Below, in pieces: positions 1-64,000 of a stretch of DNA of 64,000 bases. Every line of letters starts with the position of its first letter. Positions within the stretch are counted from its first letter, which is position 1. Under the pieces are notes generated by a model. It saw nothing but the letters and a program-made list of their open reading frames with translations, was not told where the DNA came from and did no database searches. The position numbers and the translations under genes are program-made. Origin of the DNA: an uncultured Bacteroidales bacterium (lineage in GTDB: Bacteria; Bacteroidota; Bacteroidia; Bacteroidales; Bacteroidaceae); NCBI GenBank assembly GCA_902763885.1, contig CACWTU010000006.1, positions 266,913 to 330,912 on the forward strand, written 5' to 3'.

Positions 1-725
1 TCCTCAGGCATGGAGAGTATCATCATAAGACCGTCGCCCTGCTTCATAGCCAGTGATATGCTATCGGCAAGACGGTGCTTATATTTCTCATTGACAATGA
101 GTTTCTCAATTACCACCTCAATATCATGATTGCGGTAACGGTCCAGCTTCATGCCGGGCTTGACCTCACGCAGCTCACCGTCAACACGCACATTCAGGTA
201 TCCCTTGCGGCGTATGCCTTCAAACAGTTCCTTGTAGTGTCCCTTGCGGTTACGTACAAGTGGAGCCAGCACATATATACGCTGCCCGCCGTACTCATTC
301 ACCACAAGTTCCACAATCTGCTCCTCTGTAAACTTGACCATCTTCTCACCACTCAGGTATGAGAAAGCCTCACCTGCACGGGCAAAAAGCAGACGCAGAT
401 AGTCATACACCTCCGTTACCGTACCAACGGTTGAACGCGGATTACGGTTGGTGGTCTTCTGTTCTATTGAAATAACCGGGCTGAGTCCTGTGATACGGTC
501 CACATCAGGACGCTGAAGATTGCCTAAGAAGTTACGTGCATAAGCTGAGAAGGTCTCAATATATCGGCGCTGACCTTCAGCGTAGATTGTGTCAAATGCC
601 AGTGATGACTTGCCGCTGCCACTCAGGCCTGTAACAACCGTAAGTGACTTGTGCGGAATCTCAACATCTATGTTCTTCAGGTTATTAGACCTGGCACCTG
701 TTGCTACAATCTTAGACTTATCCAT
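1..725 (-). CDS. uvrA: UvrA, excinuclease ABC subunit A (N-terminal part, cut by window edge)
   Basis: UvrA is the DNA-damage-recognition ATPase of nucleotide excision repair; it loads UvrB onto lesions. About 241 N-terminal residues are present; the rest lies beyond the left edge. The reading begins [19 protein letters not shown] and contains the first Walker A (GLSGSGKSS) followed by [12 protein letters not shown] and the [14 protein letters not shown] segment, all typical of the first UvrA ATPase. The ABC signature and zinc fingers would lie outside the window. The ATG at 725-723 follows the stop of the secreted-protein gene by 5 bp, so the two are probably co-transcribed. uvrB lies about 8 kb away on the other strand. 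Identity is certain from the motifs; only completeness is unknown. Confidence 0.97.
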
Positions 726-730
726 CTCCG

Positions 731-1525
731 TCAATTAGCCCGCCCTTTAAGCACATTTATATCGGCCCTCTTCTCAAATGTCCTACCGCTGGCACCTGTA
801 GCCTCCACATTTATGAAATAGACGCCGTCATTTACTATGTCACCGTTGAACCGGCCATCCCATATTCCCAACAGATAGCCACCGTTATTGTTGTCCTCAA
901 CGCTAATGATATCAGGAGAATTAAGGATATTCTCCATCCGGCCCGATATGTTCTTTATGGTCTGGCCCCAACGGTTGAATATGGATATCTTCAAATCCAC
1001 TATTGAACGGACATAAATCTTAAAGACGTCATTAATACCGTCACCGTTGGGAGAAAAACCGTTATAGTCAAGACGAACTTCCGATTCGTCTATACTGAAC
1101 GTCATGGTCTCCTTATCGCCCAGGATGAACGTCAAAGAATCTTTCTCCCTGTATGACCACTCATAAACCACCTGGAATGAACCGAAATCCGTAAACTCAT
1201 ACTCGGTATCGTTCTCGTAACGCTTCAGAAAAACTATTGTATCCGATGACTCACCGGTAGGCAGTTGCTTTATTATCCACTGTGAACGCAATTCATACTC
1301 CTTGCCGTCATCGGCTACAATCGATGAAGTGAACTTGGCTCGCAGGGGAGCATTGAATTTACTGTCTGTCTGCGGATTATCCTTGGATAGCACCACCGGA
1401 TCACCTGAAACCGGGCTCAGCGTGACCTTCACATCTACCTGTGGCGTGCCGGCCCAAACCCCGGCAGACAACAAAATCGCTGTAAAAGCGGCCGATATGA
1501 ATCTTACGGGAAGAGATCTTTTCAT
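731..1525 (-). CDS. Secreted protein with gliding-motility/T9SS type B-like C-terminal domain
   Basis: Predicted exported protein of 264 residues. The chosen ATG (1525-1523) gives a signal peptide (MKRSLPVRF, hydrophobic core, AGVWAG); a longer reading adds 15 residues upstream of this signal and is less likely. The middle holds a beta-rich region without a recognised fold. From about residue 170 the sequence [12 protein letters not shown], then FNRWGQ, WDGR and NDGVYF match the CHU_C (gliding motility-associated C-terminal) domain, which in Bacteroidota directs type IX secretion and surface attachment. It ends [13 protein letters not shown]. The function of the passenger part is unknown. It sits directly upstream of uvrA, an arrangement I can explain only as operon packing. 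Confidence 0.85.
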
Positions 1526-1638
1526 ATATGTTCGTTTCAAAACGCAAAAGTACTCAAAATAATCTTCCATTCAAAGCAAGTCCAACTTCACGGAAGAATT
1601 GTTATAGATATTATAAACGGAGACTGAAGGCTTTTTTG

Positions 1639-1646
1639 TATCTTCG
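1639..1646 (+). promoter_or_regulatory. Bacteroidota -7 box (TATCTTCG) upstream of the LysM protein
   Basis: TATCTTCG differs at one base from the TAnnTTTG consensus and ends 13 bp before the chosen ATG, implying a very short leader. No clear -33 TTTG is visible at the right spacing. Confidence 0.45.
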
Positions 1647-1659
1647 CACCCGATAATAT

Positions 1660-3507
1660 ATGAAGTATATTATGAACAGACTCAGATATATCCTGGCGGT
1701 AGCGCTGCTGATGGTCATTCCGGCCCTGCATACAGCCGCCCAATCAGATTATTTCATGCATACCGTAACTCAGGGACAGGGGTTATACTCCATCTCCAGG
1801 ATGTACGGGGTGACCGAAAATGACATAATCAAGCTCAATCCCGGCAGTGAGAAGGTTATCCGCGCCGGCCAGGAGCTCAAGATTCCCTCAAAGAAGAGCG
1901 TTGCATCAGGCAAATTCCATACCATCCAGAAAGGTGAGACATTGTACCGCCTATCAGTAGAGAATCGTGTTTCAGTCAAGGAGATATGTGATGCCAACCC
2001 GGGCCTTTCTGCAGAGAATTTCAAGATTGGTCAGGTAATAACCATCCCCGCCCCTTCCGATGAGGACCCGTTGGCTTCAACCATAGAGAATGCCGGAGAG
2101 GATACGCCTAAAGAGATCAGGAAAGATGCTGAAACCATGACCTCCGATATCGCTACTATCAGGACCACACATCAGGTAAAACGCAGGGAGACCATATTCC
2201 GCATCTGCCGCGACTACGGTATCACACAGGAGGAGTTCCTTGAAGCAAATCCAGAGTACAGACATTCCAAGCTGCGCAATGGAAACATCGTAAACATACC
2301 TTATACCACACAGGAAATTGAGCAACGCCGCAGGGAACGTGAGCAAGCCATATCCAGAATTGAATCTATCCCTGACAGTACCCTGTTCACCATGAACGAG
2401 CGTAAACCTGAGGTTGTGGATGAATATGATGATCATATCCTCACAGCGGCACTCATACTTCCGTTCTCGCTTGATGATTCCACCACGACTGAACAGAAAA
2501 TGATGGTAGAGTTTTATCAGGGTATCCTGTTGGCACTTGACAAGCTCAAGAGAGAAAAAGTATCCGTCAACCTGAAGGTGTTTGATTCAGAAGGTGAGGA
2601 TAATTCCATTGAACCGTTATTTGAGAGCGGCAAGTTGGACGATGTTGACATAATATTCGGTCCCAGATACTCCAACCACATCACGACCGCTTCAAATTGG
2701 TCAATCGCGCACCAGATTCCTATGGTTCCGCTTCCCGTTGGTTCCAATATAGATGAAGTGTTCAACAACCCATACCTGTATCAGCCCAACACACCGCAGT
2801 CATATTTCCATCAGGAGATATTCTCACACTTCCTTAAGCAGTTCCCAAATCCCAACATTATCCTGCTGGATGCTGAAGAATTCAGCAGGAATGAGTTCAT
2901 AGACGGTTTCATGACTACTCTTACTGACCATAAGATTCCGTTTACCACACTGACAGTCGATACGGCTTATCAACAGATAATGAACATCATAGAATCAGAT
3001 AAGCAGAATATATTCATTATAAATACGCCCAGCAGCGAACCTCTTAACACCATGTTACCCGTACTTCAGCTGGTAACGCGCAATAAAGACCCGGAGATAG
3101 AGACACACCTGTTCGGCTATCCCCAGTACCAGTATTATGCATCAGACCATCTGGATGAGTTCTATGAAATAGACACCTGGTTCTACAGTTGGTTCTACAC
3201 CAACAATATGCTCAGTGAGTCTATTGATTTCAATGCTGCTTTCCGCCGCGCTTTCAGCCGTCAGATGATGATAAGCTACCCCAGTTATGCCTCTTACGGA
3301 TATGACACCGGTTATTTCTTCCTGAAAGGACTGGACAAGTACGGCAAGGACTTTGAGAATCATCTGAATGACCTTGATACTGATCCCGTACAGATGGGAT
3401 TCAAGTTTGAACGCGTCAACAACTGGGGAGGATTCATAAACCGCAAGGTATTCTTTGTACATTACTCTGACACCTATCAAGTTGAGAAGATAGACTTTGA
3501 CAAATGA
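1660..3507 (+). CDS. LysM-repeat protein with periplasmic binding protein-like C-terminal domain
   Basis: Exported 615-residue protein. It has an N-terminal signal peptide (cleavage near HTAAQ, residue 28) and three LysM peptidoglycan-binding motifs at about residues 33-76, 86-130 and 170-214. After a charged linker comes a region from about 260 to 600 that resembles the type I periplasmic binding fold of branched-chain amino-acid receptors (ILPFSLDD, FYQGILLALDKLK, IIFGPRYSNH). No ABC permease or ATPase is nearby, so the binding domain probably serves sensing or cell-wall anchoring rather than transport. The stop overlaps the next start by 4 bp (ATGA), so it is translationally coupled to an outer-membrane barrel. 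ATG 1672 is an alternative start. Confidence 0.85.
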   Translation: MKYIMNRLRYILAVALLMVIPALHTAAQSDYFMHTVTQGQGLYSISRMYGVTENDIIKLNPGSEKVIRAGQELKIPSKKSVASGKFHTIQKGETLYRLSVENRVSVKEICDANPGLSAENFKIGQVITIPAPSDEDPLASTIENAGEDTPKEIRKDAETMTSDIATIRTTHQVKRRETIFRICRDYGITQEEFLEANPEYRHSKLRNGNIVNIPYTTQEIEQRRREREQAISRIESIPDSTLFTMNERKPEVVDEYDDHILTAALILPFSLDDSTTTEQKMMVEFYQGILLALDKLKREKVSVNLKVFDSEGEDNSIEPLFESGKLDDVDIIFGPRYSNHITTASNWSIAHQIPMVPLPVGSNIDEVFNNPYLYQPNTPQSYFHQEIFSHFLKQFPNPNIILLDAEEFSRNEFIDGFMTTLTDHKIPFTTLTVDTAYQQIMNIIESDKQNIFIINTPSSEPLNTMLPVLQLVTRNKDPEIETHLFGYPQYQYYASDHLDEFYEIDTWFYSWFYTNNMLSESIDFNAAFRRAFSRQMMISYPSYASYGYDTGYFFLKGLDKYGKDFENHLNDLDTDPVQMGFKFERVNNWGGFINRKVFFVHYSDTYQVEKIDFDK

Positions 3508-4196
3508 AACGCCTGCTCACATTATTAATATCGCTGACTATTATCGCGGGATCAGTTTCTGCCCAGGTAGGTGACGCCCGTAACACGCTTTGCTTGGGAG
3601 TAAGCGGCGGTATGGGCACCAGCGAGGTTTCATTCATTCCAACCATCAAACAGAAATTGTGTCTGGGGCCCACTTTCGGCGTAAGCCTGCGTCATATCTC
3701 CGAGAAGTATTTCTTTCTTATATGCGGCACACAAGTTGAGCTCAACTTTGCCCGCCGCGGATGGACAGAAGATATCGATGACGAATCAGGTAATGAATAT
3801 ACCCGAATAGCCGATTATATTGAGATTCCGTTCCTGGCTCACATAGGCTTTGGGCGTGAATTCCGCGGGTTCCAGGGACATATCAACATGGGACCGCAAG
3901 TGGCATACCTTATAAGTGAAAGGGAAGTCTACGGAGGAAAGAAGCCTTGGGATGTCAGCAACCGCCCCAATCAGGTTACAGAGCAATACGGCAAGGCTAT
4001 CGAGAACAAACTGGACTACGGAATAACAGCCAGCGTAGGACTTGAGATACGCACCGGTTCAGGAAACTTCGGAATTGAAGGCCGATACTACTTTGGACTT
4101 GGCAATATATACGGCATCACCAAGAAAGACTACTTTGGACGTTGCGCCAACAGCACTATATCAGTGCGCGCCACCTACTCCTTTAATTTGTTTTAA
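3504..4196 (+). CDS. Outer-membrane beta-barrel protein, PorT-like family
   Basis: 230 residues with a signal peptide ending VSAQ near residue 21, then alternating hydrophobic/polar strands and a C-terminal phenylalanine (FNLF), as expected of an outer-membrane barrel. Segments such as QVELNFARRGW, YIEIPFLAHIGFG and INMGPQVAYL fit the OMP_b-brl_2 (PorT-like) family. True PorT is a type IX secretion component, but the family name is used loosely and this sequence alone does not establish that role. It is coupled by ATGA to the LysM protein. It ends tail-to-tail with the DUF4293 gene, the two stop codons sharing a TTAA. Confidence 0.8.
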   Translation: MKRLLTLLISLTIIAGSVSAQVGDARNTLCLGVSGGMGTSEVSFIPTIKQKLCLGPTFGVSLRHISEKYFFLICGTQVELNFARRGWTEDIDDESGNEYTRIADYIEIPFLAHIGFGREFRGFQGHINMGPQVAYLISEREVYGGKKPWDVSNRPNQVTEQYGKAIENKLDYGITASVGLEIRTGSGNFGIEGRYYFGLGNIYGITKKDYFGRCANSTISVRATYSFNLF

Positions 4197-4666
4197 TCTC
4201 TCAGGCGGAAACCGCTTGCCTTTGCTATAATGGAAGCCTCAGCCTTTGAGACTCCATGAATGCTCATATACTCCAGGATAAGGCTTATAAGCGGAAATGA
4301 AGCCCCGATACGCGGTCCGAAAGATGCATCGCCCTTGAGCAGGAGTACATATATCACAAAAATGATATAATAGCCCAATGTGAGCAGCATCATGAACACC
4401 AGCAGACGTTTCTGAAGTACGAAGTTGCGGAACCCAGAGAGCAGGAGTTCAAACACTCCTACAGCCAGAATAATTATCATTATTACACCGAGAGCCCACA
4501 TGGCACCGCTGCTGTCACCCTCAATGAAATTAAGGCGGAAATTGGTAAGTTCCGCCGATGCTCCCTCCGCACTGACCAACTGGCCAATGGGAAGAAGAAG
4601 GCCGGCAAACATCAATGCACAGATGAGTGCCAGCCATACTTGATGGAGGTAGAATTCTATCTTCAT
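4193..4666 (-). CDS. DUF4293 family four-helix membrane protein
   Basis: 157-residue integral membrane protein with four hydrophobic segments (about residues 12-30, 55-75, 85-110 and 120-140). Position directly behind the omega subunit gene and the size both fit DUF4293, a Bacteroidota family without known function. Thirty base pairs separate it from rpoZ, so it is probably the last gene of the bamD-rpoZ operon. Family assignment rests on topology and context as well as sequence. Confidence 0.7.
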   Translation of the reverse strand: MKIEFYLHQVWLALICALMFAGLLLPIGQLVSAEGASAELTNFRLNFIEGDSSGAMWALGVIMIIILAVGVFELLLSGFRNFVLQKRLLVFMMLLTLGYYIIFVIYVLLLKGDASFGPRIGASFPLISLILEYMSIHGVSKAEASIIAKASGFRLRD

Positions 4667-4696
4667 ATGACAACCCGGCTATCCAGCCGGAACGAA

Positions 4697-5029
4697 TCAG
4701 AAATTCTCCTTTTCCTTGGCAGGATTACGGAAATAGATCTTTCCCTCCACAAACTCCTGAGCTGCAATCAGAGTGGGTTTGGGAAGACGCTCATAGTAGC
4801 GTGAAATCTCTATCTGCTCCCTGTTCTCAAACATCTCCTCCAGGTTATCGGTAGTTGAGCTGAACTCCTCAAGCTTTGACTTGAGTTCATCCTTCATCTC
4901 AACGGAAATCTGGTTGGCACGCTTGCCCATGATAGCAACACTCTCATAAATGTTGTTGGTGTCCTTTACAAAATCGACCAGATCACGGGTTACGGTGTTG
5001 GTCGGAGCATTTGTCTTCTTGAAATCCAT
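4697..5029 (-). CDS. rpoZ: RNA polymerase omega subunit, Bacteroidota form
   Basis: 110 residues. The N-terminal half carries YESVAIMGKRANQI, the conserved omega segment in which the Arg-Ala-Asn-Gln stretch contacts the beta' subunit. The C-terminal part (YYERLPKPTLIAAQEFVEGKI) is typical of the Bacteroidota version. Omega promotes assembly and stability of RNA polymerase. The gene starts 1 bp after the bamD stop, so the two are co-transcribed. Confidence 0.9.
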   Translation of the reverse strand: MDFKKTNAPTNTVTRDLVDFVKDTNNIYESVAIMGKRANQISVEMKDELKSKLEEFSSTTDNLEEMFENREQIEISRYYERLPKPTLIAAQEFVEGKIYFRNPAKEKENF

Positions 5030-5030
5030 G

Positions 5031-5861
5031 TTACTCTTCTATTATTTGATTCTTGTTTCCTAAATTCTTTGTGGAGATACGGAACATCTTGTCGGCCTCC
5101 TTCATATATGAACTTTCAGGAAATTCATTCTTGAAAGCATAATACTCATCAATGGCATCGCGATAACGGTCATCCCTCTTGTCAAGCACACTCTCCTGTG
5201 CCATCTGGAACTTAGCCTTGAGCACCAGCATTGACAGTTTCTCGCGATACTTGGTGTATGGATAATCACGGAGAGCATTCTGCGCCACAATTATGCTGGA
5301 ACGGTAGTTGTTACCCAGATAATTACCCATGCTGTAGTAAAGCTCTGCAGTACCTATCTCCTTCTCTACCAAGCGGTCATACATAGTGTATATCATCTGC
5401 TCAGCCTCCGGACGGAACTTGCTTGAGGGATATGACTCCACAAATCGCTGCAACTGCATGATGGCATTCTCCGTGCTGGTGGCATCCAAGCGAGGATCGG
5501 GAGTATCCAGGAAAAGGCTCCTACCTGACCAGTACAGACAATTCTCAGAATACGTACTGTTGGGGAAAGACCTGTAGCAAGCCATATAATACTGGGATGC
5601 TGACAGATAATCACCCAGATTGTAATAGCAGGTAGCCAGCAGGTACATAGACTCTTCAGCCTGTGCAGTACCGCGCTGATAAGCCACGCACTCCTCAAGA
5701 ATTGAACTGCAACTGGTAAAATGTCCCTCCATAAAGTATGTCTTGGCCAGACTGTACTTGGTGTTATAATCAGAAGCTTTCACGATCTTGTTATATCCTG
5801 AACAGCCTGACATCACGGCCAGAGCCAACAAAAACAATACTATGGATATAGTTTTGCGCAT
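5031..5861 (-). CDS. bamD: BamD-like outer-membrane assembly lipoprotein
   Basis: 276-residue lipoprotein. From the ATG at 5861 the signal sequence MRKTISIVLFLLALAVMSGC has a lipobox with Cys20; a TTG start five codons upstream is less likely. The remainder is TPR-like helices (YYNLGDYLSASQYYMACYR and repeats) typical of BamD/YfiO, the essential partner of BamA in inserting outer-membrane proteins. It heads the operon bamD-rpoZ-DUF4293, a familiar Bacteroidales arrangement. Confidence 0.88.
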   Translation of the reverse strand: MRKTISIVLFLLALAVMSGCSGYNKIVKASDYNTKYSLAKTYFMEGHFTSCSSILEECVAYQRGTAQAEESMYLLATCYYNLGDYLSASQYYMACYRSFPNSTYSENCLYWSGRSLFLDTPDPRLDATSTENAIMQLQRFVESYPSSKFRPEAEQMIYTMYDRLVEKEIGTAELYYSMGNYLGNNYRSSIIVAQNALRDYPYTKYREKLSMLVLKAKFQMAQESVLDKRDDRYRDAIDEYYAFKNEFPESSYMKEADKMFRISTKNLGNKNQIIEE

Positions 5862-5933
5862 GCAGTCAAATTTCAACCTGCAAAATTACCTATTTTGAAC
5901 GAATGGAGCAAACTTGCGCGTCTTATTTAATTT

Positions 5934-6383
5934 TTATTTAAGCTTTCGGGCCACAATACCGGCCGCAATGGCACATAGTTCACCACACGGACGTTTCTTG
6001 TAATACTCCGGAGTACGGTCAGACGGAACAGGCGTACCCTCAGGCTTACTCAAACCCAAAAGCTCACGGCATATTATGCTTCCGTTCATCTGCTTGAACT
6101 CATTTGCCATCTCCTGCACAAGTGCGTAATTGGCAGTCTTGGCAGCCTTGTCATTCACATCATTAGCCGGAATCATGGCACCGGCCACCATAGTCATTCC
6201 CGATACCGTGCCGCAAACCTCACGCATCCGGCCCATTCCACCGCCGAATCCGCTGGTCAGCCGTGCTATCTCTTCCTCGGGAAGCCCAAGTACATCGGCA
6301 AACGTCATTGCCACCGCCTGGCAGCAGTTATATCCCGCCTTGAACAGCTCACCGGCCCTCTTTTCTCTCTCCTCTACCGTCAT
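5934..6383 (-). CDS. C_GCAxxG_C_C family protein
   Basis: 149 residues from the ATG at 6383. The sequence shows the family signature: YNCCQAVAMTF near the N-terminus, then GFGGGMGRMREVCGTVSG, and the distal Cys residues in SIICRELLG and PCGELCAIAAG. The spaced cysteines suggest metal or cluster binding, and family members are often linked to redox proteins, but no reaction is established. Nothing adjacent clarifies its role. An upstream extension of 33 codons is out of line with the family length. Confidence 0.85.
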   Translation of the reverse strand: MTVEEREKRAGELFKAGYNCCQAVAMTFADVLGLPEEEIARLTSGFGGGMGRMREVCGTVSGMTMVAGAMIPANDVNDKAAKTANYALVQEMANEFKQMNGSIICRELLGLSKPEGTPVPSDRTPEYYKKRPCGELCAIAAGIVARKLK

Positions 6384-6414
6384 GATCAAATAATTGTAAA
6401 TCCCGTCAATATTA

Positions 6415-6831
6415 TTACTCGAGAATACGTGAAAGAAATTCACCAGGAGTAAGTGTGGGTATCTCTGATTCCTTGAAATCATTGATGTTCCGGGTCAGTA
6501 TCAACTCACACGAGCCCTCCTTGGCGGACTGGACCTGCAGAGCATCTTCAATATCATTCATCGGCCCACCAATCATACACTCCACATGTTCAGGATTAGA
6601 TGGCAGGACCTTAACTATCGATGTCAAATCCTTGATTATCTGTTTTTTCCGTTCAGCATCGATTTTTCTTATTACATATGCTATGGTAGGTATTGATAAA
6701 ACTGACATATAGAGTTCTATAGCACCTTTATCACCTAATGACAGAATCGTGGCAGCATCATCTGAGAACTGCTTGTTATCCCGTTCAACTATAACATCCA
6801 GCAAGACATTAGTATCAAGAAATACTCTCAT
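6415..6831 (-). CDS. PIN-domain toxin, VapC-like
   Basis: 138-residue PIN-domain ribonuclease. Acidic residues expected in the metal site are visible: Asp6 (FLDTNVLLD), the Asp93-Glu95-Asp96 cluster (NDIEDALQ) and Asp118 (TRNINDF). Such toxins cleave RNA, often initiator tRNA. It overlaps the upstream antitoxin-like gene by 4 bp (ATGA), the usual arrangement of a type II toxin-antitoxin pair. All catalytic positions look intact. Confidence 0.85.
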   Translation of the reverse strand: MRVFLDTNVLLDVIVERDNKQFSDDAATILSLGDKGAIELYMSVLSIPTIAYVIRKIDAERKKQIIKDLTSIVKVLPSNPEHVECMIGGPMNDIEDALQVQSAKEGSCELILTRNINDFKESEIPTLTPGEFLSRILE

Positions 6832-7109
6832 CGTGACAGTATATATCCAAGACGTTCATCACCTTCCATCTCTTCAGGAGAGATTCTTACACTACCCTTC
6901 AACTCCTTCACCTTGGCAGACAGAGGCGGCCGCTTAACCTTGACAAATTCCAATGAATCAAGCGATGGATACTTATGTACCAACCTCAACCCGTCATTGG
7001 TCTCAATGATATCAAACTCCGTCTTGCTGGTGTATCTGCGTTTACGGATAATCCTAGCGGGAATAATTATAGCCTTGCTGTTACCTACCTCAACTAACGT
7101 ATGTGACAT
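6828..7109 (-). CDS. AbrB/SpoVT-type antitoxin
   Basis: 93 residues. The first half (VEVGNSKAIIIPARIIRKR) fits the swapped-hairpin AbrB/MazE DNA-binding fold; the C-terminal half is polar and would wrap the toxin. Antitoxins of this type neutralise their partner and repress their own operon. It is the first gene of the pair with the PIN toxin. The start is supported by length and by the MSHTLVEVGNS opening. Confidence 0.78.
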   Translation of the reverse strand: MSHTLVEVGNSKAIIIPARIIRKRRYTSKTEFDIIETNDGLRLVHKYPSLDSLEFVKVKRPPLSAKVKELKGSVRISPEEMEGDERLGYILSR

Positions 7110-7191
7110 AACGTTGTATTTAACTGTTGCAAATATATATTATTCGTTATAACAAAACAAGCAAATGTAATAATTTTTATCTCAAAATAAC

Positions 7192-8214
7192 TTATGGACA
7201 AACTGGCCGGACAGTACAGCCAAATACCCGTTCGAAATCTTGTGTGAAGTAATGGTCCGAATATGACAGGTTATAGCAACTGAAAACCCACGCGAGGTAT
7301 GGATTGCCCTCAAAGAGAGAATAAGACCAGTAATAACCGATTCCACCAATGGTATTAAGATCAGTAAATCTACGGAACCCGGCCGCGGGCAAGAAGATGG
7401 AGGCGCCCTCATGACCTGATTTCTTACTCGTAACAAGATAGCCGTTCACGCCATTCCTGGTAGTCCATGTCCAGTTACAGTTAACACTGTTGGACAATTC
7501 ATCAAACTCCTCTTTAGTGGGCATTCGCCATTTTCCACCCCACTTGACGTGAGACACGTCATCCTCCGGGTCAAGTATGGTCTTTGTGTCGGTATAACCA
7601 TTATAACCGTAATAGCTCCTAACGCAGTATTTGGTTAGTGTAGTTGCTGAACCTTTACAGTACTTGTATTTTGACCAACTGTAATTAAAGCCAGGCAACG
7701 TTTCCCCCCATGTGAAGTAGTCCCCGTAATCCTCCGGCTTTTGAGCACCCACATTAAAAGAAGCCCATTTAACAGAGAGGCCCAAATCAACAGCCTCGCC
7801 TACTGTCGGATTATATTCTGTGGTTGTTTTAAATGATTTGACCGAGCCATAAAAAACAGCAAACTGATTCTGCATATATGCCCTGACATAGTATGTCTCA
7901 CCCCGAGTTGAGCCAGTTGACACATATGCAAATTCATTTTGCCTGTTGGCGTTCTGCAGCGGCATTCTTCCTATTACTGTTTCGAAACCGTCAGTCTCCG
8001 AAATCTCAAAGCCAACAGAAAAATCCTGCGCCATTGGAGATGAAAGGCTATACTTGCCCTCAAATGTAATCGAGAGACCTTCTATTTTGACCCCCAGTGT
8101 CTCTACAGCATCCATAGTTTCCTGTTCCGCATTCATGATATCCTCATTGCCTTTATCACACCCCAATAGCCCTGTAATAAGCATCAGCAGGCAACACCTT
8201 GGATTAATTCTCAT
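7192..8214 (-). CDS. FISUMP-domain lipoprotein
   Basis: 340-residue predicted lipoprotein (MRINPRCCLLMLITGLLGC; lipid Cys19). The N-terminal half has a fibronectin-like beta region (YVSTGSTRGETYYVRAY). The C-terminal half carries the Fibrobacter succinogenes major paralogous domain pattern: VDLGLSVKWASFNVGA, YFTWGET, KWGGKWRMPTKEEFDEL, then FLPAAGFR and a final VRPVCP. These proteins are abundant in Bacteroidales; the domain resembles lectin-like or DUF1566 folds and the ligand is unknown. It is monocistronic and divergent from uvrB. A related protein lies at 35294-36655. Confidence 0.82.
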   Translation of the reverse strand: MRINPRCCLLMLITGLLGCDKGNEDIMNAEQETMDAVETLGVKIEGLSITFEGKYSLSSPMAQDFSVGFEISETDGFETVIGRMPLQNANRQNEFAYVSTGSTRGETYYVRAYMQNQFAVFYGSVKSFKTTTEYNPTVGEAVDLGLSVKWASFNVGAQKPEDYGDYFTWGETLPGFNYSWSKYKYCKGSATTLTKYCVRSYYGYNGYTDTKTILDPEDDVSHVKWGGKWRMPTKEEFDELSNSVNCNWTWTTRNGVNGYLVTSKKSGHEGASIFLPAAGFRRFTDLNTIGGIGYYWSYSLFEGNPYLAWVFSCYNLSYSDHYFTQDFERVFGCTVRPVCP

Positions 8215-8316
8215 AATAACTCATTTTTCATACCTATTGCAAAAATAAAAAAAACATTTCGTATAAGTGATATTTACAAACGTATTCTCTTTTACACATT
8301 TGTAAATTTAAAAACT

Positions 8317-8324
8317 TATTTTTG
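8317..8324 (+). promoter_or_regulatory. -7 box (TATTTTTG) upstream of uvrB
   Basis: Exact TAnnTTTG match ending 8 bp before the uvrB ATG, implying an almost leaderless mRNA. A TTTG at 8299-8302 is too close (14 nt gap) to be a canonical -33 element. Confidence 0.5.
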
Positions 8325-8332
8325 TCAGTCAT

Positions 8333-10345
8333 ATGGAATTCAAACTAGTTTCACCGTTTGAGCCCACCGGCGACCAGCCTCAGGCTATTCAGCAGCTCAC
8401 TGATGGGTTGCTGAACGGTGCTCACGCCCAAACTTTATTGGGCGTTACGGGATCAGGCAAGACATTCACAATAGCCAATGTTATCAAAAACATAGGGCGC
8501 CCCACCCTGGTTCTCAGCCACAACAAGACATTGGCTGCCCAGCTTTACAGCGAATTCAAGGCTTTCTTCCCTGAAAACGCCGTTGAATACTACGTTTCTT
8601 ACTATGACTATTACCAGCCGGAAGCGTATATTCCATCCACTGACACATACATTGAGAAAGACCTCTCCATCAATGATGAGATTGACAAGCTGCGTCTTTC
8701 TGCCACATCGGCCCTGCTTTCCGGCAGGAATGACGTGATTGTAGTGTCATCCGTATCATGCATATACGGTATGGGCAACCCGGCTGATTTCTACAACAAC
8801 GTGATTGAGCTGCGCAAGGGAGACCATCTGGACCGTAATGTACTGCTGCGCAAGCTGGTAGATTCATTATACACACGTAACGACATTGAACTGGGACGAG
8901 GCTGTTTCCGGGTAAAGGGTGAGAATGTAGATATCAACCTGGCTTACAATGATACCGCCGTCCGCATACAGTTCTGGGATGATGAGATAGATTCCATCGA
9001 GGAGTTTGACGTGCTCACCGGTGAGCGTATTGATACATATGAATTCTATCGGATTTATCCCGCCAACCTCTTCATGACCACCAAGGAGAGTCAGGAACGT
9101 GCCATCCGGGCCATTCAAGATGACCTGGTGGAACGTGTAGAGTATTTCCAAGAGATAGGAAAACCTTTGGAAGCCAAGCGTTTGAAGGAACGTGTGGAGT
9201 ATGACATTGAGATGATACGCGAGCTTGGCCATTGCAGCGGCATAGAGAACTACTCCCGATACTTTGACGGCCGCGCCGCCGGTACACGCCCCTACTGCCT
9301 GCTGGATTTCTTCCCCAAGGATTTCCTGACGGTAATTGATGAGAGCCACGTAAGCGTACCGCAGCTGCACGCCATGTACGGAGGAGACCGCGCCCGCAAG
9401 AAATCTCTGGTGGAATATGGATTCCGCCTGCCTGCCGCATTTGACAACCGTCCCCTCAAGTTCGATGAGTTCAAGGAGCTGACAGGACAGACCATTTACG
9501 TAAGCGCCACCCCCGCTGATTATGAACTTGAAGAGAGTGAAGGCGTTGTGGTGGACCAGGTAATACGTCCCACCGGACTGCTTGACCCCGAGATTGAGGT
9601 ACGCCCCAGCAAGAACCAGATAGATGACCTTCTTGAGGAGATTGCCGTACGCTCAGAGCGTGACGAGCGTGTGCTTGTAACTACACTTACCAAGCGTATG
9701 GCTGAGGAACTGAATGATTACCTTCTCAAGAACGGAGTGCGGTGCAACTACATACACAGTGATGTGGATACCATGGAACGAATCCAGATAATGACTGACC
9801 TACGAAAAGGGCTGTATGACGTACTTGTTGGTGTGAACCTGCTCCGTGAGGGATTGGATCTGCCTGAGGTATCATTGGTAGCTATAATAGATGCTGATAA
9901 GGAGGGATTCCTGCGTGATCACCGTTCACTCACTCAGACCGCGGGCCGTGCCGCACGTAACGTAAACGGAAAGGTGATACTTTACGCAGACAAGATAACG
10001 GAGAGCATGCGCCTGACCATAGCAGAGACCACACGTCGCCGCGAAAAACAGATGCGCTACAATGCCGAGCACGGCATTACGCCCAAGCAGATTGAAAAGG
10101 CTCTCAATACATCGCTGCTTATTCAAGGTACTCAGAATGATGAGCCTAAGCCATATGTGATGGAGGATAACACCAAATCTGTTGCTCAGGACCCCATTCT
10201 TAACAGAATGACCCCGCAGCAGCTTGACAAGGCCATTGCCCGCACTCGCCGCCTGATGAATGAAGCAGCCTCACGAATGGACTTCATGGAGGCAGCCCAA
10301 TACCGCGACGAAATGTTCAAACTAGAAGCGCTCCGCAACTCCTGA
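8333..10345 (+). CDS. uvrB: UvrB, excinuclease ABC subunit B
   Basis: UvrB is the helicase-like core of nucleotide excision repair that verifies damage and recruits UvrC. The 670-residue length is normal. Walker A is GVTGSGKT (residues 37-44). The beta-hairpin region YYDYYQPEAYIPSTDTYIEK inserts between DNA strands. The DESH Walker B-like motif and the SF2 motif QTAGRAARN follow, and the C-terminal UVR motif (MDFMEAAQYRDEM) contacts UvrC. It is monocistronic; its stop abuts a large palindromic repeat. Intact. Confidence 0.98.
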   Translation: MEFKLVSPFEPTGDQPQAIQQLTDGLLNGAHAQTLLGVTGSGKTFTIANVIKNIGRPTLVLSHNKTLAAQLYSEFKAFFPENAVEYYVSYYDYYQPEAYIPSTDTYIEKDLSINDEIDKLRLSATSALLSGRNDVIVVSSVSCIYGMGNPADFYNNVIELRKGDHLDRNVLLRKLVDSLYTRNDIELGRGCFRVKGENVDINLAYNDTAVRIQFWDDEIDSIEEFDVLTGERIDTYEFYRIYPANLFMTTKESQERAIRAIQDDLVERVEYFQEIGKPLEAKRLKERVEYDIEMIRELGHCSGIENYSRYFDGRAAGTRPYCLLDFFPKDFLTVIDESHVSVPQLHAMYGGDRARKKSLVEYGFRLPAAFDNRPLKFDEFKELTGQTIYVSATPADYELEESEGVVVDQVIRPTGLLDPEIEVRPSKNQIDDLLEEIAVRSERDERVLVTTLTKRMAEELNDYLLKNGVRCNYIHSDVDTMERIQIMTDLRKGLYDVLVGVNLLREGLDLPEVSLVAIIDADKEGFLRDHRSLTQTAGRAARNVNGKVILYADKITESMRLTIAETTRRREKQMRYNAEHGITPKQIEKALNTSLLIQGTQNDEPKPYVMEDNTKSVAQDPILNRMTPQQLDKAIARTRRLMNEAASRMDFMEAAQYRDEMFKLEALRNS

Positions 10346-10454
10346 GGGGCACAAAGGGGACGGTTCTTTTTGTGCCCCTGTAAAAATAATCAAAAGTTCT
10401 CATAAAAATAGGGGCACAAAAAGAACCGTCCCCTTTGTGCCCCTTTGTGCCCCT
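10345..10454. repeat. Paired REP-like palindromic repeat between uvrB and purU
   Basis: A 35-nt unit at 10345-10379 is repeated as its exact reverse complement at 10410-10444, separated by 30 nt of AT-rich sequence. Each unit is itself an imperfect hairpin with an 11-bp stem (AGGGGCACAAA with TTTGTGCCCCT) around a GGGGACGGTTC core. A further partial copy (TTTGTGCCCCT) follows at 10444-10454. The first unit begins on the last base of the uvrB stop codon, and the block fills the space to the convergent purU stop, so it may also act as a bidirectional terminator. Related cores occur at 19969, 39448 and 60690. Confidence 0.85.
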
Positions 10455-10463
10455 CTATTTGGG

Positions 10464-11315
10464 TTAGCTGAAGACTACGGTTTTGTTTTTGTAGACTAGG
10501 ATTTTATGCTCGATATGCTTTTGGACAGCATGGGAGAGGACAATCTTCTCCAGGTCCTTGCCCTTGTTGACCAGGTCCGATGGCATATCCTTGTGTGATA
10601 TGCGGACTACATCCTGGCAGATGATAGGACCTGCATCCAGTTCAGCAGTTACATAGTGACTGGTGGCACCGATAATCTTGACACCACGATCAAATGCGGC
10701 CTGATACGGCTTGGCACCTACGAATGCCGGCAGGAAGGAGTGATGGATATTGATTATCTTGTTGGGGTATGCGGCTATCATGCGGTCACCGATGATCTGC
10801 ATATAGCGGGCAAGTACAATGAAATCTATATTGTTCTCCTTAAGGAGCTCCATCATGGCAGTCTCCTGCTCCAACTTATTCTCCTTGGTAATGGGATATA
10901 CATAATAAGGTATGCCGAACATATCGGCCACATGTTTCATGTCAGGATGGTTGCTGACAATCAGGGGTATATCCACGTTCCACTCACCTGCGCTGTAACG
11001 TGCCAGCAGGTCAAACAGGCAGTGCGACATCTTGGATACGAATATGGCCATGCGCGGTTTGTTGTCACTGTAGTAGAGGCGGAAATTCATATCGTATTTC
11101 TTGGCATAGAGAGTGCCGAAATAATCGGAAATCTTATCCTTGGGAATAAGGAAGTTGTCAATATTCCACTCTATACGCATATTGAACACGTTCTCAACAT
11201 GATCAACGAACTGTGCCAGATAAACCACATTACCGCGGTTCTCAGTTATGAAATTGGTTATGTCTGCAATGATTCCCGGTCTGTCGGGGCAGTGCAATAA
11301 TAGTGTTACAGTCAT
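10464..11315 (-). CDS. purU: Formyltetrahydrofolate deformylase
   Basis: Hydrolyses 10-formyltetrahydrofolate to formate and tetrahydrofolate, balancing one-carbon pools. The 283 residues comprise an N-terminal ACT domain (about 1-80, LLLHCPDRPGIIADIT) and a formyltransferase-fold catalytic domain. Catalytic residues are visible as Asn189-Ile-His191 (NIHHSFLPAF) and Asp227 (AELDAGPI). Length and architecture are those of PurU rather than PurN, which lacks the ACT domain. Monocistronic; convergent with uvrB. Confidence 0.95.
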   Translation of the reverse strand: MTVTLLLHCPDRPGIIADITNFITENRGNVVYLAQFVDHVENVFNMRIEWNIDNFLIPKDKISDYFGTLYAKKYDMNFRLYYSDNKPRMAIFVSKMSHCLFDLLARYSAGEWNVDIPLIVSNHPDMKHVADMFGIPYYVYPITKENKLEQETAMMELLKENNIDFIVLARYMQIIGDRMIAAYPNKIINIHHSFLPAFVGAKPYQAAFDRGVKIIGATSHYVTAELDAGPIICQDVVRISHKDMPSDLVNKGKDLEKIVLSHAVQKHIEHKILVYKNKTVVFS

Positions 11316-11444
11316 TGTTAATGGTTTTTCAAGGCGCGAAATTACACAAAAAGGACCAATTTTATATCAATATGGCCTATAAAACAGATACAACGGCCTC
11401 CATTAATAAATAATCATTAACTTTACGGCATATTAACAGCACAT

Positions 11445-12311
11445 ATGAACAACAGAAAATATTTTGAGGGAAAGGTAGCCATTGTCACCGGCGCAAGTTC
11501 AGGAATAGGATTAGCCACAGCCACATTGCTGGCCAAGTATCAGGCAAAAGTGGTTCTTGCTGCAAGATCTGAGGACAAGCTCGATGAAGTACGCAAGGAT
11601 CTTTCCCAATACACTGAAGTCATAAGTGTAAAGACCGATGTCTCCATAGAGGATGACTGCCGTAATCTGATTGAGGAAACCGTAAAAAAATTCGGACGCA
11701 TAGACATACTCATAAACAACGCCGGCATCTCCATGCGCGCTATGTTCAAGGACCTGGACCTCAATGTGATACGCCGCCTGATGGATGTAAACTTCTGGGG
11801 TACTGTCTATTGCACCAAATATGCTCTGCCCTACCTGCTTGAATCAAAAGGCTCTATAGTTGGTGTCATCTCAACTGCAGGTTATAAAGGCCTACCCGGC
11901 CGTACAGGTTACTCGGCATCCAAGTTTGCCATAAACGGTTTCCTGGACACACTCCGTTCAGAGCATCTTTATGATGGGCTTCACGTGATGATATATGCTC
12001 CCGGCTTTACGGCATCAAACATCCGCAAGACTGCTCTCATGGCCGATGGCAGCCAGCAGGGCGAGACTCCGCGTGAAGAGGGCAAGATGATGACCTCAGA
12101 GCGTGTGGCGGAGATAATGCTGAATCATATCCGCAAACGTTCCAGACGAGCCACGCTCACATTTACCAGCAAGCTGTTGCTTATGCTTACAAGGCTGTTC
12201 CCCATCATGACAGACCACATGGAGTACTGGTACATGGCACGTGAGCCGGATTCACCCTTCAAGCGCCGCTCAGAGATCCTCAAAGAGAGAAAATCAAATC
12301 ACCAAGCGTAG
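11445..12311 (+). CDS. Short-chain dehydrogenase/reductase
   Basis: 288-residue NAD(P)-dependent oxidoreductase of the classical SDR fold. Cofactor motif TGASSGIG at residues 15-22, NNAG at 91-94, catalytic Ser143, Tyr156 and Lys160 (YSASK). The C-terminal extension (RSRRATLTFTSKLLLMLTRLFPIM) is hydrophobic and may associate with membrane, as in DHRS7-like members acting on lipids. The substrate cannot be read from sequence. The 3' end overlaps the convergent DUF3078 gene by 13 bp. A near-consensus box (TAACTTTA, 11418-11425) lies upstream. Confidence 0.88.
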   Translation: MNNRKYFEGKVAIVTGASSGIGLATATLLAKYQAKVVLAARSEDKLDEVRKDLSQYTEVISVKTDVSIEDDCRNLIEETVKKFGRIDILINNAGISMRAMFKDLDLNVIRRLMDVNFWGTVYCTKYALPYLLESKGSIVGVISTAGYKGLPGRTGYSASKFAINGFLDTLRSEHLYDGLHVMIYAPGFTASNIRKTALMADGSQQGETPREEGKMMTSERVAEIMLNHIRKRSRRATLTFTSKLLLMLTRLFPIMTDHMEYWYMAREPDSPFKRRSEILKERKSNHQA

Positions 12312-13657
12312 TTGAAGTTCAAAGTTAGGAACTCCTTGAACTGGCTGTAACCCATAAGATTACCGTCCTTATCAAGTTTGCGCTTAACGGTGTCATCAAA
12401 GCGCCAATGACAGAAGAACTGGAGTGACAGATATTTGGTAAGCCTGTAGTCAATGGTATTCTCCCAGTTGGCCTCAACGCCCTCATAACTCGTATAGAAC
12501 TGAGCCTTGGATGTCCAGGTGAAATCCTCCAGGAATGACCATTTGATGTTACCGTCAAAACGGGAACCCAAGGTGTATTTGAAGTTCTTGCCGGCGTCTA
12601 TACCGAAATTGGTAGCGATGCTGTCAACACTCACGTATCGACAGTTATAGGATAACGGAGACAACAATACTGAAAGCGTGATGTTCTTCTTCTTGAATTT
12701 GGGCTTATAGTCCATACCTATGGAAAGGTTTCCATAAACCGGCGCAAAGAATTTGGACTTCAGTTTTGTAGTAACCTTGGTGTCATAGACAGGCATAAAC
12801 TGCGTATAACCCTGGAATTGTGAAGAATAATACCAGTTCTCAAATGCTTTCAGGCCATACTTTGAAGTAAAGCGGATAAGGTCTTCATTTGTACGCAAGG
12901 TGGTTTTGTTATCAATCTCTGTCGTATAGAAACCAAGTTTCAGCTCCAGCTTGTTGTCAAAAGTTGTATTTTTCCTGGCATAATTTGCTTCTGTATTGAT
13001 CTGCCCCAGAATGGAATGGTTGCTCTCACCGCCCTTATACCAGTTGTCAGAATAATAACTCTGGGTATATTTACCCTGGAAATTACCGAAAACTTTCCAA
13101 TAGCGCTGTCTGGGAGCAGCCATATCCGGACTGCTCTCTATTGTAGGACGTCGTCCCCTTGCCTTCACATCCAGTTGAATACCAGTCACCATATCCTCGG
13201 ATATCGGTGTCACAGTCTGCACACCCATGAGTTCCTCTTCAGTCATTCTTACCAGTTCCGGATGCTCCAGATACACCTTGGCCAGAGTCTCGTCAATCAT
13301 TCTGGCAAGCGTACGCTCAGAGACATCGCCTATCGGTTCAAGCGGTAAAAGGTCATCCTGCCTATTTTGACCTTTCCTCTCCGGGGTTATAGCTTCCGAT
13401 ATGGCAGACCCGTACATCACTATCGGCATAAACAGCCTGAAATACAACGGATTATCAGAGATATCATCATTAATCACATCCGATCCATGCTCAAAAAAGG
13501 ATGTCAAAGAATCAAGGTGAGCCTTGAATTTCTCAGACGTGACTAAAGTATCGGGATATGCCGATTTGAACGGATTCGACACTTCCTGAGCAATGGTTGT
13601 AATTGACAATATCAGTAATGCGGCAATCGCAAAACCTCTCTTCATATGCCTTTTCAT
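12299..13657 (-). CDS. DUF3078 family outer-membrane protein
   Basis: 452 residues from the ATG at 13657 (ATG 13645 is also possible); the N-terminus MKRGFAIAALLILSITTIAQ is a signal peptide. From about residue 200 the sequence WYKGGESNHSILGQINTEAN and the alternating strands after it match DUF3078, a Bacteroidota family predicted to form a beta-barrel. It ends NFNYAW with a C-terminal aromatic residue. A preceding region of about 170 residues is unique to the protein. Function unknown. Its 3' end overlaps the SDR gene by 13 bp. Confidence 0.8.
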   Translation of the reverse strand: MKRHMKRGFAIAALLILSITTIAQEVSNPFKSAYPDTLVTSEKFKAHLDSLTSFFEHGSDVINDDISDNPLYFRLFMPIVMYGSAISEAITPERKGQNRQDDLLPLEPIGDVSERTLARMIDETLAKVYLEHPELVRMTEEELMGVQTVTPISEDMVTGIQLDVKARGRRPTIESSPDMAAPRQRYWKVFGNFQGKYTQSYYSDNWYKGGESNHSILGQINTEANYARKNTTFDNKLELKLGFYTTEIDNKTTLRTNEDLIRFTSKYGLKAFENWYYSSQFQGYTQFMPVYDTKVTTKLKSKFFAPVYGNLSIGMDYKPKFKKKNITLSVLLSPLSYNCRYVSVDSIATNFGIDAGKNFKYTLGSRFDGNIKWSFLEDFTWTSKAQFYTSYEGVEANWENTIDYRLTKYLSLQFFCHWRFDDTVKRKLDKDGNLMGYSQFKEFLTLNFNYAW

Positions 13658-13721
13658 AAGGTGCAAGTGCAAAAATACAATAAATTATCGTACCCCGCCC
13701 GCACTCGCTCAATATATTTTG

Positions 13722-13729
13722 TACCTTTG
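13722..13729 (+). promoter_or_regulatory. -7 box (TACCTTTG) upstream of yidC
   Basis: Exact TAnnTTTG match ending 29 bp before the GTG start, giving a leader of roughly 23 nt. No clear -33 element is seen. Confidence 0.5.
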
Positions 13730-13758
13730 CGTTCCGTAACGAATAATAGCATTTCAAA

Positions 13759-15654
13759 GTGGACAGAAGAACTTTATTTGGCTTGATACTTATCCCCTTA
13801 GTATTAGTATTGGTAATGCTTTGGTCCGGTAACAACCAGAAAAAAAACGCAGACAAGACAGCACAGTACGAGCAGAAAATAGATGAGGCAAAATCATCAG
13901 ACGCAGCACTGTCTGCACAGGAAAACACCGATGCTGCAACCGCCTTGCAGCAGGATTCACTGTCTCCCCTTTTCCCTGCCCTGAACGGCACTGAGACCAC
14001 TACAATCCTTGACAACGGGCTTGTAAAGATAGGTATCTCCTCAAAAGGAGCAGCCCCGTGTTCTGCCCAGCTCTATAATTATAAGGATCAGAAGGGAAGC
14101 GATGTCGTGCTCTTCAGCCAGAATGAAATAAGCATAAACTTCAAGATAGACGGCAAGAATCAGAATATCCAGAGCAAGGACCTCTATTTTGAGACAATCA
14201 GGAACGGCTCCAATTCCGTTACCATGCGTCTCAACACCTACGGTTACGGCCATCTGGACTTCATTTACACACTGCTCCCTGAGAGTTACATGCTCAACCT
14301 TGACATCAAGGCTGCAGGCATGGAAAACTTCTTCTCATCAAACCTCAACACACTTGCCGTAGATTGGATACAGAACCTGCGCCAGCAAGAGAAGGGTTTT
14401 GAGTTCGAGCAGCGTTATACCACCCTCACCTACAAGCGCAACGACAAGAACAAGGCAAAGATATTCAATATCGCCCCTGCCACAAAAAAATCCACAAAAG
14501 CCTCTTCCAGCACAGTTGAGGAGCCTTTGGATTGGGTAGCATACAAGAACCAGTTCTTCTCATGCATCATGATTGCCTCCGGAACATACAACGGAGGTGC
14601 ACAGCTCTCAGGCGTATCATATGCCAAAGGCATAGGCTACATGAAGAAGCTCATGGCAAAAACCAGCACAGCTTTTGACCCGGCAGGAAATGAACCCACA
14701 CAGTTCCAGTTCTACATCGGACCTAACGATTACAAGATCCTGAAACAGAACAGCAAGCTGGCACATGGTGACCACAAGATCAGACTGAACCGCGTCTTTG
14801 ATCTGGGTTGGCCGGTAGTTCGTGAAGTGAACCGTTTCCTTATCATACCTCTGTTCAACCTGCTTTCAAAGTGGAACCTGAATATGGGTATTGTGATACT
14901 GCTCATGACCATCATCATAAAACTGCTGGTTATGCCTGCACAGATCAAGTCATACATGTCATCCGCCAAGCAGCGTGCCCTCAAGCCTTATGTAGATGAG
15001 GTGGCCGCCAAATATCCCAAGCCTGAGGATGCCATGAAGAAGCAGCAGGAAACCATGGCCGTTTATAGCAAGTACGGTGTAAGCCCCATGGGAGGTTGTC
15101 TCCCGATGCTTATACAGATGCCTGTCTGGACCGCATTCTTCTTCTTTGTACCGAATGCCATTGAATTGCGTCAGCAGAGTTTCCTCTGGGCAACAGACCT
15201 CACGGGATTTGATGACCTGATCAGATGGAACAACAACATACCTTTGATTGGTGACCACCTGAGCATATTCTGCTTACTGTTCTGCGTCACCAACATCATC
15301 AATACCATCTATTCCATGCAGCAACAGCAGATGGCTCCAGGCCAGGAGGAGAGTATGAAGGCAATGCGCTGGATGTCATACCTCATGCCAGTATTGTTCT
15401 TCTTCATGTTCAACAACTACTCATCAGGTCTCTGCTATTACTACTTCATATCCGGTCTGGTAGGTATCATAACCATGATCTGGCTGCGTCGTTCAACAGA
15501 TGAGAAAGCCATTCTGGCTAAACTGGAAGCCGATTATGAGGCCAGCCGCAATGACCCCTCCAAGCGCAAGCAAGGCGGAAGCAACATGATGGCCCGTCTG
15601 GAGGCTCTTCAGAAAGAGCAGGAAAGACTGCAGAAACAACAGCAGCACAAATAG
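13759..15654 (+). CDS. yidC: Membrane protein insertase YidC
   Basis: YidC inserts and folds inner-membrane proteins with or without SecYEG. 631 residues. I accept the GTG start because it gives MDRRTLFGLILIPLVLVLVM, the expected first transmembrane segment. A large periplasmic domain follows (about 60-340), then the conserved core: helices at about 365-395 (NMGIVILLMTIIIKLLVMP), a cytoplasmic hairpin (YMSSAKQRALKPYVDEVAAKY) and further helices, ending in a basic Gln-rich tail. Long-form Gram-negative architecture. It ends 1 bp from the convergent peptidase stop, leaving no space for a separate terminator. Confidence 0.96.
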   Translation: MDRRTLFGLILIPLVLVLVMLWSGNNQKKNADKTAQYEQKIDEAKSSDAALSAQENTDAATALQQDSLSPLFPALNGTETTTILDNGLVKIGISSKGAAPCSAQLYNYKDQKGSDVVLFSQNEISINFKIDGKNQNIQSKDLYFETIRNGSNSVTMRLNTYGYGHLDFIYTLLPESYMLNLDIKAAGMENFFSSNLNTLAVDWIQNLRQQEKGFEFEQRYTTLTYKRNDKNKAKIFNIAPATKKSTKASSSTVEEPLDWVAYKNQFFSCIMIASGTYNGGAQLSGVSYAKGIGYMKKLMAKTSTAFDPAGNEPTQFQFYIGPNDYKILKQNSKLAHGDHKIRLNRVFDLGWPVVREVNRFLIIPLFNLLSKWNLNMGIVILLMTIIIKLLVMPAQIKSYMSSAKQRALKPYVDEVAAKYPKPEDAMKKQQETMAVYSKYGVSPMGGCLPMLIQMPVWTAFFFFVPNAIELRQQSFLWATDLTGFDDLIRWNNNIPLIGDHLSIFCLLFCVTNIINTIYSMQQQQMAPGQEESMKAMRWMSYLMPVLFFFMFNNYSSGLCYYYFISGLVGIITMIWLRRSTDEKAILAKLEADYEASRNDPSKRKQGGSNMMARLEALQKEQERLQKQQQHK

Positions 15655-15655
15655 T

Positions 15656-17767
15656 TTATTTCAACCACTTATCAAGCCAGTTGAAATAGGTTCTCTGCCA
15701 CAGGACTCCGTTCTGTGGCTTATTTACCCAATGGTTCTCATCAGGGAACAGCAACAGTTCTGCCGTAACGCCACGCAGTCTTGCAGCCTGGAAAGCTGAT
15801 ATAGCCTGTGAGTAAAGTACACGGTAATCCTTCTCGCCATGGATGCAAAGGATCGGTGTGTCCCATTTATCGGCAAAAAGATGCGGTGACGTGGCGTATG
15901 TTCTCTCTGTCACTTCATTCTTTTCCCAATAAGGTCCGCCCATATCCCAATACGGGAACCACATCTCCTCTGTCTCCAGGAACTGCTGCTCAAGATTGAA
16001 GATGCCGTCATGTGCGATGAAGCACTTGAACCGGCCATCGTGATGACCGGCAAGCCAATAGACGGAATATCCGCCAAAGCTGGCTCCTACACAACCCAGA
16101 CGTTCCTTATCCACGTACGGCTCTTTGCTTATATCATCAATTGCAGAAAGCAGGTCACTCATACACTGCCCGCCATAGTCTCCGCTTATATCCTCAAGCC
16201 ACTTCTTTCCGAATCCAGGCAGTCCTCTGCGGTTGGGAGCAACAATTATATAGCCATTGTCTGCCATGATACGGAAGTTCCATCGGTAGCTCCAGAACTG
16301 GGAAACCATATTCTGAGGTCCACCCTCACAGAACAACAGTGTAGGATATTTCTTGGTTTCATCAAAGTCTGGCGGGAATACGACCCATGCCAGCATATCC
16401 TTGCCGTCAGAGGTCTTCACTACGCGCGCATCAACCCTGATATTATTCAACTGGCTGAATATATGATCGTTCTCATGCGAGAGTTTCTCAGCAAGTCCGC
16501 GTCTTATGTCAACCAGAAAAATTTCTGTCGCAAATCGCATTGACTGACGCGTTACTATAAGGTTCCTGTCATTTGTCCACACCAATGAATTGTAATCACA
16601 TACATCATCATTGATTGTCAGGATATTACCGTTCAGATCAGCAGAGAACAGTGACATACGTCCCTGCCATGAGCCTATGAAAAAGAGGTAGTCCCTCTCC
16701 CGGGCCCAAATGAAATTATCCACATTACTGTCAAAGCCATCTGATACGGACCATTTGCTGTAATCCTCCAAATCCATTACATATAGACGGTTTATATCAC
16801 TCTCATAACCGTCACGCTCCATACTCTGCCATGCAATGAAACGGCCGTCGGAACTGAACTTGGGATTTATATCATATCCCATATTCTTATCCTCGGCGCC
16901 ATCCAGCTTGCACAGATTAATGGTCTTGCCACTCTCTATATTATATAGGTATATATCTGAATCCGTACTCTTGGAATACTCCGCCCCAACCTTCTTACGG
17001 CAGGTGTAAGCAATGTTCTTTCCATCCGGACTCCAGGCGAACTGCTCTATCCCGCCAAACGGCAGCATCGGGCTTTCATATGGTTCGCCTTCAAGCAGGT
17101 CAATTGCATCGGCCGCAATCTTATTGCCGTCAAAAGCTGAAACAAACGGATGCGGAACAGATGTGGTCCAGCTGTCCCAGTGACGGAACATAAGGTCATC
17201 GGCTATCATACCGGAAGCCTTGGGAAGGTCATCATACTGTTTCTCTTTTACCAGGGGATTGGGAACGCTCATGACAGTAAGCACGTGACTCATGTCCGGA
17301 GAGAAGAGGAATCCCTCAATGTCACGTTCTGCCGATGACAGCATCTTGCGGTGTTTTCCGTTGACATCCATGCACCATATCTGCTGTATTCCGTCTTTGG
17401 CTGAAAGATATGCGATGTGCTCATTATCCATCCATGCCGGGCTGTGTTCCGATACAGCCGTTCCGGTGAGCAGCTTCACGTTACTGCCATCACTGTTCAT
17501 CACATATATCACAGTATGGCTGGCGTTCTCCTCAACGCTGTAATAAGACACCTGATACGCAATCTTTGAACCATCGGGTGATACGGCAACATCTGCAATC
17601 CGGCCTAAAGCCCACAGAGCCTCCGGCGTAAGACGTCCGTTCTCTATTTGAAAATCACTCTTTCCGATGTTTACCTTACTGTCATCTTTCTTTACCATCA
17701 TAAGCAACAAAAACGTAAAAACTGCAGCAAATGCCACGATGAATGCTTTGAATCGCCTGTTATCCAT
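15656..17767 (-). CDS. S9 family prolyl oligopeptidase-like peptidase
   Basis: 703 residues. An N-terminal membrane anchor (about 7-25) is followed by a WD40-like beta-propeller (repeated SPDG motifs, such as DVAVSPDGSKIAY and FAWSPDGKNIAY). The C-terminal alpha/beta hydrolase has Ser563 (GASFGGYS), Asp647 (GEKDYRV) and His679 (DENHWV) as the triad. Such enzymes cut dipeptides or short peptides from peptide substrates in the periplasm; DPP5/DPP-IV-type activity is plausible. It serves peptide use typical of Bacteroidales. Divergent from dsbD. Confidence 0.9.
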   Translation of the reverse strand: MDNRRFKAFIVAFAAVFTFLLLMMVKKDDSKVNIGKSDFQIENGRLTPEALWALGRIADVAVSPDGSKIAYQVSYYSVEENASHTVIYVMNSDGSNVKLLTGTAVSEHSPAWMDNEHIAYLSAKDGIQQIWCMDVNGKHRKMLSSAERDIEGFLFSPDMSHVLTVMSVPNPLVKEKQYDDLPKASGMIADDLMFRHWDSWTTSVPHPFVSAFDGNKIAADAIDLLEGEPYESPMLPFGGIEQFAWSPDGKNIAYTCRKKVGAEYSKSTDSDIYLYNIESGKTINLCKLDGAEDKNMGYDINPKFSSDGRFIAWQSMERDGYESDINRLYVMDLEDYSKWSVSDGFDSNVDNFIWARERDYLFFIGSWQGRMSLFSADLNGNILTINDDVCDYNSLVWTNDRNLIVTRQSMRFATEIFLVDIRRGLAEKLSHENDHIFSQLNNIRVDARVVKTSDGKDMLAWVVFPPDFDETKKYPTLLFCEGGPQNMVSQFWSYRWNFRIMADNGYIIVAPNRRGLPGFGKKWLEDISGDYGGQCMSDLLSAIDDISKEPYVDKERLGCVGASFGGYSVYWLAGHHDGRFKCFIAHDGIFNLEQQFLETEEMWFPYWDMGGPYWEKNEVTERTYATSPHLFADKWDTPILCIHGEKDYRVLYSQAISAFQAARLRGVTAELLLFPDENHWVNKPQNGVLWQRTYFNWLDKWLK

Positions 17768-17833
17768 TACTGATTGAATGTTTGAAATGCGAATATATCA
17801 TTTATTATCGACAAATAGGTAAGGGTTATTTGT

Positions 17834-17841
17834 TATCTTCG
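17834..17841 (+). promoter_or_regulatory. -7 box (TATCTTCG) deciding the dsbD start
   Basis: One mismatch to TAnnTTTG; ends 15 bp before the ATG at 17857. It lies inside the longer possible reading from 17782, so it argues for the downstream start. Confidence 0.45.
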
Positions 17842-17856
17842 CGGAAAATAAGCTAT

Positions 17857-19755
17857 ATGTCATTTGCCTCTCTTATCATATCATTTCTGGTTGCGGCGCC
17901 GTTCAACACGGCCTCCAAGCCTGTTACGACGGCCAGCGACATACAACTGACAGCCCCCGATACCGCTACCCTGACCTTTGACCTCAACATATCTGAAGGC
18001 TGGCATGTATATTCCACGTCACTGCCGTCCGGCGGCCCCATCAGTGCCGAGATATCATTTGAACAGATTCAGGGAGCCGAGCCCGTAAGAGATCTGCAGT
18101 TCATCGGTAATGAACAGGAAAGCGACGATCCTGTTTTCAACATGAAAGTCAGGTTCTTTGAGCATAGAGTACGCTTTATACAGAAACTGCATATATCCAG
18201 TCCTGATTGGCTAATTGAAGGTTATCTAACATACGGAGCCTGCAATGACACACAATGCCTCCCGCCTCAACGCATAGAATTCAGCCACAGCGGCACTGCT
18301 CAGAATGCCGTTACTGATGCCTACATACAACAGACTGACCTTTCTGAACTGGAAGGTTTTGATTCCGCCACCTGGGCCCCGGTCCAGATCAAGGAACAGA
18401 CAGACACGAGCCAAGGGCGCTCCCTGTGGGGATTGTTCCTGACCAGTTTCCTGGGTGGCCTGCTCGCTCTGCTTACACCCTGTGTCTGGCCTGTAATTCC
18501 TATGACGGTAAGCTTTTTCCTTAAACGCTCGTCATCCACCAGAAAAGCATTAAAGGACGCTATTCTCTATGGCTTTTCCATCATAGCCGTCTATGTGGCC
18601 ATCGGCCTGGCCATCACGCTCATATTCGGCGCCAATGCCCTAAACGCCTTAGCCACAAATGCCATAGTAAATATCATCTTTTTCATGATGCTTGTGGCGT
18701 TTGCCCTCTCCTTTTTTGGATTGTTTGAGATAACACTACCCTCCGGCTGGAGTACCGGGACTGACCGTAAAGCAACAGCCACAGGCTTGGGAGGCATCTT
18801 CTTTATGGCTCTCACGCTTACCCTTGTGTCATTCTCCTGCACCGGCCCGATAATAGGATTCCTGCTGGTTGATGCCGCTTCAACAGGCAGTATTCTGGCA
18901 CCTACCGTAGGTATGCTCGGATTCTCAGTGGCAATGGCCATACCGTTCGCACTCTTTGCCATGTTTCCGGGATGGCTGCAGTCTCTACCCAAATCCGGCG
19001 GATGGATGGACAAAGTAAAGGTTACGCTTGGATTCATAGAGCTGGCATTCTCGCTTAAATTCCTATCGGTAGCTGACATGGCATATGGCTGGGGCATACT
19101 GCCACGTGACCTGTTTGTCCTCTTGTGGATTCTTATGGCTCTTTTCCTTGGACTCTACCTGTTAGGGGTATTCGGAAAGAAGAAAAACGGTAAAAGGAAG
19201 AAAACCGGCATAGCCGGCATCATAACGGGGGTAGCGTCACTTGCTTTTGCAGCTTGGCTGATACCCGGCATGTGGGGAGCTCCGCTCAAAGCCATAAGTG
19301 CTTTCACACCCCCCATGAACACACAGATATTCGGACGCGGTACACAGATAGTTGAGCCGCAGTTTACTGACTACAATGAAGCCCTGCAAGCCTCTTCAGA
19401 AACAGGCAAACCTTTACTTATTGATTTTACAGGCTATGGTTGCGTAAACTGCCGTAAGATGGAGGCCTCCGTCTGGACAGATCCAAGAGTGTCAGAAATA
19501 ATAAATAAGCGGTATATACTTGTTTCGCTGTTTGTTGATGACAAGACGCCGCTCAGGCAGCCCGTTTCAATTGTTGAGAACGGTACAAAAACAAAAATCC
19601 GCACAGTGGGTGACAAATGGAGCCTGCTCCAGCGCTACAAGTTCGGCGCCAATGCCCAACCTTTCTACGTTGTTGTGGATTCCAAAGGAAACCTCTTGTC
19701 TGGACCCTACACCTTTGATCCAGATACTGATCACTTCCTCAGTTTCTTAAAATAG
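17857..19755 (+). CDS. dsbD: Thiol:disulfide interchange protein DsbD
   Basis: Transfers electrons from cytoplasmic thioredoxin across the inner membrane to periplasmic thiol proteins. 632 residues from ATG 17857: signal peptide, N-terminal immunoglobulin-like domain with CNDTQCLPP, eight hydrophobic segments including the first redox Cys (LTPCVWPVIPMT) and the second (SFSCTGP), and a C-terminal thioredoxin domain with GCVNC (Cys529/Cys532). All three redox centres are present. A longer reading from 17782 would add 25 residues ahead of the signal peptide and cover the promoter box, so I rejected it. Confidence 0.93.
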   Translation: MSFASLIISFLVAAPFNTASKPVTTASDIQLTAPDTATLTFDLNISEGWHVYSTSLPSGGPISAEISFEQIQGAEPVRDLQFIGNEQESDDPVFNMKVRFFEHRVRFIQKLHISSPDWLIEGYLTYGACNDTQCLPPQRIEFSHSGTAQNAVTDAYIQQTDLSELEGFDSATWAPVQIKEQTDTSQGRSLWGLFLTSFLGGLLALLTPCVWPVIPMTVSFFLKRSSSTRKALKDAILYGFSIIAVYVAIGLAITLIFGANALNALATNAIVNIIFFMMLVAFALSFFGLFEITLPSGWSTGTDRKATATGLGGIFFMALTLTLVSFSCTGPIIGFLLVDAASTGSILAPTVGMLGFSVAMAIPFALFAMFPGWLQSLPKSGGWMDKVKVTLGFIELAFSLKFLSVADMAYGWGILPRDLFVLLWILMALFLGLYLLGVFGKKKNGKRKKTGIAGIITGVASLAFAAWLIPGMWGAPLKAISAFTPPMNTQIFGRGTQIVEPQFTDYNEALQASSETGKPLLIDFTGYGCVNCRKMEASVWTDPRVSEIINKRYILVSLFVDDKTPLRQPVSIVENGTKTKIRTVGDKWSLLQRYKFGANAQPFYVVVDSKGNLLSGPYTFDPDTDHFLSFLK

Positions 19756-19769
19756 CTCGCTTTTCGAGG

Positions 19770-19950
19770 GAAAACTTTAAGAATATAGTCTCTGAAACTA
19801 CGGCCCTTCGGGCCTATCCCATTGTCCATTGGCCAATGGGATGGACATTGTTTTATTTTGCTATCGCAAAAAGCTCCTTCCGGAGCGGGTCCCTCCCTCT
19901 GACGCGCCGAGGGTGGCGACGGTTTCCGAGACTATATTCTTAAAGTTTTC
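19770..19950. mobile_element. MITE-like element with 29-bp inverted repeats
   Basis: Terminal inverted repeats at 19770-19798 and 19922-19950 match at 28 of 29 positions (GAAAACTTTAAGAATATAG at the outer end). The 123-bp centre has no gene but several small palindromes (GGCCCTTCGGGCC, TCCATTGGCCAATGGGA, GCTCCTTCCGGAGC). It lies between the convergent ends of dsbD and the flavin reductase gene. No target-site duplication is obvious. It could be a non-autonomous mobile element or a long bidirectional terminator structure. Confidence 0.6.
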
Positions 19951-19968
19951 TCACATAGGGATAATTTT

Positions 19969-19991
19969 GGCACAGGGGGACTGTCCCCTTT
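19969..19991. repeat. REP-like palindrome, single copy
   Basis: GGCACAGGGGGACTGTCCCC shares the GGCACA...GGGAC/GTCCC core with the repeats at 10345, 39448 and 60690. It immediately precedes the 3' end of the flavin reductase gene (minus strand). Confidence 0.6.
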
Positions 19992-19994
19992 GGG

Positions 19995-20579
19995 TCATTT
20001 TTTCTCGCGTTTGATGACTTTCTTTTTGCGGACAGACCAACCGAAGAAGCCTTTGGGGTTTGAAACGTCAAAGTATTCCCCGTGGGTATAGGCAATCAGG
20101 TCCATCGCAGCCATATCAAGTTTGTCATTCTCATCAATGTATTTCTCATCCACAAGGACATTGACAACCTCGGCCAGAAACATATCATGTGAGCCGAGAG
20201 GACGGATATCAACCACTCTGCACTCTATGGAAACGGGTGACTCCTCTACTGTAGGAGCAGCTACAATCTCTGCTTTACCCGGTGTGATGCCGGCCTCCTT
20301 GAATTTGTCAATGTCACGGCCGGAGCGTACTCCGCAGAAATCAGTGGCACGAGCCAGAGCCTTTGTCGTGAGGTTTATGACAAAACAGCCGTTACGCTTG
20401 ATAATATCGTATGAATGACGCTCCGGACGGATTGACACATAACACATCGGGGGATTGCTGCATACAGTACCTGTCCATGAAACGGTCAGGACATTATACT
20501 CATCGGGAGTTGCTCCACAGCTCACCAGTACGGCGGGCAGCGGATAGATCATCGTACCTGGTTTGAAACTCTTTTTCAT
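19995..20579 (-). CDS. Flavin reductase-like domain protein
   Basis: 194 residues with the FMN-binding split-barrel fold: NVLTVSWTGTVCSNPPMCYVSIRPERHS is the flavin-site region and CFVINL and DFCGVRSGRD the following strands. Family members bind FMN and pass electrons from NAD(P)H or act as flavoredoxins; the partner is not evident here. The start ATG overlaps the stop of the pseudouridine synthase gene (ATGA), so the two are coupled. The C-terminus is strongly basic (KKKVIKREKK). Confidence 0.87.
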   Translation of the reverse strand: MKKSFKPGTMIYPLPAVLVSCGATPDEYNVLTVSWTGTVCSNPPMCYVSIRPERHSYDIIKRNGCFVINLTTKALARATDFCGVRSGRDIDKFKEAGITPGKAEIVAAPTVEESPVSIECRVVDIRPLGSHDMFLAEVVNVLVDEKYIDENDKLDMAAMDLIAYTHGEYFDVSNPKGFFGWSVRKKKVIKREKK

Positions 20580-21493
20580 TTGTCAGATTGTGTCAGTTTA
20601 CGGAATACAGAAGGCGTAGGCAGCGTGAAACGCATCTGCTCGCCGGTTACAGGATGTATGAATGACAGGCGGTAATTATGCAGCATGAGACGGCGTACAG
20701 GATTGGTCTCTGCACCGTATTTCATATCACCGGCAATGGGGCAACCCATCTCTGACATATGTACCCTGATCTGATTCTTCTTACCTGTAAATATCTCCAC
20801 GTCAACAAGAGCGTAACGTCCGCGCGTCTGCAGCACTCTGTAATGAGTTACAGCCAGACGGCCCACACTCTCGTCATTTGTGGAATGAACTCTCAAATGC
20901 TCATTCTGGGTAAGCAGGCTCTCTATAGTATCTTCCACACGAGGAGGATTATTCTCAGTAACACAGATATACTTACGTTCCTTTACATAAAAATCCCAAT
21001 TGGCACGCAGCTCTGTCATCAGATCCTCATTCTTTGCAAAAATAAGTATGCCTGATGTGTATTGGTCAAGTCTGTGACACACATACAGTTCTGCATCAGG
21101 ATTATCATGACGGACATAATCCCTGATTATATGGAATGCATTCTTTTCACGACTGGTGTCATTGGCAACAGAAAGCAGCCCGGAAGCTTTCTCAATCACT
21201 ATAATCCACTGATCCTCAAACAAGACCTTGACTTGAGGATTGTTGAACTTATAAAAAGAACGTCCGAAATTGACTTCAACCTTATCACCAGGATACAGGG
21301 GTGTATCAAATTGCGTAACGGCAGAACCTTTAATGGCAACATGCTTGTATTTAAGCATTGATTTGACCTCAGTCTTGCTCAAACCAGACAACGATGAAAA
21401 AAGAAACGGCAGGAGCGTCGTCTCTTCATTCACCTCATAACTCTTTATGTTATCAGCAGTAAATAACTTTCTATTACCTTTTTTTAATGTCAT
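20576..21493 (-). CDS. RluA family pseudouridine synthase
   Basis: 305 residues: an N-terminal S4-like RNA-binding domain (about 22-77, SGLSKTEVKSMLKYKHVAIKG) and a catalytic domain with the family motif HRLDQYTSG, Asp143 being the catalytic residue. It isomerises uridine in rRNA or tRNA; the exact target site cannot be assigned from sequence. First gene of a two-gene unit with the flavin reductase. The ATG at 21493 gives the normal family length. Confidence 0.9.
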   Translation of the reverse strand: MTLKKGNRKLFTADNIKSYEVNEETTLLPFLFSSLSGLSKTEVKSMLKYKHVAIKGSAVTQFDTPLYPGDKVEVNFGRSFYKFNNPQVKVLFEDQWIIVIEKASGLLSVANDTSREKNAFHIIRDYVRHDNPDAELYVCHRLDQYTSGILIFAKNEDLMTELRANWDFYVKERKYICVTENNPPRVEDTIESLLTQNEHLRVHSTNDESVGRLAVTHYRVLQTRGRYALVDVEIFTGKKNQIRVHMSEMGCPIAGDMKYGAETNPVRRLMLHNYRLSFIHPVTGEQMRFTLPTPSVFRKLTQSDK

Positions 21494-21537
21494 ATCATTA
21501 TAAGTTGATGCAAAAATAAGAAAAAAAGTCTGTAATT

Positions 21538-21569
21538 TTTGGTAATTACCTAAGAGGACATTATCTTTG
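21538..21569 (+). promoter_or_regulatory. Full Bacteroidota promoter (TTTG-N20-TATCTTTG)
   Basis: TTTG at 21538-21541 and TATCTTTG at 21562-21569 are separated by 20 nt, the textbook spacing for the primary sigma factor of the phylum. No protein gene follows; a short RNA with a terminator does. Confidence 0.75.
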
Positions 21570-21575
21570 CTACGT

Positions 21576-21644
21576 GTTTTTCATGGTATTAGATTTTATT
21601 TCAAGGGAAGCGGAACTGTGAAGTCCCGCTTCCCTGCTTTTTTA
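21576..21644 (+). ncRNA. Candidate small RNA of about 70 nt
   Basis: Between the strong promoter (start predicted near 21576) and a clear intrinsic terminator: stem GGGAAGCGG (21605-21613) with CCGCTTCCC (21626-21634) followed by a T run (21638-21644). No open reading frame of useful length is present. The 5' part is unstructured (TTTTTCATGGTATTAG). It could be a free sRNA or a prematurely terminated leader, though no plus-strand gene follows within 2.3 kb. Both ends are predicted, not measured. Confidence 0.6.
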
Positions 21645-21839
21645 TTTGTAACAAATCTCCAGTCTGCCAGCCTGGTCACACCACAAAACCTGACCAAAAC
21701 ATCATTTTTTGTGCTTTTTATTTTTATAAATGTTCGTTTTTTATCCTAGATGAGCAATAATTATTCCCAAATCGTAAAAAATTGCGTTTTCCACATAAAT
21801 TTCTCCTCAAAAAGTTTTTTTCTAACAAGTATTTGAACT

Positions 21840-21847
21840 TACATTTG
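21840..21847 (+). promoter_or_regulatory. -7 box (TACATTTG) ahead of a second candidate RNA
   Basis: Exact TAnnTTTG match in the gene-free stretch; at the -33 position only a T-rich run (21815-21822) is seen. Confidence 0.45.
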
Positions 21848-21853
21848 TAACGC

Positions 21854-21960
21854 AAACAAGGAGAGAAGATTGGTTGTGAAACCGGTTCATCTAAATTTCA
21901 ATTATTGGAAAAGGACTATTGAGAACGAGAGACCCGCTGTGCAGCGAGTCTCTTGTTTTT
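21854..21960 (+). ncRNA. Second candidate small RNA of about 105 nt
   Basis: Starts after the TACATTTG box and ends in a terminator: stem GAGAC-CGCT (21929-21938) with AGCG-GTCTC (21943-21952), one mismatch, then TTGTTTTTCTTT. A short internal hairpin (GGTTGTGAAACC) follows the 5' end. No plausible protein is encoded. Read on the minus strand the same hairpin lacks a good T run, so it fits plus-strand termination better than the end of the response-regulator operon, although it could serve both. Confidence 0.5.
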
Positions 21961-21965
21961 CTTTA

Positions 21966-22403
21966 TCATATAGAGTTTCCAACCCCATCTCCCGTAGCCA
22001 AAACCGCCTCAAACTGCCTTGACACGGCATCATAAAGACGTTCCATCAATATCGGCTTGGCAACATAGTCATTCGCACCCAGACTCAAAGCCCTCTCGAT
22101 ACTGTCATTGGTATTGAGCGCGGAGACCACCACAATTCTCATTGACGAATACTCGGGATTCTCACGCACCTTACTGATCACCTCAAAACCATTCAATACC
22201 GGCATCATAAGGTCCAGGAGCAACAAAACCGGCCTGCTCTCAGCTATCTTCTCAAGTGCCTCCTGCCCATTCAAGGCCGTAACGACATTGAAGTTATACC
22301 TGGAAAGCATCTTTTTCAGCATAACCAGATTCAGCTCGATATCATCGGCCAACAAAACCGTGTAGGCAGACAAATCAGCATCCAAGATATTATACACTCC
22401 CAT
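21966..22403 (-). CDS. Receiver-only response regulator
   Basis: 145 residues from the ATG at 22403. Receiver-domain residues: acidic pair Asp20-Asp21 (LLADDIE), phosphoacceptor Asp64 (LLLDLMMP), Ser/Thr switch (VVSALN) and Lys116 (VAKPI). There is no output domain, so it must work through a partner, for example by phosphotransfer or by binding another protein. It lies 12 bp after the AraC-type gene, so the two are probably co-transcribed. No histidine kinase is adjacent. Confidence 0.88.
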   Translation of the reverse strand: MGVYNILDADLSAYTVLLADDIELNLVMLKKMLSRYNFNVVTALNGQEALEKIAESRPVLLLLDLMMPVLNGFEVISKVRENPEYSSMRIVVVSALNTNDSIERALSLGANDYVAKPILMERLYDAVSRQFEAVLATGDGVGNSI

Positions 22404-22415
22404 ATCAAACAAAGT

Positions 22416-23741
22416 TTATGAAGCCATCCTTCGTTTAGCCATCTCAGAATACCGGTCCTTCCATATCTTAGGCGTCACACCCGTCAATTTGCTGAACGTA
22501 GTATTAAAAGCGGAAGCACCGGAGAAACCGCAGGCAAGAGCTATATCCTTCTGCGTCACATCACCATGCCCAAGAATATACAGCTCTGCATAATCAATCC
22601 TGAGCATATTAAGATAACTCATGAAAGACATCCCGTAGGTACGCTCCATATAATCATTCAGTTTTACCTTTTCCACCCCAAGCCATTCCGCCGCATGGGA
22701 CAGTGAAAGATCGCGTCTCAAATACATCTTCCGCTCCAGCATGAACCGTTCAAACTCAGAATCAAAAGATTCGCCAAGAGGCTCATCGGAGAAAGCATCG
22801 GCAAAATCCACTGGTGGTACATTCACAGACGGGCCGGAGCCGGCAACCCCCTGAGAAGCGGAAGAAGATTCAGAATAGCCGCCACTTTCAGAAACATCCG
22901 CTACGACATCCGCAGACGGAGTAGCCGCATCAGGATAGCCACCGAACCTCATAGATTTAAACAAGCCATTGAGAGACTGTTTTTTCTGTTGCCCCGCGGT
23001 TCCCACAAAAGCAATCAACGACAAGAGGGAAGCAAGGAACAGACATGCAGAAACAGTCATAAGCACACTGTTCACATAACACCGCCTGCCAAGCAAGAGA
23101 GCAGGGATAATGGTAAGCAGAATGATAACAGTAAGGAAATACTGGACTGGAACGATCTCACACCTCTGACCCTTGAAAAAGAATCCGAAGACATTCTTAG
23201 GCCTACATGTCCCATTGATTGCACAGGCCATCATATTGGTAGCAAACAACAGGAAACACATAATCAGGAATGTTCCGAAAACATACGTATAACAGGCATA
23301 GAAAACAGCCTGACTCTTATTCTCCATAAACGCGAACACAGGCCCCTGAAGAGTATTGGAATACAGGAACAGCCTTACACAATCCTCAAAGCCTGCTGAA
23401 AATACCGACTCCACACCGACAATAAAATGCAGAACCGGAAGAATGCTACAAAATCTATAGAAATAGCCCGATGCCTTCTCCCCACGACACTCTTTAATAT
23501 ACGATATAAAGCAGGGAACTATAGCCAAAGCACAAACCTGTTCAAACAAGGTGAAATGAAGCATAAGCCTTGATTCAGGATCAGCCGAAAGGAATCCGAA
23601 AAGAAAAAACAGAGACAAAACGGCGATAAAGCGCCTTGCCTTCTTAAAAACATCATTCCGCGGAGCAAAAAAAAGATACGCCAGAAACCAGAAAAAACCG
23701 GCCAGGCACGGAATCAAAATCAGCAGAGACTGTATACGCAT
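22416..23741 (-). CDS. Membrane-anchored AraC-type transcription regulator
   Basis: 441 residues. The first 240 or so contain six to seven hydrophobic segments (for example LLILIPCLAGFFWFLAYLFF), followed by a Ser/Pro-rich linker and, from about 335, an AraC/XylS domain with two helix-turn-helix units (LSLSHAAEWLGVEKVKLNDYM and DIALACGFSGASAFNTTFSK). This places a DNA-binding domain on a membrane protein, which would sense an envelope signal directly. First gene of an operon with a receiver-only protein. The target genes are unknown. Confidence 0.88.
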   Translation of the reverse strand: MRIQSLLILIPCLAGFFWFLAYLFFAPRNDVFKKARRFIAVLSLFFLFGFLSADPESRLMLHFTLFEQVCALAIVPCFISYIKECRGEKASGYFYRFCSILPVLHFIVGVESVFSAGFEDCVRLFLYSNTLQGPVFAFMENKSQAVFYACYTYVFGTFLIMCFLLFATNMMACAINGTCRPKNVFGFFFKGQRCEIVPVQYFLTVIILLTIIPALLLGRRCYVNSVLMTVSACLFLASLLSLIAFVGTAGQQKKQSLNGLFKSMRFGGYPDAATPSADVVADVSESGGYSESSSASQGVAGSGPSVNVPPVDFADAFSDEPLGESFDSEFERFMLERKMYLRRDLSLSHAAEWLGVEKVKLNDYMERTYGMSFMSYLNMLRIDYAELYILGHGDVTQKDIALACGFSGASAFNTTFSKLTGVTPKIWKDRYSEMAKRRMAS

Positions 23742-23911
23742 TTAAATCCGCTTATCGTTTTGTCCGACAAAGATATACAACTTTATTCAAGTATTGAAAA
23801 ACAATTCAAAAAATAATTTTAAAAAATATTTCAAAGCACTATATTCTAGCACCAGAGCCCCGTCAGGCAACGTTTTAATTGCAAATTAGCAAGCCATTGA
23901 CTAATTTTGCA

Positions 23912-23919
23912 GAAAGAAA
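23912..23919 (+). promoter_or_regulatory. -7 box (TAATTTTG) upstream of the phosphatase gene
   Basis: Exact TAnnTTTG match ending 6 bp before the ATG at 23926, so the leader would be nearly absent. Confidence 0.4.
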
Positions 23920-23925
23920 AAGAAA

Positions 23926-24384
23926 ATGAGCATAACCAGAATTCTTTTTATCTGTCACGGCAATATCTGCCGCTCTCCTATGGCAGAATTCATTTTCAAG
24001 GACCTGCTCAGGTCACGTGGGCTTGAAGGCAGGTTTTACATAGAATCAGCAGCCGTCTCCACGGAGGAAATCGGCAATTCCATCTATCCGCCCGCCAAGC
24101 GTTGCCTTAATGCACACGGCATTCCTTATGACAAAAACAAGACCGCACGGCAGATAACACGTGCGGATTATGACCGGTTTGACCTGATAATCTATATGGA
24201 CCGTATGAACCTGCGTTGGCTCAGACACATCATTCCGGATGATCCGCAAAACAAGGTCAAGCTGATGATGTCATATACCGGACGCGACCGTGACGTGGCC
24301 GACCCATGGTACACCGGAGATTTTGAAACCACTTTCAGAGACATAATGGAAGCATCGCGCATGTTACTAAAAGATATTATATGA
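23926..24384 (+). CDS. Low-molecular-weight protein tyrosine phosphatase
   Basis: 152 residues. The P-loop CHGNICRS holds nucleophile Cys10 and Arg16; the general acid is Asp126 in ADPWYTG. The fold and length are those of the LMW-PTP family, which dephosphorylates tyrosine (and in some members arginine) and in bacteria often regulates polysaccharide export through tyrosine kinases. No such kinase is adjacent. Monocistronic. Confidence 0.93.
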   Translation: MSITRILFICHGNICRSPMAEFIFKDLLRSRGLEGRFYIESAAVSTEEIGNSIYPPAKRCLNAHGIPYDKNKTARQITRADYDRFDLIIYMDRMNLRWLRHIIPDDPQNKVKLMMSYTGRDRDVADPWYTGDFETTFRDIMEASRMLLKDII

Positions 24385-24427
24385 GGATTAATAATGTGTT
24401 ATTTACATAGTGTTTAAAAAAAATGCT

Positions 24428-24435
24428 TAATTTTG
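24428..24435 (+). promoter_or_regulatory. -7 box (TAATTTTG) upstream of the GH10 xylanase
   Basis: Exact TAnnTTTG match about 65 bp before the ATG, allowing a leader of roughly 60 nt, longer than for most genes here. Confidence 0.45.
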
Positions 24436-24500
24436 GCGCGCGAAAACAAAATAAACAACGAATAGTCAACAATCATTAATCTCAACTTATTAAAATTCAA

Positions 24501-25850
24501 ATGAAAAAACTTTCAACTATCGCTCTCATTGCTTTTACAGTATTGATGAGTGCATGTGGTCAAAAAGACCCGGGTCTGAAGGACGCCTACAAAAACTATT
24601 TCAAGATTGGTGTTGCCGTTACCCCGCGTAACGTCACTGATTCACTTCAGGCATCAATTATCCTCAAGGAGTTTAACAGCATCACTGCTGAGAACTGCAT
24701 GAAACCCGGTGAGATTCACCCCCAGCCCGGCGTATGGAATTTTGCTCAGGCTGACGCTATCGCAAACTTCTGCCGTGAGCACGGCATCAAGATGCGTGGT
24801 CACTGCCTTGTATGGCACAGCCAGTTCGCCAACTGGATGTTTAACAAGTATGACGAGAACGGCAACCAGGTTGTAGAGCGTGACGAGAACGGCGATACCA
24901 TTTGGGTAGAGCAGCCCGCTCGTGGCGGATTCGGCGGCTTTGGTGGCGGCTTCGGTGGTTTCGGCGGCTTTGGTGGCGGTGCTCCTCAGGGCGGCCAGCG
25001 TCCACAAGGTGCTCCTCAGGGTGGCCAGCGCCCGCAGGGCCAGGGTGGTTTCGGCGGCTTCGGTGGCCAGCGTCCTCAGGGTCAGGCTCAGGGCCAGGCT
25101 CCTCAGATGACCAAGGTTCCAAAGTATGCTAAGGCAACCAAGGAAGAGTTCTACGATTCACTCCGTGCTCACATTCAGGTTGTTGTAAACCGTTACAAGG
25201 ACGTAGTTTATTGCTGGGACGTTGTAAACGAGGCAATGAGCGACGGCAACAACCCCGATGTTCCTTACGAGCAGTCATTCCGTCAGTCAACCGCTTATCA
25301 GCTCTGCGGTGACGAGTTCATCCTCAAGGCATTCCAGTTTGCTCACGAGGCTGATCCTAATGCAGGTCTGTTCTACAACGACTACAGCGCTTGGACTCCT
25401 GCCAAGAGAACTTACATCTATAACATGGTTAAGAAGCTTCAGGCTGAGGGTGCTCCTATTACCGGTATCGGTATGCAGGGTCACTACAACATCTATGACA
25501 ACCCCACCATCGAGGATTTCGAGAAGGCTATCCAGATGTATCTTGAGCTTGTTGATGACATCCAGATCACTGAGTTCGACGTTCGTATCAACCACGAGGC
25601 TGGTGGTCAGCTTCAGTTCAGTCGCGGCGAGGGTCAGGTTCTTACCGATTCTATCGCTCAGCTTCAGATGGCCAAGTATGAAGAGCTCTTCAAGGTTATC
25701 CGCAAGTACAAGAAGAACTTCTCATGCGTAACATTCTGGAACCTTGGTGACCGTGATTCATGGCTGGGTGCCAACAACTTCCCCTTGCTGTTTGACGGTG
25801 AGTATCAGCGCAAGCCTGTTTACTACACTGTACGTGACTTTAAGAAGTAA
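24501..25850 (+). CDS. GH10 endo-1,4-beta-xylanase lipoprotein with Gly/Gln-rich insert
   Basis: Cleaves internal xylan linkages. 449 residues; lipobox LMSAC gives lipid Cys19. GH10 landmarks: GHCLVWHSQ (100-108), acid/base Glu244 in WDVVNEAM, nucleophile Glu358 in ITEFD, and FWNLGDRDSW near the C-terminus. Residues about 142-202 (bases 24924-25106) are an insert of GGF, GQRPQG and QGQA repeats placed within the catalytic barrel after the WHSQ strand, where GH10 enzymes normally have a short loop. Lysine codons are nearly all AAG, suggesting high expression. Monocistronic, followed by a strong terminator. Confidence 0.93.
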   Translation: MKKLSTIALIAFTVLMSACGQKDPGLKDAYKNYFKIGVAVTPRNVTDSLQASIILKEFNSITAENCMKPGEIHPQPGVWNFAQADAIANFCREHGIKMRGHCLVWHSQFANWMFNKYDENGNQVVERDENGDTIWVEQPARGGFGGFGGGFGGFGGFGGGAPQGGQRPQGAPQGGQRPQGQGGFGGFGGQRPQGQAQGQAPQMTKVPKYAKATKEEFYDSLRAHIQVVVNRYKDVVYCWDVVNEAMSDGNNPDVPYEQSFRQSTAYQLCGDEFILKAFQFAHEADPNAGLFYNDYSAWTPAKRTYIYNMVKKLQAEGAPITGIGMQGHYNIYDNPTIEDFEKAIQMYLELVDDIQITEFDVRINHEAGGQLQFSRGEGQVLTDSIAQLQMAKYEELFKVIRKYKKNFSCVTFWNLGDRDSWLGANNFPLLFDGEYQRKPVYYTVRDFKK

Positions 25851-25870
25851 TCAATATTTAGTGTTGAATA

Positions 25871-25905
25871 AAAAATCCCCGGAATCCAAAATTCCGGGGA
25901 TTTTT
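25871..25905. terminator. Bidirectional intrinsic terminator after the xylanase
   Basis: AAAAATCCCCGGAAT and its reverse complement flank a 5-nt loop, with A and T runs on both sides, so it can stop transcription from the xylanase and from tRNA-Arg on the other strand. Confidence 0.88.
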
Positions 25906-25911
25906 GCTTTG

Positions 25912-25985
25912 TGACTCCGTTGGGATTCGAACCCAAGACCCACAGCTTAGAAGGCTGTTGCTCTATCCAGCTGAGCTACGGAGCC
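25912..25985 (-). tRNA. tRNA-Arg (anticodon TCT)
   Basis: 74-nt cloverleaf on the minus strand: acceptor GGCTCCG/CGGAGTC with one G-T pair, D arm GCTC/GAGC, anticodon arm ACAGC-CTTCTAA-GCTGT (anticodon TCT), T arm TTGGG-TTCGAAT-CCCAA, discriminator A. CCA is not encoded. It reads AGA codons. Confidence 0.95.
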
Positions 25986-26027
25986 ATCCTTTTAGCGGGT
26001 GCAAAAATAGCGCATTATTTCCACAAA

Positions 26028-26759
26028 TCAAACCTCTTTCCCGCTTTTTTGACTCCACATCAGAATAATAGGTAACGGAAGCCAATAAATAAGGAATGAG
26101 ATAACACGCATGGAATTCTGAGTCAAGCCAAGCAAAGCGTCAATATGCGTGTATTCAAGAGTCTGAAGTAACTGTGCGGCCACAAGCATGGTTACAAGAA
26201 AATGGGCAAACTGAGGCAGTATGGTGCAGAACGCATCAGCACAATCACCTGCTGTACGGAAAGTCTCGGTAGAGAGTCCATAAACAAGTGACGGCAGGCA
26301 GACGGCAAGCATCAGCAGAAACATAAAGCCTTCATAGAGCGGACTGCTGGCAAGTGTCCCTGTTATGCCAAGAAGCAGATGGCTACCGGCAAAAACGCCT
26401 AATACTATTACCAGGATATAGATGGCCAGCACCGCCATACTAATATAGAAAGCCGTCGCCTCCTTTGGTGAAAGACTGCGTATTCGTGATAATGCACGGA
26501 ACAGGCCGCTTCCCCTACCCGCACCGATGGCTATGCAGAGCATCAGCGCATTACCTATCGGAGCATTACCCAGACATGATGCAGCAGTCCTGATAGTCCA
26601 CCTAATGCCTGGCACACCCAGCACGCTGCGAAGCGCCAGCTCACCATTGCTGTCCACCCTGCTTATTTCCATTATGCTTCCTATCCAGGAGATAAGAACC
26701 ACCACAAAAAGCAACAGCAGATAAACAATGGCAGGATGCCACCACCACTTCTTACTCAT
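26028..26759 (-). CDS. Multi-helix membrane protein, last gene of the tandem-kinase operon
   Basis: 243 residues from the ATG at 26759, which overlaps the response-regulator stop by 8 bp. Six or so hydrophobic segments (for example PAIVYLLLLFVVVLISWIGS and FYISMAVLAIYILVIVLGVF). IRWTIRTAASCLGNAPIGNALML faintly recalls AbgT-type transporters, but the protein is far shorter than that family, so I do not assign a function. The translational coupling suggests it works with the two-component system, perhaps as an accessory sensor or the regulated transporter. Confidence 0.75.
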   Translation of the reverse strand: MSKKWWWHPAIVYLLLLFVVVLISWIGSIMEISRVDSNGELALRSVLGVPGIRWTIRTAASCLGNAPIGNALMLCIAIGAGRGSGLFRALSRIRSLSPKEATAFYISMAVLAIYILVIVLGVFAGSHLLLGITGTLASSPLYEGFMFLLMLAVCLPSLVYGLSTETFRTAGDCADAFCTILPQFAHFLVTMLVAAQLLQTLEYTHIDALLGLTQNSMRVISFLIYWLPLPIILMWSQKSGKEV

Positions 26760-27471
26760 CGGGTTCAAGATTTGACGGGTCAATTATATGAAGTTCTATA
26801 GCGCGAACCACCAGACGGGTTACGTTTACGCCACGCTGCTCACCCTCCGGAAAGAGACGGGTCACCAGATCCGCCTGACGTTTCTCAAGCGACTTGCTGC
26901 TGAAAGGCATGGTACGTAACTCACTAATCATATCCTTGGTATATCCTAATGCCAGATGACGAAGGAAACGCTCATCGTACTCATCAATCTCATACTCAAT
27001 ACTGGCACTGCGCTGCATCTTCTCATCTGTCACAGCCTTACGGAAACGCTCCACCAGTTTCTCCAAGACAGGCTGATTGAACACATAGCGTTTGCCTGAC
27101 ATGACATCCATGACCTCACTGCGGGTAAGCAGTTCACCTGTCTTGAGAACAATGCCATGGGCACCGGCATCAAGCACATCGGCCCATAACTTCTCATTGA
27201 GGAGTTCACCGGTAAAGACAAGCACCTTGACGCTGCTCTTCCGGGTGATTTTGCGGCAGATATCCACACCCACTGTCGTGGAACCGCCCAGTCCCAGATC
27301 AAGCAGAACCAGATCAGGCTGTGCACCGCCATCCATCAGAGTCCAGAACTCACGCTCCGTCTGCGCGGTACCTATCACCTCTATCTCCGGAATGTCATTC
27401 CTGATAATTGACAATGTCCCTTTCAGTTCCAGTGACACATCCTCAACCACAATTGTCTTGATTTTTTCCAT
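26752..27471 (-). CDS. Response regulator with a C-terminal putative DNA-binding domain
   Basis: 239 residues. Receiver domain: Glu10-Asp11, phosphoacceptor Asp58 (LLDLGLGG), Thr87 and Lys110. The C-terminal part (about 155-239) is helical; DERFLRHLALGYTKDMISELRTMPFSSKSLEKRQADLVTR by position resembles a LuxR/sigma-4-type helix-turn-helix and is my basis for a DNA-binding output. It lies 12 bp after the giant kinase gene, its probable partner. Confidence 0.85.
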   Translation of the reverse strand: MEKIKTIVVEDVSLELKGTLSIIRNDIPEIEVIGTAQTEREFWTLMDGGAQPDLVLLDLGLGGSTTVGVDICRKITRKSSVKVLVFTGELLNEKLWADVLDAGAHGIVLKTGELLTRSEVMDVMSGKRYVFNQPVLEKLVERFRKAVTDEKMQRSASIEYEIDEYDERFLRHLALGYTKDMISELRTMPFSSKSLEKRQADLVTRLFPEGEQRGVNVTRLVVRAIELHIIDPSNLEPDE

Positions 27472-27483
27472 ATATCGTATTAT

Positions 27484-30400
27484 TTATTCTGCTTTAGGAA
27501 CGGTGAACCATATCACGATACCATCAGGCTCACTCTCGGCATTTATGCGGCAACCGGGATGTCCGAACGCCTCGTCATGCTCACGTATTATCTGCCGGCA
27601 CAGCACGTATGCCATATTCTCCTTATTCATTAGTGGAGTGAACAGCCCGTCAAGCACCTCCGGCTCAGGTGCTACGCACTTACGGTGCAACATGAACCTC
27701 ACGAAATTACCTGCAGGAGCTGCTTCAAGTGTCATATCACCGGCATCAGCCATTCCCTTCTCAAGAAGATTCTCCAACAAGCACTCAAGCATCACCCGGT
27801 CAGCTGACACTGTCAGATCAGACAATCCGATGTTTACCTCACCGCTGTACCCCACACGACTCTTTGCCTTCTTTATATAAGCGCACAAATCATCAGCAAG
27901 CTCACTCACTCTGAAAACGTCACGATGCAACAGTTGTCCCTTTGTCTGTGACAGTGCATACTGGCTCAGTATCCCGAATATCTCACGGTAATAATCCACC
28001 AGTTCCTCCATATCCGATATCTGCGTACCGGTACGCTCTGCAACCGCTGTGGATTCAATCTCACTTACCATCTGCACTATCCTGTTGGGATACCATACAG
28101 TCTCATGCTTGAGCGTGGAGAGGCAGTTGTCAAGTATAAGGTTACTGACATGCAGACGGTTCTCCTCATATCTTATACGCTCCAGTTCATCCTCTATCTG
28201 CTCTATGTCACGGAACCCGGATTCAAAGCGTATGACACAACTGTACAGCGCAGTAGCCAGGTAATTCACCACCATACCTTTGATAATCTGCCATGTCTCA
28301 TCAGGCTCATGTTCCAAACGGAAACCCACAGCGCCTATCATGCGTTCCTCATCATCCAGCGTCAGCATAAGCGGCAGGGCATGACACAAGCCATCGGTAG
28401 AGCTCTGCTCCGCGCCTTGAATCAGACAGGCATTTACACGGTCTGCAAGGCGTTCATCGGCAGGTCCTTCCTTATGCTCTGCCGTTATCATGCGGCCTTC
28501 ATCATTGAGCGCCACCATAATGGAGCGCATATCAACCAAATGGCACAACTCCACATAAATGCCGTCAACAAGACGGTTAACTACATCATCTGCGTTGAAA
28601 TTATCCAGGTCAGTTACGGCAGTCATATCTGATATCCTGTTTACCACGCGGATAGTCTGTTGCAAATCACTACGGAACTTCATCCAATGACGCAGATGCA
28701 TGACATAACGTGCAAGCAGTAGCATCAGGAATATCAACGCGAACACAATAACCGCTATGGTCAGATTACTGTTGGTGCGCTGAAGCTCACGGCAATCCTC
28801 CTCAATCTTCCACTCACCAAAGTACATCTTGAACAGCCTCAGGTATGCATCATCATTATACCGATAAACATCCCAGTCGCGTAGGGCCAGAGCAGAAACG
28901 GCAATCTCATTACGGAGCCACAATATGGTCTCATAGTCAGTAGGAAAATTGTCAACTCCAAGCCAAAGTATCTCTGATGGCACCTCAGTATCATATATTT
29001 TGAGAAGCACATCATCCTGACCGAGATTATTCAGCCAATCATCATTTAATGCCATGAATGCAGAATCAGCATACATAAGAGCCTCTTCAAAACGACCTTC
29101 AGTATTGCACAGGTATGTCTGGTTGGCATAGTCATAAGCTCTGTAAAGCAGGCTGTCCGCATCCTGCGCACTGGCAGTCACCCCCGCGCACAGAATAAGC
29201 AGGATGCTCAGCGCACGCCTCAAACCCTTAGGCAGACGGAACGAGAAACGGCTGCCCTTACCCGGCGTGCTCTCCACATTGAAACTGCACACATGGAACA
29301 GGTCATCGGCCTTGCGGTATTTCTCAATGATACCCTTGCAGTTCATCAGGCCGAATCCGCTGCCCTTGCCCTGGCTATGCCCCTGCCCTATACGCTCCGG
29401 ATCAAGCACTTTTTCATCACGGATAAGACGGACGTCTTCTTCACTAAGTCCTACGCCAGTGTCAGTGACAGCTATCTCAACATAATCATCTCCCTGCTCA
29501 GCCTCTACTGTAACCTTACCGCCCGCAGGAGTGAACTTGCGTGCATTATCCGCCAGAGTATTTATCATGAAAAGAGTGAGCACACGGTCGGCACGTACCA
29601 CAGCATCTGTACTTATCACATCAAGCTCCACACCCTTCTGCATGAAACTGCGGCTGCTACGGCTCACAATATCAAACAGCTGCTGCACAGGGAAACTCTC
29701 TATGTTCAGAGCCACTACACCCTGACGTATGCGTATCCACTGTGACAGCAGGTCATTATACTCGTTGATACGCTCAGCAAGCTCACGTACATACTGCAGG
29801 CTCTGAGCGTATTGCGCACTGTCAGCCGGCATCTCAGCCAGATGACGTATCTCCGAGCGCATACGGTCTATAAACGGCAGGCACTCTGCCACCACCTGGC
29901 AGCAGGTCTTACGGGCCAGATTCTCACGTTTATTGTTATCAGCATGCAGACTATACAGATAATGCTGCTTCTCTGCCTGTTTAAGGCGGTCAGCCTGTCC
30001 TACCAGTTCATCAGCATTCTTAAGAGCAGCCTTTAGGAACGGAGCCACCGTATTCAGCACGGCACGGTTATCACGGCTTACGCGCTTTCCGCCCCATGAA
30101 GCCGATATCTCTGCATTTTCATCAATAGTAACTGATTCAGCCCCAGTCAGCATAGTCAATTCCGGAGCAACAGTACCATTAAGCCATTCTATTATATCAG
30201 CACCGGCAGGAGCGGGCCGTAATATGCTTTCACAAAGACCTACGGTCTTCTGCATCATCACCACATACTTTCTGTTGGCGGCATTGATACGCTTATGGAA
30301 AAGCAGGATAAAGATCAGAAGCAATATTACTGCAGCGGCAACGGCATAAAGCATTCCCACCAGACGGCGGTTTGAACGTTCCAACAGTATGGTGCGGGCC

Positions 30401-31653
30401 TCATAGCGGCGATCCAGACGGATATTCTTCTGAATCTCCAGATATACGGTACGGTTGTAGTCTGATGCAAGTTTGTCATCCAGCCCCGAGTATGCCAGGC
30501 TCATCTGTTCACGCAATGAAGCCATGCACTCCGGCACCACGCTGTGAGGCATTGCATCCATCCACTCCTCCTCCACAATCCTGCCGTCACTGCGGTAATT
30601 CTCCAGCGGCTCCAGCCTAAGCCCGACGCTGTTCAGACGGAAGTTGTCATTCAACATGCCAAGAGCCGTACCCAGTGCGCCCAAAGCCTCCTCATACAGA
30701 CCACGCTCAATATAACAGGAAGCCAGCAATCTTTCACACTCAATGATCTCATACTGACCACCATATGAGGCCGACAGCTGCAATGCCTTGAGAGCCAATT
30801 GCGTAGGCAGGAATTCCGGCTGCACACCCGATGCATTCAGACGTGAAAGCATATCTTCACTTACGCCCGCCATCACCTGATCCGGTCCGTATTCCAGCAG
30901 CAAAGAGCAAATAGCGCTTATGCTCAGTGCCTGCATCCTCACATTATTGTAACGTGTTGCGCTACGCAGGCAATTATCCAGGCTGCGCAATCTCTGCGAA
31001 AGCATATCGGCCTGGCTGTAAGCATTAATGCCTATTCCCAATCCATGCATGTAAGTGTACATCAGGAAGCGGTCATGATCCTCACGCAGCAGATTATCCG
31101 GGATGACATATGACATTTCACGTCCGGCCTGACTAAGCTGTTCCAGCTCAAACCAGTATCGGGCCGATTCCATCCGGAACGAACGTTCCAGTGAAAGCAG
31201 CCGCTCCGTCTGGGCTTCATTCAACGCCTCCTGCTCCTCATGCAGGGCACGCAGGTTAAGCAGTATGCTGTTGCGGTATTCATAGAATGAAACATTATCC
31301 GATGTACGCTGGCATATACGCATGAGCCCTATCTGCGATGCCACGACCTCCAGCATATTACCCGTAATAGACGGGACGGAACTGTATAACTCCCACGCCT
31401 GGGTAAAGTCCATGCGCAGGAATGCTACACGCGCCAGGGTATTCACAGCCTTAGCGCGCTCATCAGTATGACGGCCTGCAACCTTCTCAGCAAATCGCGC
31501 ATATTGCTCAGCCGAATCCAAATTGTTCCAGAGATAAGATATGGCTTTCTCATTCAGGTCAAACGCCGTAAGCCCTGAATTCTGCAACGGAGCCTGCCTG
31601 CAAGCAGCAAGACAGAACAACGCACATAACAACCAATATCTCAACCTTATCAT
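27484..31653 (-). CDS. Giant tandem sensor histidine kinase (two kinase units in one chain)
   Basis: 1389 residues. Unit 1: lipoprotein-like signal (LAAC, Cys18), helical TPR-like periplasmic region (about 30-420), membrane helix (431-453), coiled region, then a histidine-kinase ATPase with N box (NTLADNARKF, 698-707), G1 (DTGVGL, 731-736) and G2 (GKGSGFGL, 762-769). Unit 2: a second signal-like helix (812-830, ending TASAQ), a short extracytoplasmic region (831-960), membrane helix (964-985), a GAF-like region (about 1015-1140), a possible phosphoacceptor His1183 (STLKHETVW) and a C-terminal ATPase-like domain in which the N and G boxes are hard to recognise. Gene order with a response regulator supports signalling. 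It resembles Bacteroides proteins with DUF5112/DUF5113 domains, from memory and not verified. Confidence 0.85.
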   Translation of the reverse strand: MIRLRYWLLCALFCLAACRQAPLQNSGLTAFDLNEKAISYLWNNLDSAEQYARFAEKVAGRHTDERAKAVNTLARVAFLRMDFTQAWELYSSVPSITGNMLEVVASQIGLMRICQRTSDNVSFYEYRNSILLNLRALHEEQEALNEAQTERLLSLERSFRMESARYWFELEQLSQAGREMSYVIPDNLLREDHDRFLMYTYMHGLGIGINAYSQADMLSQRLRSLDNCLRSATRYNNVRMQALSISAICSLLLEYGPDQVMAGVSEDMLSRLNASGVQPEFLPTQLALKALQLSASYGGQYEIIECERLLASCYIERGLYEEALGALGTALGMLNDNFRLNSVGLRLEPLENYRSDGRIVEEEWMDAMPHSVVPECMASLREQMSLAYSGLDDKLASDYNRTVYLEIQKNIRLDRRYEARTILLERSNRRLVGMLYAVAAAVILLLIFILLFHKRINAANRKYVVMMQKTVGLCESILRPAPAGADIIEWLNGTVAPELTMLTGAESVTIDENAEISASWGGKRVSRDNRAVLNTVAPFLKAALKNADELVGQADRLKQAEKQHYLYSLHADNNKRENLARKTCCQVVAECLPFIDRMRSEIRHLAEMPADSAQYAQSLQYVRELAERINEYNDLLSQWIRIRQGVVALNIESFPVQQLFDIVSRSSRSFMQKGVELDVISTDAVVRADRVLTLFMINTLADNARKFTPAGGKVTVEAEQGDDYVEIAVTDTGVGLSEEDVRLIRDEKVLDPERIGQGHSQGKGSGFGLMNCKGIIEKYRKADDLFHVCSFNVESTPGKGSRFSFRLPKGLRRALSILLILCAGVTASAQDADSLLYRAYDYANQTYLCNTEGRFEEALMYADSAFMALNDDWLNNLGQDDVLLKIYDTEVPSEILWLGVDNFPTDYETILWLRNEIAVSALALRDWDVYRYNDDAYLRLFKMYFGEWKIEEDCRELQRTNSNLTIAVIVFALIFLMLLLARYVMHLRHWMKFRSDLQQTIRVVNRISDMTAVTDLDNFNADDVVNRLVDGIYVELCHLVDMRSIMVALNDEGRMITAEHKEGPADERLADRVNACLIQGAEQSSTDGLCHALPLMLTLDDEERMIGAVGFRLEHEPDETWQIIKGMVVNYLATALYSCVIRFESGFRDIEQIEDELERIRYEENRLHVSNLILDNCLSTLKHETVWYPNRIVQMVSEIESTAVAERTGTQISDMEELVDYYREIFGILSQYALSQTKGQLLHRDVFRVSELADDLCAYIKKAKSRVGYSGEVNIGLSDLTVSADRVMLECLLENLLEKGMADAGDMTLEAAPAGNFVRFMLHRKCVAPEPEVLDGLFTPLMNKENMAYVLCRQIIREHDEAFGHPGCRINAESEPDGIVIWFTVPKAE

Positions 31654-32399
31654 CTTGTCTCTATAGTTTCAGGCGTAAGCTGTAACATGAAAGCCGCCTC
31701 AAGCCCGTATTCGGTATATGCAGAAATCATAGCCTCCCTGGTTGATTTCACATTGTCCGCAAATACCCTGCAGCCAAGCCCGTCATCATCAACATCGAGC
31801 CTCAATCCTGAATCCGATGAGTGCCAGCCCACAAACATCCCCTTCTCCAGTCCACGGATTCTAAGATGCACAGCCTCACCGTTATCCGGATACTTAGAGT
31901 CAGAACTCAGCACCATAAACAAAGGTCCGTCAGATCTGTCAAGCACCTTTTCCGTAAGTTCCAGTCCGTCAATATCAATTATAGTCTCCTGTTCATCAAG
32001 AACTGAACACTCCTCAGAGTTTACTGTTACGCCTGTGATATAGTTTCTGTATGCCGGATTGAAAATCCTGCTCATGACAAGCCCTTCACAACCTGTCACC
32101 TCGCAGTCAGCCAGAATCATACCGTCACCGCTCTCCGCCACATACAGCACACCCGTCTTGCTCTCAAACTTGCAGTTACGGAACACCGCACCGTATGAAT
32201 GATTCAGCACTATGCTGTCCGTCACGAAAGTGCAGCCGTCAAAAAGCACCGGCCATGATACGTCAACCGTCCCGTTGAATGTCCTGTTACTGAAACTGTT
32301 CAGTATCGGCAACACCTGAGCCTGCACGACACTTGTTGCGGAAATACACATTGCCACAAACAACATGCACCATCTCTTTAACAGCTTTGATATTGCCAT
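31650..32399 (-). CDS. Secreted beta-helix-like protein, first gene of the tandem-kinase operon
   Basis: 249 residues with a signal peptide (cleavage near VVQAQ, residue 28). Residues about 45-130 show short repeated strands (FDGCTF, FRNCKF, LADCEV, spaced 20-25 residues), the pattern of a right-handed parallel beta-helix. I cannot assign a family. Its stop overlaps the start of the giant kinase by 4 bp (ATGA), so it is coupled to the sensor and may be a periplasmic ligand-binding or accessory subunit; that role is inferred from context only. Confidence 0.75.
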   Translation of the reverse strand: MAISKLLKRWCMLFVAMCISATSVVQAQVLPILNSFSNRTFNGTVDVSWPVLFDGCTFVTDSIVLNHSYGAVFRNCKFESKTGVLYVAESGDGMILADCEVTGCEGLVMSRIFNPAYRNYITGVTVNSEECSVLDEQETIIDIDGLELTEKVLDRSDGPLFMVLSSDSKYPDNGEAVHLRIRGLEKGMFVGWHSSDSGLRLDVDDDGLGCRVFADNVKSTREAMISAYTEYGLEAAFMLQLTPETIETR

Positions 32400-32455
32400 A
32401 ACCGCAAATTTATTCTTTTTTTCATTACCTTAGCCCCTTAGAATTGATAATTACC

Positions 32456-33142
32456 ATGCGGTGCATTGTACCAATAGCAACCATAAGGACCGGATTCCCC
32501 ACAAAATTCGGTATCCCCAGACAAAGCGGGCTTGTGCCTGAGCTCAAGGGAACGATTGTATTCAATCCTGAATACCGCAACCCGGATGCACTGCGTGGTC
32601 TTGAGGGATTCAGCCATATCTGGCTTATCTGGGAGTTCTCAGAGGCTGTACGTGAGGATTGGTCACCCACTGTACGCCCGCCACGGTTGGGAGGAAATAC
32701 ACGGTTAGGAGTATTTGCAACCCGATCACCGTTCCGCCCCAACCCCATAGGGCTCTCATGCGTAAGGCTGGATTCAATTGACCTGAGCACACCTGACGGC
32801 CCTGTCCTGCGCATAAGCGGAGCAGACCTCATGGACGGCACACCCATATATGACATCAAGCCTTACATTCCATATACAGACTGTCAGCCCGATGCCACCT
32901 CAGGGTTCACCGGAACGGTAAGCATGCATCGTCTGAACGTAATCATTCCGGACAGTTTGGCATCAAAAACAAAACCCCAGACGCTTGAAGCACTCCGGGG
33001 TATTCTTGCTGAAGATCCGCGACCGCGTTATCAGGATGATCCTGACCGTGAATACGGATTTGATTTTGAAGGCTATTCAGTAAAGTTCAAGGTTCCTGAC
33101 CCTGATACTCTGACGGTTACTGAAATAATGCGGAACAGATAA
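32456..33142 (+). CDS. trmO: tRNA m6t6A37 methyltransferase TrmO
   Basis: 228 residues from the ATG at 32456. TsaA/TrmO family: VPIATIRTGFPTKFGIPRQ, the FSHIWLIWEF segment, TRSPFRPNPIGLS and LDGTPIYDIKPY-like DLMDGTPIYDIKPYIPY are the conserved blocks. It uses SAM to N6-methylate threonylcarbamoyladenosine at position 37 of ANN-decoding tRNA-Thr. A near-consensus box (TACCTTAG) lies about 25 bp upstream. Divergent from the tandem-kinase operon; convergent with the DUF1573 gene, 2 bp apart. Confidence 0.93.
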   Translation: MRCIVPIATIRTGFPTKFGIPRQSGLVPELKGTIVFNPEYRNPDALRGLEGFSHIWLIWEFSEAVREDWSPTVRPPRLGGNTRLGVFATRSPFRPNPIGLSCVRLDSIDLSTPDGPVLRISGADLMDGTPIYDIKPYIPYTDCQPDATSGFTGTVSMHRLNVIIPDSLASKTKPQTLEALRGILAEDPRPRYQDDPDREYGFDFEGYSVKFKVPDPDTLTVTEIMRNR

Positions 33143-33144
33143 AC

Positions 33145-33597
33145 CTATTTTTTCTGTTCTTCAGGTTTTACCCTGTCTGCCACCAGTTCCTCAACCATCT
33201 CTCCCATTATATAAAGGTATGTGGAATTCACCTTGCAGTTGGTGGTAAGGGATATGGTCTTTTTCATTTTACCCACCCTCTTGGTTGAACCGCTGTAGCT
33301 CACCTTGATGGAATCTTTCATACCGGGCATAATGGCGGTTTTGGGATATTCAGGCACAGTGCAGCCGCATGTGGAATTTGCAGACAGAATCAGCAGTTCC
33401 TTATCACCTGTATTGGTAAATACAAACCAGCACACCTTATCTCCGTGTGCCCTGTCAAACAGGCCGAAATCATGGGTGGTCTTCTCAAATGTAATCTCAG
33501 GATATTTTTCATCCTCCTGTTCAACAGCATTACCTCCCTGCAATGGAAAAACCACTGCAGCAAACAATGACATGGTAAAAATTCTTAAGTGTTTCAT
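33145..33597 (-). CDS. DUF1573 domain protein, secreted
   Basis: 150 residues with a signal peptide. DUF1573 landmarks are THDFGLF, FVFTNTGDKELLILSANSTCGCT and the immunoglobulin-like strands that follow (an ASPM/HYDIN-type beta fold). The CGC pair is typical. Function unknown; such proteins are common and often duplicated in Bacteroidota. Divergent from the DUF4301 gene. Confidence 0.88.
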   Translation of the reverse strand: MKHLRIFTMSLFAAVVFPLQGGNAVEQEDEKYPEITFEKTTHDFGLFDRAHGDKVCWFVFTNTGDKELLILSANSTCGCTVPEYPKTAIMPGMKDSIKVSYSGSTKRVGKMKKTISLTTNCKVNSTYLYIMGEMVEELVADRVKPEEQKK

Positions 33598-33679
33598 ATT
33601 TTATCTCTTTTATCGGGTGCTAAGTTATGAAAAAAATCAATTATAACCTGTTTTCTTTGCCAAAACCAAAAATCAACAT

Positions 33680-33687
33680 TATTTTTG
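33680..33687 (+). promoter_or_regulatory. -7 box (TATTTTTG) upstream of the DUF4301 gene
   Basis: Exact TAnnTTTG match ending 27 bp before the ATG at 33715. Confidence 0.45.
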
Positions 33688-33714
33688 GTTTTTGAACAAA
33701 GGACTTCATTACAT

Positions 33715-35244
33715 ATGTTTGACGAGAAAGATCTGGAACAGTTTAAAAAGAAGGGAACAAACGCTGAAAGCGTAAAAGCACAGTTGGAACTGATTAAGAA
33801 CGGATTCCCCTTCCTGGAGTTAGAAGCAGCTGCATCAATAGGCAACGGAATTATGGCGTTTGATGACAGCCAACGCAATGTTTATATCAAGACATGGGAT
33901 GCCTATTGCAGCGATGGCAAACACAGTATAACAAAGTTTGTGCCGGCATCAGGTGCAGCAAGCCGCATGTTCAAGGACCTTTTTGCTTTTCTTGATGCAG
34001 ATTATTCTGTTCCTACCACTAAATTTGAGAAAACCTTCTTTGACGGGATTGAGAAGTTTGCCTTCTTTAAGGACCTTGATGCAGCATGCCAGTCAAATGA
34101 GAGCAAATCAATAAAGGAGCTTATTGCTGACGGTAATTACAAGGCTGTAGTATCCAACCTTCTCGGTTCAAAGGGGCTCAATTACGGAGCATTGCCCAAA
34201 GGACTGCTCAAGTTCCACAGTTACAAGACATCGGCACGTACCCCCTTTGAGGAGCATATGGCTGAGAGTTCGATGTATGCATCGGGCAATGACGGTGTAG
34301 TAAACATACATTTTACCGTATCACCTGAACACTGGCCGCTTTTCAAGAAACTTGCCGACAGTTGCAGCAAGAGTTTCTCCAAAAGGTTCGGCACCACATA
34401 CAACATCACCTTCTCAGAACAGAAGCCCAGCACCGACACCGTAGCAGCAGCTGCCGACGGCACGCCGTTCCGCAATGATGACGGATCGATACTGTTCCGT
34501 CCGGGTGGACACGGTGCACTCATTGAAAACCTCAATGAACTTGACACAGACATTGTTTTCATCAAGAACATAGATAACGTTGTACCTGACCATCTTAAGA
34601 CAGACACTGTAACTTATAAGAAACTGCTGGCAGGCGTGCTGGTAAATATACAGAGCAAGGTATTTGACTACCTGCATCTGCTTGACAGCGGCAAATGCAC
34701 CGCAGCCAAGCTGAAAACGATATCCAAATTCGTAACTGAAACTCTCTGCTGCCGCAGAAGTGACCTGGACAAGCTTGACAGCAAGCAACTGGCAGAGTGG
34801 TTGCACAGCAAGCTCAACCGCCCCATCCGCGTATGCGGCATGGTCAAGAATGTAGGTGAGCCCGGCGGCGGTCCGTTCCTGGCATATAACAGCGACGGCA
34901 CGGTATCACTCCAGATTCTGGAGAGTTCACAGATTGACCTGAATGATGCCCGCAAGAAGGAGATGTTTACCAAGGGCACACACTTCAATCCTGTAGATCT
35001 GGTATGTGCAGTACGTAACTATAAGGGTAAGCATTTTAATCTGCCTGATTATGTGGATAAAGCTACCGGATTCATTTCCAGCAAATCCAAGAACGGCCGT
35101 GAACTGAAAGCCCTTGAGCTGCCTGGCCTCTGGAACGGAGCCATGAGTGACTGGAACACCATATTCGTTGAGGTTCCGCTCAGCACATTCAATCCGGTCA
35201 AGACGGTCAATGACCTGCTGCGCCCGCAACACCAGCCCGCATGA
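33715..35244 (+). CDS. DUF4301 family protein
   Basis: 509 residues from the ATG at 33715, chosen because MFDEKDLEQFKKKG begins the family alignment; a longer reading adds 10 residues that overlap the leader. Soluble, no signal peptide. Segments such as KFVPASGAASRMFKDL and GGHGALIENLNELD recall nucleotide-sugar or nucleotidyltransferase-like loops, and the family is common in Bacteroidota, but no reaction is known to me. Monocistronic with its own promoter and terminator. Confidence 0.88.
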   Translation: MFDEKDLEQFKKKGTNAESVKAQLELIKNGFPFLELEAAASIGNGIMAFDDSQRNVYIKTWDAYCSDGKHSITKFVPASGAASRMFKDLFAFLDADYSVPTTKFEKTFFDGIEKFAFFKDLDAACQSNESKSIKELIADGNYKAVVSNLLGSKGLNYGALPKGLLKFHSYKTSARTPFEEHMAESSMYASGNDGVVNIHFTVSPEHWPLFKKLADSCSKSFSKRFGTTYNITFSEQKPSTDTVAAAADGTPFRNDDGSILFRPGGHGALIENLNELDTDIVFIKNIDNVVPDHLKTDTVTYKKLLAGVLVNIQSKVFDYLHLLDSGKCTAAKLKTISKFVTETLCCRRSDLDKLDSKQLAEWLHSKLNRPIRVCGMVKNVGEPGGGPFLAYNSDGTVSLQILESSQIDLNDARKKEMFTKGTHFNPVDLVCAVRNYKGKHFNLPDYVDKATGFISSKSKNGRELKALELPGLWNGAMSDWNTIFVEVPLSTFNPVKTVNDLLRPQHQPA

Positions 35245-35272
35245 AAAAAGGCTCCGGAAGGAGCCTTTTTAA
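35245..35272 (+). terminator. Intrinsic terminator after the DUF4301 gene
   Basis: AAGGCTCC-GGAA-GGAGCCTT followed by a T run, starting directly at the stop codon. Confidence 0.85.
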
Positions 35273-35293
35273 TTGACAATTGACGATTTACAA

Positions 35294-36655
35294 TCAGTTA
35301 TTAAATTTGGGATCCCATACCGGACGAACCTGCCAATAGTCATCACGATAGTCATCATCACGTAAATTCAACAGTTTTCCATCCTGCGCCGTTGAAAGGA
35401 AATACATTAAATACGGACAATCGGCTCTCTCACTCATAGTTCCGGTCCAATAACCTCCCATGAATGATTTTATTGAGTTCCCGTTTGTTTTGCTGCTTAT
35501 AACTATCAAAGATGTATTATATCTGAGGATACTGTTGGAATAAGGTATTTCATACTCAATTTGTTCATATCCCATTCTGGTATTATTGATAAGTTCCTCT
35601 ACATCTGCCTTGGTGGGAAGCCTCCAATGTCCACCAAGCTTGGCATGAACCACATCATACTGCGTGCCTGAAATCTCATCTCCTATATCAATGTAACTCC
35701 TGGTCTCCGCATCCCAATACTCGTATGTATAATCTGTAACGGTGTAGAGATTCACCAGGGAACCCCAACTTACATAATAACGCGTCGAACCGAAAATGTA
35801 ATCATAAATATCATCAAAATCCTCACGGCCCAATTCGCATTGTGACCACCTGATACCACTCGGCAAATTAAGGTCAACAGCCCAATCATCCAGATTATTG
35901 GTTTTGACAGCTACGGCAGGTCCATAAATATAGTGAGCCTGGCCATCATGTGTTACATATTTGATATAAGGACGGCAGCAATAATTGCTATCTGATGTCA
36001 ACTCATTGGCAAAAATACGCATATCAGTTTTTACGCCCTTAACTTCAAAGGTTTTTGAACTTGCCTTGACCTCTCCGTTCTCGTTCTCTGCCAACAGCAA
36101 TCCCGTATTACAACTTGAAGCATCATTGGTGTTTATATTGAGAACACGTCCTTTTACAACAAACTTAGTATATCGTATAGAGTCTGATCTTACGTTCCTG
36201 AACTCGGGTTCAAGCTTCTTGGTATGGAACGTATAGATATCACTCATCTTGACAGTCTTACCGTCTCTGCCTACAGAGAAGAGGCAGAAATTATAATCCT
36301 TGTCAGGATACAGATTGGATATTGTACCGGCATAAGTGTCACTTGTCAGTTTACCGTCTGTATATTCATAACAAGCGGCTTTCTTGTCTCCACCAAGCCA
36401 AGCCTCGAACACAGATGCAGCAGTATCACTTTTAAGGCAATACAGTATTCCTGTCTTTCCTAAGCTCAAATCCACCTTGGATACTCCACCAAATGAGCCG
36501 GACACACTGACAGAAAGGGAATTTACAGTTGCCAAACCTTTAATACCGTTTCCCGGCTCGCCGGGACCTGATTCTTCATCGTTGCCACATGATAACAATG
36601 CCATAGGCATAATGCAAACAAGCATTGCCTTTACTAAAAATTTGATTTTTCTCAT
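35294..36655 (-). CDS. FISUMP-like lipoprotein
   Basis: 453 residues with a lipobox (MALLSCGND, Cys23). Beta-rich N-terminal and middle regions contain two fibronectin-like modules; the C-terminal part has the pattern VDLNLPSGIRWSQCELG, then YVSWGS, KLGGHWRLPTKADVEELI, YWTGTMSER and a final QVRPVWD, as in the protein at 7192-8214 but more diverged. Probably surface exposed. Monocistronic. Confidence 0.78.
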   Translation of the reverse strand: MRKIKFLVKAMLVCIMPMALLSCGNDEESGPGEPGNGIKGLATVNSLSVSVSGSFGGVSKVDLSLGKTGILYCLKSDTAASVFEAWLGGDKKAACYEYTDGKLTSDTYAGTISNLYPDKDYNFCLFSVGRDGKTVKMSDIYTFHTKKLEPEFRNVRSDSIRYTKFVVKGRVLNINTNDASSCNTGLLLAENENGEVKASSKTFEVKGVKTDMRIFANELTSDSNYCCRPYIKYVTHDGQAHYIYGPAVAVKTNNLDDWAVDLNLPSGIRWSQCELGREDFDDIYDYIFGSTRYYVSWGSLVNLYTVTDYTYEYWDAETRSYIDIGDEISGTQYDVVHAKLGGHWRLPTKADVEELINNTRMGYEQIEYEIPYSNSILRYNTSLIVISSKTNGNSIKSFMGGYWTGTMSERADCPYLMYFLSTAQDGKLLNLRDDDYRDDYWQVRPVWDPKFNN

Positions 36656-36737
36656 ATTGGGATAATTAAGTTAAAATTTGAGCAAAAATATGGATAATTT
36701 ATCGGCGATGGAAAATATAATCTTTAATAAACCTTAA

Positions 36738-37763
36738 TCAGTATATGCCAGCCCTACTCAAAGCACGCTGGTAACGGCGGGCGTTGGCATTATGCTGTGA
36801 AAGCGTAGTGGCAAAATTGTGATAACCGCTAAAATCCTCCTTGGCACACATATAAAGATAATTATGTTTGGTATAATTCAGTACGGCGTCTATTGAACGT
36901 GTGTTTGTGAATCGTATCGGAGCAGGTGGCAATCCGGCATTCTTATAAGTATTATACGGGGAGTTAACCTCAAGATGTTCCTTAAGCACTCTCTTGGGCC
37001 TCTCTCCACCAAGAGCAAAAATCACTGTAGGATCAGCCTGAAGAGGCATTTTCTTTTTCAGCCTGTTCATATATAAACCGGCCACTACCGGCAGTTCATC
37101 TGATTTGGCTGTCTCCTCCTCTACAATTGAGGCCAAAGTCATAACTTCAAATTCTGATAAACCAATGGAATTAGCCTTGTTCCTGCGGGAATCATTCCAA
37201 AAACGGTCACGCTCCTTTATGAGACGTTTAATAAGTGCATCGGCCGATATGTTCCAGTAAACCTCATAAGTATTCGGGATTATCATGCAGAATACCGTGG
37301 CCGGGGTATAGCCTAATGAATCCAGAAAATGTGCATCGGAAAGACGTTCCGCAACTGCAGCTGAATCTATCATTATCTGATTAGTGATATTACGGACCAT
37401 CTGCCCCACTGTCCTTGCGCTGTTTACGGTAAGCCGGACCGGAGTCTGAATTCCGCCCGTAAGCATGCCGGCCACCTGCTTTGGCGTTGCTCCGCTCTTG
37501 ACAGTATAACACCCTGTATGGATGTTACTGCCATATTTCCTATGGTTAAGCAGATAAATCAGACCTTTGATATTCGCTTCAGGATCAGACTCCCTGATAG
37601 CAGCAAGAATACTCTCCTGTGTATCGCCTGGACGGATATAGATACGGTAATCATCACAGGTTGATACAGGAGCGGTGAAAGCTTTGTAGAAGTATGCCGT
37701 AAATGTCCCGGCAATCAGTAGAATGATTACGGACACAATCAATATTGTTCTTTTAAATGACAT
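36738..37763 (-). CDS. mltG: Endolytic transglycosylase MltG
   Basis: 341-residue inner-membrane enzyme that cleaves nascent glycan strands and so sets their length. One N-terminal membrane helix (about 7-25), a LysM-like subdomain (about 35-100) and the YceG catalytic domain: MIIPNTYEVYW, the catalytic glutamate in LASIVEEET (near 215), LQADPTVIFALG and SPYNTYKNAGLPPAPI. Family length is normal. Divergent from the arabinofuranosidase gene. Confidence 0.94.
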   Translation of the reverse strand: MSFKRTILIVSVIILLIAGTFTAYFYKAFTAPVSTCDDYRIYIRPGDTQESILAAIRESDPEANIKGLIYLLNHRKYGSNIHTGCYTVKSGATPKQVAGMLTGGIQTPVRLTVNSARTVGQMVRNITNQIMIDSAAVAERLSDAHFLDSLGYTPATVFCMIIPNTYEVYWNISADALIKRLIKERDRFWNDSRRNKANSIGLSEFEVMTLASIVEEETAKSDELPVVAGLYMNRLKKKMPLQADPTVIFALGGERPKRVLKEHLEVNSPYNTYKNAGLPPAPIRFTNTRSIDAVLNYTKHNYLYMCAKEDFSGYHNFATTLSQHNANARRYQRALSRAGIY

Positions 37764-37823
37764 GACTTCTCATATTTTTCAGCAAAAATAGTGATAAAGT
37801 GGCTTATGGCACTGGATTTTTCC

Positions 37824-37831
37824 TAACTTTG
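37824..37831 (+). promoter_or_regulatory. -7 box (TAACTTTG) upstream of the GH51 gene
   Basis: Exact TAnnTTTG match ending 34 bp before the ATG at 37866. Confidence 0.5.
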
Positions 37832-37865
37832 GAGCACGCATATAATCAAAATCCATAATATAATA

Positions 37866-39431
37866 ATGAAAAAGGTATTTTTCCTGCTTTCACTGACGGC
37901 AGCTCTGTCAGTAAGCGCCAAGAATGAAGTAACGGTCAATGTCCACGCCGACAAACCGGGTGCCACAATCAACAAGAATATCTACGGACAGTTTTCCGAG
38001 CATCTGGGTACCTGCATCTACGGTGGTCTGTGGGTAGGCCCTGATTCAAAGATCCCTAACACCAACGGTTACCGTAATGATGTACTGAACGCACTCAAGG
38101 AGCTTGAGGTACCTGTAATGCGCTGGCCGGGCGGTTGCTATGCCGATGAGTATCACTGGATGGACGGTATCGGCCCAAAGGAGAATCGTCCCGTCATGGT
38201 GAACAACAACTGGGGTGGCATTGTTGAAGACAACAGTTTCGGTACACATGAGTTCCTGAACCTTTGCGAGCTTATCGGTTGTGAGCCTTACATCTCTCTG
38301 AACGTGGGTAGCGGATCAGTTGAGGAGGCTGCCAAGTGGATTGAGTATATGAATGCCGCAGATGGTCCTATGGCCAAACTGCGCAAGCAGAACGGCCGCG
38401 AGGAGCCCTGGCACGTTAAATATATAGGTATTGGTAATGAGGCATGGGGCTGCGGTGGTAACATGCTGCCGGAGTACTACTCAGACATATTCCGTCGTTA
38501 CCAGACCTACTGCCGTGACTTTAACGGCACACAGCTGTTCAAGATTGCCAGCGGTGCAACTGATTATGACTATGAGTGGACAGAGGTTCTTATGAAGAAG
38601 GTTGGCTCTATGATGAATGCCGTATCTCTCCATTATTACACCGTATCAGGTTGGGTAGGCCCCAAGAAGCCTGCTCTGGACTTTACAGAAGAGGATTTCT
38701 ACTGGTGCTTAGGCAAGTGCCTTGGTATTGAGCCTGTTATCCAGAAGCATCTGGCTATCATGAGCAAGTATGACCCCGAGCACAAGACTCCGTTGCTGGT
38801 TGATGAATGGGGAACATGGTGGGAGCCGGAGCCCGGCACACAGCTCTATCAGCAGAGCACAATGCGTGACGCCCTTGTAGCTTCACTGTCACTTGACGTG
38901 TTCCACAAGTATTGTGACCGCATCCAGATGACCAACATAGCCCAGGTGGCTAACGTTCTGCAGTCAATGATCCTTACCAAGGATGACAAGATGGTGCTTA
39001 CCCCCACATACTGGATCTTTGATATGTACAAGCCTCACATGGATGCCACATACATTCCTACTGACCTGGAGGGTGTTGAGGTTAAGCTTACTCCCAATGA
39101 GCGCTATGCCGCCAATCCTGATGAGACTGCAACCCGCCCGCTGCCTCTGTTCAGTTCAACAGCATCAAAGAAGAACGGCAAGCTCCATATCTCAATGTCA
39201 AATGTCAAGCTGAATGAGGCTCAGAGCGTTACCGTGAAACTGGATGGCATGAAGGCCAAGAAGGTTACCGGCAAGATCCTTACCAGCGGTAAGGCATCAG
39301 ACTACAATACCTTTGAGAAGCCTGACAAGATCAAGCTTGCAGACTTTGACAAGGCTCGCATTGACAAGAAGACAGGTGATCTCATTCTTGAGATTCCGGC
39401 TGCCAGCATCGTCACTCTTGAGGTTGAATAA
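37866..39431 (+). CDS. GH51 alpha-L-arabinofuranosidase
   Basis: Removes arabinose side chains from arabinoxylan or arabinan. 521 residues with a signal peptide (cleavage near SVSAK). GH51 landmarks are IYGQFSEHLG (40-48), MRWPGGCYADEYHW (85-98), acid/base Glu192 in GIGNEAWG, SLHYYTV (254-260) and nucleophile Glu314 in LVDEWGTWWE; a C-terminal beta-sandwich follows. It lies between two GH10 xylanases (13 kb and 0.2 kb away) but has its own promoter and no SusC/SusD partner. Lysine codons are almost all AAG. Confidence 0.95.
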   Translation: MKKVFFLLSLTAALSVSAKNEVTVNVHADKPGATINKNIYGQFSEHLGTCIYGGLWVGPDSKIPNTNGYRNDVLNALKELEVPVMRWPGGCYADEYHWMDGIGPKENRPVMVNNNWGGIVEDNSFGTHEFLNLCELIGCEPYISLNVGSGSVEEAAKWIEYMNAADGPMAKLRKQNGREEPWHVKYIGIGNEAWGCGGNMLPEYYSDIFRRYQTYCRDFNGTQLFKIASGATDYDYEWTEVLMKKVGSMMNAVSLHYYTVSGWVGPKKPALDFTEEDFYWCLGKCLGIEPVIQKHLAIMSKYDPEHKTPLLVDEWGTWWEPEPGTQLYQQSTMRDALVASLSLDVFHKYCDRIQMTNIAQVANVLQSMILTKDDKMVLTPTYWIFDMYKPHMDATYIPTDLEGVEVKLTPNERYAANPDETATRPLPLFSSTASKKNGKLHISMSNVKLNEAQSVTVKLDGMKAKKVTGKILTSGKASDYNTFEKPDKIKLADFDKARIDKKTGDLILEIPAASIVTLEVE

Positions 39432-39447
39432 AAAAATGATATAAAAT

Positions 39448-39476
39448 GGCACAAAAGGGACAGTCCCTTTTGTGTC
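39448..39476. repeat. REP-like palindrome, hairpin after the GH51 gene
   Basis: GGCACAAAAGGGA and TCCCTTTTGTGTC form a 13-bp stem (one G-T) around CAG. Starts 17 bp after the GH51 stop and could terminate its transcript. Same core as the repeats at 10345, 19969 and 60690. Confidence 0.75.
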
Positions 39477-39483
39477 ATTTTGT

Positions 39484-39491
39484 TATCTTTG
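39484..39491 (+). promoter_or_regulatory. -7 box (TATCTTTG) upstream of tRNA-Gly
   Basis: Exact TAnnTTTG match ending 11 bp before the tRNA 5' end. Confidence 0.55.
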
Positions 39492-39502
39492 CAGTTGCAT
39501 TT

Positions 39503-39575
39503 GCGATAGTAGCTCAGTTGGTAGAGCGTTGGCTTCCCAAGCCGAAGGTCGCGGGATCGTGCCCCGTCTATCGCT
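39503..39575 (+). tRNA. tRNA-Gly (anticodon CCC) with unusual T loop
   Basis: 73-nt cloverleaf: acceptor GCGATAG/CTATCGC, D arm GCTC/GAGC, anticodon arm TTGGC-TTCCCAA-GCCGA (anticodon CCC), T stem GCGGG/CCCGT, discriminator T. The T loop reads ATCGTGC instead of TTCGANT, so positions 54 and 58 appear swapped to A and T. Reads GGG codons. The next gene (GH10-CBM6) starts 32 bp downstream. Confidence 0.88.
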
Positions 39576-39607
39576 CACAATATATCAGGTCATTAACCCG
39601 CGTAGTT

Positions 39608-42304
39608 ATGAAAAGAAGGACTAAAAGATCGTTAGCTGCATCTGCTTTATTCTGTTCGTTGTTTGTAATAAATCCTGTCAGTGCACAGTTGTCAAAAAAT
39701 CCGGACAAGTTCTTAGGTAACATCACCACATGGGGCCAGATGGACTATGGCGCAGAAGCGTACTATACGCTATGGAACCAGGTTACGCCTGAGAATGAAT
39801 CCAAATGGGGTTCCGTTGAGGGAACAAAAGGCAGTTACAACTTCTCAGGGGCCAACAACATTTTTAACTATGCCAAGAACCATAACTTCACCTATAAGCT
39901 CCATGCTTTGGTATGGGGTGCGCAATATCCCAATTGGTTCAAAAGCGAGATGCCTGTAGAGGACCGTTATAATGCTATCGTAAAATGGTTTGACGCTGTC
40001 AAGAGACAATTCAAGACACTGCCCATGATTGATGTGGTCAATGAGGCTGTCGGAATGCACCAACAAGGTAACCCCCTGATGAAAGAGTCACTTGGCGGTG
40101 GCGGTATCACAGGTTATGACTGGCTTATCAATGCTTTTGAGTTGGCGTATGAACGCTGGCCGGATGCCATACTTATTTACAATGACTACAACACATTCCA
40201 ATTTGACACCGACGCATACATTGACCTGGTACGCACGCTACGTGACGCAGGTGCTCCCATTGACGCCTACGGATGCCAGTCACATGAACTAAAGGGCTTC
40301 AGTAAGAGCAGCCTCATAAATGTTGACACCAAGATTCAGAATGCGCTGAAGATGCCGATGTATGTAACTGAGTATGATATCCAGACTGAGGATGATGACG
40401 CCCAGCTGACTGATTACAAGGCCCAAATACCCTATTTCTGGGAGAATGATTATTGCGCAGGCATCACACTTTGGGGATATATCTATGGTAAGACATGGAA
40501 TGAGGGAACATCGGGCGTCATCAAATATAATGAGAACACAAGAAAGAACACAGACCGTAAGGCCATGACTTGGCTACGCGAATACATGGATTCTGACAAA
40601 GCCAAGAATGCCAAGAGCCCGTTCCCAGGCATGAAAAAGCAGATATCACTGTATATCAAACCTGCTACGATTTCAGCCACCAAGAATGAAGCTCTGCCTA
40701 TAACAGTGCGTGCCAGAATGGTTGATCAGAACGTAAAGATAGACAGCATTAAACTATATGCAAAAGGGAAACTCGTCAAAAAGATGACCCAGACGCCATA
40801 TGTTGCTGAATATGTTCCAACCACTACCGGCAGGCATGACCTGAAGGCTATAGTATATACCAACGACGGAAAAACATATGAACGTGAAGGCGGCTTCACG
40901 GCATATAACCCCCGTTCTCCTTTCAAGACAATCAACATACCCGGAACGCTCCAGGCTGAAGATTTTGACAAGGGAGGTGAAGGCCTTACATATCATGATG
41001 ACTCAAAAATTGAAGGTGATGCATCAAGTTACCGGTCAGACAACACAGGTGTTGATATCGTAGCAGGAAACAACGGTAGAGCTATCGGCTATACTAACAG
41101 CGGAGAATGGCTTGAATATACTGTCAACGTTACAGAAACAGCCACATACTCCTATGAAGCATATGTCTCATCAGGAACAGACAACTCATCATTTAAATTA
41201 TCTCTGCTCTCAGATGGCGGCCTTATTGACTTGACCGATGTAATTACTGTCCCCAAAACCGGCAGTGACTGGAACACATACAAAACCATTGGCGGTCAAT
41301 TAAACACTAAGCTTAAGGAAGGTAAGAACATAATACGCATATCCATTACCTCGAGCAGCTGTAACATTGACAAGATTGTATTCAGTAAGGTGGAATTCAA
41401 CAACGACATTCAGATAAGCATGAGCACTAAGCCACGTGCACCCATTACAGTCGGTTCCAGCACAAATATTACAGTATCTGTTCAGACTGACACCACAACA
41501 ATCGCTAATGTCAAGATATACAAAGACGGAGAACTGGTCAAAACCGCTACAAGGGCCCCATATTCATATTACTTCAGAGCGACAGAAAGAGGAATATACA
41601 ATTTCAAGGCCGTTGCTACAGACACCAATGGAGGACAATCGGACATAGCAACATATGCTCTTAAGGCTACCTCTCCGTATAAATCCAGTGCGTTAATACT
41701 TCCCGGTATAATACAGGCAGAAAACTTTGATGTCGGCAAGGAGGGATTCTCATTCCATGACTCTGATGACACTGACGAGGGAAAGGCAAACTATCGCACA
41801 GATAACGGAGGTGTTGATATAGTGACCGGCAACGGTGGATATGCCCTTGGACACACCGCTAAGGGAGAGTGGTATGAATATACTGTCAGGGTAAGAGAAG
41901 CCGGACCGTTCGACGTTATCGCTACGGTCAGTTCAGGCAACAGCACAAGCAGTTTCATAATAAGTGAAGTCATAGAGGAGACAGTTCAGGATCTGTGCAA
42001 GATCGATGTTCCGCAAACCGCTAATAATGACTGGAGTAAATATGAGACCGTACCTAAAGCGCAGGAAAGCCCAATCCATCTTGGCTACTTTGAAGCCGGA
42101 ATTCATGTATTACGCATAACCATTGACGGAGCATACTGTAATATAGACAAGATTGAAGTGATAAATGACACCTCAGATGTCAAATACATTACGGATGATG
42201 ACAAAAAAGCCAATGGAACCAGATATAATCTCAGCGGAATGCCGGTAGATGAAAGCTACAAAGGTTTTGTTATCATAAACGGCAAGACAGCTTTGCAGCA
42301 ATAA
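39608..42304 (+). CDS. GH10 xylanase with two CBM6-like modules
   Basis: 898 residues from the ATG at 39608; a longer in-frame reading would run through tRNA-Gly and is discarded. Order: signal peptide (cleavage near PVSAQ), GH10 catalytic domain (about 28-335) with acid/base Glu146 in IDVVNEAV and nucleophile Glu255 in VTEYD, an Ig-like linker, a CBM6-type carbohydrate-binding module (QAEDFDKGGEGLTYHD onward), a second Ig-like linker and CBM6 (QAENFDVGKEGFSFHD onward), and a short C-terminal tail (YNLSGMPVDESYKGFVI) like the sorting tails of Prevotella secreted proteins. The modules would bind xylan while the enzyme cuts it. Confidence 0.94.
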   Translation: MKRRTKRSLAASALFCSLFVINPVSAQLSKNPDKFLGNITTWGQMDYGAEAYYTLWNQVTPENESKWGSVEGTKGSYNFSGANNIFNYAKNHNFTYKLHALVWGAQYPNWFKSEMPVEDRYNAIVKWFDAVKRQFKTLPMIDVVNEAVGMHQQGNPLMKESLGGGGITGYDWLINAFELAYERWPDAILIYNDYNTFQFDTDAYIDLVRTLRDAGAPIDAYGCQSHELKGFSKSSLINVDTKIQNALKMPMYVTEYDIQTEDDDAQLTDYKAQIPYFWENDYCAGITLWGYIYGKTWNEGTSGVIKYNENTRKNTDRKAMTWLREYMDSDKAKNAKSPFPGMKKQISLYIKPATISATKNEALPITVRARMVDQNVKIDSIKLYAKGKLVKKMTQTPYVAEYVPTTTGRHDLKAIVYTNDGKTYEREGGFTAYNPRSPFKTINIPGTLQAEDFDKGGEGLTYHDDSKIEGDASSYRSDNTGVDIVAGNNGRAIGYTNSGEWLEYTVNVTETATYSYEAYVSSGTDNSSFKLSLLSDGGLIDLTDVITVPKTGSDWNTYKTIGGQLNTKLKEGKNIIRISITSSSCNIDKIVFSKVEFNNDIQISMSTKPRAPITVGSSTNITVSVQTDTTTIANVKIYKDGELVKTATRAPYSYYFRATERGIYNFKAVATDTNGGQSDIATYALKATSPYKSSALILPGIIQAENFDVGKEGFSFHDSDDTDEGKANYRTDNGGVDIVTGNGGYALGHTAKGEWYEYTVRVREAGPFDVIATVSSGNSTSSFIISEVIEETVQDLCKIDVPQTANNDWSKYETVPKAQESPIHLGYFEAGIHVLRITIDGAYCNIDKIEVINDTSDVKYITDDDKKANGTRYNLSGMPVDESYKGFVIINGKTALQQ

Positions 42305-42484
42305 AAAAAAACCGCACCGGTGATGTGATGAGAACTCCGGAAAATAAGTTTTGAGCGCCCGGCCTCCTTTGTAATCCACCGACCGAAGGTTACCCCGTAA
42401 GGGGCGTGGCCCGCCATTGGAAACCAGAGCAATCCCGGTTCTACATTTTTATTGATGAGTCTCCCGATCTAACCCGGTGCGGTT
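42303..42484 (-). ncRNA. Structured non-coding RNA, 6S RNA candidate
   Basis: Minus-strand transcript of about 180 nt between rplT and the xylanase. It begins after a TATCTTCG box and ends in a T run. The ends pair as an 11-bp stem (AACCGCACCGG with CCGGTGCGGTT); further inside GAGACTC pairs with GAGTTCTC, then a large asymmetric bubble, then GGTTTCC with GGAGGCC and apical hairpins (one with GCCCC-TTAC-GGGG). A rod with a central bubble and this length fit 6S RNA, which sequesters RNA polymerase, but I cannot confirm the family from sequence alone. Confidence 0.6.
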
Positions 42485-42488
42485 AGTG

Positions 42489-42496
42489 CGAAGATA
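42489..42496 (-). promoter_or_regulatory. -7 box (TATCTTCG, minus strand) of the 6S-like RNA
   Basis: One mismatch to TAnnTTTG on the minus strand, placed between the ribosomal operon terminator and the RNA, so the RNA has its own promoter. Confidence 0.5.
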
Positions 42497-42500
42497 ATAA

Positions 42501-42536
42501 AAAAAAGCGGGCGGAAGATACTTCCGCCCGCTTTTT
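42501..42536 (-). terminator. Intrinsic terminator of the ribosomal-protein operon
   Basis: Stem AGCGGGCGGAAG with CTTCCGCCCGCT around a short loop, with T/A runs on both sides; ends the infC-rpmI-rplT transcript. Confidence 0.9.
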
Positions 42537-42551
42537 AACTTATTAAGTTAA

Positions 42552-42896
42552 TTACTTAACCTTAGCAACGATAGCCTTGAAGGCCTCGGGGTTGTTCATA
42601 GCCAGGTCGGCCAGCACCTTACGGTTGATCTCGATACCAGCCTTATGGATGGCACCCATGAGCTGTGAATAGTTCATACCCTCCAGACGGGCAGCAGCGT
42701 TGATACGCTGGATCCACAGTGCACGGAACTCTCTCTTCTTGTTCTTACGGTCACGGAAAGCGTAGGTAAGACCCTTCTCCCAAGTATTCTTGGCAACGGT
42801 CCAGACGTTCTTTCTTGCACCAAAGTAACCTCTGGTAAGACCTAAAATTTTCTTTCTCTTTGCTCTTGAAGCAACGTGATTTACTGATCTCGGCAT
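42552..42896 (-). CDS. rplT: 50S ribosomal protein L20
   Basis: 114 residues from the ATG at 42896 ([16 protein letters not shown]), the universal L20 start; 11 more codons are open upstream but not part of the family. Highly basic N-terminal helix, then [19 protein letters not shown] and [14 protein letters not shown]. Binds 23S rRNA early in assembly. Last gene of infC-rpmI-rplT. Confidence 0.98.
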
Positions 42897-42988
42897 AGTT
42901 TTCTGTTTTTTGAATGCCAGCGCCCGCAAATACAGGACTTTAAGCTGACAAATCGGTTAATTTTCTTTTGACTGATCTCTTAATCGGG

Positions 42989-43186
42989 TTATCTCATGCA
43001 AAGCAGGTCCTTAACCATCTTAACGTTGGCCTGGTCCAGCAGAGTGAAGTGATCCAGATTTCTCTTACGCTTTTTAGTCTTCTTTGTCAGAATGTGGCTG
43101 TGATAAGCGTGTTTTCTCTTGATTTTGCCCGATCCGGTAAGAGCGAATCTTTTTTTGGAACCGGAATTAGTCTTTGTCTTCAACAT
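42989..43186 (-). CDS. rpmI: 50S ribosomal protein L35
   Basis: 65 residues, [31 protein letters not shown], the standard L35 pattern of basic clusters. Binds the 50S subunit near 23S domain II. Between infC and rplT in the conserved order. Confidence 0.97.
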
Positions 43187-43249
43187 TGTTATTAATTATT
43201 TGTTTGTTATTAAAAACCGTACGCACCATGCCCGGGCGTAGCGGTCAAG

Positions 43250-43825
43250 TTATTCTTTACTCTCTTCCTGCTTGGGGGCATCGGCCTTCTTGGCGGGAGC
43301 ACCACCCTTCTTGGGTGATATGAAAATCGTCATGCGCTTTCCCTCCAGGATAGGAGCCTGCTCCTGCTTTCCGTACTCCTCAAGGTCTTTTGCAAAACGG
43401 GCCAGAATATTCTCACCCTGCTCCTTGAACAATATTGAACGGCCGCGGAAAAATACATATGCCTTAACCTTGTCACCGTTCTGCAGGAAACCCATAGCGT
43501 GCTTCAGCTTGAAGTTGTAGTCATGATCATCAGTCTGGGGTCCGAAACGGATCTCCTTGACATCAATCTTGACCTGCTTGGCCTTGGCCTCCTTCTGTTT
43601 TTTCTTGAGCTGATAAATGAACTTTGAGAAATCAACTATTCTGCATACCGGAGGAACGGCATTTGGTGAAATCAGGACCAGATCCAACTCCATCTCATCG
43701 GCTATTCTAAGTGCTTCACGAAGTGAAACCACCTTGGACTCAATGTCATCACCGACTATACGGACCTCTCTGGCACGAATCTCATCGTTAACCTGAAACT
43801 GGTCACTCAAATTGTCTTTCTTCAT
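43250..43825 (-). CDS. infC: Translation initiation factor IF-3
   Basis: 191 residues. N-terminal domain ([16 protein letters not shown]), basic linker helix and C-terminal domain ([25 protein letters not shown]) as in IF-3, which binds the 30S subunit and checks start-codon pairing. Begins with ATG, not the rare start used by enteric infC. The C-terminus has an Ala/Lys-rich extension ([18 protein letters not shown]). It follows thrS by 64 bp. Confidence 0.97.
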
Positions 43826-43889
43826 TCAGAATCAGTTATATAGTTTTCTCTTTTTCTATTATCAACTTTTACACAACGCGGGCGCAAAA

Positions 43890-45836
43890 TTACCATTTAT
43901 TTATCATAGAATTAACTTCTTCAGCAATTTTTTTACCGAATTCGTCAATTTTCATGTTTCCAAGGTTCTCAGCACCCTGCTTACGTACGTTAACCTCACC
44001 GTTTTCAGCCTCCTTCTCACCAACTACAAGCATGTAAGGAATGTGCTTAACCTCATTGTCGCGGATCTTGCGGCCTATCTTCTCGTTTCGGTCATCTACA
44101 AAACCGCGGATCTCATATTTATCCTCAAGTTCCTTCTGTACCTTGTAAGCATAGTCATTGGCCTTTTCTGATATAGGCAGGATGGCTACCTGATCAGGAG
44201 TGAGCCAAAGCGGGAACTTACCGGCGGTATGTTCAATGAGTACTGCAACGAAACGCTCCATTGAACCGAAGGGGGCGCGATGTATCATTACCGGACGCTC
44301 CTTCTGGTTATCAGAAGCTATGTATTCAAGCTCGAATCTCTGCGGCAGGTTGTAGTCAACCTGGATGGTACCTAACTGCCAGCGGCGGCCCAAGGCATCC
44401 TTAACCATGAAGTCCAGTTTGGGGCCGTAGAATGCAGCCTCACCATACTCAACGGTAGCCTTCAGGCCCTTCTCCTCACATGCCTCAACAATGGCGCGCT
44501 CAGCCTTCTCCCAAACCTCATCACTACCTACGTATTTCTCGTGGTCGTTAGGGTCACGCAGTGATATCTGAGCCTCAAAGTTGTCAAAGTTCAGAGCCTT
44601 GAAGATGATCTCAATGATTTCCATAACGCGGATAAACTCACCCTTAACCTGATCAGGACGGCAGAAGATATGTGCATCATCCTGAGTGAAGCTGCGTACG
44701 CGGGTAAGTCCGTGAAGCTCACCGCTCTGCTCATAACGATATACTGTACCGAACTCAGCTATGCGCAGAGGCAGGTCACGGTATGAACGGGGCTGTGACT
44801 TGAATATGCAGCAATGGTGAGGGCAGTTCATAGGCTTGAGCAGGTAGCACTCACCCTCCTCAGGAGTGGTGATGGGCTGGAAACTGTCCTTGCCGTAGTG
44901 ATCCCAGTGGCCGGATGTTACATAGAGCTGCTTGGAACCGATATGCGGGGTGATTACCTGCTGGTAACCGTAACGCTTCTGGATACGTGAAAGGAAATCC
45001 TGCAGACGCAGACGCAGTGCTGTGCCTTTGGGCAGCCAGATGGGCAGACCCTTACCTACCATATCACTGAACATGAAGAGCTCCATCTCCTTACCTATCT
45101 TACGGTGGTCACGCTTCTTAGCCTCCTCAAGAAGTTCCAGATACTCATCCAGCATCTTCTGCTTGGGGAATGTAATACCGTAGATACGGGTCATCTGCGG
45201 ACGCTTCTCATCACCGCGCCAATATGCGGCTGATGTAGCGAGCAGCTTTATTGCCTTGATGGCACCGGTGTCAACCAGGTGCGGTCCGCGGCAAAGGTCA
45301 GTGTAGTTACCCTGTGTGTATGTGGTGATGGTACCGTCCTCCAGGTCAGCAATGAGCTCGTTTTTATAGCTCTGGCCGCGTGAAGCGAAGAACTTCAGTG
45401 CATCGGCCTTTGATATCTCCTCACGTACCAGCTTCTCCTTCTTCTGGACCAGTTCCTTCATCTTGGCCTCGATGGCGGGGAAATCACTCTCCTTGATGAC
45501 TACGCCTTCAGGAGGCATGATATCATAATAGAATCCCTTCTCGATTGCCGGACCGATACCGAACTGTGTGCCGGGATAGAGCTCCTGCAGAGCCTCGGCC
45601 ATAAGGTGGGCGCTTGTGTGCCAATATGCATGCTTGGCCTCCTCATCCTCCCACTTATGCAACTTGATGGTAGCATCGGTAGTTATGGGACGGTTGAGCT
45701 CTGTAATCTGGTCATTTACACTGCAGGCCAGCACATCCTGTGCCAGTCTCTGGCTGATGCTCTCAGCAATCTCATAACCGGTTACGCCGCTCTCATACTC
45801 GCGTACGGAACCATCGGGAAAAGTAATCTTTATCAT
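43890..45836 (-). CDS. thrS: Threonyl-tRNA synthetase
   Basis: 648 residues, full length. N-terminal TGS domain (about 1-60), editing domain with [10 protein letters not shown] (His73/His77 region), class II catalytic domain with [10 protein letters not shown] and [11 protein letters not shown]-type motifs, and a C-terminal anticodon-binding domain ([21 protein letters not shown]). Charges tRNA-Thr. Upstream of infC in the conserved order. The window also carries trmO, which modifies tRNA-Thr, but elsewhere. Confidence 0.97.
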
Positions 45837-45880
45837 ATTGTTTAGTAGTATTTTCTGTTTAAGTCCGCAAAATTATTAAA

Positions 45881-47911
45881 TTATTCAGATTTTGAAAAGC
45901 GTTTGATGATATTATAGGCTGAATAAATACCAAGTTCACCGGCACGGCTCAAATCACGGAAAGCATCATCCATACGATTGAGCATGACCAATACCAATCC
46001 ACGGTTGTACCATGCCTCCGCCAGTGTCTCATCCAGTTCTATCGCCTTGTCCAAATCCACCAGTGACGCATGCAGGTCATTTGTCATGGCATAGAATGTA
46101 CCACGGTTATAATAACCAAAAGCAAATGACGGTTCCAGGTCAATTACTTTTGACAAGTCTTTAATGACAGTCTGATAACTCACATCGGCATTATTATCAC
46201 GAATATCAGAATGGCTTTGCTGCAAATCCATATCCTGCTCCGCCTTTTTTATCTGAATGGAACGCGCTTTTATCTGAGCACGGACGAACCATGCCGCCCA
46301 ATTCTTCTGATTACATGCCAAAGCATTGTCTATATCTGATTCCGCGTTGCTGAAATCCTGCAACAAAGCAAAATCAATGGCTCTTGAAAGCAAAATATCA
46401 TCAGGATGAGCCGAACTGGCTGACAGTTGTGACGTACGTTTGTCTATATCCGCAAAAAGAGAATTAATCTGCCTTTCATTAAGTGACACGTCATGGTTAT
46501 CCAGAACTATTTCTGACATGAAGTACCCCGTTGAGAACAACTCATCCACAAGCTTGCTGTATCGCACACTGTTTATTACCTTGCCGTTGTCCTTGAAGTA
46601 TGTCAGCCTGTAGGGCTCCAGATACTGCACCTCCACATTGCGGTTCTGCACCTTGCCACGGTATTCGCTTGAAAAACCGGTGGAATTCTCCAGATTCTCG
46701 TCAACAATTATCTTGCGGTAATTACGCACGTTCTTATCAGAACTTCTTCTGGTCTTGTCCTCATCCTCATCTTCTTCATCCGACTCATCGGTATAACCCA
46801 TAGCATTGTTGAAACGGCGGTTCTGTTCACGCATAACCACCATGGCATCCTGCTCTGCACCACGACGATTACCCAACTTCTCACGTACCTCACTACGTAT
46901 CTGGTAGCCTTGGATGAAATTGGGATACTCTTCCAACACCTTGGTAATATCCTGTTCAGCTCCACGGTAATCGCCTGTACTTTCACGAAGCACGCCCCTA
47001 TAGAACAGGGCCAGCATATTGTTTGGCTCTGCATCTATCACGATATCAAAATCCTCTATGGCACGATTGTCATCTCCCACCTGGGCACGCAGGTTACCAC
47101 GGTTGTAATGACCGTTAATATTGCCGGGATCTATTGTTATTGACATATCATAATCAGCCAGGGCACCGTTCAGATTATCCCTGAAGTAACGTACCATAGC
47201 GCGGGTTATGTATGCACCTGCATCACCCGGATTCAGATACACCACACGATCCATATCCTGCTCCGCCTCTTCATAACGCTCCATACGGGCCAGCATTACG
47301 CCACGATGGTGAAGCATGTCTGCATCATATTTATTGATATCCAATGCCTTGTTCACCCATTCCAGGGCACCTGCGCTATCACCCTGCTCCCATAACAGGT
47401 CAGAACGCATGGCCATGGCAGGAGCGTAACGCGGCGATGAAGCAAGAAGGGTATCTGTCGCCAACATAGCCTCATCATTATTACCGCTGCGTGCCAGGCA
47501 GAGAATAAGATTATGCCTCAAGCCATTATTGTCCGGATCAAATCTAAGTCCGGCCCTGAAATCCTTTATGGCATCTTCATAACGCTCCTGATAAACACGG
47601 GTTAAACCTCTGACCTGATAAGCATTGACAATAAAAGGGTTTCGGCTGATGCAACTGTTGCAATCCTGTTCCGCACCACGGTAGTCCTCCAGATAGAACT
47701 TGGCTACAGCCCTGAAAAAATAGGGCTCAGCCAGATATGGCTTGGCATTGATTACCTGATTGAAATACTGTATGGAGAGTACGTAATCATCAAAATAAAG
47801 GGCGGTACGACCCACTGACATCATACGGTCAGTGTTTATCTGAGCCTGCAACGGAGCGCACATCAGCCATAAAACCGTAGTGCAGGCAAGAACAGTACGC
47901 CCTACTCTCAT
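45881..47911 (-). CDS. Tetratricopeptide-repeat protein, secreted
   Basis: 676 residues with a signal peptide (cleavage near APLQAQ). About twelve TPR units run from residue 28 to 370 (such as AEPYFFRAVAKFYLEDYRGAEQDCNSC), then an acidic low-complexity stretch (SDEEDEDEDK), a non-repeat region and further TPRs to the C-terminus. Repeats mediate protein contacts; the partner is unknown. It starts 1 bp after the def stop, inside the translation-linked gene array. Confidence 0.85.
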   Translation of the reverse strand: MRVGRTVLACTTVLWLMCAPLQAQINTDRMMSVGRTALYFDDYVLSIQYFNQVINAKPYLAEPYFFRAVAKFYLEDYRGAEQDCNSCISRNPFIVNAYQVRGLTRVYQERYEDAIKDFRAGLRFDPDNNGLRHNLILCLARSGNNDEAMLATDTLLASSPRYAPAMAMRSDLLWEQGDSAGALEWVNKALDINKYDADMLHHRGVMLARMERYEEAEQDMDRVVYLNPGDAGAYITRAMVRYFRDNLNGALADYDMSITIDPGNINGHYNRGNLRAQVGDDNRAIEDFDIVIDAEPNNMLALFYRGVLRESTGDYRGAEQDITKVLEEYPNFIQGYQIRSEVREKLGNRRGAEQDAMVVMREQNRRFNNAMGYTDESDEEDEDEDKTRRSSDKNVRNYRKIIVDENLENSTGFSSEYRGKVQNRNVEVQYLEPYRLTYFKDNGKVINSVRYSKLVDELFSTGYFMSEIVLDNHDVSLNERQINSLFADIDKRTSQLSASSAHPDDILLSRAIDFALLQDFSNAESDIDNALACNQKNWAAWFVRAQIKARSIQIKKAEQDMDLQQSHSDIRDNNADVSYQTVIKDLSKVIDLEPSFAFGYYNRGTFYAMTNDLHASLVDLDKAIELDETLAEAWYNRGLVLVMLNRMDDAFRDLSRAGELGIYSAYNIIKRFSKSE

Positions 47912-47912
47912 A

Positions 47913-48470
47913 CTATTTCCTGGCTACCTTGACCTTGTAGTCACAATTGAACTTTCCGGCAGCAATTGAGCTGAGTGCCTTCTTGTTCATCTGGCGGCGC
48001 AGAGGTGACATACGGTCTATGAAACACTTGCCGTCCAGATGGTCAATCTCATGTTGGAGCACACGTGCCGGGAATCCTTCAAACCACTCGTCATGTTCCA
48101 CAAAATTCTCATCCAGCCAGCTTACGCGCACACGTTCCGGCCGGTTTACCTTTTCATGTATTCCAGGAAAGCTCAGACAGCCCTCCTCATACGGAACCAT
48201 CGCTCCGTCTGTCTCTTCGATATAGGGATTGATATAGGTCTTGAAATACCCCTTGAACTCCGGCTGATCATCGGAAATAATATCCAGGTCAACGACAGCC
48301 AGCCTTATGGAGAGACCCACCTGAGGAGCTGCCAAGCCCACACCTTCTGACTTGCGCAAGGTCTCAAACATATCCTTAATAAGCTGTTCAAGCCCCTCAT
48401 AGTTCTCATCTACCTCCTCTGCCTCCTTTTTCAGGACGCCCTGTCCGTAAGTATAAATAGGTAATATCAT
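47913..48470 (-). CDS. def: Peptide deformylase
   Basis: Removes the formyl group from nascent N-terminal methionine. 185 residues with all three motifs: GVGLAAPQVGL (43-53), EEGCLSFPG with metal ligand Cys98, and QHEIDHLDG with His140, Glu141 and His144. Overlaps the ruvX stop by 4 bp (ATGA). Confidence 0.97.
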   Translation of the reverse strand: MILPIYTYGQGVLKKEAEEVDENYEGLEQLIKDMFETLRKSEGVGLAAPQVGLSIRLAVVDLDIISDDQPEFKGYFKTYINPYIEETDGAMVPYEEGCLSFPGIHEKVNRPERVRVSWLDENFVEHDEWFEGFPARVLQHEIDHLDGKCFIDRMSPLRRQMNKKALSSIAAGKFNCDYKVKVARK

Positions 48471-48889
48471 TTTTTGTACTGAATTGAATTCATATATGAC
48501 TCCAATATAATCGTGGCACTCACCTCATCTACCAGCGCCTTGTTACGGCGAGCCATTTTCTTTATTCCCGCCTCCAATATCGCCTTTTGTGCCAGAACCG
48601 ATGTAAACCGCTCATCGAACATGACCACCTCCTTGTCAGGATACTGTTTCCTGAGTTTATCTACAAAGGGGCGTATCTGCTGCATACTGGCAGATTCCTC
48701 ACCATTCATGTTTGTAGGATGCCCGACCACTATAAGGTCAACCTGCTCCTTGGCAAAATATCCTGCAAGAAAAGCCATCAGTTCATGGGTAGCCACAGTT
48801 GTGAGCCCGCCAGGTATAATCCTGAGCGGATCGGTTACAGCAATTCCGGTACGTTTGGTACCGAAATCAATAGCCAGAATCCTTCCCAA
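48467..48889 (-). CDS. ruvX: Holliday junction resolvase RuvX/YqgF
   Basis: 140 residues with the RNase H-like fold: DFGTKRTGIAVTD near the N-terminus, VVGHPTNMNGEES, and FDERFTSVLAQKAI with the later acidic motif. Family proteins act on 16S rRNA 5' maturation or on Holliday junctions; both roles are reported. Sits between the SPOR gene and def. Confidence 0.93.
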   Translation of the reverse strand: MGRILAIDFGTKRTGIAVTDPLRIIPGGLTTVATHELMAFLAGYFAKEQVDLIVVGHPTNMNGEESASMQQIRPFVDKLRKQYPDKEVVMFDERFTSVLAQKAILEAGIKKMARRNKALVDEVSATIILESYMNSIQYKK

Positions 48890-48898
48890 TGCAGCCTG

Positions 48899-49372
48899 TT
48901 ATTTCTTGTAAAGTATCCAAGCACCCTGGAAATCCTGATTATCAGGATATCTGGCCTTGAACTTGTTACGCTCAGTCACAGCCTCCTCCTTGGTATCAAA
49001 ACTTGCGCATACCACACGGTATGTCTTGCCGGCTTCATTGACCACAACCACAGCCTGATAGCCGTCCTTTATGAGCCTTTCACGGAGAGCATCGGCATTA
49101 GCCTTGAGTGAGAAACTTCCGCATACAATTCCGTATGTCTTTATCTCCTTGTCACCTGACACCAACGTAACCTTCTCTTCACGTACTGAAACGTTTGAAA
49201 CATCATCAGCATCCGTTGCATCATTTACAGCCACGGGCTCTTCAATGGTAGTTTTTACTTCATCACCACTTACAGCCTTCTCATATGCCTGTTTGTAGGC
49301 ATTCTGGCTGGATTTGCATGCAGAAAGCGAGAACACTGTTCCCACAATCAGTAAAAGAACTGTCTTTTTCAT
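48899..49372 (-). CDS. SPOR-domain lipoprotein
   Basis: 157 residues from the ATG at 49372, which gives a lipoprotein signal (LSACKSS). After an acidic linker the C-terminal SPOR domain (about 85-155; YGIVCGSFSLKANADALRERL, YRVVCASFDTKEEA) would bind denuded septal peptidoglycan glycans. Role in division or wall surveillance is inferred. Follows the nucleotidase gene by 16 bp. Confidence 0.88.
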   Translation of the reverse strand: MKKTVLLLIVGTVFSLSACKSSQNAYKQAYEKAVSGDEVKTTIEEPVAVNDATDADDVSNVSVREEKVTLVSGDKEIKTYGIVCGSFSLKANADALRERLIKDGYQAVVVVNEAGKTYRVVCASFDTKEEAVTERNKFKARYPDNQDFQGAWILYKK

Positions 49373-49388
49373 ATCAGTCAGTAAAAAA

Positions 49389-51137
49389 TTATTCGTTAAT
49401 AACATAAAAATCTATCGTATCACGTGCAAGACATCCGTCAACGATATCTTCAGGTACAAGTCTCCAGTTACACACGTTACGTATATTGACATCTTTTCCG
49501 GCTTTTCGTTTAAGTGTGAAATCTGTTATAATATAGTATCTGATATCTGTCGATGATGACACCTCCAACCTTCTCACGATACTCTTATGGGTTATACCAG
49601 TGGCCTTGAAAATGGCCGATTCCGTTCCCCCATAGAGGAATGAATTGATCGTGGTCCTGTAATAACGGTCAGGATCAAACGGTTTACCGTCATTCATGGA
49701 CAACACCCTTACACGTTCACCCTCCGGTTTGGTTACATCAACCTCATAATCTATTCCGGCAGCAGTAATGAAATAGTTTGAAGGTGTTGACGGCATCTTT
49801 TTACCATTTCCCTCATCTCTTCCGGTCTTGATAAGATTACCGTTGGCATCCTGTACCGTATTGTAATACAATCCGGCAGAATACTCAAGCACATCTCTCA
49901 CCTCACTGCCCTTCAACATTACGGATACCATTGTGTTCTCATACTGATACAGGGCAAACAAATCACGCATCCTAATATCTCCCGCAGGAATATAAGAACG
50001 TGTAAAGACAGGTGAAGCAAGGGATATCTCTGCCGCATTGAAACCCATCTGTACTGAATGAATATAATTCATAGCCGATGACTCTCTCCAAAGCACTCCA
50101 CGCCCCTCTAAAGACGTTGTAATCCTGCCTGCCACTGAATCAGCGTAATTGACCACGTCATAATACCATCCGGACAGTTTCTTCATATAGCCATTATCCG
50201 GTACCTCATCAGTAATATCCTCCAAATAACCTGATGTTAAGATTTCCGGTTTATCCGGGTTCCTGAAATCAGCTGTCACCGTAGCCACTGCGGCATTATG
50301 TGCATATGGTCCGGGATTGATAAGGAGAACTGAATCACCGTTACAGTCAGCCATCTTAAGGCAGCGTGAAATATGGTCATGTCCGAATATTATCACATCA
50401 AAACCCGTCACCTCGCTGACCACCCGGCGTACGGCATTTTCATAAACGCCATCGTCATCCATACGGCCATCTTCAAATCCTGAATGGAACAGCCCTATTA
50501 TGACATCCGCTTTCCTCTCCTCACGCAACCAGGGAACAATATCCCGCGCGGTTTCTGCAATATCCCTGAATACCAGTTCATCAATCCTGTCCGAGGGAAT
50601 GGAATATTCTACGATAGGAGTAGTCATACCTACCACAGCTACTCTCAATCCCTTATACTCAAACATTCTGTAAACCGGCACGAAATCACCGTAATCCGAG
50701 AAACATACATTTGAGCTCAAGATAGGGAATGTGGTACCGTCATAAAAACGTTCATAACAAGATGTACCTACAGCAAAGTCATGATTTCCGAATGCGACTG
50801 CATCACAACCCAAAAGATTGTAGGCCTGAGCAGCCAGACTCTTCCTTTCAAACTGCGCTGTCACATCCTGGTATATCTCAAATGATCCTTGCAGGATATC
50901 GCCCGCATCCAGATAAAGAACATTCTTGTTCTCCTTGCGCTGTTTCTTAAGGAAGGAAGCCAGTTTTGCCAGGCTGCCCTGTCTCTCCTGTCCGTCCAGG
51001 ATATCCTTGTCAAAGATTCGCCCATGGACATCGGTAGTGGCTATAATACGTAAAGAAACCACTCCCTTTCTTCCGGAGCAGCCGGTAAGCAGGAGACAAA
51101 GCAATGAAACAATCGCAATGGAGCGGACTATCCTCAT
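49389..51137 (-). CDS. 5'-nucleotidase/UDP-sugar hydrolase family lipoprotein
   Basis: 582 residues; ATG at 51137 gives a lipoprotein signal (LLLTGCSGR). The N-terminal calcineurin-like metallophosphatase domain has TTDVHGRIF, DAGDILQG, FGNHDFAVG and FGHDHISR, and the C-terminal domain ends the usual UshA-like architecture. Such enzymes hydrolyse nucleotides or UDP-sugars in the periplasm for salvage. It follows the phosphohexomutase gene by 12 bp. Confidence 0.9.
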   Translation of the reverse strand: MRIVRSIAIVSLLCLLLTGCSGRKGVVSLRIIATTDVHGRIFDKDILDGQERQGSLAKLASFLKKQRKENKNVLYLDAGDILQGSFEIYQDVTAQFERKSLAAQAYNLLGCDAVAFGNHDFAVGTSCYERFYDGTTFPILSSNVCFSDYGDFVPVYRMFEYKGLRVAVVGMTTPIVEYSIPSDRIDELVFRDIAETARDIVPWLREERKADVIIGLFHSGFEDGRMDDDGVYENAVRRVVSEVTGFDVIIFGHDHISRCLKMADCNGDSVLLINPGPYAHNAAVATVTADFRNPDKPEILTSGYLEDITDEVPDNGYMKKLSGWYYDVVNYADSVAGRITTSLEGRGVLWRESSAMNYIHSVQMGFNAAEISLASPVFTRSYIPAGDIRMRDLFALYQYENTMVSVMLKGSEVRDVLEYSAGLYYNTVQDANGNLIKTGRDEGNGKKMPSTPSNYFITAAGIDYEVDVTKPEGERVRVLSMNDGKPFDPDRYYRTTINSFLYGGTESAIFKATGITHKSIVRRLEVSSSTDIRYYIITDFTLKRKAGKDVNIRNVCNWRLVPEDIVDGCLARDTIDFYVINE

Positions 51138-51149
51138 CTGCAAATAGCG

Positions 51150-52889
51150 TTAGATACCCAGATCCTTCTTGAATCCCTCTATCTTCTTGAGAGCCTCAGC
51201 CTGAACCTTAAGATAATCAGCCTTGTTGGCCATAGGCAGCTTGGCCTCCATATAGAACTTTATCTTGGGCTCAGTACCTGAAGGACGGACCGATATCTTG
51301 TCACCAGCGGCAGTAAAGTACTGCAGCACGTTTGACGGCTCCGGCATGATGAGGTCTGTAACCTTGCCGGCGGCATCGGTCTGCTTGAGCAGTTTGAAGT
51401 CCTTGATGAGAACCACCTTCTCACCAGCCAGGCTCTTGGGCGGGTTGGCGCGGAACTGCTCCATCATAGCCTTTATCTCATCGGCGCCGCTCTTACCGGG
51501 CTTGACAACGCTTACGGCAGCCTCCTGTGAGAATCCGTACTCCTGATATGCATCCAGCAACAGATCCCAGAGAGTCTTGCCGTTCTCCTTAGCCCAGGCA
51601 GCAATCTCAGCCATCAGTGAGCAGGCCGATACGGCATCCTTGTCACGAACAAAGTCCTCAGCAAGGAAGCCAAAGCTCTCCTCACCGCCTCCGATGTAGT
51701 GCTTGCCCTTGGCGTTCTCATCGGCAATGACCTTGGCAATCCACTTGAATCCGGTATAGCAGTCAAACATCTCAAGGTTGTTCTTCTCTGCAATGCGGCT
51801 GATGACCTCAGTGGTCACGATGGTCTTCACGATGTACTCCTTACCGGTCATCTTGCCCAGCTTGGTATACTGTGTTATGATGTAGTAGAGGAAAATCATT
51901 GCGGTCTGGTTACCGTTCAGAAGGGTTAGCTCACCCTTATCGTTACGGCAGGCCACACCCAGGCGGTCTGCATCAGGATCAGATGCCATAACAACGTCAG
52001 CGTTCAGCTTGCGGGCCAGGGCCAGAGCCATGGTCAGAGCCTCAGGATACTCAGGGTTTGGTGATACAACGGTCGGGAAGTTGCCGTCCGGAATCATCTG
52101 CTCGGGAACACAGTTCACGTTGGTAAAGCCCCACTGTTTGAGTGAACGCGGAATCATAACGCGGCCGCATCCGTGCAGCGGAGTATATACTATGCAGAGG
52201 TCGTGGTTGCGCTTAACCAGAGCGGGATCTATACATATACCCTCAATTGCATCCAGATAGGGTTTGTCAACCTCCTCGCCTATTATCTTGATCAGGTCAG
52301 GATTGCCCTTGAACTTGATATCGGCCACCTTAACCTTGGCAACCTCATCAATGATACCGGTATCGTGCGGAGCCAGCACCTGAGCACCGTCCTCCCAGTA
52401 TGCCTTGTAGCCGTTGTACTCTCGTGGGTTGTGGCTGGCGGTCACATTTACGCCGCTCTGGCAACCTAAGTAACGGATAGCGAATGACACCTCAGGCGTG
52501 GGCCTCAGGTCATCAAACAGATAAACCTTGATGCCGTTGGCACTGAATATGTTTGCTACGGTCTCGGCAAACAGGCGTCCGTTGTTACGGCAGTCATGTC
52601 CTACCACCACCGATATCTCCTTGCGCTCCTTGAAGTTCTTGTTCAGATAGTTGGCCAAGCCCTGGGTAGCCATACCCACGGTGTATATGTTCATACGGTT
52701 TGTTCCTGCGCCCATGATTCCGCGCAGACCGCCTGTGCCAAACTCCAGATCCTTGTAGAATGCGTCAATCAGATCTGACTTGTCCTCTTTATTCAGGAGG
52801 GCTTTCACCTCCTCACGTGTCTTCTCGTCAAATGAACCGCCCAGCCATTCCTGTGCCTTGGCAGTAACTTGTCCTAACAGTTCGTCCAT
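51150..52889 (-). CDS. Phospho-sugar mutase (phosphoglucomutase/phosphomannomutase)
   Basis: 579 residues, the long alpha-D-phosphohexomutase form. Active-site Ser152 in TASHNPREYNG, metal loop DPDADRLG, sugar loop GGGEESFGF and phosphate loop RPSGTEPKIKF are all intact. Interconverts hexose 1- and 6-phosphates, supplying precursors for nucleotide sugars. First gene of the long minus-strand array; a symmetric promoter region lies upstream. Confidence 0.96.
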   Translation of the reverse strand: MDELLGQVTAKAQEWLGGSFDEKTREEVKALLNKEDKSDLIDAFYKDLEFGTGGLRGIMGAGTNRMNIYTVGMATQGLANYLNKNFKERKEISVVVGHDCRNNGRLFAETVANIFSANGIKVYLFDDLRPTPEVSFAIRYLGCQSGVNVTASHNPREYNGYKAYWEDGAQVLAPHDTGIIDEVAKVKVADIKFKGNPDLIKIIGEEVDKPYLDAIEGICIDPALVKRNHDLCIVYTPLHGCGRVMIPRSLKQWGFTNVNCVPEQMIPDGNFPTVVSPNPEYPEALTMALALARKLNADVVMASDPDADRLGVACRNDKGELTLLNGNQTAMIFLYYIITQYTKLGKMTGKEYIVKTIVTTEVISRIAEKNNLEMFDCYTGFKWIAKVIADENAKGKHYIGGGEESFGFLAEDFVRDKDAVSACSLMAEIAAWAKENGKTLWDLLLDAYQEYGFSQEAAVSVVKPGKSGADEIKAMMEQFRANPPKSLAGEKVVLIKDFKLLKQTDAAGKVTDLIMPEPSNVLQYFTAAGDKISVRPSGTEPKIKFYMEAKLPMANKADYLKVQAEALKKIEGFKKDLGI

Positions 52890-52920
52890 AGTAACTCACT
52901 TATCAATTGTAAATTATCAA

Positions 52921-52973
52921 TTACTTTTGTCACTTGCGCACGCATATCTGCGCGCGTGAAAGACAAAAGTAAC
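52921..52973. promoter_or_regulatory. Symmetric promoter region upstream of the phospho-sugar mutase
   Basis: An inverted repeat (ACTTTTGTC at 52923-52931 with GACAAAAGT at 52962-52970, plus a GCGCACGCA/TGCGCGCGT centre) carries a TACTTTTG -7 box in each arm: 52922-52929 on plus and 52964-52971 on minus. The minus box would start the mutase transcript with a leader of about 65 nt; no gene lies downstream of the plus box in the right orientation. Confidence 0.5.
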
Positions 52974-53033
52974 ATTTTCCCCCGAATACTTCAAGAGAAA
53001 TAACCAAAAACCTGCCTTGAAGGCCCAATCAAA

Positions 53034-54551
53034 TCAGGATTTATGACGGAACCTGGATAATATTCCACCAATGAATGTGGAATGAGTACTGAAAAAGCGG
53101 ATTGAAATTACAATGGAGACGACACATGCTGCCATACAAATCGCATAACCACCGGCCGAGCCAATCTTCAATCCCACCGCCGCCATGAGAACCAGGAATC
53201 CCTGTTTAAGAAAGTTACTTACAAGAGTCCTTGACATACAGTAACCGTATCGCAACCTGGCTATGATAAGGACCTGAATCAGATACGTCAACTCCCATAT
53301 AGCCAGCGAAACGCCTATGCCCACGGTCCCCCACAGCTTATATCCCAGTACCACGCATACCACAAGCAGAATATTGCAAACTGTCTCCTGAATAAGATAT
53401 ATTACGGAATCGGAGCGGGCAAGGACAACAAATGCTATAGGCTGATAGATCGACTTAAAAAAGAGGCCTGTTACAGCAATCTGCGCCAATGGTATGGACA
53501 TACGGAATTTTTCGTACTCAAGAACCACAAAAACGACTATCGGCACGCAAATCATGAACAGAATGACCAGAGGTGCCGCAAGCATGCACATAGCCAGGGA
53601 CTGACTGTTCATAAGATGATGTGCCTCATTCATATCACTGCATGAAGCCGACAGTCTGGGATAATACTCCGATTCCGTCACAGACAGCAGCAGTGTAGAG
53701 AGATATGTCACAAGCATATAACCGGCACTGTATGTACCTGTCAGTTCCGATCCGCCCTGCCCTGTAAGATATTTGGCCACGAAAGACCATGCCCATGCGC
53801 CCAGGAAAGCAGCCACCGTGAAGAATATCCCGAAACCTATCATTCCTGTTCCCTTTCGCAGAACACTCCACGAGAAAGGACTTGCCTTGTACGGGAAACT
53901 CCGGCATGAATAAAAACACGTCACGACAGTACCTCCAAGTGCAGACAAGGCAAGTGCAGGCACTATTCCGTCTATTCTCATAAACCAATAAAGGGGAACT
54001 GATACGCAAAGTGATATCAAGCCCGTAAACAGCTGACTAAAAGCTATCTGACGGAGCATTCCCGTTCCCTTGAGGACAGCAGTCTCTCCGCCTGTCACGG
54101 CAGTGGCGGCAACAGCCACTGACATTTCCATGAAACTGACCGTAAAGCTGCCGTCTCCATTAAAAGCCCATCGGCTAAGTAAAGGCGCCAGAATAACGCA
54201 TACCACCATTCCCAGGATTGCCGTCAGCAATGCCCAGCTTCGCGTGAGCCCAATCTTTTCACTCAGGGCATCAACATCGGCAGGATTATTGCATCTGGAT
54301 ATCTCAGGTACGGCAGCAGTAGCTACGCCCAGGTTTGTGGAATTGCGTACAAGATCAGTGTTACGGTTAAGACTCTCGGTTATTCCATAACCTACAGGAC
54401 CCAGCAGCCTGGATTTCACCATATTCAGTATCAGGGTCACAATAATTGCAACCCCTTGCACACTGCCAAACACACCGGTGTACTTCAATATCCGGTCAAA
54501 AAGCCGACTTTCCGTTGAGCTGTTATGGCTATCCTCAGTTTTCACAACCAT
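53034..54551 (-). CDS. Polysaccharide flippase-like membrane protein (MATE/Wzx superfamily)
   Basis: 505 residues from the ATG at 54551, about twelve to fourteen hydrophobic helices. The opening KYTGVFGSVQGVAIIVTLI and repeated GxxG-type loops match the Polysacc_synt/oligosaccharide flippase family, which moves lipid-linked glycan across the inner membrane. It diverges from three glycosyltransferase genes that start 91 bp away, so it probably serves the same glycan. Confidence 0.8.
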   Translation of the reverse strand: MVVKTEDSHNSSTESRLFDRILKYTGVFGSVQGVAIIVTLILNMVKSRLLGPVGYGITESLNRNTDLVRNSTNLGVATAAVPEISRCNNPADVDALSEKIGLTRSWALLTAILGMVVCVILAPLLSRWAFNGDGSFTVSFMEMSVAVAATAVTGGETAVLKGTGMLRQIAFSQLFTGLISLCVSVPLYWFMRIDGIVPALALSALGGTVVTCFYSCRSFPYKASPFSWSVLRKGTGMIGFGIFFTVAAFLGAWAWSFVAKYLTGQGGSELTGTYSAGYMLVTYLSTLLLSVTESEYYPRLSASCSDMNEAHHLMNSQSLAMCMLAAPLVILFMICVPIVVFVVLEYEKFRMSIPLAQIAVTGLFFKSIYQPIAFVVLARSDSVIYLIQETVCNILLVVCVVLGYKLWGTVGIGVSLAIWELTYLIQVLIIARLRYGYCMSRTLVSNFLKQGFLVLMAAVGLKIGSAGGYAICMAACVVSIVISIRFFSTHSTFIGGILSRFRHKS

Positions 54552-54642
54552 ATAACGATAAAAACCGCACAAAATTACTTTTATATTAATATAAATGCAG
54601 TATATATGACAATAAAAAGAACCTGCGCGCGTTTGAAAAAAA

Positions 54643-55608
54643 GTGGCACGATTATCCGTAATAATTCCGGTTTACAACTCTATCTCCACCCTTGAAAGAT
54701 GCGTAAACAGTGTACTGGCACAAGAACTTGACGACATTGAGATTATTCTGGTTGACGACGGTTCCGATGACGGTAGTCCAGTCCTTTGTGACGACCTTGC
54801 CCTGAAAGACCCACGGATAAGGGTTATTCACCGTAAAAACGGAGGTTTGAGCGCAGCCAGAAACACAGGCATCGCATCTGCACAAGCCAAATGGCTGGCA
54901 TTCGTGGACAGCGATGACGCTCTGGCCCCAGATACTCTCAAAAGCAATCTTGACTATGCGGAAGAGAATCCCGTAACAGACCTCGTAGAATTCCCTGTAA
55001 CCGTCCGTTACGGATCACCGGACTCTTTCAATTTTGATTTCGAGCCCTATGAAACAAGCGGGACACAAGTATTCACTCACTGGATTCAAAGCCGTGGATA
55101 CAATCACTGTTTTGCCTGTAATAAACTGTTCAGGGCCACGCTTTTTGAAAAGATACATTTTCCTGAAGGGCAGAGTTTCGAGGATGCAGCCATCTGCCCC
55201 GCCATCATCAGGTCATGTCGTACAATAAGATACTCCAACTCAGGACGTTATCTCTATTACGAATCACAGGGCAGCATTACGCACAGATACAGATTCAACA
55301 ATCAGGAACCATTATTCAGACACAACATAACGCTGCTCGATGAGATAACCCGTGAAGGATTCGATATCCGGCCGAGACTTGAATTATGGAGTGTCTGCCT
55401 GAATCTGCTTACAGACCTCAGACGGTGCAAGGATGCCGACTACAAATACATCACAGCCCAGGCTGCTGCTTTGGAATCATTGAAACCGCATCCGGCACAC
55501 ATTTTCCGCTCCGAGCTCTCTTTCAGGCAGAAAATCAAGGTACTTGCAGCGTACTGCATCGGAACCGGAACGGTATGTAAAACATTAGGAATCAGAAAGT
55601 ACTCATGA
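54643..55608 (+). CDS. Glycosyltransferase family 2
   Basis: 321 residues from a GTG start (no nearby ATG gives the GT2 opening MARLSVIIPVYNS). GT-A landmarks: VDDGSDD (38-43), GGLSAARNTGI, and DSDD (89-92), which binds the sugar nucleotide and metal. Adds a sugar to a surface glycan; donor unknown. Followed by a second GT2 with ATGA overlap. Confidence 0.87.
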   Translation: MARLSVIIPVYNSISTLERCVNSVLAQELDDIEIILVDDGSDDGSPVLCDDLALKDPRIRVIHRKNGGLSAARNTGIASAQAKWLAFVDSDDALAPDTLKSNLDYAEENPVTDLVEFPVTVRYGSPDSFNFDFEPYETSGTQVFTHWIQSRGYNHCFACNKLFRATLFEKIHFPEGQSFEDAAICPAIIRSCRTIRYSNSGRYLYYESQGSITHRYRFNNQEPLFRHNITLLDEITREGFDIRPRLELWSVCLNLLTDLRRCKDADYKYITAQAAALESLKPHPAHIFRSELSFRQKIKVLAAYCIGTGTVCKTLGIRKYS

Positions 55609-56582
55609 AAATATCAGTAATCATACCATATTACAATCCGGACAATGATCCGGAGCTGGAGGAGCTGCTCATCATGGCAGCCAAATCTGCTTTGGACAAT
55701 CTGACCGGCATATCTGAGCATGAGGTAATCATAGTAAATGACGGATCGCCTTCAGACCCTAATCTTGATGCCCTTTCAGGTTTCAGCATAAAATATTTGC
55801 GCAGGCCCCACGGAATGTTGGGAGCTGCACGAAACACCGGAATGGATAATGCCACAGGTGATGTAATAACATTCCTTGATGCTGATGACTGTTATTATCC
55901 CAATACTCTTGAACCTTGCCTGAAAGCAATGACGGAAACAGGAGCCGACGTGTTGGGATTCGGAATGGTACGTACGCTAAACCGGGAGACTGCCGTGAGC
56001 CATTCATCGGAAAAACCCGTTTTCAGCAGTCCGGTAAGCGGAAACAATTACATGCTTAATCATAATCTGCCTGGTAGTGCATGCCGATATCTCATCAGTC
56101 TCTCACTCATCAGGAATAACAGCTTACGTTTTGTGGAAAACGCCTTTATTGAGGATGAGGAGTTTACGCCCAGATTAATGCACTTCAGCCAACGTTATGT
56201 CGAGACCACACTCCCCGTGTATGCCTATTGCATACGTGAAGGCTCCATAATCACCACTGAAACGCCTGAAACAATACAGGCCAAATCTGCAGATACACTG
56301 AAAGCCCTTGCCAGCCTGGTTCAGTTCAAAGACCGGCATCAGTCAGAACCTCATGACGGCATTGACCGCAAAATCAATTTTCTGGCAATGGATTATCTGA
56401 GACGCATTCTCAGACGCAAAGACTGGCGCGAAAAGATAGAACCGGGAAAGGATTCGCTCAGACGGATTGGACTATATCCGTTACGCGGACATTATTCCAT
56501 GAAATACAGGTTATTCTCAATACTTTCAAGAAGCAGAGCCGGACTTTTCCTGCTCTATCTTGCTGAAAAAAGATACAAATGA
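55605..56582 (+). CDS. Glycosyltransferase family 2
   Basis: 325 residues, same fold: VNDGSPSD, GAARNTGMDNATG and DADD (92-95). It differs enough from its neighbour to act on another acceptor. Overlaps both neighbours by 4 bp, so the three glycosyltransferases are one coupled operon. Confidence 0.88.
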   Translation: MKISVIIPYYNPDNDPELEELLIMAAKSALDNLTGISEHEVIIVNDGSPSDPNLDALSGFSIKYLRRPHGMLGAARNTGMDNATGDVITFLDADDCYYPNTLEPCLKAMTETGADVLGFGMVRTLNRETAVSHSSEKPVFSSPVSGNNYMLNHNLPGSACRYLISLSLIRNNSLRFVENAFIEDEEFTPRLMHFSQRYVETTLPVYAYCIREGSIITTETPETIQAKSADTLKALASLVQFKDRHQSEPHDGIDRKINFLAMDYLRRILRRKDWREKIEPGKDSLRRIGLYPLRGHYSMKYRLFSILSRSRAGLFLLYLAEKRYK

Positions 56583-57688
56583 AGATTCTGTTATTGGGAG
56601 AATACAGCAATGTGCATAACACCCTGGCCAAGGGCTTGAGGCAATTGGGGCACGAGGTGACAGTAGCCAGTGACGGTGACGGTTGGAAGGATTTTCCACG
56701 TGACATAGACCTAAGCCGCAATTCCGGCAGCATATCATTCCTTTGGAGACTTTTCAAGGCTCTACCTAAGATGCGCGGCTATGACATAGTCCAGCTTATC
56801 AATCCCGTCTTCTTTGAACTCAAAGCAGGGCGTATCATGCCTTTCTACCGATATCTGCGCCGACACAATAAAAAAATTGTCATGGGAGCATTCGGAATGG
56901 ACTACTATTGGGCAAGCGTAAATACAGACATCAGACCATTGCGGTACAGCGATTTCAATTTCGGCGACAAGCCGCGCACTGACATAGAGGCACAGCGTTT
57001 CCGTGACGAGTGGATAGGCACTCCCAAACAGGCACTGAATGAACAGATTGCCCTTGACTGCGATGGTATATCTGCAGGCCTTTATGAATACTGGGCTACC
57101 TACAACCAGGTGCAGACAATCTGTCCCGATGGCCGTCCGATACGTGACAAGATGCGCTTTATCCCCTATCCCATTGTCATGCCTGAAATCTACCGTACAT
57201 CATTCTATGGAGGCCCCGTCAAAATGTTCATAGGTATAAGCCGCAACCGTTCCGCCTATAAGGGAACAGATATAATGCTTAAAGCGGCTGAGCGCCTCAA
57301 GAACAAATACCCTGACAAACTGGATCTCAGAGTAGTTGAAGGGGTTCCGTTTGATGAGTACTGCCGTATTCTTGACGGAAGTGATGTCATTCTTGACCAG
57401 CTATACAGCTACACCCCTTCAATGAATGCACTTCTTGCCATGTCAAAAGGGATAATCGTTGTTGGCGGCGGCGAACCTGAGAATTATGATATACTGAATG
57501 AGACTGAATTACGTCCCATCATCAACGTCCAGCCCAATGAGCAGAGTGTTTATGATGAGCTGGAGCAACTGATACTGCATCCTGAAAGGATATCGGAGCT
57601 GAAACGCCAGTCAGTTGAATACGTAAAACGCCACCATGACTATATCAAGGTGGCGCAGCAATATGAAAAATTCTATTCGGAATTATAA
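56579..57688 (+). CDS. Glycosyltransferase, GT-B (family 4-like)
   Basis: 369 residues. GT-B fold with an N-terminal GEYSNVHNTLAKGLRQLGHEV opening and a C-terminal donor domain (FIGISRNRSAYKGTDIMLKAAERL, then DVILDQLYSYTPSMNALLAMSKG and GGGEPENYDIL). The donor sugar is unknown. Third gene of the coupled set. Its stop shares the palindrome TTATAA with the stop of the convergent acyltransferase gene. Confidence 0.82.
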   Translation: MKILLLGEYSNVHNTLAKGLRQLGHEVTVASDGDGWKDFPRDIDLSRNSGSISFLWRLFKALPKMRGYDIVQLINPVFFELKAGRIMPFYRYLRRHNKKIVMGAFGMDYYWASVNTDIRPLRYSDFNFGDKPRTDIEAQRFRDEWIGTPKQALNEQIALDCDGISAGLYEYWATYNQVQTICPDGRPIRDKMRFIPYPIVMPEIYRTSFYGGPVKMFIGISRNRSAYKGTDIMLKAAERLKNKYPDKLDLRVVEGVPFDEYCRILDGSDVILDQLYSYTPSMNALLAMSKGIIVVGGGEPENYDILNETELRPIINVQPNEQSVYDELEQLILHPERISELKRQSVEYVKRHHDYIKVAQQYEKFYSEL

Positions 57689-59002
57689 CACCCTTTCAGG
57701 AGCGCGTCTCTTCTTAATCTTCCACCTTATGTCTGAAATGAAACGACGGAAGAATATCCCATAGTCATAGAGATATTTGAATGAAGGCAGTGACAAAAGC
57801 AACAGCACTGCAGCAATCTTCCAGTTGAACACAAGGAAGAACACCAGACTCCATATAATCAGCGCCGGGATGGCAAGAGCCATACGCACGCCATATCTTG
57901 CGGTATTATAAAAAGCATCGTCCTTTACACCCCGGAGCACAAGAATGACAGGTATCCATTTGATTGACCCCACCAAACCGCAGAACATGTAATACGGAGC
58001 TCCTATAAGAGCAACCAGGAACTTGAGGAACAGCTTCAATCCGCCGGGCTCATTGGCTATGGAATAGACAGAGATACCATTCTGAATTCTCCATACCCGC
58101 TGTGCATCCACCTTCTTGAACAGTTCACTAGCCTCATCGGGATTATCTTCCCTAAGAGCCAATGCCTCTGCAACGGCATGCTTGTCAACCGCCTGTATGC
58201 GCAGCAATCCTTTCAGCTTCTCCCCTCCGTCCGATTCAATCTGAGCAAGCGTCTTACTGTAATAATCAGGATTATCGGCTTTAAGCTTGACATACTCCCA
58301 GATAGCATCATAATCCTCATCATCGGGTATATATACAATCTGTTCTGCAAGGCTTGCGGTCAGTATCTCACGCAGCTTGAGCAGCAGGACAGGTTCCGGC
58401 TCACTGCTGTTCTCCTTCATGAACTTCGTGATGTTGAGAGGCTTGCCGAAACGCACCAGTACTGTGTTACGGAAACGGAAATAATCACCGTACTCTATTC
58501 CGATGGGCTGAATATAGACAGGTTTCCCCTCTGGAGACTGTGCAATGGCCGATTCTGCGATATGGAATATGCCCTTACTCAATTTCAGAAGCGAGTGCTT
58601 GGGCCTGTGCGTTGCTTCAGGATAAATTATAAAAGGAACGCCGTCCAGAATTACCTCTGTGGCCTGAGCAATTGATTCATTGTTGTGCTTTACGGCATCA
58701 AAACCATCCCTGATGCGGTATATCGGCATCACCTTCAGGAAAGTCAACGCCTTTCTGGCCCAGCTTTTCTTGAAAATATCCGCTCTGGCTACAAACACCT
58801 TACGTATTGACGATGATGACAGGATCACCATAGGATCCATCAACGCATTCGTATGGTTTGCCGCCCATATTACGCTTCCGTCTGAAGGTACATTTTCCTG
58901 ACCTTCAACCTGATATTTACTATATGAGCTTTTGACAGACCAGTCAACAAAGAATTTTAAGAAAGTATAGAACCAACCTTTATCTTGTATGTGTTTACTC
59001 AT
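57683..59002 (-). CDS. PlsC-type 1-acylglycerol-3-phosphate acyltransferase-like protein
   Basis: 439 residues. Acyltransferase motif I reads NHTNALMD (His50, Asp56) and the third block is YPEATHRP (Glu129), close to the NHQNALMD variant common in Bacteroidota. Two C-terminal membrane helices (about 320-400, for example FLKFLVALIGAPYYMFCGL). Acylates glycerolipid or a related lipid. The start overlaps the BASS stop by 4 bp. Confidence 0.85.
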   Translation of the reverse strand: MSKHIQDKGWFYTFLKFFVDWSVKSSYSKYQVEGQENVPSDGSVIWAANHTNALMDPMVILSSSSIRKVFVARADIFKKSWARKALTFLKVMPIYRIRDGFDAVKHNNESIAQATEVILDGVPFIIYPEATHRPKHSLLKLSKGIFHIAESAIAQSPEGKPVYIQPIGIEYGDYFRFRNTVLVRFGKPLNITKFMKENSSEPEPVLLLKLREILTASLAEQIVYIPDDEDYDAIWEYVKLKADNPDYYSKTLAQIESDGGEKLKGLLRIQAVDKHAVAEALALREDNPDEASELFKKVDAQRVWRIQNGISVYSIANEPGGLKLFLKFLVALIGAPYYMFCGLVGSIKWIPVILVLRGVKDDAFYNTARYGVRMALAIPALIIWSLVFFLVFNWKIAAVLLLLSLPSFKYLYDYGIFFRRFISDIRWKIKKRRAPERVL

Positions 59003-59979
59003 TTCTTACGCAAAAATTTTGAAAGGCCGATAGTATCAAATGCAGAGAAACGGAATGCCGTACCAAGCAACAATCCTGAAATGATATGCCAGACGCCCCA
59101 CCATGCCGTTACAAAAGCCATGCCGCCTTTGGCTATCTCCGGCGGAAAGATTCCGGTATTGAACAGCAACAGAAGTCCCAATCCTGAATTCTGGATACCG
59201 GTTTCAAGCGTAACGGCACGACGGTCCTTTACAGGTGTCTTTCCGATTGTAGAGGCCGCATAGCCCACACCAAAACCTACCAGATTGTGAATCAGAACTA
59301 TAATGAAAACATAACCTATATTTTCCTTGAAAAGGATAAAATTCTGCGACATCATCATTCCGGCCACGCACAGAAAGACCACGATGGAGAGATATCTCAT
59401 TATGTCCTTGAGACGTGCCGATGCATTGGGGGCAAACTTTACTGTGATAAGCCCCAACAACACCGGAATACCTATAATGACTATTACAGTAAGTGCAATC
59501 TGTGTAGGCGGAACCTGCAGGGTACGCAGCACATTTCCAGCCGAAGCATCCATATATTTGGCGTACAGGCCACCCCATATAGCATAATTGATAGGTGTAA
59601 AAATCGGAGCGCCGAGTGTAGTAAAGGTACTCATCAGCACAGATAGTTCAGCATTTCCCTTAGCATATGATGTCATGAAGTTTGACACAGCACCACCCGG
59701 ACATGAAGCCACCAATATCAGGCCCATAGCCACTATAGGAGGTACAAAACTGTGAAACAGCACGCAAAGCAGGAATGTCACGAACGGAAATATGAGCCAT
59801 TGGCATGCCAGTCCTATGAACAATGCCCGAGGCCTGTTGAATACGCCACGGAAGAACTGAGGTTTAAGACCAAGTGCAACACCATACATGACCACGGCCA
59901 TAAACAGCATCAACAACCAGTTTCCCGTCCTGTTGAAGTTGATTGTAAGTGTATCCAATTGTTGCAGACTATCGTACAT
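58999..59979 (-). CDS. Bile acid:sodium symporter (BASS) family transporter
   Basis: 326 residues from the ATG at 59979. Nine or ten helices; the motif VASCPGGAVSNFMTSYAKGNAELSVLMS is characteristic of the family (SNXXTYLAXG-type crossover). BASS members carry organic anions such as bile acids or pantothenate precursors with sodium; the substrate cannot be read here. Coupled to the acyltransferase gene. Confidence 0.88.
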   Translation of the reverse strand: MYDSLQQLDTLTINFNRTGNWLLMLFMAVVMYGVALGLKPQFFRGVFNRPRALFIGLACQWLIFPFVTFLLCVLFHSFVPPIVAMGLILVASCPGGAVSNFMTSYAKGNAELSVLMSTFTTLGAPIFTPINYAIWGGLYAKYMDASAGNVLRTLQVPPTQIALTVIVIIGIPVLLGLITVKFAPNASARLKDIMRYLSIVVFLCVAGMMMSQNFILFKENIGYVFIIVLIHNLVGFGVGYAASTIGKTPVKDRRAVTLETGIQNSGLGLLLLFNTGIFPPEIAKGGMAFVTAWWGVWHIISGLLLGTAFRFSAFDTIGLSKFLRKK

Positions 59980-60067
59980 GTTCAGTTCTGATCCGTTCCG
60001 TTTGGAACAAAATTGGGGCAAACTTAACAATTATACTCCAAACGACCAAAATCACGCGGATTGATTG

Positions 60068-60075
60068 TATCTTCG
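60068..60075 (+). promoter_or_regulatory. -7 box (TATCTTCG) upstream of rlmH
   Basis: One mismatch to TAnnTTTG; ends 24 bp before the ATG at 60100. Confidence 0.45.
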
Positions 60076-60099
60076 TAGAGTTAAACATTTCTAACAGCA

Positions 60100-60573
60100 A
60101 TGAAGATTCTCCTTATCGTAGTTGGAAAAACTGACCAGCAATGGCTTACAGAGGGTATCAGCCAATATGCCGACCGCCTCTCACACTACAGTCAGTTTGA
60201 GTTGCAGGTCATTCCCGATATACGCAACACCCGCAGCATGGAAGCGCAGGTGCAGAAAGTGCGGGAGGGAGAACAGATACTGAAACTGCTGCAACCTTCT
60301 GATGATGTCTGGCTGCTCGATGACAAGGGCCGTGAGATGACATCGCCCGAGATGGCCCGATGGCTTGAGAAACGCATGTCGCAATCCACCAAACGCATGG
60401 TATTCATAATCGGAGGCCCGTACGGATTCTCACCTGATGTCTATGACCGCGTTCCGGGCCGACTTTCACTCTCCCGCATGACATTCTCACACCAGATGGT
60501 GCGCCTCATTTTTGTAGAGCAGCTCTACCGTGCTTTTTCAATTTTGAACAACCTCCCCTACCACCATGAGTAA
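60100..60573 (+). CDS. rlmH: 23S rRNA pseudouridine-1915 N3-methyltransferase
   Basis: 157 residues of the SPOUT fold: MKILLIVVGKT opening, FIIGGPYGFS as SAM-binding loop and the C-terminal LSLSRMTFSHQMVRLIFVEQLYRAFSIL. Methylates pseudouridine 1915 of helix 69 in 23S rRNA. Monocistronic with a strong terminator downstream. Confidence 0.95.
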   Translation: MKILLIVVGKTDQQWLTEGISQYADRLSHYSQFELQVIPDIRNTRSMEAQVQKVREGEQILKLLQPSDDVWLLDDKGREMTSPEMARWLEKRMSQSTKRMVFIIGGPYGFSPDVYDRVPGRLSLSRMTFSHQMVRLIFVEQLYRAFSILNNLPYHHE

Positions 60574-60618
60574 TAGTGCTGCCGCACTATTACAATTGAG
60601 AATTGAAAATTGAAAATT

Positions 60619-60651
60619 AAAAAAAAGACGGTCCTATGGATCGTCTTTTTT
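60619..60651 (+). terminator. Intrinsic terminator after rlmH
   Basis: AAAAAAGACGGTCC-TAT-GGATCGTCTTTTTT, a stem with A and T runs on both sides, so it may work in both directions. Confidence 0.88.
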
Positions 60652-60689
60652 ATGTCGCGGGCTTCACGCACCGCATGGCTAATTCTAGT

Positions 60690-60714
60690 GCAAAAGGGGT
60701 CTGTCCCCATTTGC
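60690..60714. repeat. REP-like palindrome between rlmH and the cupin-GNAT gene
   Basis: GCAAAAGGGGTCTGTCCCC and ATTTGC form an imperfect hairpin (stem GCAAA-GGGG/CCCC-TTTGC). Shares the GGG/CTGTCCC core with the repeats at 19969 and 39448, and more loosely with 10345. A second CTGTCCCC follows at 60716-60723. Confidence 0.6.
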
Positions 60715-60735
60715 TCTGTCCCCAATTGCTCGCTC

Positions 60736-62106
60736 TCAGAACAGAAGTTCGTAAGTATCGTAAACAACAGCGCGGGCACCGAATCCCTCTTTCTGCGATA
60801 TCAGACCTTCGTTCAGGTTACTGCCTCCCATAAGCGTGGATGTGCCGTAATCCATATAATGACGGGATTTGAATACATCATCCATCAGAGTGCTGAAAAG
60901 CATGTCAAGTGCACCCGATGCTCGTCCCTGGGCCGATGATGCTATATATTGCGTCTTGGCTACTGTTCCGGTATCATACACCAAAGTACCGGCCACTATC
61001 TCCTGACCGTCCTTTGCTACAAAGAGTCTGATGTTTTCAGGGAATCGGCTCTGAAGCAGTCTGATCTCATCAAGAGTATGCACCGGATGTGATCCGTATT
61101 TTTCCTTAAGCAGTCCAGTCAGAATATTCCAGTAAACCTCAATGTCGCTGTCAAAGTTGCCCTCCACGATAGAGAGCCCGCTCTTGGTAGCTTTCTTGAA
61201 CCCCCGTTTGCGCAGTGTGCTCAACGGAATACGCTTTGTAAGGTCCACTATGGAACTTATCTCACGTTTCTTGATGGTGGCGCCGTTCTGCGAGAGAGCA
61301 TACAGGTCTTCATCGGCAGGTAATGAACTGTATATCCTTGGAACGGGCTTGTAAATCCACCTTACAGCACCAAGATTCTTCTTCATCCACCCGATAGCGC
61401 ATCGGAATACTTCAAGGGCATCCTCTGCCGTAAAGTTCGCTCCGGTTATAATACCACCGTACGTAAGCCCGCCGTGTGACTGAACAGTATTCTCGTCCTT
61501 AAGCCAGTTTGCAGGCAAAAGTGCCAACAACGCACCTTTTTTATAGAACATCAGGGAACAATCCGTAAAGCGGTCAGAATGATAATCCATATATCCCCTG
61601 TCAAACAGGAACGTGCCGTTCTTGGAACTCTTTACAAACCTGTTCCATAATTCCCGATGAGCAGGTTCATATTGAACCGCCACAACATCGTTTGTGCTAT
61701 ACTCCGGATGATCCAGCACATAATCTTCAGTACGGAAAGTATGTGAAGTAAGCACCATAACCGATGAGTTTGGCGCAAAATCCCTCAGTTCACACCAGAT
61801 GCCCGGAGGTAACAATATGCCTCTTGAGGCTGAATCCATCAGTATATCAGCCTTATCGGTTCCGTCATCAATCAACAATCGGAAACTGCCTGTAACAGGT
61901 ATCAGCACCTGTGAGCACTCTATGTGAGAATGACCGCCACGAGTCTTGTCAGCAGGCATGCCATACATCCAGAATACGCGCTCTATATGAAAAGGAATAT
62001 GGTTCACACTCTCAGCAAAAGAGAGCGCGCCCCTGTCATCCTCAAACTTAGGGAAATCTATTATCCTGCAACCGTGAGGCAGTTTGATATCGTTGTCCTG
62101 TGACAT
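60736..62106 (-). CDS. Cupin (FdtA/QdtA-like) and GNAT/FemAB-like fusion protein
   Basis: 456 residues from the ATG at 62106. Residues 12-140 form a cupin domain; RGGHSHIECSQVLIPVTGSF contains His59 and His61, equivalent to the active-site histidines of dTDP-4-keto-6-deoxyhexose 3,4-ketoisomerases (FdtA/QdtA, WxcM-like). Residues about 150-456 look like a GNAT/FemAB acyltransferase domain (FDRGYMDYHSDRF, KATKSGLSI, YGTSTLMGGSNLNEGL). A protein that isomerises and then N-acylates a nucleotide sugar is one possibility; no rmlA/B genes or aminotransferase is in the window. Convergent with rlmH. Confidence 0.85.
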   Translation of the reverse strand: MSQDNDIKLPHGCRIIDFPKFEDDRGALSFAESVNHIPFHIERVFWMYGMPADKTRGGHSHIECSQVLIPVTGSFRLLIDDGTDKADILMDSASRGILLPPGIWCELRDFAPNSSVMVLTSHTFRTEDYVLDHPEYSTNDVVAVQYEPAHRELWNRFVKSSKNGTFLFDRGYMDYHSDRFTDCSLMFYKKGALLALLPANWLKDENTVQSHGGLTYGGIITGANFTAEDALEVFRCAIGWMKKNLGAVRWIYKPVPRIYSSLPADEDLYALSQNGATIKKREISSIVDLTKRIPLSTLRKRGFKKATKSGLSIVEGNFDSDIEVYWNILTGLLKEKYGSHPVHTLDEIRLLQSRFPENIRLFVAKDGQEIVAGTLVYDTGTVAKTQYIASSAQGRASGALDMLFSTLMDDVFKSRHYMDYGTSTLMGGSNLNEGLISQKEGFGARAVVYDTYELLF

Positions 62107-62294
62107 GATTCCAATAACGAAAGCAAGCTTTTCTTGTGTAAAGATACTGCAAACCGAGAGGAGAAAAAACAAGTTTACTTGATTTTTTAGTCCGAGGAGC
62201 AGCGTATCTTATTTAAAGATAACGAATTTTACGCGGCTTTGTTGTTTTTTGAAAAAATATCACTCCAAAACTTGCAGAACTCAAAACTGCTCAT

Positions 62295-62302
62295 TACCTT
62301 TG
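62295..62302 (+). promoter_or_regulatory. -7 box (TACCTTTG) of the tRNA-Ser/tRNA-Glu unit
   Basis: Exact TAnnTTTG match 34 bp before tRNA-Ser. Confidence 0.55.
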
Positions 62303-62336
62303 TGCCCGCTTAAGGATTCCGGATAACGGTTCCCAG

Positions 62337-62423
62337 GGAAGTTTGGGTGAGTGGCTGAAACCAGCAGTTTGCTAAACTGCCGTACGGGTAACCGTACCGG
62401 GGGTTCGAATCCCCCAGCTTCCG
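62337..62423 (+). tRNA. tRNA-Ser (anticodon GCT)
   Basis: 87-nt type II tRNA: acceptor GGAAGTT/AGCTTCC (one T-G pair), anticodon arm GCAGT-TTGCTAA-ACTGC (anticodon GCT), long variable arm (CGTACGG/CCGTACC), T arm GGGGG-TTCGAAT-CCCCC, discriminator G. Reads AGC/AGU. Confidence 0.95.
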
Positions 62424-62453
62424 CCCCCTTAAGCTGACATAACGTAACCGCAT

Positions 62454-62525
62454 GGCGCTTTCATCTAACGGTTAGGATACAAGATTCTCAATCTTGGCAT
62501 ACGGGTTCGATTCCCGTAGGCGCTA
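62454..62525 (+). tRNA. tRNA-Glu (anticodon CTC)
   Basis: 72-nt cloverleaf: acceptor GGCGCTT/AGGCGCT with a G1-T72 pair (seen in Bacteroidota tRNA-Glu), anticodon arm CAAGA-TTCTCAA-TCTTG (anticodon CTC), T arm ACGGG-TTCGATT-CCCGT, discriminator A. Reads GAG. Its 3' end is part of an inverted repeat. Confidence 0.94.
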
Positions 62526-62585
62526 CAAAGAAAGGTCCGATTTTTCGGGCCTTTTTCTTTGTAGCGCCTACGGGAATCGAACCCG
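62502..62585. repeat. Inverted duplication of the tRNA-Glu 3' end and its terminator
   Basis: The last 24 bases of tRNA-Glu and 15 bases after it (62502-62540) recur as reverse complement at 62545-62585, with a 4-nt loop, one substitution and a 2-nt insertion. The inner part (AAAGAAAGGTCCGA with TCGGGCCTTTTTCTTT) also forms a plus-strand terminator for the tRNA pair. It looks like a scar of insertion or excision at the tRNA 3' end, a common integrase target. Confidence 0.85.
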
Positions 62586-62770
62586 GTGCCCTAAAGGGCA
62601 CTGGCCGCTAAAGCGGCTTCGGGTCCCATCTTTTTAGTTTGCTTTGCAAACGCGCTCATTTCATTCGCTTGGCGGCCTACCCGGCCGCTCTCGCTCGGGG
62701 ACTCGCTCGCCCCAATACGTTTGTGACGCAAAACGAAACGACCCCTTTGCGTCACGACCCCTTTGCGTCA
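62586..62770. repeat. Palindrome and direct-repeat debris downstream of tRNA-Glu
   Basis: In the 596-bp gene-free stretch after tRNA-Glu: hairpin GTGCCC-TAAA-GGGCAC (62586-62601), GGCCGCTAAAGCGGC, and a 16-bp tandem repeat ACGACCCCTTTGCGTC (62738-62753 and 62754-62769) that pairs with GTGACGCAAA just before it. From 62771 to about 62940 I see no convincing gene; possible reading frames are short and unlike any family I know. Confidence 0.6.
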
Positions 62771-62994
62771 AGCAAGGTGAACGAACACTGCAGGATCAAA
62801 AGCTACCCCTCAACCTCATCGTCAAGCATTCACGTATCCCACGTCCGAAGGTCATCACGCTCCTGGCTCGACTCATCCGTTTCCGCGTTGTTCATTGGGA
62901 GTATTGCAACCAGCAGTTCGCATTTACCTTTTAAGATTTTTTATAATTTAGGCATAAAAATTCACACAATTATTTTCTTTTCAAAATTATTGTG

Positions 62995-63002
62995 TATGTT
63001 TG
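62995..63002 (+). promoter_or_regulatory. -7 box (TATGTTTG) upstream of the terminal lipoprotein
   Basis: Exact TAnnTTTG match; the transcript would have a leader of about 112 nt. Confidence 0.45.
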
Positions 63003-63121
63003 TAGCCGAAAGGCTGCGAAAACGAACGAAGCAGCAAGAGGCAATATGCTTGCATGGATTGAAAATGGTGTGTAACATTTATCAATAACTCATTATTATT
63101 AACATCTAAACCCAAACAATT

Positions 63122-63934
63122 ATGCAAAAGAATTTTGTCCATTGGATGTTCGCCGCTATCCTCGTTTGCGGCGCAAGTGTGTTCACATCGTGTTCGTCGA
63201 ACGACGATAACCCCACACAGCCCGACCTGAATGTGGCCGAAAAGATTATAGGTAAGTGGATGGTGGAAGAACTGGACGGTCAGGCATGTCCTACCAACCT
63301 GAAAGCTGTCATCACATTCCTGTCACCGACAAAAGCATACGGTAGTCTTTCTGATTACTATAGCGAATCGTGGAACAACCATGCCTCAGCCGATGTCATT
63401 ATCAATGGCAATGATGTGACGCTCACTGCATTCGAAAATGAGCACATCAAACATGTAATGGTGGCTAACATTTCCTCAATTACAGCCAATGACATGATGT
63501 TGAAATCTGACTGGAAAGTCTTTGTTGATGGCGACCAGGTTATCAATGAAGTATATGACAAGGAGCGTTATATCCGCATATCCGACGACTACGAAAACGA
63601 CATCATTGGTACTTGGGAGGGCAAGGTAACCAGCAGCGAAGACGAACACACCGATGGCGAACTGCACCGCTGGGAGTACAAAGCCAACGGCACCTACGTA
63701 TATTATAGCAAGGAGAACGACGAGTGGAAGGCTGGTAACGATGTCATGTCGGACTATTTCGTTGATGGCATTCTGCTCTGCACCCGTTGGAAGAAGACCA
63801 TCGACAGCAATGAACTGCGCGAATGGTGGGAGATTGAGAGCATCAAGGACGGTGTGATGAAGTGGAAGGCCCTGCGTATGCGTGAGGATGGCACCACCTA
63901 TACCGCCACCTTCGAGATGACCAAGGTACAGTAA
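63122..63934 (+). CDS. Lipocalin-like lipoprotein (Prevotella type)
   Basis: 270 residues with a lipobox (VFTSCSSND, Cys24) followed by a Ser/Asp/Pro linker. Two beta-rich modules repeat the opening pattern IIGKWMVEE (about 41-50) and IIGTWEGK (about 160-168), as in lipocalin-like Bacteroidales lipoproteins. The signal-peptide wording (FAAILVCGASVFTSC) resembles Prevotella surface lipoproteins. Function unknown. Monocistronic. Confidence 0.82.
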   Translation: MQKNFVHWMFAAILVCGASVFTSCSSNDDNPTQPDLNVAEKIIGKWMVEELDGQACPTNLKAVITFLSPTKAYGSLSDYYSESWNNHASADVIINGNDVTLTAFENEHIKHVMVANISSITANDMMLKSDWKVFVDGDQVINEVYDKERYIRISDDYENDIIGTWEGKVTSSEDEHTDGELHRWEYKANGTYVYYSKENDEWKAGNDVMSDYFVDGILLCTRWKKTIDSNELREWWEIESIKDGVMKWKALRMREDGTTYTATFEMTKVQ

Positions 63935-63970
63935 TCACTGAGAATAATTCGAAGTCTGTTGTAATAAGAG

Positions 63971-63997
63971 TCGCCCCTCACACACCGTGAAGGGCGA
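63971..63997 (+). terminator. Hairpin after the terminal lipoprotein
   Basis: TCGCCC-TCAC pairs with GTGA-GGGCGA; the T run that would follow is cut off by the window edge. Confidence 0.7.
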
Positions 63998-64000
63998 TTC

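Follow-up and report, generated by a model that had tools for sequence, protein, structure and literature searches.

In the window (the whole stretch of 64,000 nucleotides that was analysed, from an uncultured Bacteroidales bacterium) an operon was found whose histidine kinase, P0002, is, as judged from the alignment with its relatives, a tethered split kinase that carries the ATP boxes on one module (A) and the acceptor histidine on another (B) of the same polypeptide. The operon also encodes a response regulator (P0003) and a membrane protein of AbgT descent (P0004), likely a descendant of a transporter that has turned into a part of a signalling system. The divided catalytic labour of the kinase and the lost transport core of the membrane protein are the most unusual features of the operon, the parts of which are listed in Table 1.

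Table 1. Positions in the window of the operon genes, of their domains and of the candidate promoter element.
Feature	Positions	Strand	Details and basis
Candidate -7 promoter element TAAATTTG	32405..32412	-	TAnnTTTG consensus, starts 13 nt 5' of the first ATG
P0001, secreted protein, first gene of the operon	31650..32399	-	249 aa; Pfam and AlphaFold model
P0002, tandem (tethered split) histidine kinase	27484..31653	-	1389 aa; 4-bp overlap with P0001
P0002, DUF5112 sensor region of module A, residues 32-293	30775..31560	-	Pfam
P0002, module A, residues 545-815: DHp-like helices without conserved His, and canonical ATP-binding domain	29209..30021	-	Alignment
P0002, DUF5113 region between the modules, residues 833-988	28690..29157	-	Pfam, hydrophobicity
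P0002, module B, residues 1130-1389: acceptor motif LSxxKHETxxYP and degenerate ATP-binding domain	27487..28266	-	Alignment
P0002, codon of H1183	28105..28107	-	Single histidine invariant across 119 kinases
P0003, response regulator	26752..27471	-	239 aa; 12-bp gap after P0002
P0004, AbgT-derived membrane protein without transport core	26028..26759	-	243 aa from ATG; 8-bp overlap with P0003
P0004, residues 2-93	26481..26756	-	Matches columns 3-97 of the full-length operon AbgT profile
P0004, residues 92-217	26109..26486	-	Matches columns 234-359 of the full-length operon AbgT profile

The preliminary description had placed four genes on one strand (-), joined by a 4-bp overlap, a 12-bp gap and an 8-bp overlap; the ORF coordinates agree with it in position and in junctions. 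Its gene content (a secreted beta-helix protein, a tandem kinase, a response regulator and a membrane protein) was recovered with Pfam, the beta-helix match being weak: P0002 contains DUF5112, HATPase_c and DUF5113, P0003 a receiver domain and DUF5932, and P0004 a partial AbgT domain. The divided labour of the kinase modules and the missing transport core had gone unnoticed in the preliminary description. For P0004 a TTG at 26783 gives a longer ORF; an ATG at -8 or -11 bp is common among the relatives. Just 3' of the operon and on the same strand lies a tRNA-Arg (TCT) gene (25911-25985, -) with an element of its own, TATTTTTG, at 26009. The window also contains a gene for a GH10 xylanase-like protein (24501-25847, +) with a Gly/Gln/Pro-rich low-complexity insert of about 60 residues inside the catalytic domain; the Pfam GH10 match of this protein is split into two stretches.

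Among 61 genomes of the family, 50 contain the response regulator, each in a single close copy (61-100% identity); G013, G025 and G051 show a weak second match (31-33%), and the G016 gene is split into two pieces. These 50 of 61 genomes, and no others, also carry the kinase marker DUF5112, each within an open frame of 988-1544 aa; G053 has its DUF5112 kinase on a separate contig (C24:191708). An AbgT-like gene stands beside the regulator in 47 of the 50, and none was found in G006, G030 and G034 despite the presence of kinase and regulator. The 11 family genomes without the regulator gave no match to PF03806 (E <= 0.001). Relatives beyond the family were rejected, the matches in the order and the phylum being weak or partial. 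The order-wide search for the regulator (E <= 1e-10, 149 genomes) yielded two family members and, among the 147 genomes sampled elsewhere in the order, 8 with weak generic matches only (26-35% identity); for module B the same 149 genomes gave, besides the same two members, 6 genomes with weak matches. DUF5112 searched across the phylum (118 genomes) gave, besides G000, 6 genomes in which the match spans only the initial 60-70 positions of the profile; one match exceeds the cut-off.

A contig scan of named genomes, from which 80 of 108 confirmed relatives were retained, was combined with 49 genome regions and the window to a set of 130 loci. The 80 named loci are assigned to Bacteroidaceae, Prevotellaceae, Prevotella or Bacteroidales and come mostly from metagenome assemblies of ruminant and other guts. 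At least three loci are duplicates, the same genome being present in two collections, and the 119 full-length kinases comprise 116 distinct ones. The kinase adjoins the regulator in all loci save eleven: nine (L041, L042, L079, L081, L082, L136, L145, L144 and L161) run into a contig end or have a broken frame, and in L053 and L114 the regulator and the AbgT-like gene have no kinase adjoining.

By profile test an AbgT-like gene is present 3' of the regulator in 126 of 130 loci, and in all but three of the 126 its frame opens at most 60 nt from the regulator's stop codon. Presence was tested again by profiles since a wrong ORF had first been picked 3' of the regulator in L049, L091, L099, L100, L110 and L115, with L142 doubtful; the wrong ORF of L099 was dropped from the AbgT counts. 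Four loci (L049, L115, L120 and L133) have kinase and regulator and no AbgT-like gene within up to 2.6 kb 3' or to the end of the available sequence, from which it follows that the AbgT-like gene is not indispensable. The idea of a conserved signalling unit thus stands for kinase, regulator and membrane protein (126 of 130 loci). It does not extend to four genes: their adjacency was checked in the relatives and fails because the beta-helix gene is found in only 19 of 119 loci, which leaves a core of three.

On the operon strand between 26000 and 32600 the motif TAnnTTTG, which we take to be the consensus of the Bacteroidetes -7 element, occurs twice, as TAAATTTG and as the element of the downstream tRNA gene; its background on this strand of the window is 0.47 per kb. 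This distribution is consistent with, and no proof of, a single transcript of the four genes. Inside the operon, 3 of 130 loci have the motif at most 100 nt before the regulator gene, and 2 of 126 have it at this distance before the regulator gene's end, at which the following gene begins. In the 150 nt 5' of the kinase it occurs in 46 of 119 loci, so that the consensus by itself proves no promoter there. TAAATTTG ends 5 nt 5' of the first ATG (32399), and the operon mRNA may therefore be nearly leaderless.

The AlphaFold model of P0001 (mean pLDDT 80) comprises a signal helix, a beta-helix (residues 34-142) and an Ig-like domain (residues 160-241), the domains being named from the strands and from weak matches. 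Pfam Beta_helix is matched at E <= 0.1 by 15 of 17 members of the P0001 family, and the Foldseek matches of the model were weak, Ig-like and mixed in kind, and in no case below E 0.001. The loci with the gene 5' of a full-length kinase (18 with the duplicates L113 and L044 taken as one) all fall inside one clade of 23 rows that contains the window. In five loci of this clade (L047, L054, L055, L061 and L073) the kinase is present, the sequence was searched and the gene was not found; in the last four of them the ORF before the kinase resembles, by eye, the window's ORF antisense to trmO, which in the window (32456-33139) lies just past the beta-helix gene. This suggests that the beta-helix gene was gained locally or was lost several times.

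The beta-helix protein could bind the ligand for the kinase, as its partner, and would then be the system's true sensor. It is predicted to be secreted, its gene comes first after the candidate promoter and, in 14 of the 19 loci, shares 4 bp with the start of the kinase gene, and its dN/dS is 0.11-0.24 (4 pairs). The presence in so few of the loci, and the five relatives of the same clade that lack the gene as far as searched, make this role rather unlikely, and we prefer to see in P0001 what would be a periplasmic accessory of one clade.

The split in the kinase was read from an alignment of 119 kinases of at least 950 aa, none of them cut by a contig end. In module A the residues N698, N703, D731, G733, G735, G766 and G768 are each conserved in 119 of 119 rows, as are the motifs DxGxG and GFG[LI]. 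Around its expected acceptor site (columns 579-599) histidine occurs in at most 3 of 119 rows at any column; the non-conserved histidines nearby are at column 570 (55 of 119), 578 (28) and 600 (22). Module B is the complement: DxGxG and G[FLIVY]G[LI] are both found in 0 of 119 rows, and H1183 is present in all 119, within LSxxKHETxxYP. The acceptor histidine and the ATP-binding domain are thus both on the chain, on different modules, in every one of the 119 kinases. The two modules are homologous (hhalign probability 99.3 over 241 columns), H1183 being paired with a non-histidine position of module A. At position 1187 of module B 115 of 119 rows have Y or W, and the N/T of the HExxN/T phosphatase motif is missing.

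Between modules A and B a crude hydrophobicity count gave two transmembrane-like segments in 94 kinases, one in 21 and three in 4. In P0002 one hydrophobic segment, at residue 814, precedes DUF5113 and another transmembrane-like segment, at 964, lies inside the DUF5113 region; with two such segments modules A and B are predicted to be cytoplasmic and DUF5113 periplasmic. The segment at 814 looks by eye like a signal peptide, presumably a former one, which suggests that the kinase arose by fusion of two kinase genes. The fused full-length ORF was seen in 119 of the 130 loci, and in these separate polypeptides were not seen. The dN/dS of the kinase is 0.05-0.14.

Tethering by itself is no proof that the two modules use each other. 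Module A could act on another kinase or an HPt protein and another kinase could act on module B, so that the chain would be the hub of two pathways, and a relay hub of this kind would show the same complementary losses. The complementarity of A and B in 119 of 119 kinases and the one co-occurring regulator of the same operon are, however, most simply explained by mutual use, and we consider the hub improbable. The regulator has its full set of receiver residues: E10, D11, D58, T87 and K110 are present in 129 of 129 regulators (one of the 130 was excluded from the count as too short), the PDB matches span the receiver and little beyond it, and dN/dS is 0.00-0.04. Elsewhere in the window (21966-23741, -) a stand-alone receiver-domain protein adjoins an AraC-type regulator with a hydrophobic N-terminal half.

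P0004 matches PF03806 with 62.7 bits (cut-off 27). Against the profile of full-length operon AbgTs it aligns in the two pieces given in Table 1, columns 98-233 and 360-484 being unmatched. The full-length proteins (480-506 aa) occupy the same operon slot in 13 loci. Of the short forms that were picked (183-256 aa), 104 of 105 match the profile of the full form, most of them over two stretches, roughly columns 3-100 and 235-355, and the most divergent ones in parts of these two stretches. (One contig-cut full form, L145, had been tallied among 113 short ones; the corrected numbers are 112 short and 14 full.) The lost segments carry hairpin and substrate motifs, whose patterns are found in 12, 13 and 13 of the 13 full forms and in none of the 104 short forms.

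A profile of 58 short forms searched against the PDB found MtrF (4r1i, E 1.2e-25) and YdaH (4r0c, E 1.8e-24), each in two pieces, and no other match at E <= 1; on MtrF the match covers residues 22-126 and 253-387. P0004 and its short relatives thus share two segments with each of these transporters, and P0004 differs from them in missing both segments with the hairpins and substrate motifs. The AlphaFold model of a short form (mean pLDDT 88.6) gave AbgT chains as the top five Foldseek matches (TMq 0.62-0.70, probability 1.00; E-values 0.003-0.012, none below 0.001), the sixth match having a probability of 0.18. The retained segments are, we assume, the inner frame of AbgT (TM1, 2, 5, 6 and 7), which forms the dimer; TM3, 4, 8 and 9 with both hairpins would be what was lost. 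For elevator transporters the available part of one paper states that substrate binding is mostly in the transport domain, where hairpins are often found, and that the scaffold makes the subunit contacts (PMC7329351). Lacking both hairpin and substrate-motif segments, P0004 should not transport as MtrF and YdaH do.

In an AbgT tree rooted on 23 AbgTs of other families the 104 short forms are one clade (SH-aLRT 98) and the 13 full forms lie outside it; it is a quick tree of 211 columns, for which 23 of 25 outgroup loci gave a usable protein. The unrooted tree of kinase and regulator also needs one change between full and short (support 67), and its midpoint root, as drawn, leaves the full forms not basal. 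A single loss of the transport core fits the rooted AbgT tree.

Is the short form only what remains of a lost transporter, in decay and kept because its translation is coupled to that of the regulator? Many of its rows have diverged to 21-30% identity with P0004, the shortest are about 183-189 aa long, and the AbgT-like gene was not found in 4 of 130 loci. Against decay stands a dN/dS of 0.04-0.15 in 11 pairs, in the range of the kinase, with dS at 1 or above in 5 of the 11 so that those ratios are rough. The wide presence of the gene in the loci, the single clade of the short forms and the positions kept nearly invariant among them (S24, W25, G51, R53, W54, P67, G85, S139, P140, G144 and G161) point the same way. 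The AbgT remnant is, on this comparison of codons, under purifying selection; dN/dS likewise speaks against reading it as a pseudogene, and we hold the relic to be very improbable.

The 61 family genomes were also searched with PF03806 (E <= 0.001). No short-form genome had a match away from the regulator; such matches were seen in G009 and G037, where they are weak and in frames of 533-534 aa, and in G004 (a contig-split piece), and all three genomes have a full form beside the regulator. Five regulator-bearing genomes missed by the search have a divergent short form according to clade profiles, and in three others none was found. That another gene of the genome supplies the core, the remnant being one subunit of a split transporter, is a reading for which the separate scaffold-like and transport subunits of ECF transporters would be a precedent (available part of PMC7329351). 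It finds no support in this search or in G000 (91% complete), which has no AbgT gene besides that of the remnant, and we give it hardly any credence. That the AbgT frame does something for the kinase is the simplest account of these sequences.

We propose that H1183 of module B is the phosphorylation target of module A, on its own chain or on the partner chain of a dimer, and that module B would hand the phosphate to D58 of the regulator, whose DUF5932 domain would bind DNA. DUF5112 and DUF5113, both predicted to be periplasmic, would have to cooperate for output; with two sensor regions that need each other the kinase could act as an AND gate. The AbgT remnant would be a dimeric membrane platform coupled to the kinase, as co-sensor or as brake. 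We think this account as a whole, from module A via H1183 to the regulator with the remnant as platform, probable, with room for error. The ancestral transporter may already have had a signalling role beside the kinase, a role that would have outlived transport. More tentatively, and somewhat short of an even chance, we suggest that the whole moving transport domain was lost in one event early in this large family of gut bacteria, the dimerisation scaffold being kept for signalling, and that the scaffold now serves the tethered split kinase, whose two half-active modules, with a periplasmic sensor each, would make that kinase a one-protein AND gate.

UhpC is a transporter-like co-sensor, a transporter homologue encoded with the two-component pair UhpB/UhpA. 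The operon of P0004 resembles it in having a transporter homologue alongside a two-component pair. To our knowledge such transporter-like co-sensors keep the whole transporter fold, and none is an elevator transporter without its core. In DivL, a pseudo-histidine kinase, a tyrosine takes the place of the histidine. Module A is like DivL a kinase-like module without the histidine and differs from it, as far as the available part of PMC4211667 goes, in that DivL is a separate protein, whereas module A keeps its ATP boxes and is fused to the presumed acceptor.

The nearest likeness to the kinase is CheA3-CheA4 of Rhodobacter sphaeroides (PMC3591291), where, according to the part of the paper at hand, ATP use and phosphate acceptance are also on different units, each of them incomplete. 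The units of P0002 differ in that they are on one chain, have transmembrane-like segments and separate sensor regions, and are homologous to each other and HisKA-like, not CheA. The same part of PMC3591291 uses the HExxN/T phosphatase motif, absent from P0002, to pick bifunctional candidates and tallies HisKA proteins without HATPase as split-kinase candidates; a description of a tandem tethered split kinase was not found in it. Hik36-Hik43 of Synechocystis is, in the available part of PMC7656254, like P0002 a split kinase that works with one response regulator, but the two genes are at distant loci and of CheA/HPt type. The published split kinases in these partial texts are pairs of proteins (PMC3591291, PMC7656254). 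Literature searches, as far as their listings tell, brought up nothing on this operon system. Among papers joining AbgT, two-component system and histidine kinase none was on such an operon, going by title and beginning of the abstract, and DUF5112, DUF5113 and DUF5932 are named in no paper of the literature searched. With published split kinases coming as protein pairs and no such operon found, we take the tethered tandem form to be a new variant.

A split kinase on one chain, kept in 119 of 119 relatives, is a naturally occurring system for dissecting trans-phosphorylation in its order, its geometry and its logic, and the unit to which it belongs is present in 50 of the 61 sampled genomes of its family. 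Some genera have a full AbgT and most sampled loci the remnant, beside the same kinase and regulator, which amounts to a natural experiment on signalling transporters and makes the signalling part of such a transporter directly testable. If the proposal is true, the scaffold can be the seat of signalling in a transporter-like co-sensor, and transport would not be needed for it.
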